From Heloderma charlesbogerti (taxonomy: Eukaryota; Chordata; Lepidosauria; Squamata; Helodermatidae): a DNA stretch of 64,000 bases. Positions 1-64,000 of this stretch are shown piece after piece. Where the stretch lies: positions 410,124-474,123 of the forward strand of contig JANEZZ010001487.1 in NCBI GenBank assembly GCA_026122225.1. Direction: 5' to 3'. The notes beneath the pieces were generated by a model that searched no databases, had not been told where the DNA came from, and saw only the letters and a list, made by a program, of their open reading frames with translations. The position numbers and the translations under genes were made by a program. Every line of letters starts with the position of its first letter. The stretch's first letter is position 1.

Positions 1-596
1 GATCTACCTACACAGACTTTACTGACAGTTTCTTCTAATGTGTGGAGCAGTTTTTAGCAAGAGTACTTTCTAAATTACCCACCATATCTCTATCCTTTCA
101 ATAAATAGTGAAAAAAAGATGTTTTATTCGTAGATATAAGAAGTATACAGAACAATTATGTTCTTCTAATTATTGTCTAAGTAAACTAGATCAACTGCGC
201 AAAGTATCACTGTGATGTTATGTCATTTGTTGCAAAACATGACTGATTTAATTACAGCATCACCCTGAAATTCCGAGAAGTATTATGCAAATGTTTGTGC
301 TTGTGGGGATGATCATTACACATCGGTTTTGTCTAAAGATGTAAGAGAGCTCATCTCTTTGTAATGCCACAGAAAGAGTGGACAAGTGTATTCATCTCAG
401 TTATCTTACATGAGAGTTCTGTAATGATGGAGCACAGGGAGAGGAGAGGTAAACCAAAACGGTGTTGTTTTAAAGCAAGCTAATTGCTTTCTGGGATGTT
501 GCAAAGATGGGCATTCAAGGAGATGTCTTTGGAAGTTCACAGGCAAGCAAACAATTTGTGTGTTACTGGAAAATGTATCTCAAAGAACGAGGCAGG
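1..596. other. unique non-coding DNA
   Basis: No gene or recognisable repeat is visible. The segment is AT-rich with only short chance ORFs. An octamer motif (ATGCAAAT, 285-292) lies in a smooth low-repeat stretch (about 130-330) that could be conserved regulatory DNA. That is only an inference. Confidence 0.4.
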
Positions 597-854
597 GCCT
601 ACACCACCGCTTTGACCCAGGCTAGATCTTCACTAGTGCTTTTTATGAGTATTGAAGTGCGCTGAGAACTATTTGGACACATTACACATTCCATATACTG
701 CTTTTCTAGTGTTATTTCCCACTGTTTATTACGCGTTCTCCAAAATACCACAACAGATGTCATTGGGGGTGCTATGAGGTATAAATGCACAAGATGGATG
801 CAGAGTCACCATGATGGGATCATAGCAATATGATGCAAGGTGTAGATCTGGCCC
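597..854 (-). mobile_element. MITE family M1 (ends GGCC..TACACC)
   Basis: The ends are inverted: GGCCTACACC at the left, TGTAGATCTGGCC at the right. The reverse complement aligns over its whole length with 6359-6592. Shared blocks include a CCCATCATGGT stretch, a GGAAATAAC stretch and an ATGTGTAATGTG stretch. It has no coding capacity, so it fits a short non-autonomous DNA transposon. The superfamily was not determined. Confidence 0.6.
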
Positions 855-1699
855 CAGAACGGTTTTACATTGGCCCATGTGCCTCTGCCTTGAGCTCTCC
901 CCCATGCACTGTGGCTCCAGCTTGATAGCTCAGCCAAAGCAATCACATCCCCAAGTATGGTGCTGCTGGCACGGGGCTATTGGCGCCCCACATTATTCGT
1001 TGTTATAGCAAAGCTTCACAGAGCTGCCATTTCACCACAAATTTAGAGGGTCCTGCTGCAAGGGCATCGCCAGACCTGGGTCCATCAGTCCCTAGGGACA
1101 AATGTATGTCCCAGAGCCCCTGAGAGACCATTGGTGCCAAAAGAAAAACAATTCTCAGCTTCATTGCCATGTAGGGGGCAATTTTCTAAAGAATTGGAGC
1201 TGGGGAGGGAAAGGTTAATTCTTTCCGCAAAACATCTTCTCCTGCAGCAATTAAGCTTAGAAAACACACACACACATTGGTTTCAGATGATCTGGCTAAG
1301 GGTGCAAATTAACTGAAGAATTTCTTTTGTTTGAGAAGATTGGGATGAGAAATTGACTGGTTTGCCTCCTGTGAAATTTAAATAAATCCTAATGGGGGAT
1401 GTTTTTTCTTCTAAATTTGCACTTATAGATATAATTAGCATATGCAGATTTGTGTCCTATGGGCTTGGGCTCCAGATCTTTTAAGAGCCTACCTCTGTGA
1501 AAAGAACTGCAGCCAAAACAGTGAGATCAGCCAAATTTCTCACAATGCAAGGGGGTTTCTCCACAACGATGGAAGAAGAAGTGAATGGAGGATTAACCGG
1601 TTTTTCCTAAGAATCAGCTTTGGTGTGCTTTGGTCCCCGCAGGGCTCCACGAGTGAGTGCACCATACCAGCATAAATCACTTCACAGAACATACTTCTG
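855..1699. other. non-coding DNA, no recognised feature
   Basis: No recognisable gene or repeat is seen. A short (AC)n run is at about 1265-1277. The ORFs in both strands are short and show no known domain. Confidence 0.4.
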
Positions 1700-2990
1700 G
1701 GTGGGGTGGGGGTTTGGAGTGAACATCATCTGAATGGCAGGGGCTGCTCAACCAATAAGAGAGGCTCCCTCCCACCTTCTCCTTCTATAAAATCCTGGGT
1801 TTCTCTTGTGTCTCAACAAAAGCACTCCCCCCACCACCATTACTCCTTTAAAGCACCAAACATTAAAGAAACACAACTGTCACCTTCGCCATTCGTTAAA
1901 GCTCCCCATGCTGTGATCCAGCAAGGCTCTGCTTTATCTGCTCCCTTAAAGCTGGTGAGGTGCTTCAGAGCCTTTAGGAGACTTAACCCTGTGAATACTT
2001 GAAGCACCCTGGCTCCAACCAGCACCAAACATTAAGGAAATACAGCCGAAGATCCTTTCCTCTTCGATAAAATCCTGTGAGGTTTCTTGCCGTGTCTTGA
2101 CAAAAACCACTCTTCCCCCCTCTCTCCCCCCTCTCTCCCCCACCCTATTAATTACTTCCTTAAAGCAACACTAATTAAATGAACAGAGGGTGGCTATAAT
2201 GCTTAAGGGAAGGATCACAGCTTTGCATGAACAACTTCCTTAAAGCATAAAATATTATAGAAACACAGCTGTAGATCCTTCTCTCTTTGTTAAAGCTCCA
2301 GATGGGCGATTGAGCAAAGCTTCACATTAACTGCTCCGTTACAGCTGGCAAAATGCTTTAGAGCCTTTAGGAGACTTAACTTTGTGAATACTTGAAGCAC
2401 CCTGGCTCCAACCAGCCCTTTTTCTAATCCACTTTCTCCTTTCCCCTGAAGCTCCTGATGCTGCAAAGAGCAAAGCTGCAAATTAATTACTTCCAAAAAG
2501 AAAGGAAGTAAACATCAAAGACAAGCCTCACTGAACACAATGGGAGTTACTTCTGAGAAGACACACATATGTTTGTGATGGGAAAGACAGGGATGGGAAA
2601 CACAGGGATGGGAAAGCAGCCCCCTTTCTAACCCAGTGCTGTGCACAGTGAAGGTGTGAATTAGTTACTTCCAAATGGCAATAAACCAAACAACAGAGCA
2701 TCACAGCTTTGAGATAGCACTTTATAGCCTTTAGGGAATTAGTGTTTTAAAATGGGCTATTTTGACTGAAGGGGATCTCTGTAAATTCTGAAGTGCATAT
2801 TCAGGGGACAAGCCTCATTGACCACAATCAGAGTTACTTCTGAGTAGACACTACTTGGTTTGTGCTGGAAAACACAGGATGGGAAGCACAGGGACAGGAA
2901 ACACCCCTTGACCAGAGTCATGGTGAAAGGCACACCCTTGGGCAGGGCTAGCATACCTGAGGTAAATGCAGGGGGTGGGGCATGCAACAA
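1700..2990. repeat. composite dispersed repeat (family Y) with internal duplications
   Basis: A block of about 75 bp (1946-2021) recurs at 2341-2417, with the same core (GAGCCTTTAGGAGACTTAAC) and the same flanking order, so the local spacing is about 393 bp. A second block, containing CAAGCCTCA..GGGAGTTACTTC, occurs at about 2506 and 2808. That second block is also the core of the tandem array at 60.2-61.1 kb. The region is therefore a member of a larger dispersed repeat family. Class unknown, no ORF. Confidence 0.6.
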
Positions 2991-4149
2991 CTATACCATG
3001 GAGAACCCAACTTAAGGAAAAGAATTGGACTTAAAGTAGTCTTAGGAAATCTGTTTTTTCCATGAAAAGCTCCGGGGTGGCTATGGTATGAACATGTCAT
3101 CATGTGCCCTGAACGACCTCAAAATGGAGCCAGCCCGCAGCAGAAAGATCATGGAGACACCGCATGTCTCACCATAGTGGGGAAGACTATGTGTAGGTCA
3201 CCTATGTGCCTGCTCAGTCCAGTTGCTCACTGCTGCTGGACAACTGCTGCTGGACAACTCTAAGGCCCCTGCTGCTCTCACTTATGGTTCTTGACCTTTA
3301 AACTGGGCTTGGATTGGACAGCCCTTTAAACAGAGTACTGTCCCCTGACAGCTCTTCAACCAGAGGGCTGTCCTCTGTAAAGTAGAATACATGTGCATCC
3401 TAGGCAGGAAAGGAACATGAAGACATAAAGTTAGGATCTGATACAATTTTCACTTGTGTCGATGTTGTGCATATATAAATCTGCTGGTATTATAAGGGCA
3501 ATTCTCAGAGTAATGGGGACAGAGGATCCTGGGTCTGTCAGCACTGGTAGCTTATTGTGGGTCAGAGCAGAGTCAGCACCGATTTAAGGCAGTGGGCTGG
3601 ATCCAGACGTACCTTACCTGAGCAGAAAGTCACTTCTGCTTATGAACCCCGAAAATGGGCGGGGTGCTAGAAACACACACACCCCTCTAAAATTGGCTAA
3701 GCAGGCTAAGATGATCAGGCAAAATGACAGCTGTTGTGCTAAATTCAATATTCTATAAGTGTTCTGTGATGTTTATTGTGAACAATTACTAACTCTTAGT
3801 TTTTTTTAAAAAAATGTGTGACAAATATAAATGTGATAAATTCTTTTCAATGTTCATTTCAACAGTATTGAATGTGATGGCTTATAACAGGGGTGGGCAC
3901 CCTTTTCAACCCTGAGGGAGGCTTGGACAGGGGCTGAACACACACACACACACACACACACACCGATGCACATGAGCATGGATAGAACACCCTACTCCTA
4001 TATTAACCTTTGGGTTCTGCAGTCATCCTGTCCTGTCCTTTCTTTTGAGGTGACTTTGACATTCTAACAGTTTTTCACTGCCGAGTGTAACCCACAGGAC
4101 TGGCCCAACACATTTTGGAATGGGAGGTGCATCGAAATAGAGCCCCCAC
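2991..4149. other. non-coding DNA with small local repeats
   Basis: No gene is seen. A 15-bp unit containing TGCTGCTGGACAAC is duplicated at about 3230-3260. A short imperfect repeat around GACAGC..CTGTCC is at 3318-3375. CAGGGGTGGGCACCC at about 3890 looks like one end of a hAT-type MITE whose other end I could not place. Confidence 0.4.
3938..3963. repeat. (AC)n microsatellite
   Basis: About 13 uninterrupted CA units. Confidence 0.95.
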
Positions 4150-5110
4150 AGTAAAATATAATACCTTAATGTAAATAAATTACACTGTTTCTTTAACAAC
4201 CTGAAACTGAATCCTGAAAACACAGAGGTTCTACATATGAGTGGTTCCCAGATGCAGAAAGCTAGAATGCACTCTCTCAGAAAGAACAGGTGCGTACTCC
4301 TAGTTTGGGCGCACTCCTAGATTCATCCTTATCATTAGAGGTCCTGGTGACTTCTGTGGCGAGGAGGCCCTATTGCAAGCTCTGGTTGGTATGTCAACTA
4401 TGCCCTTTCCTGGACAGGGATAGCTTAGCCACTGTAGTCCATGCATTGGTGACCTCACATTTAGACTACTGTAATGCATGTTATGTGGTGCTAGCCTTGT
4501 GCTTGGTGTGGAAGCTGCAGCTGGTGCAGAATACAGCAGCCAGGATGCTGCGTGGGGCACCTTGCTGTGCCCATATTACACCAGTGTTGAAGCAACTGTG
4601 CTGGCTACCTATTCGCTACCGAGCCAAGTGCACGGTCCTGCTGTTGGCATATACAGCCCTGAACAGCTTGCAACCAGGTTACCTGGTGGATCACCTTCCC
4701 CAATACAGACCTGTGCAATCATCCAGGCAAGCAGAGGAGGCTTTGCTGGCTGTACCAACACCATTTTGTGGCAACCTGGAAGCAGCCATTCTCTGTGTTG
4801 GCGCCCAGCTCATGCAATGCTCTCCCCCCTGGGATTCGGGAGGCACCAACTGTGATGTGTGTTTGCAGTGCCAATTAACAACCCATCTCTTGATCCAGGC
4901 CTTCCCTGATTGATTGTGCTACACAGTTCATTGGTTTGAGTATTTGGTTTGAATGTTTTGATCAAAGTTTTATACAAATGTTTTTGTACTTATTATGATG
5001 AATTTGAATGTATTTTAATATTTGCTTTGAAAAACAGTTAGAGGTATTTTTTAAAGATATGGTCAGTGGTATATAAATCTATTAAATAAATAACTAGAAC
5101 AACAAATTGA
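4150..5110 (+). mobile_element. L2-clade LINE, 3' portion
   Basis: This is a 5'-truncated LINE. The end of the reverse-transcriptase ORF is followed by an AT-rich 3' UTR. It finishes with the GGTATATAAAT..AAATAAATAA tail typical of L2-type elements. Sense is the + strand. Confidence 0.8.
4195..4913 (+). pseudogene. L2-clade reverse transcriptase, C-terminal part
   Basis: From about 4195 the translation reads LNNLKLNPENTEVL, the L2/CR1 region just downstream of the catalytic motif. The open part (4290-4913) then has LVTSHLDYCNA, LQLVQNTAARML and ITPVLKQLCWLPIRYR in the family order. The palm domain with the catalytic aspartates is missing through 5' truncation, so the copy cannot be active. 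Near the end the sequence drifts from the family, which suggests old mutations. The first ATG of the open stretch is internal to the original ORF and is not a real start. Confidence 0.8.
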
Positions 5111-5312
5111 ATTAAAGAAATGGAGAGAGAAATCCTGTGGTCCCTGGAGAGCGTCCCAGGAACTGTAGGATTTTTCAGATTCCCCCTCTTGAAGCTGCAG
5201 ACACTGCTACAACTTTGGGAGGGAGAATCCAAAATCCAGTCACTCCCCCAACCCCCTCATGGCTGCTGTGGAAAGAACTGCATCACATACTTTCTGAGGT
5301 CGCAAACATAGG
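5111..5312. other. non-coding DNA
   Basis: No recognised feature between the L2 tail and the next palindrome. Confidence 0.4.
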
Positions 5313-5432
5313 CTGAATCTACACATAGCAGTTATACCGCTATCACACCATTATCATAACTATTGGTGCCCACTGGTGTCATGTGTACCAATAGTTATGA
5401 TAACGATATAACTACTAGGTGTAGATTCAGCT
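5313..5432. mobile_element. palindromic MITE (GCTGAATCTACAC ends)
   Basis: This is a nearly perfect 120-bp inverted repeat centred near 5372. GGCTGAATCTACAC at the left end is matched by GTGTAGATTCAGC at the right. Inside, CTATTGG pairs with CCAATAG next to ATCATAACTATTGG. It resembles family M1 in its end sequence and may be a relative. No coding. Confidence 0.7.
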
Positions 5433-6358
5433 GTAGCCTTGGAGGACCTCACAGAGGTCTGAAAGGGACATTCCAGTGGGCCAGGGCGGGGGGGGAGGGG
5501 AGACCCCATAGGATTTTACATTAAATCCTATGGCCTCTCCAGCACCAGCCCTGCCCCCACCAGTGCACTTTTTCTATACAGGCTCAGAGACCCGACTAGA
5601 GGAAAAAGAAGCAAAAGGAGGACAGAGAAGTGAAAATCACCTCTATCACCCCTCCTGCCTTACTGGAAGCAGCCCGACAGGGCACTGAATACTTGGAAAC
5701 CTCCAAATTCAGAGGCTTCTTTCTAATGGGAGTGCAACCCATAGGATTGAGCCTTAAATTGGATGTCCTTTCATGGGCCTCAGATCTGCTGCCTGAGGCA
5801 GCGGTCTAACTCTATCTAATGGTAGGGCCAGTCCTGGTCACATTCCCAAGCCTGACATCTAGAGAGATATGTTTTTACTCCATTTTAGATTGATAAGAGC
5901 ACACTGAGACTTGAAACAGTGACAGCTCTATTCACTGAAAAACGAGCATAGCATTTTCCCTGTAGGGCCATTGCGCACACAGGACTACAGGTGTAAGCCG
6001 GAAGGCCTTCATTTGGCGGGGGGCGGGGGGGAACTTGACTGTGACTATGTTTGCATAACAGCACACAAGAGGGATTTAATTTTGCAAGTGAACAGATGGG
6101 AACGAGAGGGGAGGGGTTGAAACATGGGTGGGGAAACTGACCCTACCAAATCTCAAAATATCTTGAACAGGATATTGCAGAAGAACATATGTATGAGTCA
6201 CATTCACAGGTTATGCCTGCTTTAATTTTCCTTCCCCAAACAGATGTTTATCTCAGGCTAAAAATCCAGTAAAGAAAATAGTTTACTTTTTTCTTCACTT
6301 TCTTAAAAAACATCCCTCATCAAATCCTTGAGTGCATGCTTTTAAATCAGAGGGACTT
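5433..6358. other. non-coding DNA
   Basis: No gene is seen. A small palindrome (TAGGATTTTACATTAAATCCTA-like) lies at about 5510-5532, and G-rich runs are at 5486-5500 and 6016-6031. Nothing else is recognised. Confidence 0.4.
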
Positions 6359-6592
6359 ATAGGCCAGATGTACACCTTGTATCATTACTATCCCATCATG
6401 GTAACACTATATCCCTCTTGCACATTTATGCTTCATAGGACATACAGTGACTTTTGTCATGGTATATTGGTTAATGTGGAATAAAAAGCAGGAAATAACT
6501 CTACAAAAGTGGTATATCAAATGTGTAATGTGCTCCAACAGTTATCAATGCACTTCAATACCACTATAAGGTAGTAGTGTAGATCTAACCCT
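6359..6592 (+). mobile_element. MITE family M1
   Basis: The ends are GGCCAGATGTACACC and GTGTAGATCTAACC. It is collinear with the reverse complement of 597-854, about 5.5 kb upstream and inverted. Non-autonomous, no ORF. Confidence 0.6.
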
Positions 6593-6684
6593 ACTCTCCT
6601 TAGTCCACACTTGCCATTCAAGTTAAAGGTCTGCACATTCAGTTGCATGCACACATACACATACACACAAAATTCAAAAATTGT

Positions 6685-6685
6685 A

Positions 6686-6728
<43 letters not shown>
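6685..6728. repeat. (AAT)n microsatellite
   Basis: About 14 AAT units, immediately upstream of the BovB insertion. Confidence 0.95.
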
Positions 6729-6824
6729 TGCAGGGGAAGAATATGTGATTATTTCAATTACATGAACTTTGGCTCAGTTACAATGTGGCAAAGAGGCTTG
6801 CGTAACTCAGTGAAGCCATAAGCT

Positions 6825-7911
6825 ATGCCGTGCAGGGCCACCCAAGACAGACAGGTCATGGCAGAGAGTTCTGACAAAATGTGGTCCGCTGGAGAAGGAA
6901 ATGGCAACCCACTCCAGTATTCTTGCCAAGAAAACCCCATGGAACGTATCACAAGGCTAAAAGAGATGACACCGGAAGATGAGCCCCTCAGGTCGGAAGG
7001 TGTCCAATATACTACTGGGGAAGAGCAGAGGGTATTTCCAAGTAGCACCAGAAAGAGTGAAGCGGCTGGGCCAAACCTGAAAGGACACTCAGCTGTGGAT
7101 GTGTCTGGTGGTGAAAAGAAAGTCCGATGCTGTAAAGAACAATATTGTTTAGGAACCTGGAATGTCAGATCAATGAATCAAGGTAAGCTGGAGGTGGTCA
7201 AACATGAGATGGCAAGATTGAACATTGACATCTTGGGAACTAAAATGGACAAGCATGGGCAAATTTAATTCAGGTGACCATCATATCTACTACTGTGGGC
7301 AAGAATCCCTTAGAAGAAATGGAGCAGCACTCATAGTCAACAAAAGGGTGGGAAAAGCAGTACTGGGGTACAATCTCAAAAACAATAGAATTATCTCAGT
7401 ACGAATCCAAGGCAAACCATTCAACATCACAGTAATTCAAGTCTATACCCCAACCACTGATGCTGAAGAAGCTGAGGTTGATCAGTTCTATGAAGACCTA
7501 CAACACCTTCTAGAACTAACACCTAAAAAAGATGTCCTCTTCATCATAGGGGATTGGAATGCTAAAGTAGGGAGTCAAGAAATCACCGGGATAACAGGCA
7601 AGCATGGCCTTGGTGTGCAAAATGAAGCAGGACAAAGGTTAATAGAGTTTTGCCAAGAGAACACGCTGATCATAGCAAACACGCTTTTCCAACAGCACAA
7701 GAGGCGACTCTACACATGGACATCACCAGATGGTCAAAATCAAAATCAGATTGATTATGTCCTTTGCAGCCAAAGATGGAGAAGCTCTATACAGTCAGTA
7801 AAAACAAGACCTGGAGCTGACTGTGGCTCACATCATGATCTTCTTATTGCAATATTTCGGCTTAAATTGAAGAACGTCAGGAAAACACTAAACCATTCAG
7901 ATATGACCTAA
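6825..7911 (+). pseudogene. BovB ORF, N-terminus and AP-endonuclease domain (broken)
   Basis: The endonuclease would nick target DNA to prime reverse transcription. The frame starts MPCRATQDRQ and reads YCLGTWNVRSMNQGKLE, the start of the exonuclease-endonuclease fold, up to about 7268. A deletion near 7235 (relative to the copy at 62.5 kb) shifts the frame. It continues to 7911 with FIIGDWNAKVG (about 7540-7572), YTWTSPDG and QIDYVL. The catalytic SDH motif reads SHH here (CAT at 7831-7833, GAT in the copy at 63207). A stop closes it near 7909. Inactive. Confidence 0.9.
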
Positions 7912-8676
7912 ATCATAACCCTTATGAATATACAGTGGAGGTGAGGAATAGATTTCAGGCATTAGACCTGATAGACAGAGTGCCTGAGGAACTATGGACG
8001 GAGGTCCGTAACATTGTTCAGGACAGGAGGCAGCAACGAAATCCATCCCAAAGAAAAAGAAATGCCAGAAAGCAAAGTGGCTGTCTGATGAGGCTTTACA
8101 AGTAGCTCACGAAAGAAGGGAAGCGAAAAGCAAGGGAGAAAGGGGAAGATATATCCAACTGAATGCAGAGTTCCAGAGAATAGCAAGGAGAGACAAGAAG
8201 GCCTTCTTAAATGAACAATACAGAGAAACCGAGGAAAACAATAGAATGGGAAAGACTAGAGATCTTTTCAAGAAAATCGGAGATCTCAAGGGAACATTTT
8301 GTGAAAAGACGGGCATGATAAAGGACAAAGGCAGGGACCTAACAGAAGCAGATGAGATTAAGAAGAGGTGGCAAGAATACACAGAAGAACTATACAGGAA
8401 AGATCTGAATGTCCCTGATAGCCATGATAGTGCAGTCACTTGAGCCAGACATCCTAGAGATGTGGGCCGTAGTCAAGTGGGCCGTAGGAAGCATTACTAA
8501 CAACAAAGCTAGCAGAGATGACAGTATTCCAGCTGAGCTATTTAAGATCCTAAAAGATGATGCTGTTAAAGTGCTGCACTCAATATGCCAATGAATTTGG
8601 AACACTCAACAGTGGTCACAAGACTGGAAAAGGTCAGTTTATATTCCAATTCCAAAGAAGGGCAATGCCAAAGAGT
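7912..8676 (+). pseudogene. BovB ORF, linker between endonuclease and RT (broken)
   Basis: Homology to the 63.2-64.0 kb copy is continuous here but the frame shifts several times. Readable pieces are KTRDLFKKIGDLKGTF and EEIKKRWQEYTEELYRKD-like text at 8246-8443. SNNKASGDDSIPAELFK-like text follows near 8500-8590, where a TGA replaces a glutamine codon. The linker ends at the target site of the palindromic insert. Confidence 0.85.
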
Positions 8677-8684
8677 GCTCAAAC

Positions 8685-9646
8685 TAGGGATATACGAAAG
8701 TCACTTACCTTTTCGCAGCTTGGCTTCGTGGTGGGGGGGAGGTGCTTTGCTTCTCCCCCCGAAGTTCAGGTGAGGGGGGGGAGGCTTCCCGCCTCGCCCA
8801 GCCGAAATTCAGGCCGGGGGGGAGGCTTCCCGCCTCGCCTGGCCAAAATTCAGGCCAGGGAGAAGCGCCCTGTCTCCCCGGCTGTGAAACAAAAAGTTAA
8901 AAAAAAAAAAAAGACCCCGTGATAGGCTACATGATGATTTATGTAGCCTATCATGGCTAGATTTCCAAAGTCAGCCGTGATAGGCTACGTAAATCGTCAC
9001 GTAGCCTATCACGGGTGACTTTGGGGGGGGAAAAAAAAAAGCGCGTACGCAAATGGCGGCTCCCATGGGGACCGCCATTTGCGTTCCTTATTTTGGCACG
9101 TCTAGTCTACGTAAAGATTTACGTAGACTACGGCAAAAATAAGGGCATGCTATTTGCGTTGCCCTTATTTTCACCATAGTCTACGTAAATCTTTACGTAG
9201 ACTAGATGTGCCAAAATAAGGAACGCAAATGGTGGTCCCCATGGGAGCCGCCATTTGCGTACGCACTTTTTTTTTTTTCCAAAGTCACCCGTGATAGGCT
9301 ACGTGACGATTTACGTAGCCTATCATGGCTGACTTTGGAAATCTAGCCGTGATGGGCTACGTAAATCGTTACGTAGCCTATGCATGGGTTTGTGTGTGTT
9401 TTTTTTACTTTAGTTTTTTTTTTTGCAATGGTGGCGGTGGCAGCCGGTTGGGAGACCAGCCGCTGCCCCCGCCTGCAACGAACCGCCGCCGAACCGCCGC
9501 TGGGACCTGCCGCCGGGAGGGACATTTGCCAAAGGTAAGTCCCGTCCCGGGGGGGGGGCGGAGAATTTCACCACCGATTTCGGGGGGCCGAATGCGTTGG
9601 CGCTCGGCCCCCCAAAGATTCGGGGAGAAATTCTCCGCCATCCCTA
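8685..9646. mobile_element. hAT-like hierarchical palindrome, copy 1 (962 bp)
   Basis: It begins TAGGGATA and ends CATCCCTA. It is flanked by GCTCAAAC (8677-8684) and GCTCAAAT (9647-9654), an 8-bp duplication with one mismatch inside BovB. The central body (about 8886-9424) is an inverted repeat centred near 9150. It is built from smaller hairpins with stems GATAGGCTACGT/ACGTAGCCTATC, GCAAATGGCGGC/GCCGCCATTTGC and TAGTCTACGTAAA/TTTACGTAGACTA. The left arm has about 42-bp GC-rich tandem units, each ending GAARTTCAGG. The right arm ends in a hairpin around GGGGGGCCGA. No transposase ORF. Confidence 0.85.
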
Positions 9647-9654
9647 GCTCAAAT

Positions 9655-10911
9655 TACCATACAATTCCGCTCATTTCACATGCCAGCAAGGTGATGCTCA
9701 AAATCCTACAAGCTAGGCTTCAGCAGTATGTGAACCGAGAACTACCGGACGTACAAGCTGGGTTTCGAAGAGGTAGAGGAAATAGAGATCAAATCACCAA
9801 CATTCATTGGATCATGGAGAAAGCAAGACAATTCTAGAAAACCGTCTATTTCTGCTTCATTGACTACACTAAAGCCTTTGATTGTGTGGATCACAACAAA
9901 CTGTGGCAAATTCTGAAAGAGATGGGAGTACCAGACCACCTTACCTGTCTCCTGAGAAACCTGTATGAGGGTCAAGAAGCAACAGTAAGAACCAGACATG
10001 GAACAACCGATTGGGTCAAAATTGGGAAAGGAGTACGACAAGGCTGTATATTGTTGTCGCCCTGCTTATTTAACTCATATGCAGAGTCCATCATGAGAAA
10101 TGCCAGGTTGGATGAATCGCAGGTCGGAATTAAGATTGCTGGGAGAATTGTCAACAACCTCCGATATGCAGACGATACCACCCTAATGGCAGAAAGTGAA
10201 GAGGATCTAAACAGCCTCTTGTTGAGGGTGAAAGAGGAGAGTGCAAAAGCTGGTTTGAAACTCCACATTAACAAAACTAAGATCATGGCATCTGGCCCCA
10301 TCACTTCCTGGCATATAGAAAGGGAAGAAAGGGAAGCAGTGACAGATTTTATTTTCTTGGGCTCCAAGATCACCGCAGACGGTGACTGTAGCCATGAAAT
10401 TAAAAGACGCTTGCTCCTTATGGCAAACCTAGACAGCATAGTAAGAAGCAGAGACATCACCTTGCCGACAAAGGTCCGTCTAATCAAAGCTATGGTTTTC
10501 CCAGTAGTAACGTATGGCTGTGAGAGCTGGACTATAAGGAAGGCTGAGCGCCGAAGAATTGATGCTTTCGAACTGTGGTGCTGGAGAAGACGCTTATGAG
10601 TCCTCTGGACTGCAAGGAGGTCAAATCAGTCCATCCTAAAGGAAATCAACCCTGACTGCTCATTGGAAGGACAGATACTGAAGCTGAAGCTCAAATATTC
10701 TGGCCACCTAATGAGAAGAGAAAACTCCCTGGAAAAGACCCTGATGCTGGGAAAGATTGAAGGCAAAAGGAGAAGGGGACAGGAGAGGATGAGATGGCTA
10801 GATAGCATCACCGATGCAATGAATATGAGCTTGAGCACACTCTGGGAGAGAGCGGAGGACAGGAAGGCCTGGCGTGCTATGGTCCATGGGGTCACGAAGA
10901 GTTGGACATGA
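9655..10911 (+). pseudogene. BovB reverse transcriptase and C-terminal part (broken)
   Basis: After the insert, RT resumes with KVMLKILQARLQQYVNRELPD and AGFRRGRGNRDQI. A TAG near 9835 interrupts it. It then reads FIDYTKAFDCVDH and from 9886 a 237-residue open stretch. This contains GVRQGC and the catalytic YADD (10165-10176). The C-terminal part reads YGCESWTIRKAERRRIDAFELWCWRR, then a frame shift leads into LKLKYSGHLMRRENSLEKTLMLGK (10663-10911). RT would copy the LINE RNA at the nicked target. The intact YADD shows decay mainly by stops and frameshifts. Confidence 0.93.
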
Positions 10912-10927
10912 CTTAACGACTGAACAA

Positions 10928-12156
10928 CATGATAGGGACTACGGGAATGATCCACAGGCTTCCCAGAAAAGCTGAGTTTTGAGGAGGGACATAAAGGAAA
11001 TAAGGGAGGTGGCCACACGGAGGCATTCAGGAAAGAAGTTCCAGGCACTGGGGGGCAACAAGGGAAAATGGGCAGAGTCATATCAAGGATCAGGGGGCCT
11101 TTGGCAGCTGAGGGTGGTGGAGCTGGATGAGTGAAGGTCACAGGCATGGATCTGTTGGGATATAAGCACAGACAGATAAGCAGGGACAAGGCTATGGAGG
11201 CTTTCAAGGTAAGGGCCCAGAAGCCTCTGCTGGACCTGGAAATGGAGAGGAAGCCAGTGAATGGATTTAAGGAGTGGAGGCATGTGTTCAGAATGATGAG
11301 AGAGGTGAATAATTTGGGCAGCAAAGTGCTGGATGGATGGAAGCGGACAAAGGTGGTGCGGGAATGGAAGACCAGAGAAAAGAGAATTGCAGTAGTCAGT
11401 GTGAGAGAAGAGCATGGCATGAACGAGAGGTTTTGCAGAAGTGACAGAGAAGAAGGGCCATATTTGTGTAATGTTGTAAAGGGAGGAGTGATGTGGTTTG
11501 GCAACAGACTGAGGACTTCTTCACATAGAGTTTTTATCCTCCTATTGAGATTGCTCCCTCATGGAAGTTTGCGGGCCCTTTAGATGACATTATCAATCTT
11601 CAGGGCATCCCCTGCACTAAATGACCTTTATAAATCCGAGATAATGAGCTATCAAATTACCCCACTTGTATTCAGCTTGAGTTCCCTCCGTGAAAAAGGA
11701 AAAGTGGCAAGAAGAGGAGCAAGATCAATGAAACATAGGGAAGACTCAGATAAGGGTGAGAAGGAGGGGGAAAGGGGAGGGGGGAAAGGAAGCACATGTC
11801 AGGGGCATCCGTTGTGATCCTGCATTTCAAATGGAAGCAGAAAGCCCCATGTTAAATGCAGGATTTTAGGCTGGTGTAGAGATGCTCTGAATTTCAAAGG
11901 CAAAGGAGAAAGAAGAATAAAAGCTATACACAAGGTTTCATGCTTTATCGACAGGATGGATGGTGATGTTATCGACGGAAAAAGAGAGTGTACAAGAAGA
12001 GGAGGGCTTGGGAGGAAAGATGAGAACTTTGCTTGTGGATATATTGAGCTTGAGATGATGATAAAGCATTTCAGAGAGGCATCTGGAAATGTGGGATTGG
12101 ATGGCAGCTGAAAGATCTGGGAGAGAGTAGTAGAACTTGGCATCATCAGCGTACCA
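10928..12156 (-). pseudogene. L2-clade LINE reverse transcriptase relic, antisense
   Basis: On the minus strand the RT catalytic motif YADD is at 12142-12153, followed by AKFYYSLP-like text. Further along (11415-11083) come TDYCNSLFSGLP, LLKSIHWLPLHF and LHSLVPAYLSVLI, the conserved C-terminal order of L2-clade RT. Next is a PSAWNFFPE-like stretch ending against BovB. The gap between motifs is about 300 bp longer than expected, so a purine-rich insertion probably lies at about 11500-11820. The upstream RT is missing beyond 12156. The + strand text has no meaning as a gene. Confidence 0.7.
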
Positions 12157-12194
12157 GCTGGGGAAACCCCTCCGATTTGGTACACACCTCCTAT

Positions 12195-12420
12195 GTGCAA
12201 TTGGTGTAATGGAGCCAGCTAAAAACAGTTGTTAAGGAGTTCAAAGGAAGCTCTGAAAAGGGGGCCTAGCCTCCTCTCCATATAAGTGCCATAAGAACAG
12301 TGGCAGCTGTACCTCTAAGGAATATAGGCCAAAGGGTGTCTCGCAGCCTCTCCTACCTTGCAAAGTGGTGGTGCAGACATAGCAGTTTGTCACATATAGA
12401 TGGCAGGTGGTGGGGTTTGA
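12195..12420 (+). repeat. dispersed repeat family X, part B
   Basis: This is homologous to 14120-14335 (same order: AAAGGAAGCTCTGAAA, CCATATAAG, CCTCTAAGGA, CAGTTTGTCACAT) and to the reverse complement of about 55600-55850. The CCATATAAG could be a TATA box, so the family may be an LTR. That is an inference. Confidence 0.5.
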
Positions 12421-12619
12421 TTTGAGGCCTAAACCTAGAGTTTGTGTTCAAAATCAACTCCTCTTACAAGTTGCCAGTGGTTTTATTTTGGGGAAGCAAC
12501 TGCCTTCCTTTTTTTGCTACTTTGGTTTAGGAAAGCCAGATCCAAAGATGCTAGCATGAGAGAGAAAATATTATGAACAGGGAGAAAATGAATGACAACT
12601 GGAGAAGAGGATAGGAGAG

Positions 12620-12945
12620 AGTAAGAAAGGGAACATGCTGTGGAGAACAGGGGGGCAGACGTTCAAGAACTCTGAAGTCTCAAGGTGGGCCTCATCTCTC
12701 CCCACACCAGTTAGCTGCTTTGGTGAGTTACTCTTAGGATTTTGATAAGTACATTTTAGTAAACTAGTTTGATGTTTCATTTTATTTTTAAAAGCAACAT
12801 ATTCTTTCTCAACTCCTCTCTCCATGGTTCTTTAATAAGTATATTGGACTGGACAGTAGAGTTGATTTGCTTCTCAGGCCTAGCTTGGAAGTTGGCATCC
12901 CCATGGACTGGACTGCTTGGCAAACACGCTAACTGGGGGCTGTCT
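12620..12945 (+). repeat. dispersed repeat family X, part A
   Basis: Matches the reverse complement of about 55840-56085. Shared blocks are AGCTGCTTYGGTGAG, TTTCATTTTATTTTT, TTCTTTAATAA and ACTGGACTGCTTGGCA. Here part A lies downstream of part B. In the 56-kb copy A precedes B. Confidence 0.5.
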
Positions 12946-13500
12946 TCATGAGCAATAGTGCAATGTTAGAGAAGTCTGAATTCCTTTGCTACAGATGACA
13001 TCGTCACCAATCTGCTGCCAATCAGCTGCTTCCCTCTTGCAATGCCCCCCCTTCAGTCCTCTGTGACCTGGCAGTGACATGGTCAAGGGGGTTGGATGCC
13101 CCATTCTCTCTTGTTTCCCCAATGGAAGTAGTTTTTCCCATTCAGAAAATTCCCAGAAGTGCAGCAACGACCCCTCACATTACCGCAGTAGTGAGGACAC
13201 TCATTCACCTTAGGTACCCTGCTTTTAATCTTTAACATATCCCCCCTTTTGTGCATGTTTACTCAAAAGTAAGAAGTAAATCTCACTCCCCTGCAGTGAA
13301 AGGGTTAAAGGCTAACTTTAGTAACTTGCCCTAAAGGGTCTTTTCGCTTCTCTGATGCGCTCTTAAATCGCTATTGAGATGTTGTGCTTCTTTGATGTTC
13401 TGTAGTTTCTCTGATGTAAAGTTGTTTCTCTGTTGTTATGGAAAGTCCCTTCACAGCTTTATCGCAGTAATGATCTTTCAGGTTTACTAGAGCTTCTCAT
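12946..13500. other. non-coding DNA with degenerate TTCTCTGATG repeats
   Basis: No gene. Between 13340 and 13440 the motif TTCTCTGATG and close variants occurs four times at irregular spacing. Otherwise unrecognised. Confidence 0.4.
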
Positions 13501-13509
13501 TGTGAGAAG

Positions 13510-13815
13510 GGAGAAGAAGGGGCAGGGGTTGGAAGCAATAACTCCATGACAGAGTGCTGGAATGGGGCATGGGGGGCTGGGCTGTTCTCAGGGGCAGTCT
13601 TCAGGTGCTCCACTTGAGAATCATGGATTTTGGCTTCTCAAGACAAAAGTATGCACATGGGGAAAAATGGGGTGGGAGCAATAATTCCATGGCAGATTGC
13701 TAGAATGAGGTAAAATTGGGTTGGGGGAAGCTCTCAGAAGGAGCCTTCAGATGCTGCACCTGGAAACCAGGGATTTTGGCTTCTTCAGGGAAATCTGCAC
13801 ACGTGGAGAAAATTA
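13510..13815. repeat. two-unit tandem duplication (about 145 bp)
   Basis: The unit starts GGAAGCAATAACTCCATG at about 13531 and GGGAGCAATAATTCCATG at about 13674. Both units end with GGATTTTGGCTTCT and a GCACAYGTGGAGAAAA-like stretch. The units are about 80% alike by eye. Confidence 0.65.
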
Positions 13816-13854
13816 GTTGCTCTCTATTCATAATAATGTAGTAGCAGGGGGGAG

Positions 13855-13965
13855 CCTGGACAGGAGCGAAACAACAAGCCTCTCTCATTGGTTGAGCAGC
13901 CCCTGCCAGTTTAACGACGTTCAGTTCTATTCCCCCCATACCACCTAGAAGCGTGTTCCTTTCAA
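13855..13965 (-). repeat. inverted relative of the 1.7-kb repeat
   Basis: ATTGGTTGAGCAGCCCCTGCC here matches, in reverse complement, the segment at about 1736-1765. It links the 13-14 kb region to repeat family Y. Confidence 0.5.
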
Positions 13966-14119
13966 GCACTGTGTGACCCCTGAAAACTGGATTTTAAAGG
14001 TACAGTACACTCGGCTTATCTTGCTTCGTGAGTCCCTAACAGACCAAAGCTGATTCCATGAAAATCTGGGTAATACTCCAACGTGCTTCTCATTCTGTTG
14101 TCGTGATGATTCCCCCCCC

Positions 14120-14335
14120 CCCAGTTGTAATGGAGTGCAAAGGAAGCTCTGAAACAGGGGCCTACCCTTCTCCCCATATAAGAGCCATTAGCTTGTCTTC
14201 TCCTGTGGGCAGGATATTAAAGAGACATAGGAATGGTGGTGGCTCTACCTCTAAGGAGTATGGGCAAAATACTCCCTAGCCTGTGCTACCCCAAAGACTG
14301 GAGGTACAGACATACCAGTTTGTCACATTGGTCAT
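14120..14335 (+). repeat. dispersed repeat family X, part B, second copy
   Basis: Collinear with 12195-12420 over about 200 bp with one roughly 40-bp length difference after CCATATAAG. Same orientation, 1.9 kb apart. Confidence 0.5.
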
Positions 14336-14503
14336 GGAAAAAAAGCATAGAGTACTAAGGAGATTTTACTGGCTGGGAATTTAGGAACAGATATGAAGGT
14401 ACTGTGCATCCTGTCCTGAATGTTAAAAGGCCAAAAGGAAGGGGGAGGAGCATGCCAAGCCCTTCATTCCCATGCCTTTGATGAATGCCCCCTTTGAATG
14501 GGC

Positions 14504-14742
14504 GGTGCTTGATTTGGAAGAAAACAGCAACAGAAGAAGTCACTTATGTGTCACAAAACAGAAGAGAAAAAGAGTTCTCGGGTGCTTGGAAAAATATATA
14601 TATTCTGTCCAACGAATTTCAAGATAGAAGAAATGCTGGAAGGATTCCTTTTGATAAATCTGAAGAAAGATAAGTGACCCCTGAGGAAGGAAATTTCTGA
14701 AATGCAGAAGTGATATTTTTTCTCAGGTGCTTGATTTGGAAG
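14504..14742. repeat. 17-bp direct repeat flanking a 205-bp segment
   Basis: GGTGCTTGATTTGGAAG is present exactly at 14504-14520 and 14726-14742. The enclosed 205 bp contains no recognised element. The arrangement looks like a target-site duplication of a retroposed insert, but the segment lacks a clear poly-A tail. Confidence 0.5.
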
Positions 14743-14750
14743 GATCTTTA

Positions 14751-15150
14751 AGGGCGCAATCCCATGGCCGCTAGACAGCAGCTAGTTGGCCATAGGATTG
14801 GTCGGTTCCCAGAGAACCGCCTCCCCACCCCTCCCACACTGCCTCGTAGGCAGCACGGACCATCCCTGTGCTCTGCGCTCATAAGAGCAGCGTGGAGCAG
14901 GGGGAAAGGGGGCGTCCCCGGGGGCAGGGTTGGCAGTTCGTAAGCACTGGTATGACACTTCCTATGTGTCATCCACCCTCCCCACTCCGACGTCCCGTGG
15001 CTAGACAGCTAATATCAGCCATCTAGCCACGAATGTAGAGCGGCTGGAGTGCGGAGGAGATGATCCCTTCCATGCTCCACCTGCCATGCATTGGATAGGC
15101 GGTCACCTCTGAGTTCGGAGGTGGCCGCCTCTCTGCATAGGATTGCTCCA
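14751..15150 (-). mobile_element. MITE family M2 (about 400 bp)
   Basis: Ends GGCGCAATCCCATGG and CATAGGATTGCTCC. It contains CTAGACAGC/GCTGTCTAG-type stems and a GCATTGGATAGGCGG block. Homologous to 57984-58385 (opposite orientation) and 38009-38385. Non-autonomous, GC-rich, no ORF. Confidence 0.65.
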
Positions 15151-15164
15151 TTCAGCAGACAGTC

Positions 15165-15780
15165 ATATGAATATTCATATATTGATCTTAATAGATTATA
15201 CCTGCAGGCGTCTCCTCTTCACGCAACCATAGTGAAGGCTATTGCCCATGAATTATTAGAGGTATTTTCCAAGGTAGGTTTTCCCTGGGAGGTTCTGATG
15301 GATTAAGGAATTAATTTTATGAGTCAAATTATGCAACAAATGTGGGCAGTGTTAGAAGTCAAGCCCCTCCTTGGTATACCATGCTCAGGCCCATGGCCTA
15401 AGAGAAAGGTTTAACCAATCCCTGAAGTAAATGCTGAGAACATTTGTATTTGAAGAACCTTGGTAGCAGCATAAACCCTGCCCCCCTTGGTATTTGCTGT
15501 GTGAAAGGTACCCCAACAGCCTCAGGTGGGTTTTCACCATTTGAACTTTTATTTGGGTGACACCGCTGAGGTATTCTGGACCTATTTATGGAAGGATGAG
15601 CCTTCCACACCTTTTCCTGCCTTACAATATGTCTTTGACGTATGCCAAAAGTTATAACACCTGTCTCAGTGGGTTTGATACAATGTAGCCAAGGCTGCAT
15701 AAAGCTTGACCAATGGATGTGAGAGAAGACTTTCTAATCAGGCAAGTGAGTGCTACTCCTACTCCTGTACACAGGATCCA
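15165..15780 (+). pseudogene. Ty3/Gypsy integrase core relic
   Basis: The + strand translation gives a degraded integrase core: AIAHELLEVFSKVGFPWEVLMD, then NFMSQIMQQMWAVLEVKPL after one stop. Later come PQVGFHHLNFYLG-like text and an aromatic-rich C-terminus. This order matches vertebrate Ty3/Gypsy integrases, which insert element cDNA into chromosomes. At least five stops and frame breaks are present. No LTR can be tied to it. Confidence 0.65.
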
Positions 15781-15881
15781 AATTATTCTCTCAGTAGCAA
15801 GGTGATCTGAATGATAGGTGCAGTTGGTTATGAAATAAATGTTGCTTAAACCTCCCTAAGAGCAGTAACCTTACACTAGAT

Positions 15882-16000
15882 CAGCCTTCCCCAATCTGGT
15901 ACCCTCCAGATGTTTTGGACTACAACTCCCATTAACTGTTGGAGATGATGAGAGTTGTAGTCCAACACATTTGGAGGACACCAGGTTGCGGAAGGCTTCA
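15882..16000. mobile_element. palindromic MITE family M3
   Basis: An inverted repeat of about 119 bp with ends CAGCCTTCCCCAA and GGAAGGCT. Its core is ACTACAACTCCCAT facing AGAGTTGTAGTCCAACA. Other copies are at 28888-29012, 47793-47930 and a half copy at 41930-41992. Confidence 0.75.
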
Positions 16001-16009
16001 CAAGATCCT

Positions 16010-16232
16010 CAACTATCACAACTCCAGGTTGATCAGATAAGGCAAATTGAGAGTTCTTGGACGTGTTCTCCTGCAAATCTGGACAAACGCATCAGACACA
16101 TGACCAATGTTCGAAACCTGGCTTGATCCTGGCCACATACATTCAGTGAAGTTATCAGCAATGAAGTTAAGGCTATGCTAAAGTTAGGAGTGATTGAAGA
16201 GTCTAGAGTCCATGGCACAGCCAACTGGTATT
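16010..16232 (+). pseudogene. Ty3/Gypsy reverse transcriptase N-terminal relic
   Basis: The translation contains EVKAMLKLGVIEESRVHG, the conserved entry to Gypsy RT. RT normally precedes integrase in pol. Here it lies after the integrase piece (15165-15780), so the element has been scrambled or two elements are present. Confidence 0.55.
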
Positions 16233-16249
16233 AGAATTGGCACCTCCAT

Positions 16250-16385
16250 ATAGGGCTGGGAAAGGCTTCGATTGGAATCCCTGGAGAGCCATTGCCAGCC
16301 AGTGAGTGTAGGCGATACCGATGTAGATGGATAAATGATTTGACTTTGACTTGATACAGCAGCTTCCTATGATCCTCCCGATGCT
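16250..16385 (+). mobile_element. tRNA-derived SINE, 3' part
   Basis: CCCTGGAGAGCCATTGCCAG and CAGCAGCTTCCTATG match the body and end of the SINE at 32008-32203. The tRNA-like head is missing. Confidence 0.55.
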
Positions 16386-17014
16386 TTAACAGATTCCTTG
16401 TTTCAGAAGATCTCTCATCACCATTGCTTTACTCACCTTCTTCCCTGGAAACAAATTAATACTCACCTGGACTAGCAACTATCCAGGATGTTATCACTAG
16501 CTATATGCCAAGGAAACAGAATAGTAAGTGGCCACTTGTGAAATTGTTATACCTCGGGAAACATGGAGAAAACATGTTCAAGTGCCATTTGATTCACCCA
16601 CACAGTGAACGTGGATTCTGGCAACAATGATCATATTGTTGCCAACTCCCAACCAAATGTTAATTTTCCTACGGAAATGCATTTTTCTAACTCAGAGTCC
16701 TGAACAAAAGAGCTCCAGATGGCAGGAGTACTGTGTGAAAAGGCCGGTCCACCAGGGTCAGGGCTGATTATCGAGGAACTCTAGTTGCTGCACTTCATTT
16801 TGTGTGAAGAATTAAATCACTTTGTTATCTAGCAAGCAACAGCTTGCATATTTGAACCCTACAGTTTACTTTGTTTTTGCTCTGATGCATGAACTCGGAG
16901 TTCTTCGAACCATAGTGGGCTGAAATGAAAGAGTAAGAGCAAGAAAATAGGATTCTAAATCTTTAGTCCTTCTGTTTGTGTTGTCAGTGAATGAGATGAA
17001 TTCCTATCCAGAAC
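16386..17014. other. non-coding DNA
   Basis: No feature recognised. Ends at the target site of the next palindromic element. Confidence 0.4.
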
Positions 17015-17863
17015 TAGGGATGTCAGAGAATTTTGCCACGAATCTCGGGGAGGCCGAATGCCAGCGCATTAGGCCCCCCGAAATTGGTGGCGAAATGGTC
17101 TGCCCCCCCCCGCCCCCCCGGGACAGGACTTACCTTGTGCGAATGTCCCTGGCAGCGGCGGTTAGGCGGCGGTTCGGTGGCGGCGGCGGCGGCAGCCGGT
17201 CTTCCGACTGGCTGCCGCCGCCACCATTTCCAAGTTAAGAAAAAATAATAATAACGTGATAGGCTACGTAAAGATTTACGTAGCCTATCACAGCTAGGTT
17301 TTTAAAAAACACCTTGATAGGCTACGTAAATGTTTACGTAGCCTATCATGGCTGAGTGGGGAAAAAACCCGCGCATACGCAAATGGCGGCGGCCATGGGC
17401 GCCGCCATTTGCGTTCCTTATTTTGGCACATGTAGTCTACGTAAACATTTACGTAGACTACGGCGAAAATAAGGGGAACACAAATAGCGTAGATGCTACG
17501 CTATTTGCATTCCCCTTATTTTCGCTGTTGTCTACGTAAATGTTTATGTAGACTACACGTGCCAAAATAAGGAACGCAAATGGCGGTGCCCATGGGTGCC
17601 GCCATTTGCGTACGTGCATTTCCCCCCCCCACTCAGCCGTGATAGGCTATGTAAACATTTACGTAGCCTATCACGGCTGACTGCAGGGACGCAAACGGCA
17701 GCGGCTATGGCCGCCGCCATTTGCGTCCCGGCAGGCCAGGATTTGCGGCGGGAGGGACGGGGCGCCTCCCCCCAAGCCAGAATTTCGGGGGGGAAAGACG
17801 CGGCGCCTCCCCCCCATCGCAAATCAAGTTTCGGTTCAGTTAAGGGACTTTCGTACATCCCTA
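17015..17863. mobile_element. hAT-like hierarchical palindrome, copy 2 (849 bp, inverted)
   Basis: Begins TAGGGATGTCAGAGAATT and ends TTTCGTACATCCCTA, so it is inverted relative to copies 1, 3 and 4. A 7-bp CCAGAAC lies immediately left of the element and again a few bases beyond the right end. This suggests an 8-bp duplication blurred by a small insertion. The body is centred on the hairpin GCAAATAGCGTA..TACGCTATTTGC (about 17480-17510), with flanking TACGTA hairpins in mirror order. No ORF with a known domain. Confidence 0.8.
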
Positions 17864-18494
17864 TGACCAGAACTGATTAAAAGACTGGTCGACACATACA
17901 TGTTAATCATTTGCGGCAGTTTGAATCAAGAGATGACTTGCATATGTGAAAACAAGCCATCAAATAAATCACCACAAATTGAATGTTCATATCAACTAAT
18001 ATCAGCTCCAACAATACTTTTCAAAGACCTTTTTTACTCATTCAGCCAAGACTTGAATATTAAGGGAGGTGGTGATGCAAAATCTAGTGATGCAATGTGT
18101 GTGAGCCAATATTCATAGAATCATAAAATCATATAATAGTAGGGTTGTAGGGTTGTAGGGGCCTATAAGACCATCGAGTCCAACGCCCTGCTCAGTGCAG
18201 GAATCTAAGTCAAAGCATCCCTGACAGATGGCTGTCCAGCTTCATCTTGAATGTCTCCAGTGTGGGAGAGCCCACCACCTCCCTAGGTAATGGGTTCCAT
18301 TGTCGTATTGCTCTTACAGTCAGGATGTTTTTCCTGATGGTCAGCCATAATCTGGCTTCCTGTCACTTGAGCCCATTATTCCGTGTCCTGCACTCTGGGA
18401 TGATCAAGAAGAGATCCTGGCCTTCCACTCTGAGACAACCTTTCAAGTACTTGAAAAGTGCTATTATATCTCCCCTCAGTCTTCTCTTCTCAAG

Positions 18495-19430
18495 TAGGGG
18501 TGCACGAAAGTCACTTACCTGGTCTCGCAGCTTGCTTCGCGGTGGGGGGGAGGCGCTTTGCTGCTTTCCCCGAAGTTCAGGCCGGGGGGGGGGAGGCTTC
18601 CCTCCTCGCCCGGCCGAAATTCAGGCTGGGGAGGAGGCGCCTCGCCTCGCCCGGCTGCGAAATAAAAAGTTAAAAAAAACAACAACACGCCCCCATGATA
18701 GGCTACGTGACGATTTACGTAGCCTATCACGGCTAGATCTGCAAAGTCAGCCACGATAGGCTACGTTAATCGTCACGTAGCCTATCACGGGTGACTTAAA
18801 AAAAAAAAAAAAGCACGTATGCAAATGGCGGCCCCCATAGGGAGCCGCCATTCGCGTTCCTTATTTGGTCGCTGTAGTCTACGTAAATCTTTACGTAGAC
18901 TACGGCAAAAATAAGGGCAACGCAAATAGCGTTGCCCTTATTTTCGCCGTAGTCTACGTAATCTTTACGTAGACTACAGCGACCAAATAAGGAACGCGAA
19001 TGGCAGCTCCCTATGGGGGCCGCCATTAGGCGTACACACTTTTTTTTTTTTTTTAAGTCACCCGTGATAGGCTACGTGACGATTAACATAGCCTATCACT
19101 GCTGACTTTGCAAATCTAGCCGTGATAGGCTACGTTAATCGTCACGTAGCCTATCACGGGGGCATTTTTTTTTTTTTTTACTTTTCTTGGAATGGCGGTG
19201 GCGGCAGCCGGTTGAAAGACCGGCTGCCGCCCCTGCCCCTGTCGAAGACCTGCCAAACCGCCACCGGGACCCGCTGCCGGGAGGGACATTCGTGAAAGGT
19301 AAGTCCCATCTCGGGGGGGGGGGCGGGGGCGGGGGGGGCAGAGAATTTCTCCCCGAAACTACTTCGGGGGGCCGAATACGTTGGCACTCGGCCCCCCGAA
19401 GTTTCGGGGAGAAATTCTCCCCCATCCCTA
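18495..19430. mobile_element. hAT-like hierarchical palindrome, copy 3 (936 bp, best preserved)
   Basis: Begins TAGGGGTGCACGAAAGTC and ends CATCCCTA. It is flanked by exact TTCTCAAG at 18487-18494 and 19431-19438. The body (about 18659-19192) is an inverted repeat centred on GGGCAACGCAAATAGCGTTGCCC near 18926. Each arm holds, in mirror order, an ACGTAGACTA hairpin, a GCAAATGGCGGC hairpin, an A/T tract and two GATAGGCTACGT hairpins. The left arm has three GC-rich tandem units. The right end has a 32-bp-stem hairpin (19341-19419). No transposase. Confidence 0.9.
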
Positions 19431-19438
19431 TTCTCAAG

Positions 19439-20810
19439 GCTAACACACCCAGTTCTTTCAGTCTCTCCTCATAGGACTTTGTTTCCAGTCCCCTGATCAT
19501 CTTCGTTGCCCTCCTCTGAACCCTCTCCAGTTTGTCTGCATCCTTCTTAAAGTGTGGTGTCCAGAACTGGACATAGTACTCAAGATGAGGCCTAACCAGT
19601 GCTGAGTAAAGGGGAACTAGTACTTCACATGATTAATGCAGCCCAAAATAGTATTTGCCTTTTTTGCAGCGACATCACATTGTTGGCTCATATTCAGCTT
19701 GGAAATCAACAACAATTCCAAGATCCTTCTGGCTTGTAGTGTTGTTGAGCCACGTATCCCCATCTTGTAACTGAATTTGGTTTCTTTTTCCTAGGTGCAG
19801 AACTTGGCATTTATCCCTGTTAAATCTCATTCTGTTGTTTTCTGCCCAGAGCTCCAGCCTATCAACATCATTTTGAATTTTGTTTCTGTCTTCCAACGTA
19901 TTAGCTATCCTGCCCAATGTTGTGTCATCTGCAAATTTAATAAGCATTAATAAAAATGTTGAAGAGCACTGGGCCCAGGACTGAGCCCTGCAGTACCCCA
20001 CTCATTACCTCTCCCCAGTTGGAGAAGATCCCATTGATAAGCACTCTTTGAGTCCGATTCTGTAGCCAACTGTGGATCCACCGGATCATTGTTTTGTCTA
20101 GCCCACTTTGAGCTAGTTTGCTCATCAGGATATCATGGGGCACTTTGTCGAAAGCTTTGCAGAAGTCGAGGTATATTATGTTCACAACATTCCCACAGTC
20201 CACAAGGGAGATTACCTGATCAAAAAATGAGATCAGATTCGTCTGGCATGATTTGTTCTTGACCAATCCATGTTGGCTTCAAGTAGTCACTGCATTGTTT
20301 TCAAGGTACTTACAGACTGATTGCTTTATAATCTGCTCCAGAATTTTCCCAGGGGTTGATGTCAGACTGACTGGTCTGTAGTTCCCAGGTTCCTTCTTTT
20401 TGCCCTTTTTGAAGATAGGGACATTAGCTCTCTTCCAGTTATCTGGAACTTCACCCATCCTCCATAATTTCTCAAAGGTAATAGACAGTGGTTCTGAGAG
20501 TACTTCTGCCAGTTCCTTTATTACTGTAGGATGCAGTTCATCTGGCCCTGAAGATTTGAACTCATTCAAAGTAATTAGGTGTTCCTTGACCATAGATCTG
20601 CCCCTTCAGCCTGTATTTCATCTTTGCCAGCAGGGTCATAAACCCTTTTTTGGGAGAAGACTGAGCCAAAGTAGGAATTGAGCACCTCTGCCTTTTCTTT
20701 GTCATCTGTTATCATTTTGTCATCCTTATTTAATAACCATTTATTTCCTCTGTCTTTTACTATGCACGTATCTGAAGGAAGCCTTTTGTTGCTTTTAGCA
20801 TCCCTCGCTA
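19439..20810 (-). pseudogene. CR1 reverse transcriptase (broken)
   Basis: The minus-strand reading runs from 20593: SGPDELHPTVIKELAEVL, NYRPVSLTSTPGKILEQII, then [31 protein letters not shown] and the catalytic FADD (19924-19935). DKCQVLHLGK follows. The motif order is that of CR1 RT. A frame shift joins the pieces near 19940-20000 and another lies near 20270. RT would copy CR1 RNA; this copy is dead. Confidence 0.93.
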
Positions 20811-20818
20811 ACCTCAGC

Positions 20819-21703
20819 TAGGGATGTACGAAACTCACTTACCTTTTCATGGAATCTTTCGCAGTGGGGGGGAGGCACTCTGTCCCTCCCCCTGGAATCC
20901 TCAACGGGGGAGGCGATCCGGTCCTCCCCCCCTGGAATCCTCAGCGGCCGGCTCCGAGCCGTCCACAGCCGGATTTCCGGCCGCAGACGGGCTGCTGCGG
21001 ACACAAATGGTGGCCGCCATAGCAGCCGCCATTTGCGTCCAGCCAGGCAGCCGTAATAGGCTACGTAACAATTTACATAGCCTATCATGGCTATCCCCTC
21101 CCCCCAAAAAAACCCAGCATACGCAAATGGAGGCGGCTACAGCAGCCGCCATTTGCGTTCCCTATTTTTTGCCGATTTATCTTACGTAGATATTTACGTA
21201 GGCTAGAACGGCGAAAAATAAAGGAACGCAAATAGCTCCCACTACGCTATTTGCGTTACCCTATTTTTCGCCGTTTTATCTTATGTAAATATTTTCGTAA
21301 GATAAATTGGCGAAAAATAGGGAACGCAAATGGCGGCCGCTGTAGCTGCCACCATTTGCATACACTGGGGTTTTTTTTTGGGGGGGGGGGTTAGCCGTGA
21401 TAGAATTTACATAGAAAATAGAATAAGAATTACGTAGCCTATCATGGCTGCAAGGACAGCAGTGGTGGTGGCAGGAGCCCGGCCATGGCCGGCCAGGAGA
21501 CCAGCCGCTGCCGCCACTACCAAAGCCACTGCCGCCACTGAATCCGCTGCATCCGCCACATCCGCCCCAGGTAAGTGCCGTCCCGGGGGGATTCAGCAGG
21601 GGGGGAGGGGGGCAGGAGGCCATTTCCCCATGGATTCCAGGGGGCCGTATTCTAAAGAATCAGGCCTCACTGGAATCCGTGGCGGAATTCTCTGCCATCC
21701 CTA
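20819..21703. mobile_element. hAT-like hierarchical palindrome, copy 4 (885 bp)
   Basis: Begins TAGGGATGTACGAAAC and ends CATCCCTA. It is flanked by exact ACCTCAGC at 20811-20818 and 21704-21711 inside CR1. The centre near 21240 is flanked by mirror-image GCAAATGGCGGC and ACGTA hairpins. The terminal arms have diverged from copies 1 and 3: the right arm carries ATTCTAAAGAATC and GGAATCCGTGGCGG, which it shares with copy 5. Confidence 0.88.
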
Positions 21704-21711
21704 ACCTCAGC

Positions 21712-22740
21712 TCATTCTCAGCTTTAGCCTTCCTGACACCATCACTGCAATTCTGTGCTACCTGCCTGTACTCATCCTTTGTTGCTTGGCCTTCCTTCCA
21801 CTTCCTATATGTGTGCTTTTTTTGTTGTTTTCAAGTCATCTCTAAGCTTTTTGTGAAGCCACTTGGCTTCTTCTGTTGCCTTCCACCTTTTTTTCTTGTT
21901 GGAATTGTTTGTAATTTTGCCTTTAGAATTTCCTTTTTTAAAAACTCCCACCCATCATGGACTCCTTTTCTTGTTAGAGTTGCTTGCCATGGGACCTTAC
22001 TTATCATTGTTCTGAGTTTATTAAAATTGGCTTTCCTAAAACCCAGGGCACGCGTTTGGCTACACTCGGCTTTTGCTTCCTTTAGAACCAAGAACTCAAG
22101 TATAACATGGTTGCTTTCCCCCAGAGTTTCCATAACTGCTACTTTATCCGCTAAGTCATCTCTGTTGGTTAGGCTCAAGTCAAGGATAGCCAGTCCTCAA
22201 GTTCCTTCCTCCACTTTCTGTAGGAGGAAGTTATCAGCAACACAAGTCAGAAATTTCTCAGAGGGGCTACGTTTTGCAGAATTTGTCTCCCAACAAATAT
22301 CAGGGAAATTGAAGTTCTCCATTACTACTACATCATGCTTCCTTAAAACATTGGCTATTTGCTTTTCAAAAGTTTCATCCTTGTCTTCTCCTTGATTGGA
22401 TGGCTGGTAGTAGACTCTGACCACCATGTTCCTTTTATTCTTTGCTGCATTTATTTTAACCCAGATGCTCTTGATGGGGCTACCAAGCTCATCCTCTTGT
22501 ATTTCTATGCAGAGATATGTATTTTAAACATATAGTGCTACTCCACTTCCCTTTCAGTTCCTTTTGTTCTTTTTGAACAAGTTATATCCTTCAATTGCTG
22601 TATTCCAGTCATGGGAGTCATCCCACCAAGTTTCAGTTATACCTATCAAGTCATAATTTCTCTCCAGTATTAAGAGTTCAAGTTTGTTCTGTTTGTTTTG
22701 CATACTCTGGGCATTAGTATATAGACATCAAAGACCATGT
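21712..22740 (-). pseudogene. CR1 endonuclease domain and following region (broken)
   Basis: Minus-strand reading: [27 protein letters not shown] and then [17 protein letters not shown] (22197-22427). The second CR1 copy reads MGDFNFPDI at the same place, so the catalytic GD is replaced here. Next comes LVLKEAKAECSQTRALGFRK and a basic stretch (21831-22178). Inactive. Confidence 0.88.
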
Positions 22741-23105
22741 GCTTTATAGTCTGGCTCAATTCCTACATGTTTTTGAAGACTGTTATTGGGCACTGTTAGA
22801 GCTGTTCTCTCCGTTGTGGTGCAGCATGAGCCTTTGTCCATTGTTACCCCCAACTTTACGTCTCTCTTCCCCGTAGGATTCAGTTTAAAGCCCTCCTGAT
22901 GAAGTTCTTCATGCTGTGGCCAAACACATTATTCCCAGGCTTTGTGAGGTGCAACCCGTCCCTTGCCAACAGCCCATCTTCCAGGAAGTATAGCCCGTGG
23001 TCCCAGAATCCAAATCTCTCTCGTCGGCACCACCTTCGTAGCCAGTCATTCACCTGGAGTATTTTTCTTTCCCTTTCTATCTCTTCTTACTACTGGAAGG
23101 ATGGA

Positions 23106-23253
23106 TGAGAAAACTACAATACATCTCAGTTTCACCATACAGTGGCATTATTTATTGAAACTTCCTTTTGGCTGTTGTTGGGGTGTTTGTTTCTCTGCAC
23201 CATCACAGTTTTTCCCCCCTCTTGGACTTTGTCATTGTCATACGGCAGAGCCA
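23106..23253. other. non-coding DNA
   Basis: Short unannotated gap between CR1 and a SINE. Nothing recognised. Confidence 0.4.
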
Positions 23254-23473
23254 GTGTGGTGTAGTGGCAAGAGTGTTGGACTGGGAGCTGGGAGATCCGG
23301 GTTCTAGTCCCCACTCGGCCATGGAAGCTCACTGGGTGACTTTGGGCCAGTCACACACTCTCAGCCCAACCTACCTCACAGGGTTGTTGTTGTGAGGATA
23401 AAATGGAGAGGAGGAGGATAATGTAAGCTGCCTTGGGTTCCTTGCAAGAGGAATAAAGGCGGGATATAAATGC

Positions 23474-23515
<42 letters not shown>
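23254..23515 (+). mobile_element. tRNA-derived squamate SINE (Sauria/Squam-like), full length
   Basis: The tRNA-like head has an A box (TGGTGTAGTGG) and a B box (GGTTCTAGTCC). The body has GGCCAGTCACACACTCTCAGCC and ACCTCACAGGGTTGTTGT. The tail is GGCGGGATATAAATGC plus (AAT)n at 23475-23513. The subfamily name is from memory. The tail resembles a LINE tail, as expected for a SINE using LINE machinery. Confidence 0.8.
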
Positions 23516-23851
23516 TGACCATATTAAAACTTTTAAAAGGAAACAAAGATTTGACTAGTCTCCAAAGTATCTCTTAGTTTAGGAAGGGGGGTGACCCACT
23601 TCCCCTCCGGTCACCTGCAGACCCCCCAGGGAGCTCAACCCCATGTGCAAGTGTAAGTTTCTTGTGCAACATTAACTTGCAATCATGCAGTCATGATTTT
23701 CCTCACCATTCTGGTAGCAGTTGCTGCTGCACACGTTTGGATATCTCGTTTGCTCCTCTGTGGCTCACCTCAGGTCATCCTCTGCCTGCATGCTCAAGGC
23801 TGAGTTAAGGCAGGCATTTTTGTCCCAGAGGACCCCTCTGCCTGATCCCCA
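23516..23851. other. non-coding DNA
   Basis: No recognised feature. Confidence 0.4.
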
Positions 23852-24020
23852 AATATTTATTATTTATTTATTTATTTATTACTGACCATTTTAACCTGTC
23901 CAATAACCAATGTACTGTGGGTGGATTACAAACAGTTAAAAGGTTAAAACCTCATACAGTTAAAAATATAAAATAGAATACCAATATGGTCCTGATCCAG
24001 TTCTTTCGAACCACTAAGGA
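23852..24020 (-). mobile_element. LINE 3' tail fragment, antisense
   Basis: A (TTTA)n start is followed by CCAATAACCAATGTACTGTG and GATTACAAACAGTTAAAAGG. This matches the layout of 43353-43480, so it is a shared LINE-type 3' end. Confidence 0.5.
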
Positions 24021-25565
24021 CCCCAGAAATTAATATGCAAATGCTGTCCATGTAGGTTGACATCCATGTGGGATGGCACCAGCCGATAGCGCCCAGTCTT
24101 GCTTTGCTTCGTCCCCCTCCCAAGCATGTGCAGACACACTCAGTATCTTGTCCTTTGACTGAAAGAAAGGCAGGCCAGGGAGAAGACTGACAGAACCGTG
24201 TAGAGTGGACTAACTGAGCCCTTGGACTCCCTCCCTCCTTTCTCTGAACAGCAGCAGGCCCAGATGACAGAGGGAAAAAGTGTATGGGGGGCATGATGTG
24301 GGTCAGGGAAACAGCAGTGTGTTTGTGGGCTTGCTGGGTGAAGGGTTTTGTGGGTGGCTGGGGGTGTGATCGGATGGATGGATATGGGGTAAGTCCTTCT
24401 TACTTGAGAATAGACATACATTAGATGAGTTTTTCTACTGTGCTTCTTCTGAATATAACTTCTGAGTAGACATGCAGAGGGGTGCTTTGTGGGGGGTGCT
24501 TTGTAGCAGACATGCAAAGGAGTTGATTTTGGATGGTCTCAGAACTGGTTGCGGTGTCCCCTTTTTCAATGGGTTGCAACTGGTGTTTTTAAATTATTAT
24601 TTTTGTGTAGTTGTGTGGATTCTCCTCCCAACACCCACTTTGCACTCATGATCTTAAAGTGTATGTGCCTCAGTTTATCCTTTCTGAAGAAAGGGCTGTT
24701 GGGGATTCAAAAGACTGCTTTGTCTCTGGTGACTCTGCCTGCCACCCCACCAGCTCCAATGGGCCCCAGTCACCACTGACTAGCTATCTTGATCAATACC
24801 ATCACCTCAGGCATTAAAGAAAGTTGAAGCAAATAAGCATTGTGTTTTACAATCTCTGAATAGATACCAGAGCTCACTTTGATCCATTCTTAAACTATAT
24901 ATACATGGAACAGGGTGGGACTGTTATAGAACATGAATCATTTATGTTAGCTCAAAGTCTCAAAGAAACAACCACACCAAAGGCTTGTCTCCTAATGATC
25001 ATACTTTATTCTCTTGTGTTCATTAAGAATTCTTACCCACTTTTGCAGCACTGAAACCATTCAAGCTTTTGTGCAATGTCTTCCTCTTTGTTGCATAACT
25101 CTTGAATGTAATTTGTCCTTTGATCTCTGACAATATGCTGTTCAATGAAAGAAGATTGGGGGGGAGGGGGACTGACAAAGCAGGAACAGCTGGGCAGTTG
25201 TGACTGTAAAAATTCACAGATGGCATTTGTGATAACATGGCTCATTATATTGGACATGGGAAGAGTACCACGGATATTAGCAAAACAGAGAATAATATAC
25301 TGCATAATTAACATATTGTCAGGTATACTAATGGTGGCATTATCATGTATGTAATTCATTTTTCCTAAGAAATAGGATTTTATATAGCAATAGGATTTTG
25401 ATCTAGGATTATAGCGATGGGATGAACCCTTCCAGGTAAGAAGATACATCCACTGTCATATTATAGACCACTGCAGGAAATGGAGCCACAGTGTATAACA
25501 GAAAAAAGGCAATTGCTATCACATGATTCATAGGTGATAGAATGGGTCCATTAGAAAAAATCCCA
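24021..25565. other. non-coding DNA
   Basis: Mostly unrecognised. 24395-24480 holds a decayed CTGAGTAGACATGCA-type repeat (family M4). No exon with splice sites and a known domain could be supported. Confidence 0.4.
25033..25449 (-). other. 138-codon open stretch, unidentified
   Basis: One of the longer ORFs not explained by a recognised repeat. It has a hydrophobic middle (MLIMQYIILCFANI), a short PPPPQSS run and a Cys-containing C-terminus. Codons upstream in another frame also read openly (VIAIAFFLLYTVAPFPAVVYN). I recognise no family. It could be a remnant of an unclassified retroelement or chance. Confidence 0.2.
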
Positions 25566-26182
25566 AACCCACAGTAGATAATTAGATTACTGCAAATTAG
25601 ATTACTCTATGTGGGGCTGCCTTTGGAGGCAGTTCAGAAATTGCAGCTCGTGCAAACTGTGGCAGCCAGATTAATAACAGGGACTAGAAGGTTAGGCCGA
25701 TTTATAAAGCCCTACATGACTCGGGACCACAATACCTGATGGAGTGCCTCTCCCAACATGAGCCTACCCATACTCTTATGCTCAGCATCCAAGGTCCTCC
25801 TCCGGGTCCCTCCTCCGGGTCCCTCCTACGAGGGAGGCTCGGAAGGTGGCAACAAGGGAGAGGGCCTTCTCAGAAGTGGCTCCCCAACTGTGGAATGATG
25901 TCCCTGGTGAGGTCCGCCTGATGCCAACATGGTAATCTTTTCAGCACTAGGTTAAGGCCTATCTCTTTTCTCAGGCATTTGGCAGAATATGATGCGTTTT
26001 TAATCAGTCCTGGATCTGTCTTATGGTTATGGCTGATTGCTCAATGTTGTTCTTAAATATATGTTGTTTTATGTAAATGGTTTTTAAACTTGTATACTGT
26101 ATTTTAATGGGGGGTTGCTATAATGTAATGTTTTTAATCTATGTAAATCCCTCAGAGACCCTCCACCATGGGGCGCTATAGA
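25566..26182 (+). mobile_element. L2-clade LINE 3' end with internal deletion
   Basis: Starts with an LDYCN-encoding block that is duplicated (AAATTAGATTACT twice at 25578-25610), then LQLVQT-like and degraded text. A 3' UTR follows with GGGGCGCTATAGAAATG. It abuts the BovB at 26183, which landed in or created the (GTT)n tail. Confidence 0.7.
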
Positions 26183-27176
26183 AATGTTGTTGTTGTTGTT
26201 AAGTCGTTCAGTTGTGTCCGACTCTTCGTGACCCCATGGACCATAGCACGCCAGGCCTTCCTGTCCTGCGCTCTCTCCCGGAGCGTGGTCAAGTTCATAT
26301 TCATTGCAACGGTGATGCTATCTAGCCATCTCATCCTCTGCCGTCCCCTTCTCCTTTTGCCTTCAGTCTTTCCCAGCATCAGGGTCTTTTCCAGGGAGTT
26401 TTCTCTTCGCATTAGGTGGCCAAAATATTGGAGCTTTAGCTTCAGGATCTGTCCTTCCAATGAGCACTCAGGGTTGATTCCCTTTAGGATTGACTGATTG
26501 GACCTCCTTGCAGTCCAGGGGACTCGTAAGAGTCTTCTCCAGCACCACAGTTCGAAAGCATCAATGCTTCAGCGCTCAGCCTTCCTTATAGTCCAGCTCT
26601 CACAGCCATACATTACTACTGGGAAAACCATAGCTTTGATTAGACGGGCCTTTGTCGGCAAGGTGATGTCTCTGCTTCTTACTATGCTGTCTAGGTTTGC
26701 CATAGCTTTCCTCCCAAGGAGCAAGCGTCTTTTAATTTCATGGTTACAGTCACCGTCTGCAGTGATCTTGGAGCCCAAGAAAATAAAATCTGTCACAGCT
26801 TCCATTTCTTCCCCTTCTATATGCCAGGAAGTGATGGGGCCAGATGCCATGATCTTCATTTTTTTAATGTGGAGTTTCAAACCAGCTTTTGCACTCTCCT
26901 CTTTCACCCTCAACAAGAGGCTCTTTAGATCCTCTTCGCTTTCTGCCATTAGGGTGGTATCATCTGCATATCGGAGGTTGTTGATAATTCTCCCAGCAAT
27001 CTTAATTCCGACCTGTGATTCATCCAACCCGGCATTTCTCATGATGTACTCTGCATATAAGTTAAATAAGCAGGGTGACAATATGCAGCCTTGTCGTACT
27101 CCTTTCCCAGTTTTGAACCAATCGGTTGTTCCATGTCTGGTTCTTACTGTTGCTTCTTGACCCTCATACAGGTTTC
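26183..27176 (-). mobile_element. BovB LINE, 5'-truncated, antisense
   Basis: Minus-strand BovB from within RT (27176) to the 3' end (26183). The opposite strand starts with (GTT)n, then AAGTCGTTCAGTTGTGTCC. It keeps a 171-codon stretch with YADDTTLMAESEEDL, SWHIEGEEMEAVTDF and YGCESWTIRKAER (27081-26569). The upstream boundary is an abrupt break after the LYEGQE-encoding segment, as expected for aborted reverse transcription. Confidence 0.93.
26569..27081 (-). pseudogene. BovB reverse transcriptase fragment
   Basis: Covers the catalytic YADD motif through the thumb and C-terminal YGCESWTIRKAER. It lacks endonuclease and N-terminal RT. Open for 170 residues, which suggests a fairly young insertion. 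Confidence 0.9.
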
Positions 27177-28887
27177 ATGGAGATGTAATTAATACAAATA
27201 CTAATACTAATAAAATACCTGAATTTAGGGCTAGCATGAAGCATGAATGGCATGAAGTTGTGAGCAACTTTTGTGACATTTAAATTGGCCCTAAATCAAG
27301 GTATTAACCTACTGTTGCATTTGGATTTTCACCATTTGCTTATGATAATAATTCATAGATCAAAGGGCATGCTACTCATGGAAAGATTTCTGTTGACCAA
27401 TTCACATGACCATTTTTACATGCCACAAGTTGTTCTAGGCCAATCTTATAGAAGATTATCCAACCAACTAGAGCATGTAAACATAAAGGCTCATGACAGC
27501 AGTCCTTTAATTGAGCTGGTCAAGGTCTGTAGCATCCTAGATAGTAGGGCTCTTTCCACTAGTACTGACAGATCTTGACTTGAATCCCAGCGCCCACGGC
27601 AGCAGGAATGCCATCTGTGATTTTTCTAGTACTCCAAATTGAGGCAGGAAATTTGGTTTTTATTCAGCATGGTATCTCTGGGAGAAGTATTACTACATCT
27701 CCATTGTATATCAAATTTGTTGTCACCTTGACCCTAAAACGTGCATTGGTCAAAAGTTTAGCTTTTACTACCCTTTGTCCCTGGAGCTCTGCTTATCTAT
27801 TCTCTGATCTCCCTTTGAACTAAATCTAAGCTTCCCAGTCAAGCACATATTCTGTTAGCAGCTATGTGTAACAATGTCAAAAGAGAGTTTCTAAGATGTA
27901 AACCACATTCCTTAAACCAGACTCAGCATCACTTCACTCACGACATTTTGCCTACATAGAGATTACCTCTGTAAGGACAACGTTATCTGTGAAGTGGTTC
28001 TGGCTGTCCATAAACTGTTTCTTAATTAAGAACTTGATAAGGAAAGAGTTTTATCTAAATTGAAATCTTTTGTATCTGGATAGACTAGCATCAAACACAC
28101 CTTTCCAGCAGCTTTTACCAGGCAAGACAAAACAGACTAAATTTTGGTCTCTAAAAATGACCAGACTAATCTGACAATTCTTTGTAATTCTTAGTATCCG
28201 AGTGTAACAAGTGTGCTGGTTTGCTCAGAGCATTGGCACCAGCATTATTTTACAAGATGGGCCAATTCGTACCGGCACGCTCATCACTTAAATAACACTT
28301 AAAGCAATGTGTGAACTGTTCTGATCGAAGTGTGTTGCATTTCAGTTGTCATCAGATAGAATCTTCATATTATCTGGGGTGATCAATCCGTGACAGCTCA
28401 TTCAAACATAGAGTCAATGCTACAGTCAGCACGTGACGAACACATATGGGTGAACTGGCCCCATGTTGACATGGATATCTTTGAGTTACCAACACAGATG
28501 CAAGGAACATGGGCATTACAACCCAGAAGAGGAGGTCAAACACACATTACAAACAGGACAAATCAGCACAGGTACAGGAAAAACAGCTTGTGCAGATACG
28601 TCATCGTTGCCATTTATAGCAAGCGCTTACCAGATTTTGCCCAGTATAGGCAAGTTTTTGTACTAAAGCCATAAGGCCCAGGTGTTAATGTAGCATGTAT
28701 GACCTTCTGTGTCTCTACTATGTTTGGCAGGGGTGTGGTGGTGGGATCATGTTGTCATTACTCAGGGGAATTTTGACAAGTGTCAAATATCTGCATGTAA
28801 AAGCTATTTTGTACGTAAGGTAATTAATTAGAAAACTGCTTCCAGAAGTAGCAACTTCAGGGAACAGAAGCAAGAGCATACAATGAG
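27177..28887. other. non-coding DNA
   Basis: No repeat or gene recognised apart from a short (ACTAAT)-like run at 27195-27215. A + strand ORF (28390-28674) has no known domain. The base composition is even and without repeats. Confidence 0.35.
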
Positions 28888-29012
28888 CTAAAGCAGCCCT
28901 CCTCCCCAGATTTTTTGGACTACAACCTCCATAATCCTCCAGCCAGCATGGGAGGTTATAGGAGCTGGAGTCCAAAACATCTGGGGAGCACCAGGTTGGG
29001 GAAGGCAGAGCT
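28888..29012. mobile_element. palindromic MITE family M3
   Basis: Ends AGCAGCCCTCCTCCCCAGA and GGTTGGGGAAGGCAG. Core GGACTACAACCTCCATAAT faces GGAGCTGGAGTCCAAAACA. Confidence 0.7.
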
Positions 29013-29692
29013 AGAGCATGCAGAAGACACCAAGTATGGGCAACCTAGGCATTCTTACTGTTATAGATCATTATTAATGCCATTTCTTGGAATACTTCCA
29101 GCCAAAGGGCTCCTAGCACTACCAGTCAAAAGAGATTGTGCAACTACTCCATCTTTTCCTCCTTAATAGGTTTTTTTGTGGAAAGAAAAAACACACACAG
29201 AAGAAGCAGGGGGTCAAGGACACAGGAAGCTTACATGTTGGAGATGACGACATCTGGATGGACACACAGATACCCACAAAGTTCCATGAATGAGTCAGGG
29301 TGATTGCACAATACCAGCCCCGTCTGGAAGAATCCTTGGTGCCAAAATTCATCCTGCTCCCCTTTCTGGAGTGATGGCCACCAAAAGACATGCAACTACA
29401 TGTTGCCGATGGCATGCATATGGACATACAAATCGCATAGTTTTTGGATTGGTGCCTAAACTTGCACCAAAATGGCAATTGCTACCCATGTGCACGCATT
29501 AATTTAGTTAAATATATGCCATTAAAAAAAAATGACTACCATTCAGGTCTGCAGGTAAACAAATAGCTCAGGTTGGTTTCAATTGAGAAACCTGGTAACA
29601 CCCCCCCCCACACACACACACACACAGTTTTTTTCCTAGATAAAAGGGCAATGAGTTTGTTTCTTTCCCCCTCCACTTCATTCACTTACTTG
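29013..29692. other. non-coding DNA
   Basis: No recognised gene. A C run followed by (CA)n is at about 29601-29628. Confidence 0.4.
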
Positions 29693-29786
29693 CAGTGCAA
29701 TCTCATGCATGTATACTCAGAAGTAAGTCCCACTGAGTTCAATGAAACTTACTCCTAGGAAAGTATGTATAGGATTGCAGCCTTAA
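29693..29786. mobile_element. short palindromic repeat family M4
   Basis: TGCAATCTCATGCATGTATAC at one end faces GTATGTATAGGATTGCAGCC at the other. CTCAGAAGTAAGTCCCACTG faces AATGAAACTTACTCCTAGG in the middle. The inverted halves share GAGTTCAATG at the centre. Other copies: 31556-31632, 32960-33186 (split by BovB) and 33196-33284. Confidence 0.7.
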
Positions 29787-30303
29787 TATGTTAAGAGAGA
29801 GTTGAAGAGGCCGAGTCTATAACATACAGCGGAATGAAGTGGTGGAATGTTAGGGTGGTTGATTAGACTGGACCGCTCCAGAATACAGATGGGGGGTACC
29901 ATTTTTCAATGCTCAGCCATGTAAATGCGCACCCAGAATGTCTGCGTTTAGAAAACAAGTAAATAACAGAGAAAGGTTCTAGCTGAGCATTTTCCCTGTT
30001 GTGCTAGTTTTCTACTTACAGAGAGTTGTCCACAGTTACTGATTAAAAAAAGCTACCAAATGTTCAATTCTAAAGCTCTTTACCTTGTCAGATATCAACT
30101 AGATTTAACTAGATTATTTTTAGCATTCACTAAGGTTAGTGGCAACCCAAATCTCAAGCACCGCTCCAATAAATTAATGGAGGTAAGGCCAGAAATACAT
30201 GTTACTTTGACAGATGTATTGGTAGGTAATGTAAACATTGGGTGGAGGACATTTGCAGGCAAGAATTAGCAGAATGGGGTTGTAGTGGTTATCTTTGACT
30301 ATA
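29787..30303. other. non-coding DNA
   Basis: No recognised feature. Confidence 0.4.
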
Positions 30304-30343
30304 GCGAGTTTTCCTTCAAACCCGCGAGTTTTCCTTCAAACCC
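30304..30343. repeat. perfect 20-bp tandem duplication
   Basis: Two identical 20-bp units (GCGAGTTTTCCTTCAAACCC) in direct succession. Confidence 0.95.
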
Positions 30344-30368
30344 GCCACCATTTCCCCCCAGCCAATAA

Positions 30369-30402
30369 AGTTGTTGTTGTTGTTGTTGTAGTTGTTGTTG
30401 TT
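30369..30402. repeat. (GTT)n microsatellite
   Basis: About ten GTT units with one GTA interruption. An (AAC)n run at 30593-30612 sits on the far side of the SINE. Confidence 0.9.
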
Positions 30403-30594
30403 TAAGTTTATAGCCCCCCCCCCTTTCCTCTAAGGAGCTCAAGATAGCATACAAAGTTTCTCCCTCTTCTATTTTTATCCTCACAGCTCTGTGAGGTTAG
30501 GCTGAGAGATAATGATTGGCCCAAAGTTACCGAGTGAGCTTCATGGCTGAGCAGGGATGTGAACCTGGGTCTCCCAGGTCATAGTCAGACACGC
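30403..30594 (-). mobile_element. tRNA-derived SINE, antisense, head truncated
   Basis: The antisense body has ATCCTCACAGCTCTGTGAGG, GGCTGAGAG and TTGGCCCAAAGTTACCGAGTG, and a decayed B box region (GAACCTGGGTCTCCC). Same family as 23254-23515. Confidence 0.7.
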
Positions 30595-30785
30595 TAACAA
30601 CAACAACAACAAGCAAAAACATGGAAACACTAAAGGTGGAGGTGCTCTAGAGGAAAAGTGGTGGGTGTCGGGGGGAGGATTATTCCTGGCTCCCATTGTC
30701 AGTTCTCCCCTGCATTATGCTTCCCTAGCCCTGCATTAGTATGAGGCTGCAAACATCATCATCACCACCATCATCATTATTATTA

Positions 30786-30955
30786 TATTTATAAAAATTC
30801 TTGGCTGCCTTTCAGGGCAGAAGCCCTCCCAAGGCAACTCACAGCAATAAAATACATTAAAAAAGTTAAAACGTTAAAAGCGATAAAAACATAAACACAA
30901 TAAAATATCAATAAAAACAACAATAAAAGCCAGACATGGGCTTGGGAAGCTGAGT
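30786..30955 (-). mobile_element. LINE 3' tail fragment, antisense
   Basis: TTGGCTGCCTTTCAGGGCAG and AGGCAACTCACAGCAATAAA, followed by AT-rich TTAAAA runs, as in the 3' ends at 23852 and 43353. Confidence 0.5.
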
Positions 30956-30967
30956 GTTGGACACATG

Positions 30968-31323
30968 GGGCGGAATCCAATGGGGTGCTTACACCCCCAC
31001 CTATTCTCTTGTGCCCTGCTAATTCTGTTGGGCAAATGATGGTCCTGCCGATTCTGTTGCATGAGCAGGATCCATTGCTTGTGCAACAGAGATTTAAGGC
31101 TTCCCAGGTGAAGCCCTGAAATGAGCCAAAATGCTCGTTTCTTGGTTGGGCCAGGTGGCAGAGCTCCTTTATGCAATCTCCGCTGACCTGACCCGTTCCA
31201 GAAATGAACATTTTGTCTTGTTTCCGGTTGCCTCAGAAGTGTTAAATCTTCCTTCTGCAAGCAGTGGGTACTGCCTTAAGATGGGAATTGGTAGGGACAC
31301 AAGCACGACATTGGATTCTGCCC
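30968..31323. mobile_element. MITE with 15-bp inverted ends (356 bp)
   Basis: GGGCGGAATCCAATG at 30968-30982 and CATTGGATTCTGCCC at 31309-31323 are inverted with one mismatch. The interior carries GCAACAGAG and GCCCAAC motifs in both orientations. No ORF. Superfamily unknown. Confidence 0.65.
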
Positions 31324-31354
31324 ATAAACTGTATTTCTGGCCTGCATGATCTTA

Positions 31355-31510
31355 GTCATTTATTTATTGCTTGCTTGCTTGCTTGCATTTATATCCCACC
31401 TTTCTCAGGCTGGCTACATGTGGTTCCCAGGTGGTCTCCCCTCCAAGCATTGACCAGACCTAGACCTGCTTAGCTTCAGCAAGGTGGCTGCCTCATGTGC
31501 CTTTAGACCA
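31355..31510 (-). mobile_element. 5S-rRNA-derived SINE, antisense
   Basis: The minus strand contains GAAGCTAAGCAGG, CTGGTCAATGCTTGGA and GGGAGACCACCTGGGAA. This is the internal-promoter half of 5S rRNA with a few changes. It then runs into AAAGGTGGGATATAAATGC and (GCAA)n, a LINE-like tail. It is a SINE3-type retroposon, not a functional 5S gene: the 5' half is missing and the tail is foreign. Confidence 0.75.
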
Positions 31511-31555
31511 CATCCTGGGACCTCATACTTAAGTACAACAATGAGAACTGTGACA

Positions 31556-31632
31556 GCAGAATCCTATGCATGTCTACTCAGAACTAATTCAATAGGCCTT
31601 ACTCCCAGGTTAGTGTGTATAGGATTAAAAGA
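31556..31632. mobile_element. short palindromic repeat family M4
   Basis: AATCCTATGCATGTCTACTC to GTGTGTATAGGATTAAAAG, with the central halves shortened. Confidence 0.65.
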
Positions 31633-31648
31633 GTCCAAGGATGTAAAG

Positions 31649-31981
31649 CAGGGATGCAGAACCTCTTTCTGCCCAAAGCCTGAATTCCGTTTCATAGACG
31701 CTCTTGGAGGCCACATTCCAGTGGTGGGAGGGGCCAAAGGCAAAAGGGGTGGGGCCCCCAAAAAACCCCAATACCAACATACCTTAGCTTAATGCTCTAC
31801 TGACCATAACTCAACTTTAGGAGAGGCAGTTCAACCTTTTAGAATGGGCAACACCACACAAAAACCAGTAAAGGGGTGGGCCCAAGGGAAGGGGTGTGGC
31901 CTTCTGGGGAAGCCCAGAGGGCTGGACTGGGACCCCAGAATACTGGATTGGGAGCCCTGGGCCTGAGCTTCTACACCTCCG
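31649..31981. mobile_element. hAT-type MITE (CAGGGATGCAGAACC end)
   Basis: Starts CAGGGATGCAGAACC and ends GCTTCTACACCTCCG, an imperfect inverted repeat (10 of 15). Flanks ATGTAAAG and GTATAAAG agree in the last five bases, fitting an old 8-bp duplication. Confidence 0.5.
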
Positions 31982-32007
31982 GTATAAAGGGCAGCTATGG
32001 TCAGGAG

Positions 32008-32203
32008 GGGCTGTAGCTCAGTGTGATAGAGCACATGCTTGGCATGCAGAATGTCCCAGGTTTGATCCCCAGCTTTTCCAGGTAGGGCGAGGACAGAATC
32101 CTGCCTGAAACCCTGGATTGCTGCTGCTGGTCATTGTTGACAATACTGGGTTAGATGGGCCAATGGTCTGACACAGTATAAGGTAGCTTCCTATGTTCCT
32201 ATG
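32008..32203 (+). mobile_element. tRNA-derived SINE (TAGCTCAGTG head)
   Basis: The head TGTAGCTCAGTGTGATAGAGC (A box) and GGTTTGATCCC (B box) look like an alanine-type tRNA. The body has CTGCCTGAAACCCTGGA and the tail has CAGTATAAGGTAGCTTCCTA plus a (TGTTCCTA)2-like end. It is not a working tRNA gene: the 3' half does not fold back on the head. Confidence 0.75.
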
Positions 32204-32959
32204 TCCGTTTACTGTAACCCTTTTTCCTCATTGCTTTCTTTTCATATTAGCCTTCTCTTATCATTTTTTTCTATTAACTCTTGCTTTTTGACCACCTGTT
32301 TGAAAGATCCGAGACAATGTCAAATGAGTACATCTTTGAGCAGAATGCCTTGTTCATGTTACCAAGCCATGTCATTTGCTGGGGGCATGTAACTAGAGAC
32401 CACAAAACTGCCTGAACTACGGAAGTTTTGACAGAACTACAACTATCTTGAGAATGCCAGCTGGAAACTTGTCTATCTAGTATCTCATGTTCTTTTTATT
32501 TTCGCATTCACTCCAATTACCGCCCACTTGCTGTAGATTCCAGAGCTCTTATAATGAGGCTTTTGGACTGGGAGAACTCCCCCCCACACACACATTATGC
32601 AAACACAATCAATTGGGTTCATTGCTACCACTACTATTATAGGGCACAATATTGCACAGGTCACATTCATTTTAATGGAGCTCATGATGGTGAGCTTTTC
32701 GGCAGATTGCTTCCATAGTGATATTGCACGAGACGTGCCCATGATGAGCCCATCTCTGGAGAATTCAGTTTAAACAGCCAATCTTTCAAATAGTAATAAT
32801 CATGATTAAGGATTATGACCTCAATACTGAGGTTACTGAAAGGCCATGGAGTGGGAAGGGAGGAGGCAATGAGGCACACAACAAAACAATGTAATTTTAT
32901 CTTCACATTTAGAGAGGCATTTTGTGCCACTCAGGACATTTTATCTGTTATTGTATTGC
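32204..32959. other. non-coding DNA
   Basis: No recognised gene or repeat. A short (CA)n run is near 32585. Confidence 0.4.
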
Positions 32960-33186
32960 CACTTGCAATGCAATCCTATGCGTGTCTGTTGTTGTTGTTA
33001 AGTCGTGTCCGACTCTTCGTGACCCCATGGACCATAGCACGCCAGGTCTTCCTGTCCTCTGCTGTCTCCCGGGGTGTGCTCAAGTTCATATTCATTGTAT
33101 CGGTGATGCGTGTCTACTCAGAAGTAATCCCCACTGAGTTCAATATTATTTATTCCTAGTAAAGTATATATAGGATTCCAGCCTTA
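32960..33186. mobile_element. repeat family M4, split by a BovB fragment
   Basis: The left half ends CAATCCTATGCGTGTCT (32971-32987). The right half restarts GCGTGTCTACTCAGAAGTAA (33108 on) and finishes TATATAGGATTCCAGCC. Confidence 0.8.
32988..33107 (-). mobile_element. 120-bp BovB 3' end, antisense, with target duplication
   Basis: (GTT)n then AAGTCGTGTCCGACTCTTCG and the BovB 3' end up to ATCGGTGAT. It is flanked by GCGTGTCT at 32980-32987 and 33108-33115. An extreme 5' truncation leaves a SINE-sized insert. Confidence 0.9.
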
Positions 33187-33195
33187 AAGTGTAAT

Positions 33196-33284
33196 GTCTA
33201 CTCAGTAATGTCTACTCAGAAGTAAGTTCTGTTAGGTTCAATGGGGCTTACTCCCAGGTAAGTGTGTATAGGATTGCAGCCTTG
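33196..33284. mobile_element. short palindromic repeat family M4
   Basis: GTCTACTCAGAAGTAAGTTC faces GGCTTACTCCCAGGTAAGTG. Ends GTATAGGATTGCAGCC. It lies immediately beside another copy (32960-33186). Confidence 0.7.
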
Positions 33285-33560
33285 GTCAAGTTTTTACCAA
33301 GCGGTTGGGCAGGGTCGGGGGGGAGATGCCCAAAATCCACAAAGCAAAACCAAGATAATTGCAACAGTCCCAAAACATTGATTTCCGTATCAATTCACAA
33401 CATCATATTCATAGTTGGGTTACCAAACTTTCAAGCAGCCACAGAAGGTGTTCCTTTCAGCAGCAGCTTGATACGCTGACATCATCAAGCGATAAGGTTT
33501 ATCTCCAAGATTTTGAAAACTCACCTGCAATTTTGTCCTGATATTCAGAATGCGTTAAAG
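33285..33560. other. non-coding DNA
   Basis: Nothing recognised. Confidence 0.4.
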
Positions 33561-34144
33561 CAGGGATAGGTAACTTTGTGTGGTCCAGGAACCAATTCCT
33601 TACCCTTGGACACCCCCCGCCCCCCAACCACACTCTTGCCATCACTATGCCGACAATATTCAGTGGTATGGGGACAATTTTTTTAATTCAAAACTCCATG
33701 GTTTGAAATTCACTGGCAAATTGCTACAGAGGCTTCCTAAGGACAGATGTAGCTTGTTTTCAAGCTAAACTTGTTTGTTACATTTATTTGTTTGTCACAC
33801 TGATATCCCGCCTTTTCCTCAAAGGAGCCCAAGGTGGTGTATATGGTCCTCCTCCTCTCCATTTTATCCTCACACAACTCTGTGAGGTAGGTTAGGCTGA
33901 GAGTCAGTGACTGGCCCAAAGCCACTCAGTGAGCTTCATGGCCAAGTAGGGACTAGAACCCAGATCTCCCGAGTTCCAATCCAATACTCTAACCACTACA
34001 CCACACTGGCTATTGTCCTTAAGAAGCCTCCATAGTGGTAATTTCAGCGGCAAAATGCTGGGTTTTTTTTAAGTGCCAGCAGCATGGCAGTGGGGGACAA
34101 CAGGGCCTCATGCAGCTCATGGGCTGAACATTGCCAACCCCTGT
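33561..34144. mobile_element. hAT-type MITE hosting a SINE
   Basis: Starts CAGGGATAGGTAAC and ends GCCAACCCCTG. Flanks CGTTAAAG and TGATAAAG agree at the last five positions. A SINE (33768-34014) is nested inside. Confidence 0.55.
33768..34014 (-). mobile_element. tRNA-derived SINE (Sauria/Squam-like), antisense
   Basis: Reverse complement of the 23254-23515 type. Antisense tail GATATCCCGCC, body ATCCTCACACAACTCTGTGAGG, B box in GGGACTAGAACCC and A box in CCACTACACCACACTGGCT. Confidence 0.8.
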
Positions 34145-35312
34145 GATAAAGGAACACAGGCATGGCAGGCCATGTTTTTTTCTGCCCAGTTGGCAACCTT
34201 AGTTCACGGTTGCATTCTCTTCTAAAAGGAATCCAAGATTGCCATCTTATCTTGAAGTATCACATTGTATTCTTGCTTCACTTAATTTGATCATGTTAGT
34301 GTTCTCCCTAAACAGTGAGATCCCAAAGCTATAATAGGTACATTCCATTCCTTCCACAATCTTGAAATACAAAATTTTTGGAGCCGCAACTAAATAGTAA
34401 ACAAAGTTGTAATGTTCCTTCCTAATGAGGTTCACTAACAGGATTTCAGATGTTTCTGATACCTTCTTTGTTTTTTTCTTTTTTTAAAGAAAACAGTTCT
34501 GGTTTAAGATGATAGACACTTTAAGATTGATTCTGGTTTTAATTGTGTTGTTTTGCTACTCTTATTTTTCCTATTGGATCATTTCATTTCTATTTATTAC
34601 ATTTATACCCCAGCTTTTCTATTCTATGTATTTTCATTACTGATACTGCCAAATTTTGTAATTAGTTGACTTGTTAGTCAAAACCTTTGTAGTGAGCCTG
34701 GATCAATGTATTACAAATTTGCTATTACATTCAGAATTGTGACCTTTGGAGCATGCACAGTAAAGTAGTACACAGACTCCTCCCTCACCTACATTTTCAG
34801 TCATCCTACCATCTAAACACCATAAAACCTACTTGAAGCAGTCGCTTTTGCTGTTTCCCTCATTGTTGCTGCCACCACCACAGCTCTGGCTTAGAGGAGG
34901 AGGAGAACAGTGACTTCGTGGGTCCACCTTCATACTAGCGATTAGTGACAGTGAGTAAAGTAATATGGCATCATCATATAGGCAGGCCACATGAAAGCAA
35001 CCAATCAGAAAGGGGGCACATAATGTGGCAATGCATGATGTCATGCTGCACTATGACATTCCAAACTACCGCTTCCAAGTTGCACTTTGGTAGCACATGC
35101 ACAAAAACCTCATATACACGGAGTGGGATTTTGTGTTCAAGGAGAACGTTCATCCAAGCTCCCATTGACAAATCCTTTACTTTCCAAGTAAACAGATTCA
35201 CTTGGGATAAGTTCACCCATCACTAATTTTAATTATGTGGGCATTCATTTATTTTTGGAAGTCTTCCTGAGATTTTTTTTTTAATCTTTTAGGAAAGGTA
35301 AATAAACAGATA
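34145..35312. other. non-coding DNA
   Basis: Mostly unrecognised. A SINE-tail scrap (TTTATTACATTTATACCCCAG) is at 34594-34614. No gene. Confidence 0.4.
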
Positions 35313-35694
35313 TGAGTAAGGATGGGAAAGAAATGTATTTGGTTCACATTTTAATATGAACCAAACTGATCTGCAAGCTACTACATGAATCGGAATGCAA
35401 TTATCCTTTGGGTTTTGTGCTTCTCCAAATTTTGCAATGCAGTTCTCCAATATAAAATGCATACAAAAATGCATATGTTAGGGGAAAGTGCATACAAAAA
35501 TACATTAGGGGAAATTGTTTGCAAAATGTCTAAGAAAAAATGTGTACAAAAACAGGCATATACATGTGTATTAATTTTCATGTGAACTTTAAAAAAAAGT
35601 ATTCATGAACTAAAATAGAAACAGGATAGAAGAAATGTATTCTTCAAAAAATGAAAAGGATATAGAAAGCAAAACAGATTCATTCATCCTTAGG
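35313..35694. mobile_element. AT-rich MITE-like repeat with internal 27-30 bp repeats
   Basis: Starts TAAGGATGGGAAAG and ends TTCATCCTTAGGGATG, so the ends are roughly inverted. Two internal units share GCATACAAAAATRCAT and TTAGGGGAAA (35458-35515). Confidence 0.5.
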
Positions 35695-36277
35695 GATGAG
35701 TGGAAAGAAGATAGGTTTGAACCATTTTTAATGTACTATCTTAATTATACAGAAAATACAAATTATTGTACAAAAATTAATTAAAATGGACCTAACCTTC
35801 CTTGATCTTGCTCAAGCCTTCAAGTACAAATCAATCCCATCATAATCCACTTTTGATGCAAGAGACCTGTTTGGTTACTTTCTGACATTTTCACCACCAC
35901 CACCACCACCACATACACACAAATATCAGTCTGTTTTGACATATTGATAGAAAATATACACAGCCCAAGACAACCTTCTGAAAAAGATGTTTTTCTTCTT
36001 TTTTTCCATTACCCTAATGAAAGAGCAGATGGCTGAAATTAAGGCAATCATCCCTAACTGTTCTCGCAGTGCAGAAGGTTGGAAGGAGGCAGGGAGCAGC
36101 ACAATTCCGATTAAAACAACATCACAGAAGAGTGAACTACTCAAGCTTGAAGAAAGTAATAAATTTCTCTCTGTTAAGAATGACAGACAGATCCCAAAAG
36201 CTACTAAAAGTCAGTTAGAAGCATTAGGTTAGTACTGGTGAGCAATGGCTGAAAGACTCGCCGTCCTTAATAAAACT
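35695..36277. other. non-coding DNA
   Basis: No gene. (CAC)n lies at about 35892-35912. Otherwise unrecognised. Confidence 0.4.
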
Positions 36278-36402
36278 AAGGGCACAATCTTATGCATATT
36301 AAGATAGAAATAAGTCCTACAATTCCCAACATTCCCCAGCCAATGCAGGGAGTTGTAGAACTTTTTTTCTGTCTAAACATGCATAGGATTGCACCCCAAA
36401 CT
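36278..36402. mobile_element. palindromic MITE (GGGCACAATC ends)
   Basis: GGGCACAATCTTATGCAT faces ATGCATAGGATTGCACCCC. AAGTCCTACAATTCCC faces GGGAGTTGTAGAACTT around CAGCCAATGCAGG. Confidence 0.7.
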
Positions 36403-36822
36403 ATTTTGTTTCTGTGCCCAATGATTTGGGGTGGAATATTTTCCAATACGGCAAACGTTCTAGAAAAATTTACAGTGTGTAATTTTTCCGTGGAAAATTT
36501 CCACTTCATAAGTTCATTAGTAACAATGAATAATGCCAACTGCAACCTTAATATCAGGCAAGCTTGCCAGTTTCTAAGTTGTAATTAATGTTTTTCTGGT
36601 GATTATCCCTAGCAAGCATTTGAGAGAATACATACATGTCAATGAAATACATTTACATCTCAGTGTAATATGGAACTAATAGGTAGTGATAGCAAAACTG
36701 AAAGTACCCCAGCACCCTCAGTGGAAGAGAGCCAAATGTTGAAATAGTTGAGTGGCTGTCAGCGCATCAAGCACAGTTCTTTGGGTTGCTAAAATTAATT
36801 AGTGAGTCAACATTTTCCAGCA
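36403..36822. other. non-coding DNA
   Basis: No recognised feature. Confidence 0.4.
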
Positions 36823-37771
36823 CCAGACATGGAACAACCGAGTGGTTCAAAATTGGGAAAGGAGTACGACAAGGCTGCATATTGTCACCCTGCTTATTTA
36901 ACTTATATGCAGAGTACATCATGAGAAACGCCGGGTTGGATGAATCGCAGGTCGGAATTAAGATTGCTGGGAGAATTATCAACAACCTCAGATACGCAGA
37001 CGATACCACCCTACTGGCAGAAAGCGAAGAGGATCTAAAGAGCTTCTTGTTGAGGGTGAAAGAGGAGAGTGCAAAAGCTGGTTTGAAACATTAAAAAAAA
37101 ACGAAAATCATGGCATCTGGCCCCATCACTTCCTGGCATATGGAAGGGGAAGAAATGGAAGCAGTGACAGATTTTACTTTCTTGGGCTCCAAGATCAACG
37201 CAGACGGTGACTGTAGCCATGAAATTAAAAGACGCTTGCTCCTTGGGAGGAAAGCTATGGCAAACCTAGACAGCATAGCAAGAAGCAGAGACATCACCTT
37301 GCCAACAAAGGTCCATCTAATCAAAGCTATGGTTTTCCCAGTAGCAACGTATGGCTGTGAGAGCTGGACTATAAGGAAGGCTGAGCGCCGAAGCATTGAT
37401 GCTTTCGAACTGTGGTGCTGGAGAAGACTCTTACAAGTCCCCTGGACTGCAAGGAGGTCAAATCAGTCAGTCCTAAAGGAAATCAACGCTGAGTGCTCAT
37501 TGGAAGGACAGATACTGAAGCTGAAGCTCAAACATTTTGGCCACCTAATGTGAACAGAAATCTCTCTGGAAAAGACCCTGATGCTGGGAAAGACTGAAGG
37601 CAAAAGGAGAAGGGGATGGCAGAGGATGAGATGGCTAGATAGCATCACTGATGCAATGAATATGGACTTGAGCACGCTCCGGGAGAGAGTGGAGGACAGG
37701 AAGGCCTGGCGTGCTATGGTCCATGGGGTCATGAAGAGTCGGACACGACTGAACAACAACAACAACAACAA
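36823..37771 (+). mobile_element. BovB LINE, 5'-truncated
   Basis: Begins abruptly in RT (TRHGTTEWFKIGKGVRQGC) and runs to the 3' end GGGTCATGAAGAGTCGG followed by (AAC)n. A small insertion at about 37093 (A run) and a stop at 37551 break the frame. Same truncation class as 26183-27176 but opposite strand. Confidence 0.93.
36828..37553 (+). pseudogene. BovB reverse transcriptase fragment
   Basis: Two open pieces (36786-37094 and 37110-37553) together cover GVRQGC, YADDTTLLAESEEDL, ITSWHMEGEEMEAVTDF and YGCESWTIRKAERRSIDAFELWCWRR. They are separated by an A-run frameshift. Confidence 0.9.
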
Positions 37772-38008
37772 AACAATGTCAGGGAACTACATGCTATTGT
37801 CTTTAATTTTATACAAGTATTCTAATAAAAAAACTTCTATATAACATTTAAATCATAGTAAGTATGCTTTAATTTTCCTCCTCATATATTTCAGGTCAAA
37901 TACTTAGGGTATATCAGGACAAAAAATTAACATAGAGTACTTTGTTGTTTACAAAATACAAGTAGAATAAACATGCTAAATTAGATCATTCTCTAAGGGT
38001 GAAAACCA
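37772..38008. other. non-coding DNA
   Basis: AT-rich gap, nothing recognised. Confidence 0.4.
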
Positions 38009-38385
38009 TTGGGGATAGTCAGCCACCTCCTAACTTGGAGGCGGCCAACTATCCGATGCAGGGTGGGCGGATCACGGAGGGGATCTTCTCCTCTGTGCTC
38101 TGGCTGCCCTGCATTAGTGGCTAGACAGCCAATGTTGGTTGTCTACCAGGAGCAGGTCGGAGTGGTGGGGAGAGGCCGGATGGCACATAGGAAGCTTTGT
38201 AATGATGCTTCTGCCATCTCCTCTCCTCCCCTCCCCACCCCCTGGAATGCCCCCCTTTCCCCCACTCTGCGCTGCTCTTATGAGCACAGAGCTGGGGACA
38301 ATCCACGCTTCTTCTGAGCAGGCAGGGGTGGGGAGGCAGTTTTCTGGGAGCTGACCTCAGAACACTGGCTCCAAGGTTTTCCAAT
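38009..38385 (+). mobile_element. MITE family M2
   Basis: Shares CCAACTATCCGATGCAGGG, GGCTAGACAGCCAATGTTGG, CTGCGCTGCTCTTATGAGC and GGCAGTTTTCTGGGAGC-type blocks with 14751-15150 and 57984-58385. The outer ends are less clear. Confidence 0.6.
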
Positions 38386-38845
38386 ACAAATTACCCTATG
38401 CAAATTAACCTAATTGAATTAACCAAATTCAAATTTTTCTATAAAGTCCGCATCACTGTTGGTGACTTTCACAAAAAGTAACAATGAAGATCCATCACTA
38501 CTTCTTCTCATAGCCATCTTGGACAAAATTAATTCTAACTGTAACTTCTCTGAAGTGATCATCCCCATTGTCTCATATAGGATGGCATATTAGGCAGTGG
38601 TTCAGAAAGAGAAGGAGAGGGGCACATGCACAAGAGGGAGAGACCTTGAAATCTTGCTGCTGTCTGCTTCCCTTATTCATGTAGAAAGTACTAAGGACAG
38701 AAAGACATGCTACATACAACACTGAACTGTTGCTGAAAAGGGCATTCCTGTGTCAAGTGCTCCCAACCACAATGTTTAGGGTCATTTACTCCATGTTGTA
38801 ACTTCACTCCCTACATTGTGCATTTCCTCATCCTTGCCAGGACAA
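38386..38845. other. non-coding DNA
   Basis: Short AT-rich repeats (AAATTAACC-type, 38390-38440). Otherwise nothing recognised. Confidence 0.4.
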
Positions 38846-39013
38846 CCAGCATTCCCACAGTCCACAAAGGAGGTTACTTGAATAAAAAAATGAGATCTGT
38901 CTGGCAGGATTTGTTCTTGACCAATCCATGTTGGTTTCAAGTAATCACTGCATTGGTTTCAAGATGCTTACAGATGGATTGCTTAATAATCTACGCAAGA
39001 ATTTTCCCAGGGA

Positions 39014-39105
39014 TTTATTTATTCATTCATTCATTCATTCATTCATTTCATTTCTATACCGCCCAATAGTCGAAGCTCTCTGGGCAGTTCACAAAAATGA
39101 ATTGA
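39014..39105 (-). mobile_element. LINE/SINE 3' tail insert with (ATTC)n
   Basis: (ATTC)n, then CTATACCGCCCAATAGTCGAAG and CTCTGGGCAGTTCACAA, the reverse complement of the tail at 56836-56906. It interrupts CR1 RT. Confidence 0.7.
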
Positions 39106-39171
39106 TATCAGACTGACTGGTCTGTAGTTCCCAGGTTCCTCCTTTTTACCCTTTTTGAAGATAGGGACAAC

Positions 39172-40079
39172 TAGGGATGGCGGAGAATTCCGCTACAGAC
39201 CCCAATGAGGCCGGATTCTAAAGAATCTAAGACCTTTATGGCCGCAAATGGCATACTGGATGCCATTTGCATCTGGAGACAGTCCCCCTCAGCCAGCTAT
39301 ATGGCAATGGCAGCCATAACGCTGGTGCTCCAGAGCTGGCTGGCAGCTCCGCAAGATTGCCACAAGCAGGATCCGACTCCAGATGGGTCCTCAGGGAGGC
39401 AGAGGTGAGTGGTGCCATTCCGCCACGGACTCTGGGGGGCCGGATTCTTTAGAATTCTTTAGAATCCGGCCCCCCAGAGTCCGTGGCGGAATGGCACCAC
39501 TCACCTCTGCCTCCCTGAGGACCCATCCGGAGCCGGAGCCTCCTCATGGCAATCCTGCGGAGCCACCGGCCAGCTCCGGAGCACCAGCGATAAGGCTGCC
39601 ATTGCTGTATCACTGGCTGAGGGGGACTGTCTCCAGATGCAAATGGCGTCCAGTATGCCATTTGCGGCCGTAAAGGTCTTAGATTAAGGTAAATGCAGCC
39701 ATAAATGGCTGCATTTAGCTTAAACTCAGACCTTTATGGCCGCAAATGGCGTCTGTTATGCCATTTGCGTCCCTGTTTTTTCATGCGATAGGCTACACAT
39801 TTGTATTTACGTAGATATTTTCATAGCCTATCACGTGAATAAACAGGGATGCAAATGGCGTAGCAGACGCCATTTACAGGCGGATCCCTTCCTGCAGTGA
39901 GTGCTCAGCTATACGGCACGGCAATGGTGGCCATATCACTTGCTGTATGGAGCCGTCCCTACTGGACTTCACGGGGTCGCGGGGGGGGGAGCAGTCCGTT
40001 CTGCCACAGATTCTGGGGGGCTGGATTCTAAAGAATCTGGCCTCACTGGAGTCCATGGCGGATTTCTCCGCCATCCCTA
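39172..40079. mobile_element. hAT-like palindrome, copy 5 (908 bp, chimeric)
   Basis: Both ends are the same end type: TAGGGATGGCGGAGAATTCC at the left, CGGATTTCTCCGCCATCCCTA at the right. An extra-long inverted repeat (about 39220-39690) is centred at about 39456 in ATTCTTTAGAATTCTTTAGAAT. A second module at 39730-39890 has the GATAGGCTAC hairpin. No 8-bp duplication is present (GGGACAAC against ATCTCTGT). The two flanks come from different parts of CR1, so this is probably a recombinant of two insertions. Confidence 0.8.
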
Positions 40080-40384
40080 ATCTCTGTCAGTTAGGATCAA
40101 GTCAAGGATAGCTGATCCTCTAGTTCCTTCCTCTACTTTCTGTAGGAGGAAGTAATCCGCCACACAAGTCAGGAGTTTCCTGGAGGGGCCATGTTTTGCA
40201 GAATTTGTCTCCCAGCAAATATCGGGGAAATTGAAGTCCCCCATTACTACTACATCATGCTTCCTTGAAACATTGGGTATTTGCTTTTCAAACGTTTCAT
40301 CCTCATCTTCTCCTTGATTGGGTGGCCGGTAGTAGACTCCGACCACCAGGTTCCTTTTATTTTTTGATCCATTCATTTTAATGG
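40080..40384 (-). pseudogene. CR1 endonuclease fragment
   Basis: Minus strand: [35 protein letters not shown] and [13 protein letters not shown]. The catalytic GDFN motif is intact, unlike in the first CR1. The N-terminal side is cut by the sense CR1 insert. Confidence 0.88.
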
Positions 40385-40893
40385 AGTACTGTGTCCAGTT
40401 CTGGGCACCACACTTTAAGAAGGATGCAGACAAACTGGAGAGGGTTCAGAGGACGGCAACAAAGATGATCGGGACTGGAAACAAAGCCCTATGAAGAGAG
40501 ACTGAAAGAACTGGGCATGTTTAGCCTTGAGAAGAGAAGACTGAGGGGAGATATGATAGCACTCTTCAAGTACTTGAAAGGTTGTCACAGAGAAGAAGGC
40601 CAGGATCTCTTCTTGATCATCCCAGAGTGCAGGACACAGAATAATGGGCTCAAGTTACAGGAAGCCAGATTCCGGCTGAACATCAGGAAAAACTTCCTGA
40701 CTGTAAGAGCAATACAACAATGGAACCAATTACCTGGGGAAGTGGTGGGCTCTCCCACACTGGAGGCCTTCAAGACGAGGCTGGACAGCCATTTGTCAGG
40801 GATGCTCTGACTTGGATTCCTTCATTGAGCAGGGGGTTGGACTCGATGGCCTTGTAGGCCCCTTCCAACCCTACTATTCTATGATTCTATGAA
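40385..40893 (+). mobile_element. CR1 3' end, sense, inserted in antisense CR1
   Basis: From TGGAGTACTGTGTCCAGTTC to the terminal TATTCTATGATTCTATGA. It encodes the last CR1 residues: LEKRRLRGDMIALFKYLKG and ARFRLNIRKNFLTVRAIQQWNQLP. The host CR1 resumes at CCAGATGCTCTTGATGG. This creates opposite-strand CR1 text back to back. Confidence 0.9.
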
Positions 40894-41077
40894 ACCAGAT
40901 GCTCTTGATGGGGCTACCAAGCTCATCCTTCTGTATTTCTGTGCAGAGATATGTATTTTTCACGTATAGTGCAACCCCACCTCCCTTTCTGTTCCTCCTA
41001 TTATTTTTGAATGAATTATATCCTTCAATTGCTGTATTCCAATCATGAGAGTCATCCCAGCAAGTCTCAGTTACACC

Positions 41078-41575
41078 CAGGGGTGTATGAGCCCTACTCA
41101 CCTGTCCATTCTCGGGCATCAGCTGGGGGGGGGAGGCGATCCATCCCTCCCCCCCCCCCAGAATCCTTCCTAGCCCGCTCCGCTCCGTGGTGAGTCTGCG
41201 GAGCTGCCAGCCGGGCCCATTCGCAGTCAGACTTCTGGTCACTGCTACGCAAATGGCATCTGGTGTAGCCTAAAGAGCAGGGATGCAAATGGCGTAGCGG
41301 ACGCCATTTGCATCCCTGCTCTTTTCATGATTGGCTACGTAAATATTTATGTAGCCAATCATGGCAAAGGGCAGGGACACAAATGGCGACCACTACGCTG
41401 TACACCATTTGCATCCGCAGCCCAGCAGTGGATGGCTGCGGACGGCAGCAGATGGACTCGGACCGGCCGGCACCAGGTAGGATCTGTCCCTACTGGACTT
41501 TGCAGGGTGGCGGGGGGACCAGTCCGTTCCACCACGGACTTCGGGGGGCTGTGGCGGATTTCTCCGTCATCCCTA
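41078..41575. mobile_element. hAT-like palindrome, copy 6 (498 bp, short subfamily)
   Basis: Starts CAGGGGTGTATGAGCCC and ends CGTCATCCCTA. Flanked by exact GTTACACC at 41070-41077 and 41576-41583. One central hairpin (TGGCTACGTAAATATTTATGTAGCCA) is bracketed by AGAGCAGGGA/TCCCTGCTCT-type and CAAATGGCG/CGCCATTTG stems. This is a compact version of the long copies. Confidence 0.87.
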
Positions 41576-41929
41576 GTTACACCTATCAAGTCATAATTTC
41601 GCTCCTGTATTAAGATTTCAAGTTCGTTCTGTTTGTTTCCCATCCTCTGGGCATTAGTATATAGACATCGAAGACCATGTGCTTCATGGTCTGGCTTTCT
41701 TCCTACATGTTTGTGAAGACTATTATTGGGCGCTATTAGAGCTGTTCTCTCCATTGCGGTGCATGAGCCTTCATCCATTGTTACCTCCAACTTTATGTCT
41801 CCCTCCCCCATAGGATTCAGTTTAAAGCCCTTCTGATAAAGTTCTTCATGCTGTGACCAAACATGTTCTTCCCAGCCTTTGTGAGGTGCAACCCGTCCCT
41901 TGCCAACAGTCCATCTTCCAGGAAGTATA

Positions 41930-41992
41930 GGCTTGTGGTGATGGGAGTTGTAGTCCAACACAACTGGAGGGTGCCAGGTTGGGGAAGGCTGA
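41930..41992. mobile_element. half copy of MITE family M3
   Basis: GATGGGAGTTGTAGTCCAAC to GGTTGGGGAAGGCTG. The left half is absent and the copy abuts the CR1 end. Confidence 0.65.
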
Positions 41993-41999
41993 TAAAAGT

Positions 42000-42300
42000 G
42001 TATTTGCCATTGTGCAACCTCACCTTCATGATGCTACCTCTCTCTTGTCCTTCATATCCTTCCCCAGACCCCTTTTTCCAGGAAGCTTTTGGCATAACCC
42101 CCAGTCCTGTTCCTCTACTGAAAAGAAGCTAAGCACATTTAATTAAACTAAACACATATTCTCCTCATCTTTATGCCTCATCTCCACCTTCCTCCTCTCC
42201 CTTTGTTGTCTCTTTTTCATAAAACCTTTGACTGTAAGCCCCTTGGGTCAGACTGTTCTTTTTTCTTGTTCAGCATCAGGCACATTGAACAGTGAGTGTG
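42000..42300 (+). mobile_element. L2-clade LINE 3' end
   Basis: Decayed ORF end (LSLVLHILPQTPFSRKLL-like), then GACTGTAAGCCCCTTGGG and AGCATCAGGCACATTGAAC, the typical L2-like terminal sequence. Confidence 0.55.
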
Positions 42301-43352
42301 TGTGCAAGAGTAGGCGGGAGGAGTTATAATTATAAACTCCCTGAGTCCACACCATACACTAGTGCTGTGGGATCAGCCCTTGCCATATAGCTGGCATAAT
42401 CAGGCTCGTGCTTAAGGCTAGGAGTGCAGGAAGTCCTTGCTTTAAGGAAGCTACAATTCCTGCTCTTCCAATTTAATGCACTCCAGGTCCCATACTGGGA
42501 GCATAGAAAGCTCATGCAGATTGGTGCTGAAACTGGACCCATTGACACAAACCTCTTTTGGTCTTAGCTCCCATTGTTCTATGAGATTTAACACTGGGCA
42601 TCCTCAGGCTTGTTAAAAAAAAATAAAAATCACCTTGCTGTTTGTTTTCCTTCCCTGTTGCAATAAGATAATTGATCCCTTCCCAGAATTTATCTACCAG
42701 GTAGAAGAGTGCTCTTTGAAAGGTGATTCACGTTTAATCACCAGTTGTTGCCAGTGAGTCTCAAGGCCTGACCACAATGACTACAACACACCTACGAGAA
42801 AAGTAGGTGAGATGTTTATGATTTAGACAGCCTAGTCTCAAAGAATTCCCCTGGGACAAGGCCTATGGAAATAAATGGGGCATGCTCCAGAGAGAGGAGG
42901 CAGAAGACTTGCCGGAAGTTGTTTCTTTTTCCCAGAAAATTTATATACAGGGTTGTGCCTAAAGGACAGTTCTTTTTCTTGATTTCCATTGAAACATACT
43001 GTATCTTTTACAGATCTGCAGCCACCTCAGGTCAGAGAGGGTCAAGGCTATAATATACATATTACAATCAAGACCACAATATAGTAACTACTTAATTATA
43101 CAGGCCAGTCTTCACCTTGGGTTGTTGGTGCTTAAAGCTGTGTCTGGAGAAACACCACCTATTCCATTTTGGCCTTAGGGTTAATTTCACATTGGGCCAA
43201 CCTCAAGACCATCTAATAAGGCTGACTGGTGGCCAGACCCAGGAATCAACTGTTTATGCGGTAGCTACCAGAGCATCATCCCGTACGTACTTGACAGAGA
43301 CGTCAGTCTTTGCGTCGCTTGTCATTACATCACCTTTCTGACTAATAAACAG
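42301..43352. other. non-coding DNA
   Basis: Nothing recognised on either strand. Confidence 0.4.
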
Positions 43353-43830
43353 GATTTTATTTATTATATTTTTATATTTTTTATCTGCCCAATAACAAAT
43401 GTTCCCTGTGAGGATTACAAACACTTAAAAGACTAAAATGCAGTACAAAGAATTAAAATATAAAATGGAATGCAATTATTTAAATAATAAAACACAATGC
43501 TAAACAACAAACAGCACAGGAATAAAGATATATAAGAACAGCCACCAATATCTAGAACTACGTCTCTAAAATGCCTGGGAGAAAAGAAAGGCCTATGCCT
43601 GCCTGGTACTGAAAAGATAACAATGCCTCTCTCTTTTCATATCCTTCCCCAGACCCCTTTTTCCAGGAAGCTTTTGCCTCAGGCAAACCTCTTTGGGGAA
43701 GGCATTCCATAAGAGGGTGCCACCACTGAGAAAGCCCTGTCTCTTGGAACCAGTCACCTAGCTTCCTTCAGCATAGCACTTGGAGGAGGGCCTCTGGGCC
43801 AAGAGGAATCTGGATTAGAATTGGATATAA
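43353..43830 (-). mobile_element. LINE-type 3' region, antisense
   Basis: (TTTA)-rich start, ATCTGCCCAATAACAAATG, then AT-rich and [41 protein letters not shown] know this as a common squamate LINE 3' part but cannot name the family. A 41-bp segment (43636-43676) is identical to 42053-42093. Confidence 0.55.
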
Positions 43831-45184
43831 AATGTTTGTTCAAAAAGATTGTATTACTGAAAATTTCAAAAATATATGCAGAAAATCCAGACAGTCAACC
43901 CCACATTGCCAACAAGGGTTGGACAATATTTTTACACTTGGGTACAGAGAGAGGGAAAGGTTGGTAAACAGTGGGGCCAGAAGGCCATGAAATGCAAGGG
44001 GGATAGTAGGTGTGTGACATTTCTACGAAGAGCCCAAATTTAGACAAGATAAAATCAGAGTGTAGCAATTACTGATAATAAATTATCATAGCAAAAAGAG
44101 AGTATCACCTTATGAGTCCCCTAAGAGGGACAATCACTATTTGTAGCAAGAAAGCAACCCCTTATCACAACTGAGTCCACATTGTATAGTATCAAATTTG
44201 TTGATGAATTCTAACCCGGCAGCTTCACACCAGGATCTCCTCTGATAACTTTTCATTGTGAGGACTTTCAAGATCAGCAACAAGAGTACCTGGAAGACTG
44301 AAATGTTCCACCACCTATTTTTGAACGTTGCCATGTGGAAACATGATCTGACATTCCCCATAATGTCTCCAGAGCTCAATGGATGACTAGAACTGTACAA
44401 AAATCTAGAATTCTCCCCATGGCCCCATCTGAGAAATGTTACCATGTAAGTACTCATGTGATCCCTTATTTAAAAAAATCACTGGCTGTGACCCATAGTG
44501 TGCCTTATGCACAGAATAGGGAGAACACCATCCATCTTGCCAGTTGTGCCTCTGAGACAAATAAGGTGTGGCTTCTATGTTTTTTTTAACTTTTCTAGTC
44601 CATTTTCATTGATTTTTCAAATAATGCTTTAGTTGTTGTTAGCTGCCTGCATTGGATACCCGGCAGCCTCCGAGGTTGGGCTCTGCTGGGTACATAGGGT
44701 CTCCCTCAAAGGTTTGAATCAATTCTGGATAACTTTCTATGGATTTATATGGAACCCAGTGATGTGGGGTGTGGTTGTTGTTTTTTTAAATTATGAATTG
44801 GAAAAATTTTGGAAAATTTTCAATGCAAATTAGGTTATTTGCATATGAAAACTTCCAGTTTGCATTAGAAAAGTTTCTGATGCCCTAGAGATATCTGATT
44901 TAGCATGTTTATTTTACTTGTGTTTAGTCAACTTCAAAGCTATATATAAAAAAGTACCCCATGTAAATTTTTGGCCTAATACATCACAACTATTTGACCT
45001 GAAATGTTGGAGGGGGAAATTAAAACACAATGTGATTGAAATGTTATGTTATGTAGAAATTTTTATTAGAACACTTGTAAAAATTTTAAAGACAATAGCA
45101 CGTACTTCCCTTACATTGTTAAAATTTAAGGGGGAAAAACAAAGATACTGAAAAGTGTTGACACACTAATTAATTGTAGCAACT
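43831..45184. other. non-coding DNA
   Basis: No recognised gene or repeat. Only short chance ORFs. Confidence 0.4.
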
Positions 45185-45438
45185 GGAAAAGTTTATTTAT
45201 TTATTTCTTACATTTATATCCCACCTTTTTTCCTCCTTAAGGACCCCAAGGCGGCGTACATACTCCTCCTCCTCCTCCATTTTATCCTCACAACAACAAC
45301 CCTGTGAGGTGGGTTGGGCTGAGAGTCTGTGACTGGCCCAAAGTCACCCAGTGAGATTCTGTGGCTGAATGGGGACTAGAACCTGGATCTCCCGACACCC
45401 AGTCCAACAGTCTAGCCACTACACCACACTGGCTGTCC
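45185..45438 (-). mobile_element. tRNA-derived SINE (Sauria/Squam-like), antisense, full length
   Basis: (TTTA)n tail, ATATCCCACC, AGGCGGCGTACAT, ATCCTCACAACAACAACCCTG, GGCCCAAAGTCACCCAGTGAG, then B box and A box in antisense (GACTAGAACC and CCACTACACCACACTGGCT). Confidence 0.85.
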
Positions 45439-46206
45439 AGTTCATGATCAAGTTGTGCATGATACGCTGACAACTGCTCATCTAATTCAGTGGAGTTCAA
45501 CTCTCTTCCACTCAAGTTCTTGGGGCACCTTCAGTTTTGCTGCCTCTACTTATTTGTTCCATTTCACTCTGCGATCTATATGTCTTTCAAAAACATATGT
45601 ATCCTCTCACATACTTGCTAGGTAGGGATAATCACCTGAAAAAAAATTAATTACAACTTTGAAATTGCCAAGCTTGCCCAATATTGTATTTGTAACTGGC
45701 ATACGTTCATTGTTACTAATGAACTTATGAAACAGGGGGAAACTTCCATGGAAAAATAAAGCACTGGAAAGTTTTCCAATTTGGAAAGTTTTCCTCAGAA
45801 AATGTTCCTGCCCCACATCCCTGGTGGTACTTGACTTCTAGATGCTTCAACATGGATTGCAATTCAACACATTTTTCAAAGATGCTTCCACACGGTGAGC
45901 CATTCACAAGACTGGCTCAAGGTGCCCAAACCCATTGAAAAAGACAGGTCTTGTTGACTGCAACAGGTATGGTTGTGAAGATCTTAAATCATTTATTTAT
46001 TATGTATTTTTATTTATACTGTAATTTGCCAAAATGGCTATGAAGATTAACCCTTTGTACATGGAAAACAAACCTTGAACAAGAGGTATACTTAAATAGC
46101 CATTGGAAATAGAAGAGAAAATGCTTAAGAAGATTTTGAAGAATTGGTATGACTCAAGATTCCAAAACAGAAAGAATTCTTAGAAGAGTAGCCACCTTAG
46201 TTTATT
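45439..46206. other. non-coding DNA
   Basis: No recognised feature. Confidence 0.4.
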
Positions 46207-46385
46207 GCAGCAAAAGCAAAAGATCCTGTGGCACCTTAAAGACTAACACATTATTGTGGCATAAACTTTTCTGGACTAGAGCCCACTTCATCAGATGCAT
46301 GGAGTATTATTGAGTATTATCTCCATATTTACTCCATGCCTCTGATGAAGTGGGCTATAGTCCATGAAAGCATATGCCAAAAAAA
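46207..46385. mobile_element. palindromic MITE (ACTTCATCAGATGC core)
   Basis: TGTGGCATAAACTTTTCTGGACTAGAG faces in reverse CTATAGTCCATGAAAGCATATGCC (split here for length). CACTTCATCAGATGCATGGA faces TCCATGCCTCTGATGAAGTG. A known amniote repeat type, name not certain. Confidence 0.7.
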
Positions 46386-47429
46386 CAGAAAATGTGAACC
46401 CCATAGTTGGTCAACAGACACGTCTTGGTGTCATGAGGGCTGAGAATTGTCAGATTGGATGACTAATGAACTGAATTTTCGGTTGTTGCTGTGACACCCA
46501 GGAAAGCCACCATATAAGACACATTACCCAGATCATGGGGCTACCACCAAAAAGACCAAGCGCCACTTTGAGCTCCTTGGGCAGGGGCGGGGGGGGCAGA
46601 AAGCCAGGACAGAAAACAAACAAACAAAGAAACGAACAATTGTGTGTTGGGTGCTCTGTCTTCTCCCTTGTAATGTGGAGTAATGGAAATGTGCAACATG
46701 ACATCAGCACATTATGTGCATTTCCACCTCTGCTCCACGCATCCAAAGTGGTTGTTGTGGAGGGAGTTCAGGGGGACAAACAACATGGTGACAGGATGTC
46801 ACATGTTCCCATTACTGCATGTTCTGGAGGAGAGGAGAGGGAACTCTGTGCAGGGCCCTCGTTTTAAGGCAGAGGACCTAGGCTTTGGGTAACACATAGT
46901 TCTTCCCTTACTAGGAAGCAAAAACAGACAAAAACAGTATTCTACCAAGTTTTTTTTTTAAGAGAGAGGGAGGGCGGGAGAGCACACATCATTATATCTT
47001 TAAAACAAAACAAAAAACCACACACATTTCAGATGGTTTATTGCATAAATATTATTTTAGCCATCATTCTTTGGTGTTGGTGGGAGAGCCAGTAGGTAGA
47101 GACAGTGATAAATGAGCCTCCAGGTTTTACCACCCTTTTTGAGAAAACCCTTTAACTAGCACTTATGAAGACTGAGGTCATTTTCCAAGTTGTTAAAGTG
47201 TACAGGTAAGCTGATTCACACCCTTCTTTTTTAATAGAGAGAGACGCTGTTAAAATTGATAATCCTCAACTGCACTTTCTGTCTTTTACTGGATCCATTT
47301 TGCAAGCTCTTTGCCAGTCCTTCCAACAGTTACATCAGTAAGTAAAAGGGCAAAGGTGGAGTAGGGAGAAAGTCCCATTCAAGTATAAGGTGTTTTGCTT
47401 TTCACTTAGAATGCCTTGAAACACCAGGC
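46386..47429. other. non-coding DNA
   Basis: No recognised gene. G-rich run at 46585-46597. Confidence 0.4.
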
Positions 47430-47655
47430 AATGTATTTTGCAAAGTGTGAGTTGGGAAGTGCCTGTTCAAATCCCACTGCAGCCAGCCAGGCGACCTTAC
47501 ACAAATCATTATCTCTCATCCCCCACCCTCATTATATGGGGACAATACTGTTGGCCTGCCTTGCAGGGTTGTTGTAAGGATTACAGATATCATCTATATG
47601 AAATGTTTGGAACAGGAAAAGCGGTATATAAATGACTGATAATAACAACATTAAA
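47430..47655 (+). mobile_element. CORE/MIR-like SINE
   Basis: Decayed tRNA-like B box (GTTCAAATCCCAC). The body has GGGGACAATACTGTTGGCC and TGCAGGGTTGTTGTAAGGAT. The tail is AAAGCGGTATATAAATGA. The layout is that of MIR/CORE-SINEs with an L2-like tail. Old and diverged. Confidence 0.6.
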
Positions 47656-47792
47656 ATAAAGGGAAGCCTTCCCATTATGCCACCAAATTAAATTCTGGGT
47701 AGAGCTATAAATTCATAGGCCTAGGGTATCACAGAACGATGTGCCTAAAAATCATTGAGCCCAATCCTCTCACTTTGACACAAAATTATTTA

Positions 47793-47930
47793 CATGAGCC
47801 TTCCCCAACCAGGCATCCTCCAGATGTGTTGTAGTACAACACCCATTCTCCCTAGCCACCATGATCATGGAGGAATGATGGGAGTTGTAGTCCAACACAT
47901 CTGGAGCGCAGCAGGTTGGGGAAGGCTGAT
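47793..47930. mobile_element. palindromic MITE family M3
   Basis: AGCCTTCCCCAACCAGGCAT faces GCAGGTTGGGGAAGGCTG, with CCTCCAGATGTGTTG facing CAACACATCTGGAGC. Confidence 0.78.
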
Positions 47931-48169
47931 TTGCACCATGGATGGCTGTTTTTTTGTATTGTTAGGGGCCACTTTTTTTCTCCTGACAGCAAACTAGGGG
48001 CCAAACGAGTATTTTGTCACACAAACTGATCACCTCAGAGGTGACCAGGCTCTGTTATAAAGCCTCTGCCATCAAGCATTAAGAACTTCACAGTTCTGTA
48101 GTACTTGCACTCAGATGTCATAGAGGTCATCACATAAAGAGCTAAAGACAGGGGAATACATGCGATCTT

Positions 48170-48455
48170 CTTGTGGGGGGCCCAAAGGGGCTGTCATCTA
48201 GCCCTAGATTGCCATTAGTGTTCCATTCTCCCTCCCAGCTGGGAGGAGGGAGTGGCGCTCAAGGGAATCCCCACTGTTATCTCAATCACTGATCAGAGAT
48301 GACAGTGGGGATTCTTCTCCCCGCTAGCCTCTAGTGGGCAGGGACTTGGGAAGGGGGCAGGGTCTGCAGAGGGAGCTAGATGGGGCTGTGGGCCAGATGG
48401 GAAATCTCTGCAGGCCTGATTAGGCCTCCAGGTTTGAGGTTCCTCACCTCTGCTG
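48170..48455. mobile_element. hAT-type MITE with internal hairpins (probable)
   Basis: Right end GTTTGAGGTTCCTCACCTCTG, a hAT-like end. Inside, CCACTCCCTCC-type and GAATCCCCACTG/CAGTGGGGATTC arms are inverted. The left boundary is not clear. Confidence 0.45.
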
Positions 48456-50939
48456 TATATACAAATAGTCTATATAAATGGGTCCAGAAGTCTTGACTAC
48501 ATACAAAATCCGAGAGAAATATGTAACAGTAAAGGCTCTTACAACTTGAAACCTTTGTTGTTGCTGTTGTTCTTAGGATTGATGGCCAAACCAGATATTA
48601 CATGGCAGACATACATAACAGTGAGATTTTTTTTTTCTTGTAATGAAAAGGAGCCAGAACACACTGCAAATTTGATCAGAAGTGAGGGTGCTTAAACTGT
48701 GCCCTTTATCTGTTTTTTGGATAAAAAAAATTCCCACTCCACCTGCTTTTCCAAGAACAGGCACTCCTCCCTCCCTGTTCTTCTCCCCTCCCCGCTCCTC
48801 CCACTTGCAATGTAAATAAAAAAGCGCCTAGGATGAGGATTTTAGTGGGAAAGTGGCTGAAGGGAAATGCTACACACAAGCACACCATCCGCTATCCCTC
48901 CTCCAATGAAACATTTAGAATCCCACAGATACATTTCATCCCCAGGAGATTTTACTCATTTTTCCAAGGCTTGTCTTTAGATCTATAAGTAAGCCCTCCT
49001 CCAGAAAAAAGCTGGGGTGGGGTGAATTTTAGGAAAGAATCAGCAGGTACTAAAAATGTTCAACGTTCCTCCCTCCTGCTTACCCATTCTTCCCTGCAAA
49101 TGTTTCCATGCACACTCTTGCTGAAATAAAATTTGTGTTGTTCTGCCCCGTATTCTGCATGATTTTTTTTTTAAAAAAAATAGCCTTCACCAATTCATCC
49201 AGCATTCAGTCCAGTGAGGCTCTTTGTAAAGGCACAAAAGTATGTCATTAAACAGTTTGAGCACTCATCTGTCACACCTGGAATTGTTAAGAGTAGAATG
49301 CTATTAAGTGGTGTTAACTTTCAATGAGACCCTCTTGCTGTAATATGGCTGCTATTCAGCTGTGGACATCTATTTAGATGTCCACCACCTTTCCCAATTA
49401 AATGAAACTTCATTGTCTAGTATTATGTTTTTGCCTAGGAATTCAGTGGTAGGTACTCTTTTTAGCCAGTCTTGTTCAGTCTCAACAATGCATGGCTTTC
49501 ACCCAGACACCTCAGCCTGCAAATACAACACAAACACGCTGATGTATATGAGTCATTTCAAATTTTCATATACACAATAATAATCTTTATATAATTTGCT
49601 CCTTCATCAGTGTCTAGTCACATAATGTAAACTGAGGACATAAAAAAAATAAAGAGCTTGGAAAGAATAATTGCTGTCATAAAGCTGGCAATAAACAGGT
49701 AAACCCAATAAACAGTTTAGCAACCAAAATGGTTACTATATGTATTGTTCAAGAAGAACTATAAAAACAGATAAGCCTGCAAAGGTAGCAGCAATAGCAA
49801 AAGGTGTGGCTGCTACAGTCATTTTGTGGTGTTGCCCATGACAGTTTCTCAAATTGCCAAATGCGTCCACAGGCCCCAAAAGGTTGCCTACCGCTTGTCT
49901 ATTCTATACACAACCACATGGTATGGTGGTAATACTGAAGGGGTCCCCACTTTTTGGGCCAGTAGGTATATTTGGAATTTTGGGAGAGTGTTGTGGGTGC
50001 TCTCACAAAATGGCTGCCATGGGGTGCCTGCCTATTCACATAATGACTGCCATGATGGACATAGCCAGTCATAAAACCCCCATTTCTCCAAAGGCAAACA
50101 GGGAGGCTAAAAGAAAAAGTAACTTGCCTAGAACCCAAGTGAAAGGCAGAAGTGGGGCCTGAGCTCCAAAACACAAAACCATTCAAGGCAGAGGCAGAGT
50201 CTGTGTTCCAAATGCCAAATCACATTTGCCCCCACAAAGCACAATGAAACACCCATTCACAGAAGCCAAACTGGTGATGCTCAGAAAAAAGCTAATCCAC
50301 CTGCCTCCCCCCAAAATAGAGAAAAACCCTCCTTGATCTCCACCACCCCCACTACCCCCCTAAGATGTCCCTTAATGCCCCCACAGGTTATTGTGGGAGG
50401 TTTTCTGGGTAGCTGGGGATGCTTCAAAACAAAGTCTGGGGGTGCAGCTGCCCACCATTTTAATTTCTAAGCATGACTCTGAGGTCCATGTGGGGACCAA
50501 GGTCTTCTCAGAAATAAAGACGGCACTGGTTTGCTTTGTAGCATGCCAGCCACCCAGTTTAAAGCCTTTTTAATATTAAAAAACCCCTCTCATTTAAAAA
50601 AAAATCAAGAGGGGCAGGGAGCCAGGCCGGGAACTTTGCAGGCACCAAGGGAGAGTCTGTGGTGCCCACAGACACCATGTTGGAACTCCCAGAAGCAGAC
50701 TAGCGTGTTTGTCAAATTGGAGTCTGCAACACACGCAGGATATTAGTCCCATTGGGAAGTACAAACAAGCAGACAGAAATGTATTGTAAGCAAGAGCTTC
50801 ACCCTGTGGAGAAGCAAACTGAACATGCAGGCACAACACAGTAGAAACAGAAGCATCAAAAACATGTGCACACACAGTGTAGTTATGGCCCTCAAAATAG
50901 CTGTATCAGAGAAATCCGTGCGCAACGTGGACACCTTTG
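48456..50939. other. unique non-coding DNA
   Basis: About 2.5 kb with no recognised repeat or gene. 49200-49720 is a smooth AT-rich stretch, possibly conserved DNA. All ORFs are short and lack known domains. Confidence 0.4.
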
Positions 50940-51660
50940 TCTCAATTTCCCCTATCACTGTGACATGGCTACTCACACTTGTTTACCATCGCTGCGGTGA
51001 ATAGCAATAATACTTGAGGCAAATGCTGTGATGATTAATTAGCTAATGTTTGAACAGGGCCTTCCGCACCAAAAGGACATTACTCTGATTGTTCAAGCAT
51101 TATTAAGCAAAGTCAGCTGTCAGGAATAGGCAGATTAGTCTGGTCACTGCTGCTTGTTGACACTGGTGCCGCGACAAATGACGGGCTCCATGAAGTCTGG
51201 CCCTGGGGATCCGTGAGACAAATTAAGGTGCAATACAGGAGATAAAATGAAAGTCAGATTATTGTTATTCAATATTGAATCTTTTTTATTGGGTTCTCTG
51301 AACCTCACAACAATTTCCTTTCTGAGGTACGCTCGATTATAGTGCAAACAAGTCCCATGTTCTGCTCCGCTCACACTCTTTCCACCCTTGCATTTTCTAA
51401 TCACTACAATTAGGCTGAAGTCATAAAGACACATTATCCGGAATAGCCCTATTAGCTTCAGTGTGTTGAGTTTGGACTTGTTAGCCCCTTTCATTCTACC
51501 TAGGAGAAATTCAATGGTCCCATGGTTCTATTTCTTTGACAAGCTGGAAATTAAGATTACAGGGGTGGGGACATCCTCCTGCTTTGATTTGATTTTCAAC
51601 TGTCTATTTTCTGAACAGTGTGAGGAATTCCAGAGAGTCATCACGTTTGTCTGTTGCAAT
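50940..51660. promoter_or_regulatory. candidate conserved non-coding element
   Basis: A repeat-free stretch with balanced composition. It has clustered homeodomain-type cores (ATTAATTAGCTAAT at 51035-51048, CTAATCACTACAATTAG at 51397-51413) and an E-box CAGCTG at 51115. It lacks the decay typical of the surrounding repeats. Conservation cannot be tested here; this is an inference. Confidence 0.3.
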
Positions 51661-51669
51661 AATGTTCAT

Positions 51670-52320
51670 TTTTAGGAGTGAAGGCAGCAACTCCTAGGGC
51701 TACTGTTGTCCTACTATGGCTGAATCAAGCTATGGAGCAAACCCTATAGAGTCAAGCTATAGAGGCAGGCAGAGATCAGAAGGACAATACTACTGGTCAA
51801 GAGGAAGGGCATTCCGAAAGCAGGGTCTGAGGCAAAGCTGAAGTCAAACACAGGCAAACAGTCCAAATCAAGCACAATCCAAGGAACAGGGTCTTATCAG
51901 GAGTCCAAGGGGTCGGCAACAGCATGAGAGATCAGTCCAAAGAAGAAGCTCAGAAAAACTCAGTTGCATGATACTGGGAGCTGAAATAAGGTGTTGTTCC
52001 AGCAACCAGCATCTCTCAACTGAGCACTTATATAATCAAGTCACACAGCCCAGTACAGCTACCATTAGACCTGACTTCAGAGTCTCCCTACTTCCAAGGA
52101 GACCCTTGCTATCAAGCAGACCTTTCCCCAGAGCCTGGTTGCTGTGGGTCTTGAGGTGTGTGCTTTGCCTCTGAGTGGCAGCCTGTGCCTCCACCTTCTG
52201 GCACTGGTGCATGCTAGGGCTGAGTGGCTGCTCTGTCACCCCCTCTGACGCCATGGGTGAGGTAGAGCTCTCAGGGGCCCTGTTCCTCAGTGCCAAGCAT
52301 TACTGAAGGCCTGATGTAGC
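51670..52320 (-). mobile_element. possible solo LTR, antisense
   Basis: On the minus strand a TATA-like TTATATAAG (reverse of 52027-52035) is followed by CTCAGTTGAGAGATGCTGG and a run of GACTT/TTTGGACTG-type repeats. This resembles the R-U5 area of Gypsy-type LTRs. Exact ends and target duplication were not found. Confidence 0.35.
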
Positions 52321-52479
52321 TTCCCCATAGCTGCCAGAGGTGTCTGGGGTATCACTAGAGTCAAGGGCTTCATGCTCTGCAGCGTGAGGGTCTTTGTCCA
52401 AAGAGTCATCTTGGGTGAAACATGGCAATTATTGTATTAGTCCCCATCCAGCAAGAATAGTGTAGTATCTGTTCAAAAG

Positions 52480-53080
52480 ATAATACGATGGGATAAAGTC
52501 TGCAACTCCCCTGTGAGAAAAGGTTACAATGTTTGGGGCTATTTAGTTTAGAAAAAGGCAGGTAAGTGGTGGAGGGAACATGATAGAGATGTATAAGATT
52601 ATGTGCTGTGTGGAGGAAGAGGGCAGAGAGAAACCTCTCTCTCTCTGTCTCTCTGTCTGTGTGTCTCTCTCTGTCTCTCTCATAACACTGGAACCGAGTG
52701 GCGGGAGATTTGGGATAGACAAAAAGACGTTCTTCTTCGCACAGTGCATAGTTAAATTATGGAATATGCTTCCATAAAATGTGGTGATGAATCCAACCAC
52801 TTAAATGGCTTTAAAATGGAATTAGACAAAGTCATAGAAGATGGGGCTACCAATGATGACTAGCCATGATTGCTATATACTGCATTCAGGATCAGAGGCG
52901 CTACGTTTCTTCATACCAGTCAGTGGAGAACAACCGCAGGAGAGGACAGTGTCACTCATATCCTGCTTGTGGGCTTCCCCTAGACATCTGGTTGGCCACT
53001 ATGGGGAACAGGATACTGGAACAGACCTTTGGTCTGATCCAGCAGGGCTTTTGTTATGAAGATAGCCTACTTCAAGTTCT
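52480..53080 (+). mobile_element. CR1/L3-type LINE 3' end
   Basis: Decayed reading of the last ORF residues (TVW-like, ARKRQVSGG, then CTTCGCACAGTGCATAGTTAA). 3' UTR ends GGTCTGATCCAGCAGGGCTT. A (TC)n-type expansion at 52630-52682 sits inside. This end type is very common in squamates. Confidence 0.75.
52630..52682. repeat. CT-rich microsatellite
   Basis: CTCTCTCTCTGTCTCTCTGT-type repeats inside the CR1 3' end. Confidence 0.85.
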
Positions 53081-53282
53081 CTACTTTTTTTAAGGCAAAC
53101 AAATACCTTGAAAATGTGCTCCCCGCTGTCCCCCAGTAGAACCCCCCCCTAAAATTTAATGGGTTACATCATGAGTACTCATACAATATAGCAGGAGAGC
53201 ACTCATCCCGAAAAGTAGAGTGGGTTGGACCCAGCCTTAGTCATACTTATAGTAGGCCCACTGAAATCACTAGGGCTTAAAT

Positions 53283-53737
53283 TAGTCTAAAGAATCCGGC
53301 CCCTTGGAGTCTGTGGCGGAACGGACCACCCACCTCCGCCACCCCATGAAGTTGCCCTGGGACAGATCCTACCTGCCACCGGCCAGGTCTGGTCCATCCG
53401 CTTCCGTCCGCTGCTGGTCTGCAGAAGAAAATGGCGTCCAGCTTAGCAGACGCCATTTGCGCCCCTGCTCTTTGCTGTGATAGGCTACGTAAAGATTTAC
53501 GTAGCCTATCACGGCAAAGAGCAGGGACGCAAATGGTGTCTGCTATCCTGGACACCATTTGTGTCTGCAGACCGGCAGCAGACGGAAGTCCGCCAGCGGC
53601 CGGAGCTGGTCAGCGGCTCCGCAGACTCACCACGGAGCAGAGCCGGCCAGCAAGGATTCCAGGGGGGAGGGATGGATCACCTCCCCACCCTGCGGACCCC
53701 CCACGGACTCCATGTAAGGGGGTTTCATACATCCCTA
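53283..53737. mobile_element. hAT-like palindrome, copy 7 (short subfamily, left end damaged)
   Basis: The right end is intact: GGTTTCATACATCCCTA. The left starts at TCTAAAGAATCCGGCCCC without the TAGGGATG end. A central hairpin (GATAGGCTACGTAAAGATTT..CCTATC, about 53478-53514) is bracketed by TTTGCTGTG/CACGGCAAA, AGAGCAGGGACGCAAATGG and their inverted partners. No target duplication. Left flank is an M9-type repeat (53240-53282). Confidence 0.82.
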
Positions 53738-54243
53738 ACAGTAAGCAATTACTGCAAATCCCCCCAAAAGTCTTGCTTATAGGCTAATTTATTTGTACTA
53801 TGAGCTCTTTGAGCCACCTACTGGATCAGAACTTGGGATACTCTTATGCAGAACTGCAGGATAAAAAGGACATACAGATCTTGCCTTCATCCTCATACAC
53901 AAGATGTAAGAATACTGCTTAAGATGATGCGAGATCTACTGTAGTCATGCTTCATTTATTTTTTCCACCCCAGTCTTGCCCTTATGAAAGATCCTAATGA
54001 CTTTTGCCAGTTTTCTAGCTTATTGGCTGGGGTGACCATTTGAGTGGCCAGCTCCTTTCTCCACAGAAATTCATGTGTTATTCAGAATTGCATGGCTGAC
54101 AGAAATGCAACTTTTCTCATGAGCTTCAGTGATGGGAAAAGCTATATTTATATAATTCATCCCAGGCGTGCAGCTGCTAAAGTTGAAGGAGCTTGCAACC
54201 CTATTAATAACTCTGGCCCCAATGGACCAGACTTCTTTTAAAT
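53738..54243. other. non-coding DNA
   Basis: No recognised feature. Confidence 0.4.
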
Positions 54244-54379
54244 CAGGAGTGGGCAACTTGTAGCCCTCCAGATGATTTGGCTTACAACGCACATCATCCC
54301 TCACCATTGGCTTTGCTGGCTAGGGCTGATAGGAGTTGTAGGTCAAAACATCTAGAGAGCCACAAGTTGCCCACCCCTG
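54244..54379. mobile_element. palindromic hAT-type MITE (136 bp)
   Basis: CAGGAGTGGGCAACTTGTAG faces CACAAGTTGCCCACCCCTG. Flanks TTTTAAAT and CTTTAAAT match 7 of 8, fitting an 8-bp hAT target duplication. Confidence 0.8.
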
Positions 54380-54984
54380 CTTTAAATGGAGCTTGACTTG
54401 ACACTGAAGCTTCTATTATAGGCTTCAGATTTCCTTTCGTGCACTACCATGCCCTAGATGTACTAATTTGTACATATTATCTGCATGTATATATTAATTA
54501 TAACTCCATTGCGATATGCATCTCTGTTCTCAGTGATCAGTTCCAAATTAACATAAGTGAAGGTGGAAAGACAGAGACCATGCGATGGTTCTAGATGCCC
54601 CTTGCATTTGTCATACAGAGTAGAACCAGGGCAATCAGTTAGTTGCACCTTCTGAAGATGTGGATCAGCAGGCATGGTCCTCCCCACAGAAATACAGAAT
54701 GTGAGACATCTTCCCATGATCCCACCTAGGATTTCCACCCTTTCTATTGTCATTTGAATTTGTTCCTTATGCACAAAGTTCAGCTCATAATACATAGGAA
54801 TTTGTCGTTATCATCATAGCTTGCATTGATATAATATGTTAAGCTGTTGAAAGCACACCACCGAGTTATACAGCCCTGTATATTACATCTGACTTTATCA
54901 TTTCCACATTGCAGATGGGTTGCTCAGACTAGGGATGGGAGAACTTAGGATGTTTGAGCGCGCCAAACTTCTCTTGAAAGCTTG
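54380..54984. other. non-coding DNA
   Basis: No recognised feature. Confidence 0.4.
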
Positions 54985-55125
54985 GTTTATTAAGTTCAGA
55001 ATCTGTGTCTTTTAAAATGTTTTAATTGTTTTAATATGGTGTTTTATTCTTTTATCTTGTTATCTTATCCGAAATCTTTGATGTGGAGCAGTATATCAAT
55101 GCTGTAAACAAACAAAGTAACCAAA
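54985..55125 (+). mobile_element. LINE (L2-like) 3' tail fragment
   Basis: AATTGTTTTAATATGGTG, a TTTTAT-rich 3' UTR and GAGCAGTATATCAATGCTGT then AAACAAACAAA. Confidence 0.5.
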
Positions 55126-55559
55126 ACACAATCATCATCATTTTAAAAACTACCACAGTAAAAGTATAAAAATAATGCAATGTTAAACCTTAAGAAAAAC
55201 CTGCATAGTACCTATATGTTTTAACAGCTCTGGAGAGGAGGTTAGATTGGAAAAACGGCACGGGGAGGCAAATAGTTAGATCCCTTCTGCATGCTCTCCG
55301 TAGCCTGGGACAGCCCAAACCATGCCATGTGGCAGGCAAGCAAAGGCCACTGCCCCCACATCAGGCTGCCACCAGTTCCTCCCAAGAGTTGCCCGAGCAC
55401 CTTACCTGGTCCCAGGTGCAGCATTTTAAAACAGGAGCTAAGAGAGGAGCCCCGGGCCCTGCCCCAACCTGATGCTGCTGCCGTAGCTGTCTTCTCTAGT
55501 CGCTCGTACTCTACCTCCGGCCAATGAGCACAAGTGATTCAGCCCCTGTGGCAGCAGCA

Positions 55560-56110
55560 TCTTAAAGTACTGGCCTTGACATCGGACAGCTGCCATTTTA
55601 AACCCCCAAAATTGTGTTTTGGCCTGCACCTCCAACCCTGCGAGGTAGGATCAGCTGTAAGACACCCTTGGTCTATATTCCTCAGAAGTAGGCTGCCACC
55701 CCCCACATATTATTAATATCTCATAATGGAATGTTCATATTTAATAACTTATACCCTGGATATGTGGGGATCCAGGTGTATGGCTTTTATAAATAGAGAA
55801 ATATAGGCCCCTTTTTCAGAGCTTCCTTAACAACCAGGTTAGCATGTCTGCCAAGCAGTCCAGTACATGGTAGGTCAACCTTCAGGCTAGGCAAGATGAT
55901 CAAATCAACTCCAGTTTCCAGTTTGCTTTATTTATTAAAGAACTGAGCAGAGAGAAGCTGGGAAATAGTTTTAAAAAATAAAATGAAATATCAAGCTAGC
56001 TCACTAGCACTCACTTGTCAGGATTTTAAGAATACCTCACCGAAGCAGCTTGCGGGTGGAAGAATGAGGCTTACCTGGGCTCCAAGCCTGGCTTCGTCTC
56101 GTATTCAGTC
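55560..56110 (-). repeat. dispersed repeat family X, antisense copy
   Basis: Parts A (56085-55840) and B (about 55850-55600) lie in direct succession on the minus strand. TTTATAAAAG (reverse of 55786-55795) sits between them like a TATA box. If this is an LTR, part A would be U3 and part B R-U5. Confidence 0.45.
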
Positions 56111-56794
56111 GTTGCCAGCCAGTCGGACACAAAGAAAATCTCTAAGACCAAAAGCATCTCTGTGGGGCAGGGCAGTTCCCAGGGAGGGAAATTCAACTTG
56201 TCCAATCAATAACCTGGGAGGACCTGATCATGCGTCCTCAAGATGAACTCTACAATGCCTGTTTGACATACATAAGTCGAGTCAGCCTGTAAATGTATAG
56301 AGATGTAGATGTGGGGGTCTATTATAGCCTGGCCAGGACTGCCATGTTCTTCGTTTAAAGATCTTTCAACTTCAAGGAAGAAGGGGTGGCGGGAGGTTTG
56401 GTTCATCACACTGGAGCTTGCTTTCAAGCACTAGAGCTGGAATCCAAGATCCACAGTGAAGAGAGCCAAGCCAGTGCAGCGAACAAGGAAATGCTGCCTG
56501 CCTGCCCACAATCTATCAGGTCAATGGAAGTATGAACAAGTTCTTATAAAGAATAAAATTGCTCTGAGATGGGAAAACAGAAGAGAAGCAACCTCTGGCC
56601 TGTAACAGTTGTTGGTTTTGCTGCAACAGCCTAACACCATTCCCCCTCTGGAAATTGAAATACCTTTGTGGAGCACTTAGGAAAATGTGCTAACTAAATG
56701 CTTGCTACTATTGATGTTAACTTGAGATTGTATGCATTAACTGTATGCATCGCAAGCCCTTTTTGTATTTATTTTCTTTACAGCTTTCTCCAGA
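56111..56794. other. non-coding DNA
   Basis: No recognised feature. Confidence 0.4.
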
Positions 56795-56985
56795 AAGTCA
56801 GTTGGATTCAGAGTTAGTCATACGTAGAGTAGATTTTGTGAACCGCCCAGACAGCTTCGGCTATTGGGCGGTATAGAAATGTAATAAATAAATAAATAAA
56901 TAAATCCATAGAAATTAATGGGACATGACTAACTTGTCCCATTGATTTCAGTGGGTCTGTTCTAAGTTCTAACCTTTCTGTTAGA
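56795..56985. mobile_element. palindromic repeat family M9, split by a LINE/SINE tail
   Basis: Left half GTTGGATTCAGAGTTAGTC, right half GACTAACTTGTCCCATTGAT and TCAGTGGGTCTGTTC. The insert at 56836-56906 reads AACCGCCCAGACAGCTTCGG, CGGTATAGAAATG and (AAAT)n. Confidence 0.65.
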
Positions 56986-57983
56986 TGTTGACATTCAACA
57001 TAATTCGCCGGATTGTTGCAATCCAGAAATATGTATATAGATTAAAAAGAAAAAAGCTTGCTGCTTTTACAATCTAATTATTCTCTTCCACAATGTTTCT
57101 TTCTCTGTTCTGCACCAAAAAGGCAGCATTTTCTAAAGAATGGAATGTTGGAAGTAGTCTTACTGAAATCAACTGAACTATTGGCCTGCTTTAAAAAAAA
57201 GAAAAGAAAAAAGAAACAAAACCAAAAATGAACAGGTCAAGTCTTACTGAACTTGCTGCATCAGGCACCGATTCAGGTGCCTAGTGCAGGTGAAACTGCT
57301 GAGTCAGAAAAGCAGATCTGAAGTAGGAATTAGCACATCGTGCGAGGAATTGGAAATCTGGCTCATTTTCATAGCTTGTCTGACTGTTGCCATCAGCCCA
57401 GATATACGACACCTTCCCCAGCATATTGCAGCCTTTTGCCCACACATATTACACTGCATTGCACACACTGTGTTATGGGAAGCTGAAGATGCATCACAAG
57501 GGGGAAACCCCGTGAGCACAAAGGTAAAAACAACAACATGCATTTCAATCTAGGTGAACTTTTATCTGAGTTGCTTCCCATACACATTCATTGAGTGTTA
57601 CGGATGTGCTGAATGAAAAGAGCTAATGTAATGTGCTGGGAAGTTTCTGGATCCAAATCATGGATGTCATCACAAGGTGGCCTGAAACAAACTACTTCCT
57701 ACTATCTCTCATCTTCAGCTTCCTGTCTGCCACATATAGATAGCAATAGTAGGTCTCCAAAGACCTATTCTAGAGGTCTTTTCTAAGGATTCTGGGCACT
57801 TACAGCCACTTTCACAGTGCACACAGCATATTGAAATGTCATCTTAAGGCCAAACCCAGCCCCACAAAAAGCCATTCACCAGACAGCCACCTTAACTGTA
57901 AATATGGCAAATTCATTTTTAAAAAGTCAACACACATGCAGGGTGTAACATATGCTTGTTATATTAATAATATATTGTTATAT
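56986..57983. other. non-coding DNA
   Basis: No recognised gene or repeat. A purine-rich run is at 57191-57225. Confidence 0.4.
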
Positions 57984-58385
57984 TAAGGCACAATCCTATC
58001 CAGATAAGCAGCCGCCTCCAAACTCGGAGGCAACCGCCTATCCAATGCAGGGCAGGAGAAGCACAGAGGGGATCGTTCCCGCCATGCTCCTCCTGCCCTG
58101 CTTTTTCAGCTAGACAGCTGATTGTGGCTGTCTAGCCCCGGGAGGGCTGACCGGGGAAGGAGGCTGCTGTACGACACAGTGGATGTGTCGTACAGGCATT
58201 TCCGCCCTCCCCGCCCCAGAACGCCCCCCTTTTCAGCCGCTCCACACTCCTCTTGTGAGCACAGAGGATGGGGCTGTTCTGCGCTGCCTCCGAGGCAGCG
58301 TGGAAGTGGGGGGAGGTCGCTTTCTGGAAAAAAGGATATCCTAAGGCCATCTAGCCACTGTCTAGCGGCCATAGGATTGCTCCCT
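57984..58385 (+). mobile_element. MITE family M2, clearest copy
   Basis: Ends GGCACAATCCTATCC and GGCCATAGGATTGCTCC. Internal stems CTAGACAGC/GCTGTCTAG, GTACGACACAG/TGTGTCGTAC and GCTGCCTCC/GGAGGCAGC. Collinear with 38009-38385 and with the inverse of 14751-15150. Confidence 0.7.
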
Positions 58386-58399
58386 CCGTGTATGTGCTT

Positions 58400-58955
58400 G
58401 CATTGTTAAGTGTAACTCAGGTAAGTTAGGGTTAAAACAATGTGTCTGAGTGAGTGAAAGGTAGGAGGGGCTTGTGTGGGTGTGTGAGGATTCTGAGGTC
58501 ATAAAAGGAGACAGCTGACAGTTATTTGGTCAGACTGGGCCTTAGGGAATGAAGAAGCTACATCTAGGTAGTGGGGGTTGGGGACCAGGATTTAGAAGGG
58601 GTAGAGCGGGTAGGTTAGGACCAAGTATAGATTTATTAATAATAGTATATATAGCTCTTTTTGTTTTTAATAAATTTTATTTGTTTGTTTTAATACAAAA
58701 TCCCATGTGTTTGTTTGGCTTATCGTGCTACCATTAGAAAATCTATTTCCTTGTTACTTCTCCTGTATTGGGTAGAGGGAACCAATTAGGCTATTGGGTC
58801 GTTTACCTGAGAGTGAAAGGGACTGAACCTTTGTGTATCGGTGAGGACAACTGACCTTAGTAGAGGCAGATGTCCTGAAAGGTTTTTCAGTTTCAACAGA
58901 TAGAAGCTGAAGAAGGTATAACCTGGGGCAGGAACAGCACAGAGGGAAACTGTAA
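58400..58955 (+). mobile_element. possible solo LTR
   Basis: TGTTAAGTGTAAC start, CATAAAAGG TATA-like box at 58499-58507 and AATAAA at 58669-58674, with TGTAACA as a possible end near 58947. No clear target duplication and no primer-binding site. Tentative. Confidence 0.3.
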
Positions 58956-59055
58956 CAGCCCTTGGGCATGGCTAATATGGGGGGCGAGTTTACCCACTCA
59001 GCTTGCAGCTCATCCCTAGGCTCCCCTCCGCAGGCAACGCACATGGGGTAGTAGT

Positions 59056-59166
59056 TCTATGTAGAGTAGACCCATTAAAATGAATGGGACTTAAACTAGT
59101 TACAACTAACTTAAGTCCCATTCATTTCAAGGGGTCTATTCTTTATAGGACTAATATTGGATACTA
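59056..59166. mobile_element. palindromic repeat family M9
   Basis: GTAGAGTAGACCCATT and AATGAATGGGACTTAA face TTAAGTCCCATTCATT and GGGGTCTATTC. Ends TTGGATAC. Confidence 0.75.
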
Positions 59167-59546
59167 TCCAAGAGACCCAGGTATCTTCACGACTGGGCTC
59201 CTTATTGTTACAATAAATGAGAGAAGACTTCTGTGGAGCTGCATATCTTGCTGCCTCAGCTCCAAGGCCTGCACTGAGGTAGAGGGGGTCTCACCCAAGC
59301 CTCCACAAGAGAAACAGAAACTAAAATGTGCAATTCTCTTAATGCTATACAACATATACGTACATCACACAAACAAAATAAATACATGAACTGGGATGTT
59401 TAAGAGCCCACGACTCATGCATAGATGCACAAGAACAGCTCACAGGGGCTGCCCCTACAGAACATATTTGAGTTGTGTGCAGATGCCTACAGTGTTGGAT
59501 AGCATGGACCATGGTGGAGATGGGTTGGCTTATCTACTGTGGTACA
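59167..59546. other. non-coding DNA
   Basis: No recognised feature. Confidence 0.4.
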
Positions 59547-61900
59547 GGAAGCACTGCCCTTACTCTGAATTGGCTACATCTGTCACCAATAGCACAGTTA
59601 CGGTACTAAATCTGATTGATTATTTGGCATTGTGACATCATCTCATTCACAAACCATGGGTTGCTGCTGACTGGACAGCAGCCTGTTTGGTAATTGTCTT
59701 GTCACCTCTTTACGCCGGAGTTGGAATATAGAGAACAGAGGTTAAGGTGTTGCATGCAAGTTCATTCTTCACATTATTTTTTTTTAATGAAAACATTTAA
59801 AAATAGTTGCAGAACTGCTCCAGGCATTGAGGGAGGTACCTTGGGGTGTGTTTCCACCCTATCAGCTTCACTTTGTTTGCAACTTTGTTGCCATGTTTGC
59901 CCAGTCGCATCTTCTCCTTTTCCAGTTTCCACAGTGCTTAAAGTTCTGGTTTATCATCGCTGTAGGCTGGTGCTCTATGCTGTTTCCACTGAGCTCTAAT
60001 CGAATTATTTTCTTGATGGCTGGGTGGAGTCTGACTGGAGTCTGGGTTGGGTCTGATTACCTCATCAGTGTTCCCCCTTCCATGGCCTGTTTAAAAGACA
60101 ATGGAAGGAGAAGCTAATGGAGGAGTACGGGATTTTTAAAAAGGACTCAGCTTTGCTGTGAAGAGAGGCTTTCCCCTTCTCCCCCCTTCTCCTTTCCCCT
60201 GAAAGTCCAGATGCACATGCTTTTCAGGAGCAAGCCTCATTGAGCACAATGGGAGTTACTTCCAAGTAGACAGACATATGCTTGTGCTGGGAAAGAGTGG
60301 GTGGAGAACACAAAGAGGGAAACTAGGCTGCATTTTAACCCGGAGGACCTCATTGACCACAATGGGAGTTACTTCTGACTAGACAGTAATGGGTTTGTTG
60401 TGGGAAAGAGAGAGAAACCAGCCCCCATTTTAATGCACAGGGTCTCTATATGGAAGCTGTGAAGGAGTTACATCCTAAGGCAATGGACCAAAGCCTCGAG
60501 ATCACGCTTAATCGCATTTAAGGAATAGGGCTTAAAAGTGTGCCATTTGAATTGAGGGGAATTTCTGCAAGTTCAGATGTAGGCATTCAAAGGCAAGCCT
60601 CATTCAGCACAATGGGAGTTACTTATGAGGAGACACTAATGGGTTTGTTGTGGGAAAGAGAGTAGTAAAGACAAAGATGGAATCCAGTCCCCGTTGTAAC
60701 CTGCAGGATAGCTTTAATGGAGCTGCAAAGTACTTTCTTCCTAAGGCAATTCATTGGAGCCTCGCTTGATCACTTAAACGCATTTAAGGAATTGGGCTTT
60801 AATGTGTGCCATTTCAGTTGAGGGGGAATCTCAGCCTCATCCACCGCAATGGGAGTTTTATTTCAGATGGGTTTGTTGTGGGAAAGAGAGCGAAACTAGC
60901 CCCCATTTTAATGCACAGGATCTCTATATGGAAGCTATGAAGGAGTTACATCCTAAGGCAATTGACCGAAGCCTCGCGATCACGCTTAATCACATTTAAG
61001 GAATTGAGGGCTTTGATATGTGCCATGTCAGTTGAGGGGCTTCTTTGTTATTTTTGTGGTCACTGAGAGGGAAAGCCTCATCCAGCCCAATGGGAGGAAA
61101 AACAAAAACAAAAAACCTTGACTGGGGTCGTGGGCTGTGTTGTAGTGCTTATTTTCAATGATACTTTAGAAGTTGCTCCCTCGGCATCCTGCTCCAAAAC
61201 GGCGAGGCAAGTTCCGGAAAACAGGGAGGGAAAGGGTTGGGTCACTGAGGTCAGAGCAACACACCCACAAAGGCAGGGCAACGTGCCCCTTGGGCAGGAC
61301 TGTGATACTGGATCCAGTGCAATTGCGGAAACAGGTCAGTAATCGAGCCGTGGTAAGCTGGAAAAGTCGGACTCTAAGCAGTCTCAGAAGAAGCGGTTGT
61401 TCAGCAATAAAATGCGGGGCTGGTGCTGAATGGCCACGACATCATGGAAACATAGAGACCTCACCGCGCAGCCAGGCTGGAGTAAATCACTGGTGGAAAC
61501 ACAGCCTTGGTAATGTCACGGGCCCTAGCAAATCAATATGTTCCATGGCCAGATTTCCCCTGGCTCAACCTGAACTACACTGCAAACTTGCAGAGCTGGG
61601 TTTTTAGAGCTCACCACAAGAGAAGAAAGGGTAAATTGTACTGGGGCTGAGTCAAAATAGACTGGCTGATTTTGCGGTCCTCTTTGCAGGTAATGAAACA
61701 GTATGCCCCACTTTTGGTGAGTTCAGGCGCGTCCGTGAATAGGGCTGCAATGTTTTGGCAAATCTTAGATGAACCCGCCCCCCATTCAAAATGAGAGCAA
61801 TGCGATACAGGAAGCATTGCCCTCACTCTGAATTGCCTACATATATCACTAATAACATTGTCACAATGTTAACCTGATTCACTATTTGGCATTGTGAGGA
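59547..61900. repeat. family Y composite repeat with about 90-bp terminal direct repeat
   Basis: About 90 bp at 59547-59636 (CTCTGAATTGGCTACAT..TATTTGGCATTGTGA) recurs at 61806-61896 in the same direction. Between them lies the 240-bp tandem array (60231-61090). Segments near 61117-61300 (CCTTGACTGGGGTCGTG, CCTTGGGCAGGACT) resemble 2905-2950. The layout could be a large non-autonomous element; no ORF is recognised. Confidence 0.5.
60231..61090. repeat. tandem array, period about 240 bp
   Basis: AGCCTCATTSANCACAATGGGAG-type starts occur at about 60231, 60347, 60593, 60832 and 61074, so the last four are spaced 246, 239 and 242 bp. Each unit also has GGGTTTGTTGTGGGAAAGAG, CATCCTAAGGCAAT and CATTTAAGGAATNGGGCTT. 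Confidence 0.8.
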
Positions 61901-62135
61901 AGCAGCAGCAGCACCACTTGAAGACAAAATAAATATACGTTGAATCAGCTGCACAGAAGGAGGCTGAACAGGAGCAAAACACTAAGCTGGTGGGGAGGGA
62001 TCTTTCAGAAAACATTGGGAGCAGATTCAGTCCAAACCTGAGGGGGCTTAGCCAAGGTGACTTTCAGTCCCACCCAAAACACCACTCTAGTGCAGCCTCC
62101 CCAAATTGCATTGATGCACCCAGCCCTCCCCTTCA
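61901..62135. other. non-coding DNA
   Basis: Short gap. GAACAGGAGCAAAACAC near 61968 resembles 13858-13875. Confidence 0.4.
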
Positions 62136-64000
62136 TGGATAATTGCCTTGTTGTGGCGAAGGGGCTTGCGTAACTCAGTGAAGCCATAAGCTATGCCGTG
62201 CAGGGCCACCCAAGACGGACAGGTCATGGCAGAGAGTTCTGACAAAATGTGGTCCACTGGAGAAGGAAATGGCAACCCACTCCAGTATTCTTGCCAAGAA
62301 AACCCCATGGAACGTATCACAAGGCTAAAAGAGATGACGCCAGAAGATGAGCCCCTCAGGTCGGAAGGTGTCCAATATGCTACTGGGGAAGAGCAGAGGG
62401 TATTTCCAAGTAGCGCCAGAAAGAGTGAAGTGGCTGGGCCAAACCCGAAAGGACACTCAGCTGTGCATGTGTCTGGTGGTGAAAAGAAAATCCGATGCTG
62501 TAAAGAACAATATTGTTTAGGAACCTGGAATGTCAGATCAATGAATCAAGGTAAGCTGGAGGTGGTCAAACATGAAATGGCAAGATTGAACATCGACATC
62601 TTGGGAATCAGCTAACTCAAATGGACAGGCATGGGCGAATTTAATTCAGGTGACCATCATATCTACTATTGTGGGCAAGAATCCCTTAGAAGAAATGGAG
62701 TAGCACTCATAGTCAACAAAAGGGTGGGAAAAGCAGTACTGGGGTACAATCTTAAAAATGATAGAATAATCTCAGTACGAATCCAAGGCAAACCATTCAA
62801 CATCACAGTAATTCAAGTCTATGCCCCAACCACTGAGGCCGAAGAAGCTGAGGTTGATGGGTTCTATGAAGAACTACAACACCTTCTAGAACTAACACCA
62901 AAAAAAGATGTCCTCTTCATCATAGGGGATTGGAATGCTAAAGTAGGAAGTCAAGAAATCACCAGGATAACAGGCAGGCATGGCCTTGGTGTACAAAATG
63001 AAGCAGGACAAAAGCTAATAGAGTTTTGCCAAGAGAACATGCTGATCATAGCAAACACTCTTTTCCAACAGCACAAGAGGCGACTCTACACATGGACGTC
63101 ACCAGATGGTCAATATCGAAATCAGATTGATTATGTCCTTTGCAGCCAAAGATGGAGAAGCTCCATACAGTCAGTAAAAACAAGACCTGGAGCTGACTGT
63201 GGCTCAGATCATGAGCTGCTTCTTGCAAAATTTCGGCTTAAATTGAAGAATGTCGGGAAAACCACTAAACCGTTCAGGTATGACCTAAATCATATCCCTG
63301 ATGAATATACAGTGGAGGTGAGGAATAGATTTCAGGGATTAGACAGAGTGCCTGAGGAACTATGGACGGAGGTCCGTAACATTGTTCAGGAGGCAGCAAC
63401 GAAATCCATCCCAAAGAAAAAGAAATGCAAGAAAGCAAAGTGGCTGTCTGATGAGGCTTTACAAGTAGCTCACGAAAGAAGGGAAGCGAAAAGCAAGGGA
63501 GAAAGGGGAAGATATACCCAACTGAATGCAGAGTTCCAGAGAATAGCAAGGAGAGACAAGAAGGCCTTCTTAAATGAACAATGCAAAGAAATCGAGGAAA
63601 ACAACAGAATGGGAAAGACTAGAGATCTCTTCAAGAAAACTGGAGATCTCAAGGGAACGTTTTGTGCAAAGACGGGCATGATAAAGGACCAAGAAGGCAG
63701 GGACCTAACAGAAGCAGATGAGATTAAGAAGAGGTGGCAAGAATACACAGAAGAACTATACAGGAAAGATCTGAATGTCCCTGATAGCCATGATAGTGCG
63801 GTCACTGAACTTGAGCCGGACATCCTCGAGAGTGAAGTCAAGTGGGCCTTAGGAAGCATTAGTAACAACAAAGCTAGCGGAGATGACAGTATTCCAGCCG
63901 AGCTATTTAAAATCCTAAAAGATGATGCTGTTAAAGTGCTGCATTCAATATGCCAACAAATCTGGAACACTCAACAGTGGCCACAAGACTGGAAAAGGTC
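62136..64000 (+). mobile_element. BovB LINE, 5' part, runs off the window
   Basis: Starts about CATGGATAATTGCCTTG and continues collinear with 6783-8684 to the window end without internal insertions. Covers the ORF start, endonuclease and linker; RT would follow beyond the window. Its reading frame is far better preserved than in the 6.8-kb copy. Confidence 0.95.
62193..64000 (+). pseudogene. BovB ORF with a single in-frame stop, incomplete at window edge
   Basis: The frame opens at MPCRATQDGQ (62193) and reads YCLGTWNVRSMNQGKLE to DILGIS. TAA at 62613-62615 interrupts it. The same frame then stays open for 461 codons to base 64000. It contains GDWNAKVG (about 62925-62948), YTWTSPDG, QIDYVL (about 63123-63140) and an intact SDH catalytic triplet (63204-63212). 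The linker follows (KTRDLFKKTGDLKGTF, EEIKKRWQEYTEELY-like). Relative to 7.9 kb it lacks nine bases near 63340, in frame. The next ATG after the stop is 62628. The element may otherwise be intact; RT is not visible here. Confidence 0.93.

Follow-up and report, generated by a model that had tools for sequence, protein, structure and literature searches.

The 936-bp element at positions 18495-19430 (plus strand), here called C3, is one of seven related copies (C1-C7) in a window of 64,000 nucleotides, which is the whole stretch of DNA that was analysed. A comparison of the two palindromic arms within and between copies supports the conclusion that the inner palindrome of this family was re-made after the copies split. 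We favour the view, as rather probable, that the copies form a non-autonomous and probably hAT-type MITE family with a zigzag body, whose palindrome would be renewed by strand switching or arm copying in source elements.

C3 begins with TAGGGGTG, ends with CATCCCTA and is flanked on both sides by the exact 8-bp duplication TTCTCAAG, just as an earlier note on this DNA had stated; its 8-bp terminal inverted ends are identical at seven of eight positions. The inverted repeat of roughly 530 bp that the same note placed at 18659-19192 was recovered by a blastn self-match in the window at 18665-19185, where the core matches itself inverted over 90.3% of 525 columns. This match corresponds to positions 171-691 of the 936 of the element, so that the palindrome ends about 170 and 245 bp before the termini, and the two end regions are not joined by any match.

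The arms had been described as series of hairpins, and the order M M G T c T G M M was obtained for the core by motif search. The arms of the G hairpin are like GCAAATGGCG, a variant of it (c) occupying the centre, while those of the M hairpin are like GATAGGCTACGTAAA and T is a variant of M (TAGTCTACGTAAA). From left to right, the core contains the left M pair at 18693-18790 (M at about 18693-18732 and 18751-18790), the left G hairpin (GCAAATGGCGGC..., motif search) at 18821-18855, the left T hairpin at 18874-18903, the central hairpin at 18908-18944 with a perfect stem of 16 nt, the right T hairpin at 18949-18977 (stem scan), the right G hairpin at about 18996-19029 (approximate limits) and the right M pair at 19062-19159 (M at about 19062-19100 and 19120-19159). 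A further hairpin, absent from the earlier note, lies outside the core at 19332-19428 and is called the right-end hairpin. Adjacent M hairpins are mirror images of each other (90% for 19061-19110 against 19111-19160, 91% for 18692-18734 against 18749-18791), and the palindrome of C3 has three levels: the single hairpin, the mirrored M pair and the entire core.

Nine perfect stems of at least 11 nt (loop 3-20) are found in C3, seven in the core and two in the right-end part, against none across 30 dinucleotide shuffles of the element; a chance origin of the stems is therefore rejected. Over the window, 32 of the 36 such stems fall inside the 5.5 kb of the family. Outside it, a perfect 17-nt hairpin was seen at 59078-59127, within a short repeat similar to the left flank of C6. 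The RNA fold of 18495-19438, whose computation had been proposed in the earlier note, reaches -687.4 kcal/mol, far below 20 shuffles (mean -335.1, sd 9.5).

The copies were located by blastn of C3 against the window, plus a scan for ends and hairpins that gave the limits of one copy and one more copy; together they occupy 5,489 of the 64,000 bases. C1 (8685-9646, plus strand) is 78.9% identical to C3 over 992 columns and is bordered by GCTCAAAC and GCTCAAAT, which agree at 7/8 positions, as do GTTCTGGT and GTTCTGGA around C2 (17015-17863, minus strand), which has two extra bases at one end. C4 (20819-21703, plus strand) has ACCTCAGC duplicated on both sides. C5 (41078-41575, plus strand) and C6 (53287-53737, minus strand) are shorter relatives: C5 has GTTACACC duplicated on both sides, and C6 has lost its right end, its boundary at 53287 being set by eye. 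C7 (39172-40079, plus strand) carries right-type sequence at both ends, shows no duplication (GGGACAAC and ATCTCTGT) and contains a palindrome at 39224-39685. The 8-bp duplications are thus exact in C3, C4 and C5 and match at 7/8 positions in C1 and C2, and the five copies that have them are 498-962 bp long. The two-level palindrome had been said to be conserved between copies, and this is borne out with copies inside the window: among the seven, the hairpins do not differ randomly.

Insertion is further documented by two paralogous empty sites. Once joined, the flanks of C3 align to an unbroken LINE copy, 40384-40725 (93.3%), and those of C5 to 22458-22846 (87.9%), both matches spanning the junction; for the other five copies, the joined-flank search gave no such site in the window, except for a self-match of C4. 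The LINEs around the copies look like what we take to be CR1 and BovB, and the frames 7222-10911, 26176-27174, 36702-37844 and 62087-63970 resemble BovB-type LINE proteins, C1 sitting in one of them. The host is probably a squamate. One frame in the C1 flank gives a reverse transcriptase score under the Pfam cut-off (E 0.0006, 20 bits against 29.6).

The module order found in C3 is also that of C1 (motif search). By the same search C2 reads G M G T c T G M M, and C4 reads G M G T c T G M once completed by eye, its last M being damaged and three of the four arms of its T stems having become TATCTTA(C/T)G. G M G is the order in both C5 and C6, C5 having parts of further G hairpins as well, and C7 contains several G, one damaged M and one hairpin type not seen in the other copies. 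Two hairpin types are therefore common to the copies and largely alternate, in arrays three to nine hairpins long; when M and T are counted as one type, the inner arrays alternate. By eye, the spacers are CCCTGCTCTTT in C5 and C6 against CCTTATTTT... in C1-C4, and both sets are mirrored. A CArG-like reading of one C3 spacer was dropped because C1 and C2 lack this spacer. In C2 and in C4, mirror symmetry is absent from the outer parts. The left outer module is M-M in C1 and C3, mirroring the right one, and G-M in C2 and C4: the left outer arm of C1 agrees with its own right arm at 111/137 positions and with the left arm of C2 at 67/137, and the left arms of C2 and C4 agree at 84/116. One of the two left outer states, either of which may be the older, has replaced the other.

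The main evidence comes from the inner arms of C1-C4, the only four alignable copies, which were aligned as eight sequences with no fold used. If the copies had decayed freely from one palindromic master, differences within and between copies would be equal on average. Within a copy, the number of columns at which the inner arms differ is 5 (C1), 7 (C2), 8 (C3) and 15 (C4). The same arm compared between copies differs, for left and right respectively, at 9 and 10 columns for C1/C2, 14 and 18 for C1/C3, 18 and 16 for C2/C3, 32 and 35 for C1/C4, 33 and 31 for C2/C4, and 31 and 37 for C3/C4. Arms are closer within a copy than between copies in five of the six copy pairs (bootstrap P <=0.0005, columns being treated as independent), and the excess for C1/C2 is not significant (P 0.075). 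In a tree of the inner arms, those of C3 are joined (94%), as are those of C4 (100%), those of C1 are set apart (77%) and those of C2 are not joined. Since inner arms are more alike within copies than between them, the symmetry was re-made after the lineages split. One palindromic master followed by simple decay is rejected by this test as a full account, and parts of C1 and C3 would fit it.

Homogenisation of the arms is patchy and is carried by the G hairpin and the G-T spacer. In the G hairpin, the two arms of C3 agree at 37/41 positions, against 35/40 and 33/41 with the corresponding arms of C1, and in the G-T spacer at 16/16 against 12/17 and 12/17; the G loops and the G-T spacer are copy-specific yet alike across the arms, including a base missing in C3. 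Other segments behave differently. In the T hairpin, the same arms of C1 and C3 agree at 25/27 and 27/28 positions, against 27/28 and 24/28 for the own arms of each copy; the values are 17/17 and 14/16 against 13/17 and 15/17 in the T-centre spacer, and 121/140 and 101/127 against 111/137 and 106/140 in the outer M-M part. As these three segments show no own-arm excess in C1 and C3, homogenisation there predates the C1/C3 split or is absent. The right-end hairpin was used as a control: its own arms differ at 13/36 (C1), 11/36 (C2) and 14/36 (C4) positions, more than the same arms between copies (6/35 for the left arms of C1 and C2, 3/34 for the right arms of C1 and C3), which implies that the arms are older than the copies there.

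Two details of C3 have the appearance of single events. The left arm of its right-end hairpin is nearest to its own right arm: 7/39 positions differ, whereas 10/39 separate it from the left arm of C1, 11/39 from that of C2 and 10/39 from the right arm of C1. Both arms contain a TCTCCCCGAA tract, and the part of the left arm from 19346 on is more like its own right arm than like the left arms of other copies, which is a local event. Moreover, the 2-nt loop of the left T hairpin is TC in C3, where C1 has GA and where the palindrome requires GA. This loop looks inverted, in a manner that may be compared with the 2-bp spacer inversions of yeast, and it is one case.

The symmetry was most likely re-made in source elements, through strand switching or conversion of one arm by the other; both this cause and its place of action are inferred. 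In the process that we propose, the array would consist of short units laid alternately forwards and backwards, which would make the unit boundaries hairpins and the whole a palindrome. A DNA polymerase working on a source element, during replication or the repair of an excision gap, would switch strand at a hairpin, after which one arm would be copied from the other; such copying would lengthen the array or overwrite tracts patchily, and the palindrome would be renewed. If, as we assume, the transposase needs only the ends, palindromic bodies would be tolerated and would spread, and each inserted copy would then decay. Template switching has been described as creating perfect stems (PMC8794818), as well as homogenising arms and inverting 2-bp spacers in yeast (PMC8604942), and Galileo offers a described case of transfer from repeat to repeat within a single element (PMC4168063). 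The earlier note had attributed the maintenance of the shape to transposition or to a hairpin RNA. That the inner palindrome was re-made after the copies split is supported by the arm test, and a process of DNA copying, which may or may not be tied to transposition, fits better than an RNA because loops, spacers and an indel are common to the arms and individual tracts seem to have been overwritten.

Selection on a folded molecule, either a long hairpin RNA or a cruciform used for transposition, with changes in pairing compensated singly, would be another way to keep the arms alike, and the greater conservation of stems than of loops and spacers leaves room for it as an unlikely but live explanation. 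In the local stems, 145 of 206 gap-free columns are invariant, against 53 of 134 in loops and spacers (61 of 114 and 106 of 218 in the two ends), and the predicted fold is very stable. At the level of the large palindrome, 33 of 156 gap-free pairs have changed on both sides and 40 of 156 are broken in at least one copy; in the local structure, 25 of 217 pairs have changed on both sides, against a shuffle mean of 10.8, with none of 500 shuffles as high and slid controls at 3-10. Both of these counts, however, are biased towards pairing, since the fold behind them was itself predicted from these sequences. Furthermore, the loops of the local hairpins, which are unpaired at that level, are also common to the arms, the right-end hairpin has been left imperfect in C1, C2 and C4, and Rfam at gathering thresholds gives no match in the window.

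We consider it improbable, too, that inverted duplication of a half-element gave rise to each subfamily a single time and that decay followed, with no continuing homogenisation. The short and long arrays, with their different, mirrored spacers, speak for such repeated fresh origins, and the arm differences that C1 and C3 have in common, in the T-centre spacer and the outer arms, are those to be expected of two copies of one decaying palindrome. Against this, C1-C3 have the same inner module order, but in the G hairpin and G-T spacer the agreement is within copies, and C3 does not agree with the others; the right-end tract of C3 is a local event; and a fresh origin still requires strand switching as its source. 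Finally, it is very unlikely that the stems are putative protein-binding sites (for the transposase, or for YY1 in the case of GCAAATGGCGGC, which we take to resemble YY1 sites) multiplied by selection for mobility or expression. In favour of this, the stem motifs recur in 7/7 copies, exact or mismatched, and vary less than the spacers; against it, the common spacers and loops are left unexplained.

C7 differs from the other copies. By eye it runs backward, forward, backward and forward, two of its reversals falling at the apex of the right-end hairpin, and its ends are a matching 56 nt, unlike those of C3. Its palindrome at 39224-39685 has 21 mismatches in 231 pairs, and a loop of 12 nt separates perfect arms of 67 nt. 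This zigzag with its perfect arms speaks for strand switching; the depletion of mismatches towards the centre is modest (P 0.015), and the perfect arms could be an artefact of assembly or of a fold-back read. The flanks correspond to two stretches of the LINE in which C4 lies, 20356-20441 and 22157-22357, and by arithmetic, with C4 subtracted and the left flank itself interrupted, the host LINE has lost about 0.8 kb. Given its two right-type ends and the lack of a duplication, C7 probably arose by rearrangement in place, as has been proposed for one Tm1 copy (PMC3169594). The hairpin not seen in other copies lies at 39690-39717 (TAAATGCAGCCA...TGGCTGCATTTA). The end of C6 at 53287, set by eye, falls close to the apex of the right-end hairpin, which is also where C7 reverses.

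GGTRAGT motifs, which are presumably splice-donor-like, occur 12 times in the 5,489 bases of the family and 9 times in the other 58,511, the motif having been picked after it was seen. C3 has GGTAAGT near both ends (18513-18519, minus strand, and 19298-19304, plus strand), and the outward orientation of these motifs is found near both ends in C1, C3 and C4 and near the right end only in C2. GGTGAGT lies near the left end of C5, and internal GGTRAGT copies are present in C5, C6 and C7. These motifs may act as splice-donor-like sites or as transposase sites.

A palindrome left alone decays, and families that stay palindromic therefore need a restoring process. We tentatively suggest, as a possibility that is far from assured, that the family represents a type of DNA transposon in which strand switching at the element's own hairpins makes the body grow and renews it, with arrays going from three to nine hairpins, tracts being overwritten and subfamilies changing their mirrored spacers in step. 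If true, families of this type would preserve a natural record of template switching in a vertebrate germ line, and would show a way for MITEs to grow. Because such an element is multicopy, has many mirrored positions and can be dated by its own decay, the rate and tract length of strand switching in that germ line could be measured from it. If the arms were transcribed, the arrays could also supply long double-stranded RNA.

As to classification, the label "hAT-like" used in the earlier note stands in part: the 8-bp duplications (three exact, two with 7/8), the short TAGGG/CAGGG ends and the two empty sites speak for it, but membership is not proven because no transposase was found. Pfam identified neither a hAT domain nor any other domain in ten chosen frames over six copies. 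An 8-bp target-site duplication is given as a mark of hAT elements (PMC3517528, PMC11008031), together with terminal inverted repeats of 5-27 bp (PMC3517528) or 15 bp (PMC11008031); the TAGGGATG-type ends of 8 bp, which match at 7/8 positions in C3 and 8/8 in C2 and C4, are inside the first range and short of the second. TA at positions 4-5, as in the Buster-type target nnnTAnnn (PMC3517528), is found in 0/5 duplications, and the family is not of the Buster target type. The copies are short and non-coding, with terminal inverted repeats and duplications, and the family is a MITE by its size, its ends and the absence of recognised domains; a hAT-type MITE is the most likely filing, hAT being suggested by duplications and ends. 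A terminal foldback element was rejected, the long inverted repeats of C3 stopping short of the ends. The exact M hairpin pattern gave 0 matches in viral and prokaryotic genome contigs, and that of the G hairpin 0 in viral contigs. In the titles and abstract starts of open-licence literature, no palindromic hAT array in reptiles is described among the matches listed. A Dfam entry for the family is quite possible, and would lessen the novelty of the family but not that of the arm test.

Among known systems, the Drosophila hAT MITE Mar (PMC3517528) is similar in its 8-bp duplications, its short ends (CAG(G/A)GGTAGGC), its length under 1 kb and its lack of a transposase of its own, but the available text describes no palindromic body for it, and its nnnTAnnn target is absent from our family. 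Galileo, a foldback-like element of the P superfamily (PMC4168063), has long inverted repeats of variable length, and an addition to one of them can pass to its partner; its repeats, however, are terminal, whereas the palindrome of C3 is internal. The nematode Mutator/foldback element Tm1 (PMC3169594) also has composite inverted repeats, and one of its copies resembles C7 in that both ends carry one and the same motif and a duplication is absent, which is explained there by crossover between copies; it differs in its 9-bp duplications, its terminal repeats of direct short units and its Mutator-type transposase. Bacterial BIMEs (PMC2817692) contain regularly spaced palindromic units in alternating orientation, although they are built of REPs associated with a tyrosine transposase and are unrelated. 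Template-switch mutations (PMC8794818, PMC8604942), as reported in RNA genes and yeast coding sequence rather than in a transposon body, provide parallels to perfect stems formed in one event, arm homogenisation and 2-bp spacer inversion. In its way of working, the family, best filed as a hAT-type MITE, would resemble a foldback or zigzag element that strand switching renews.
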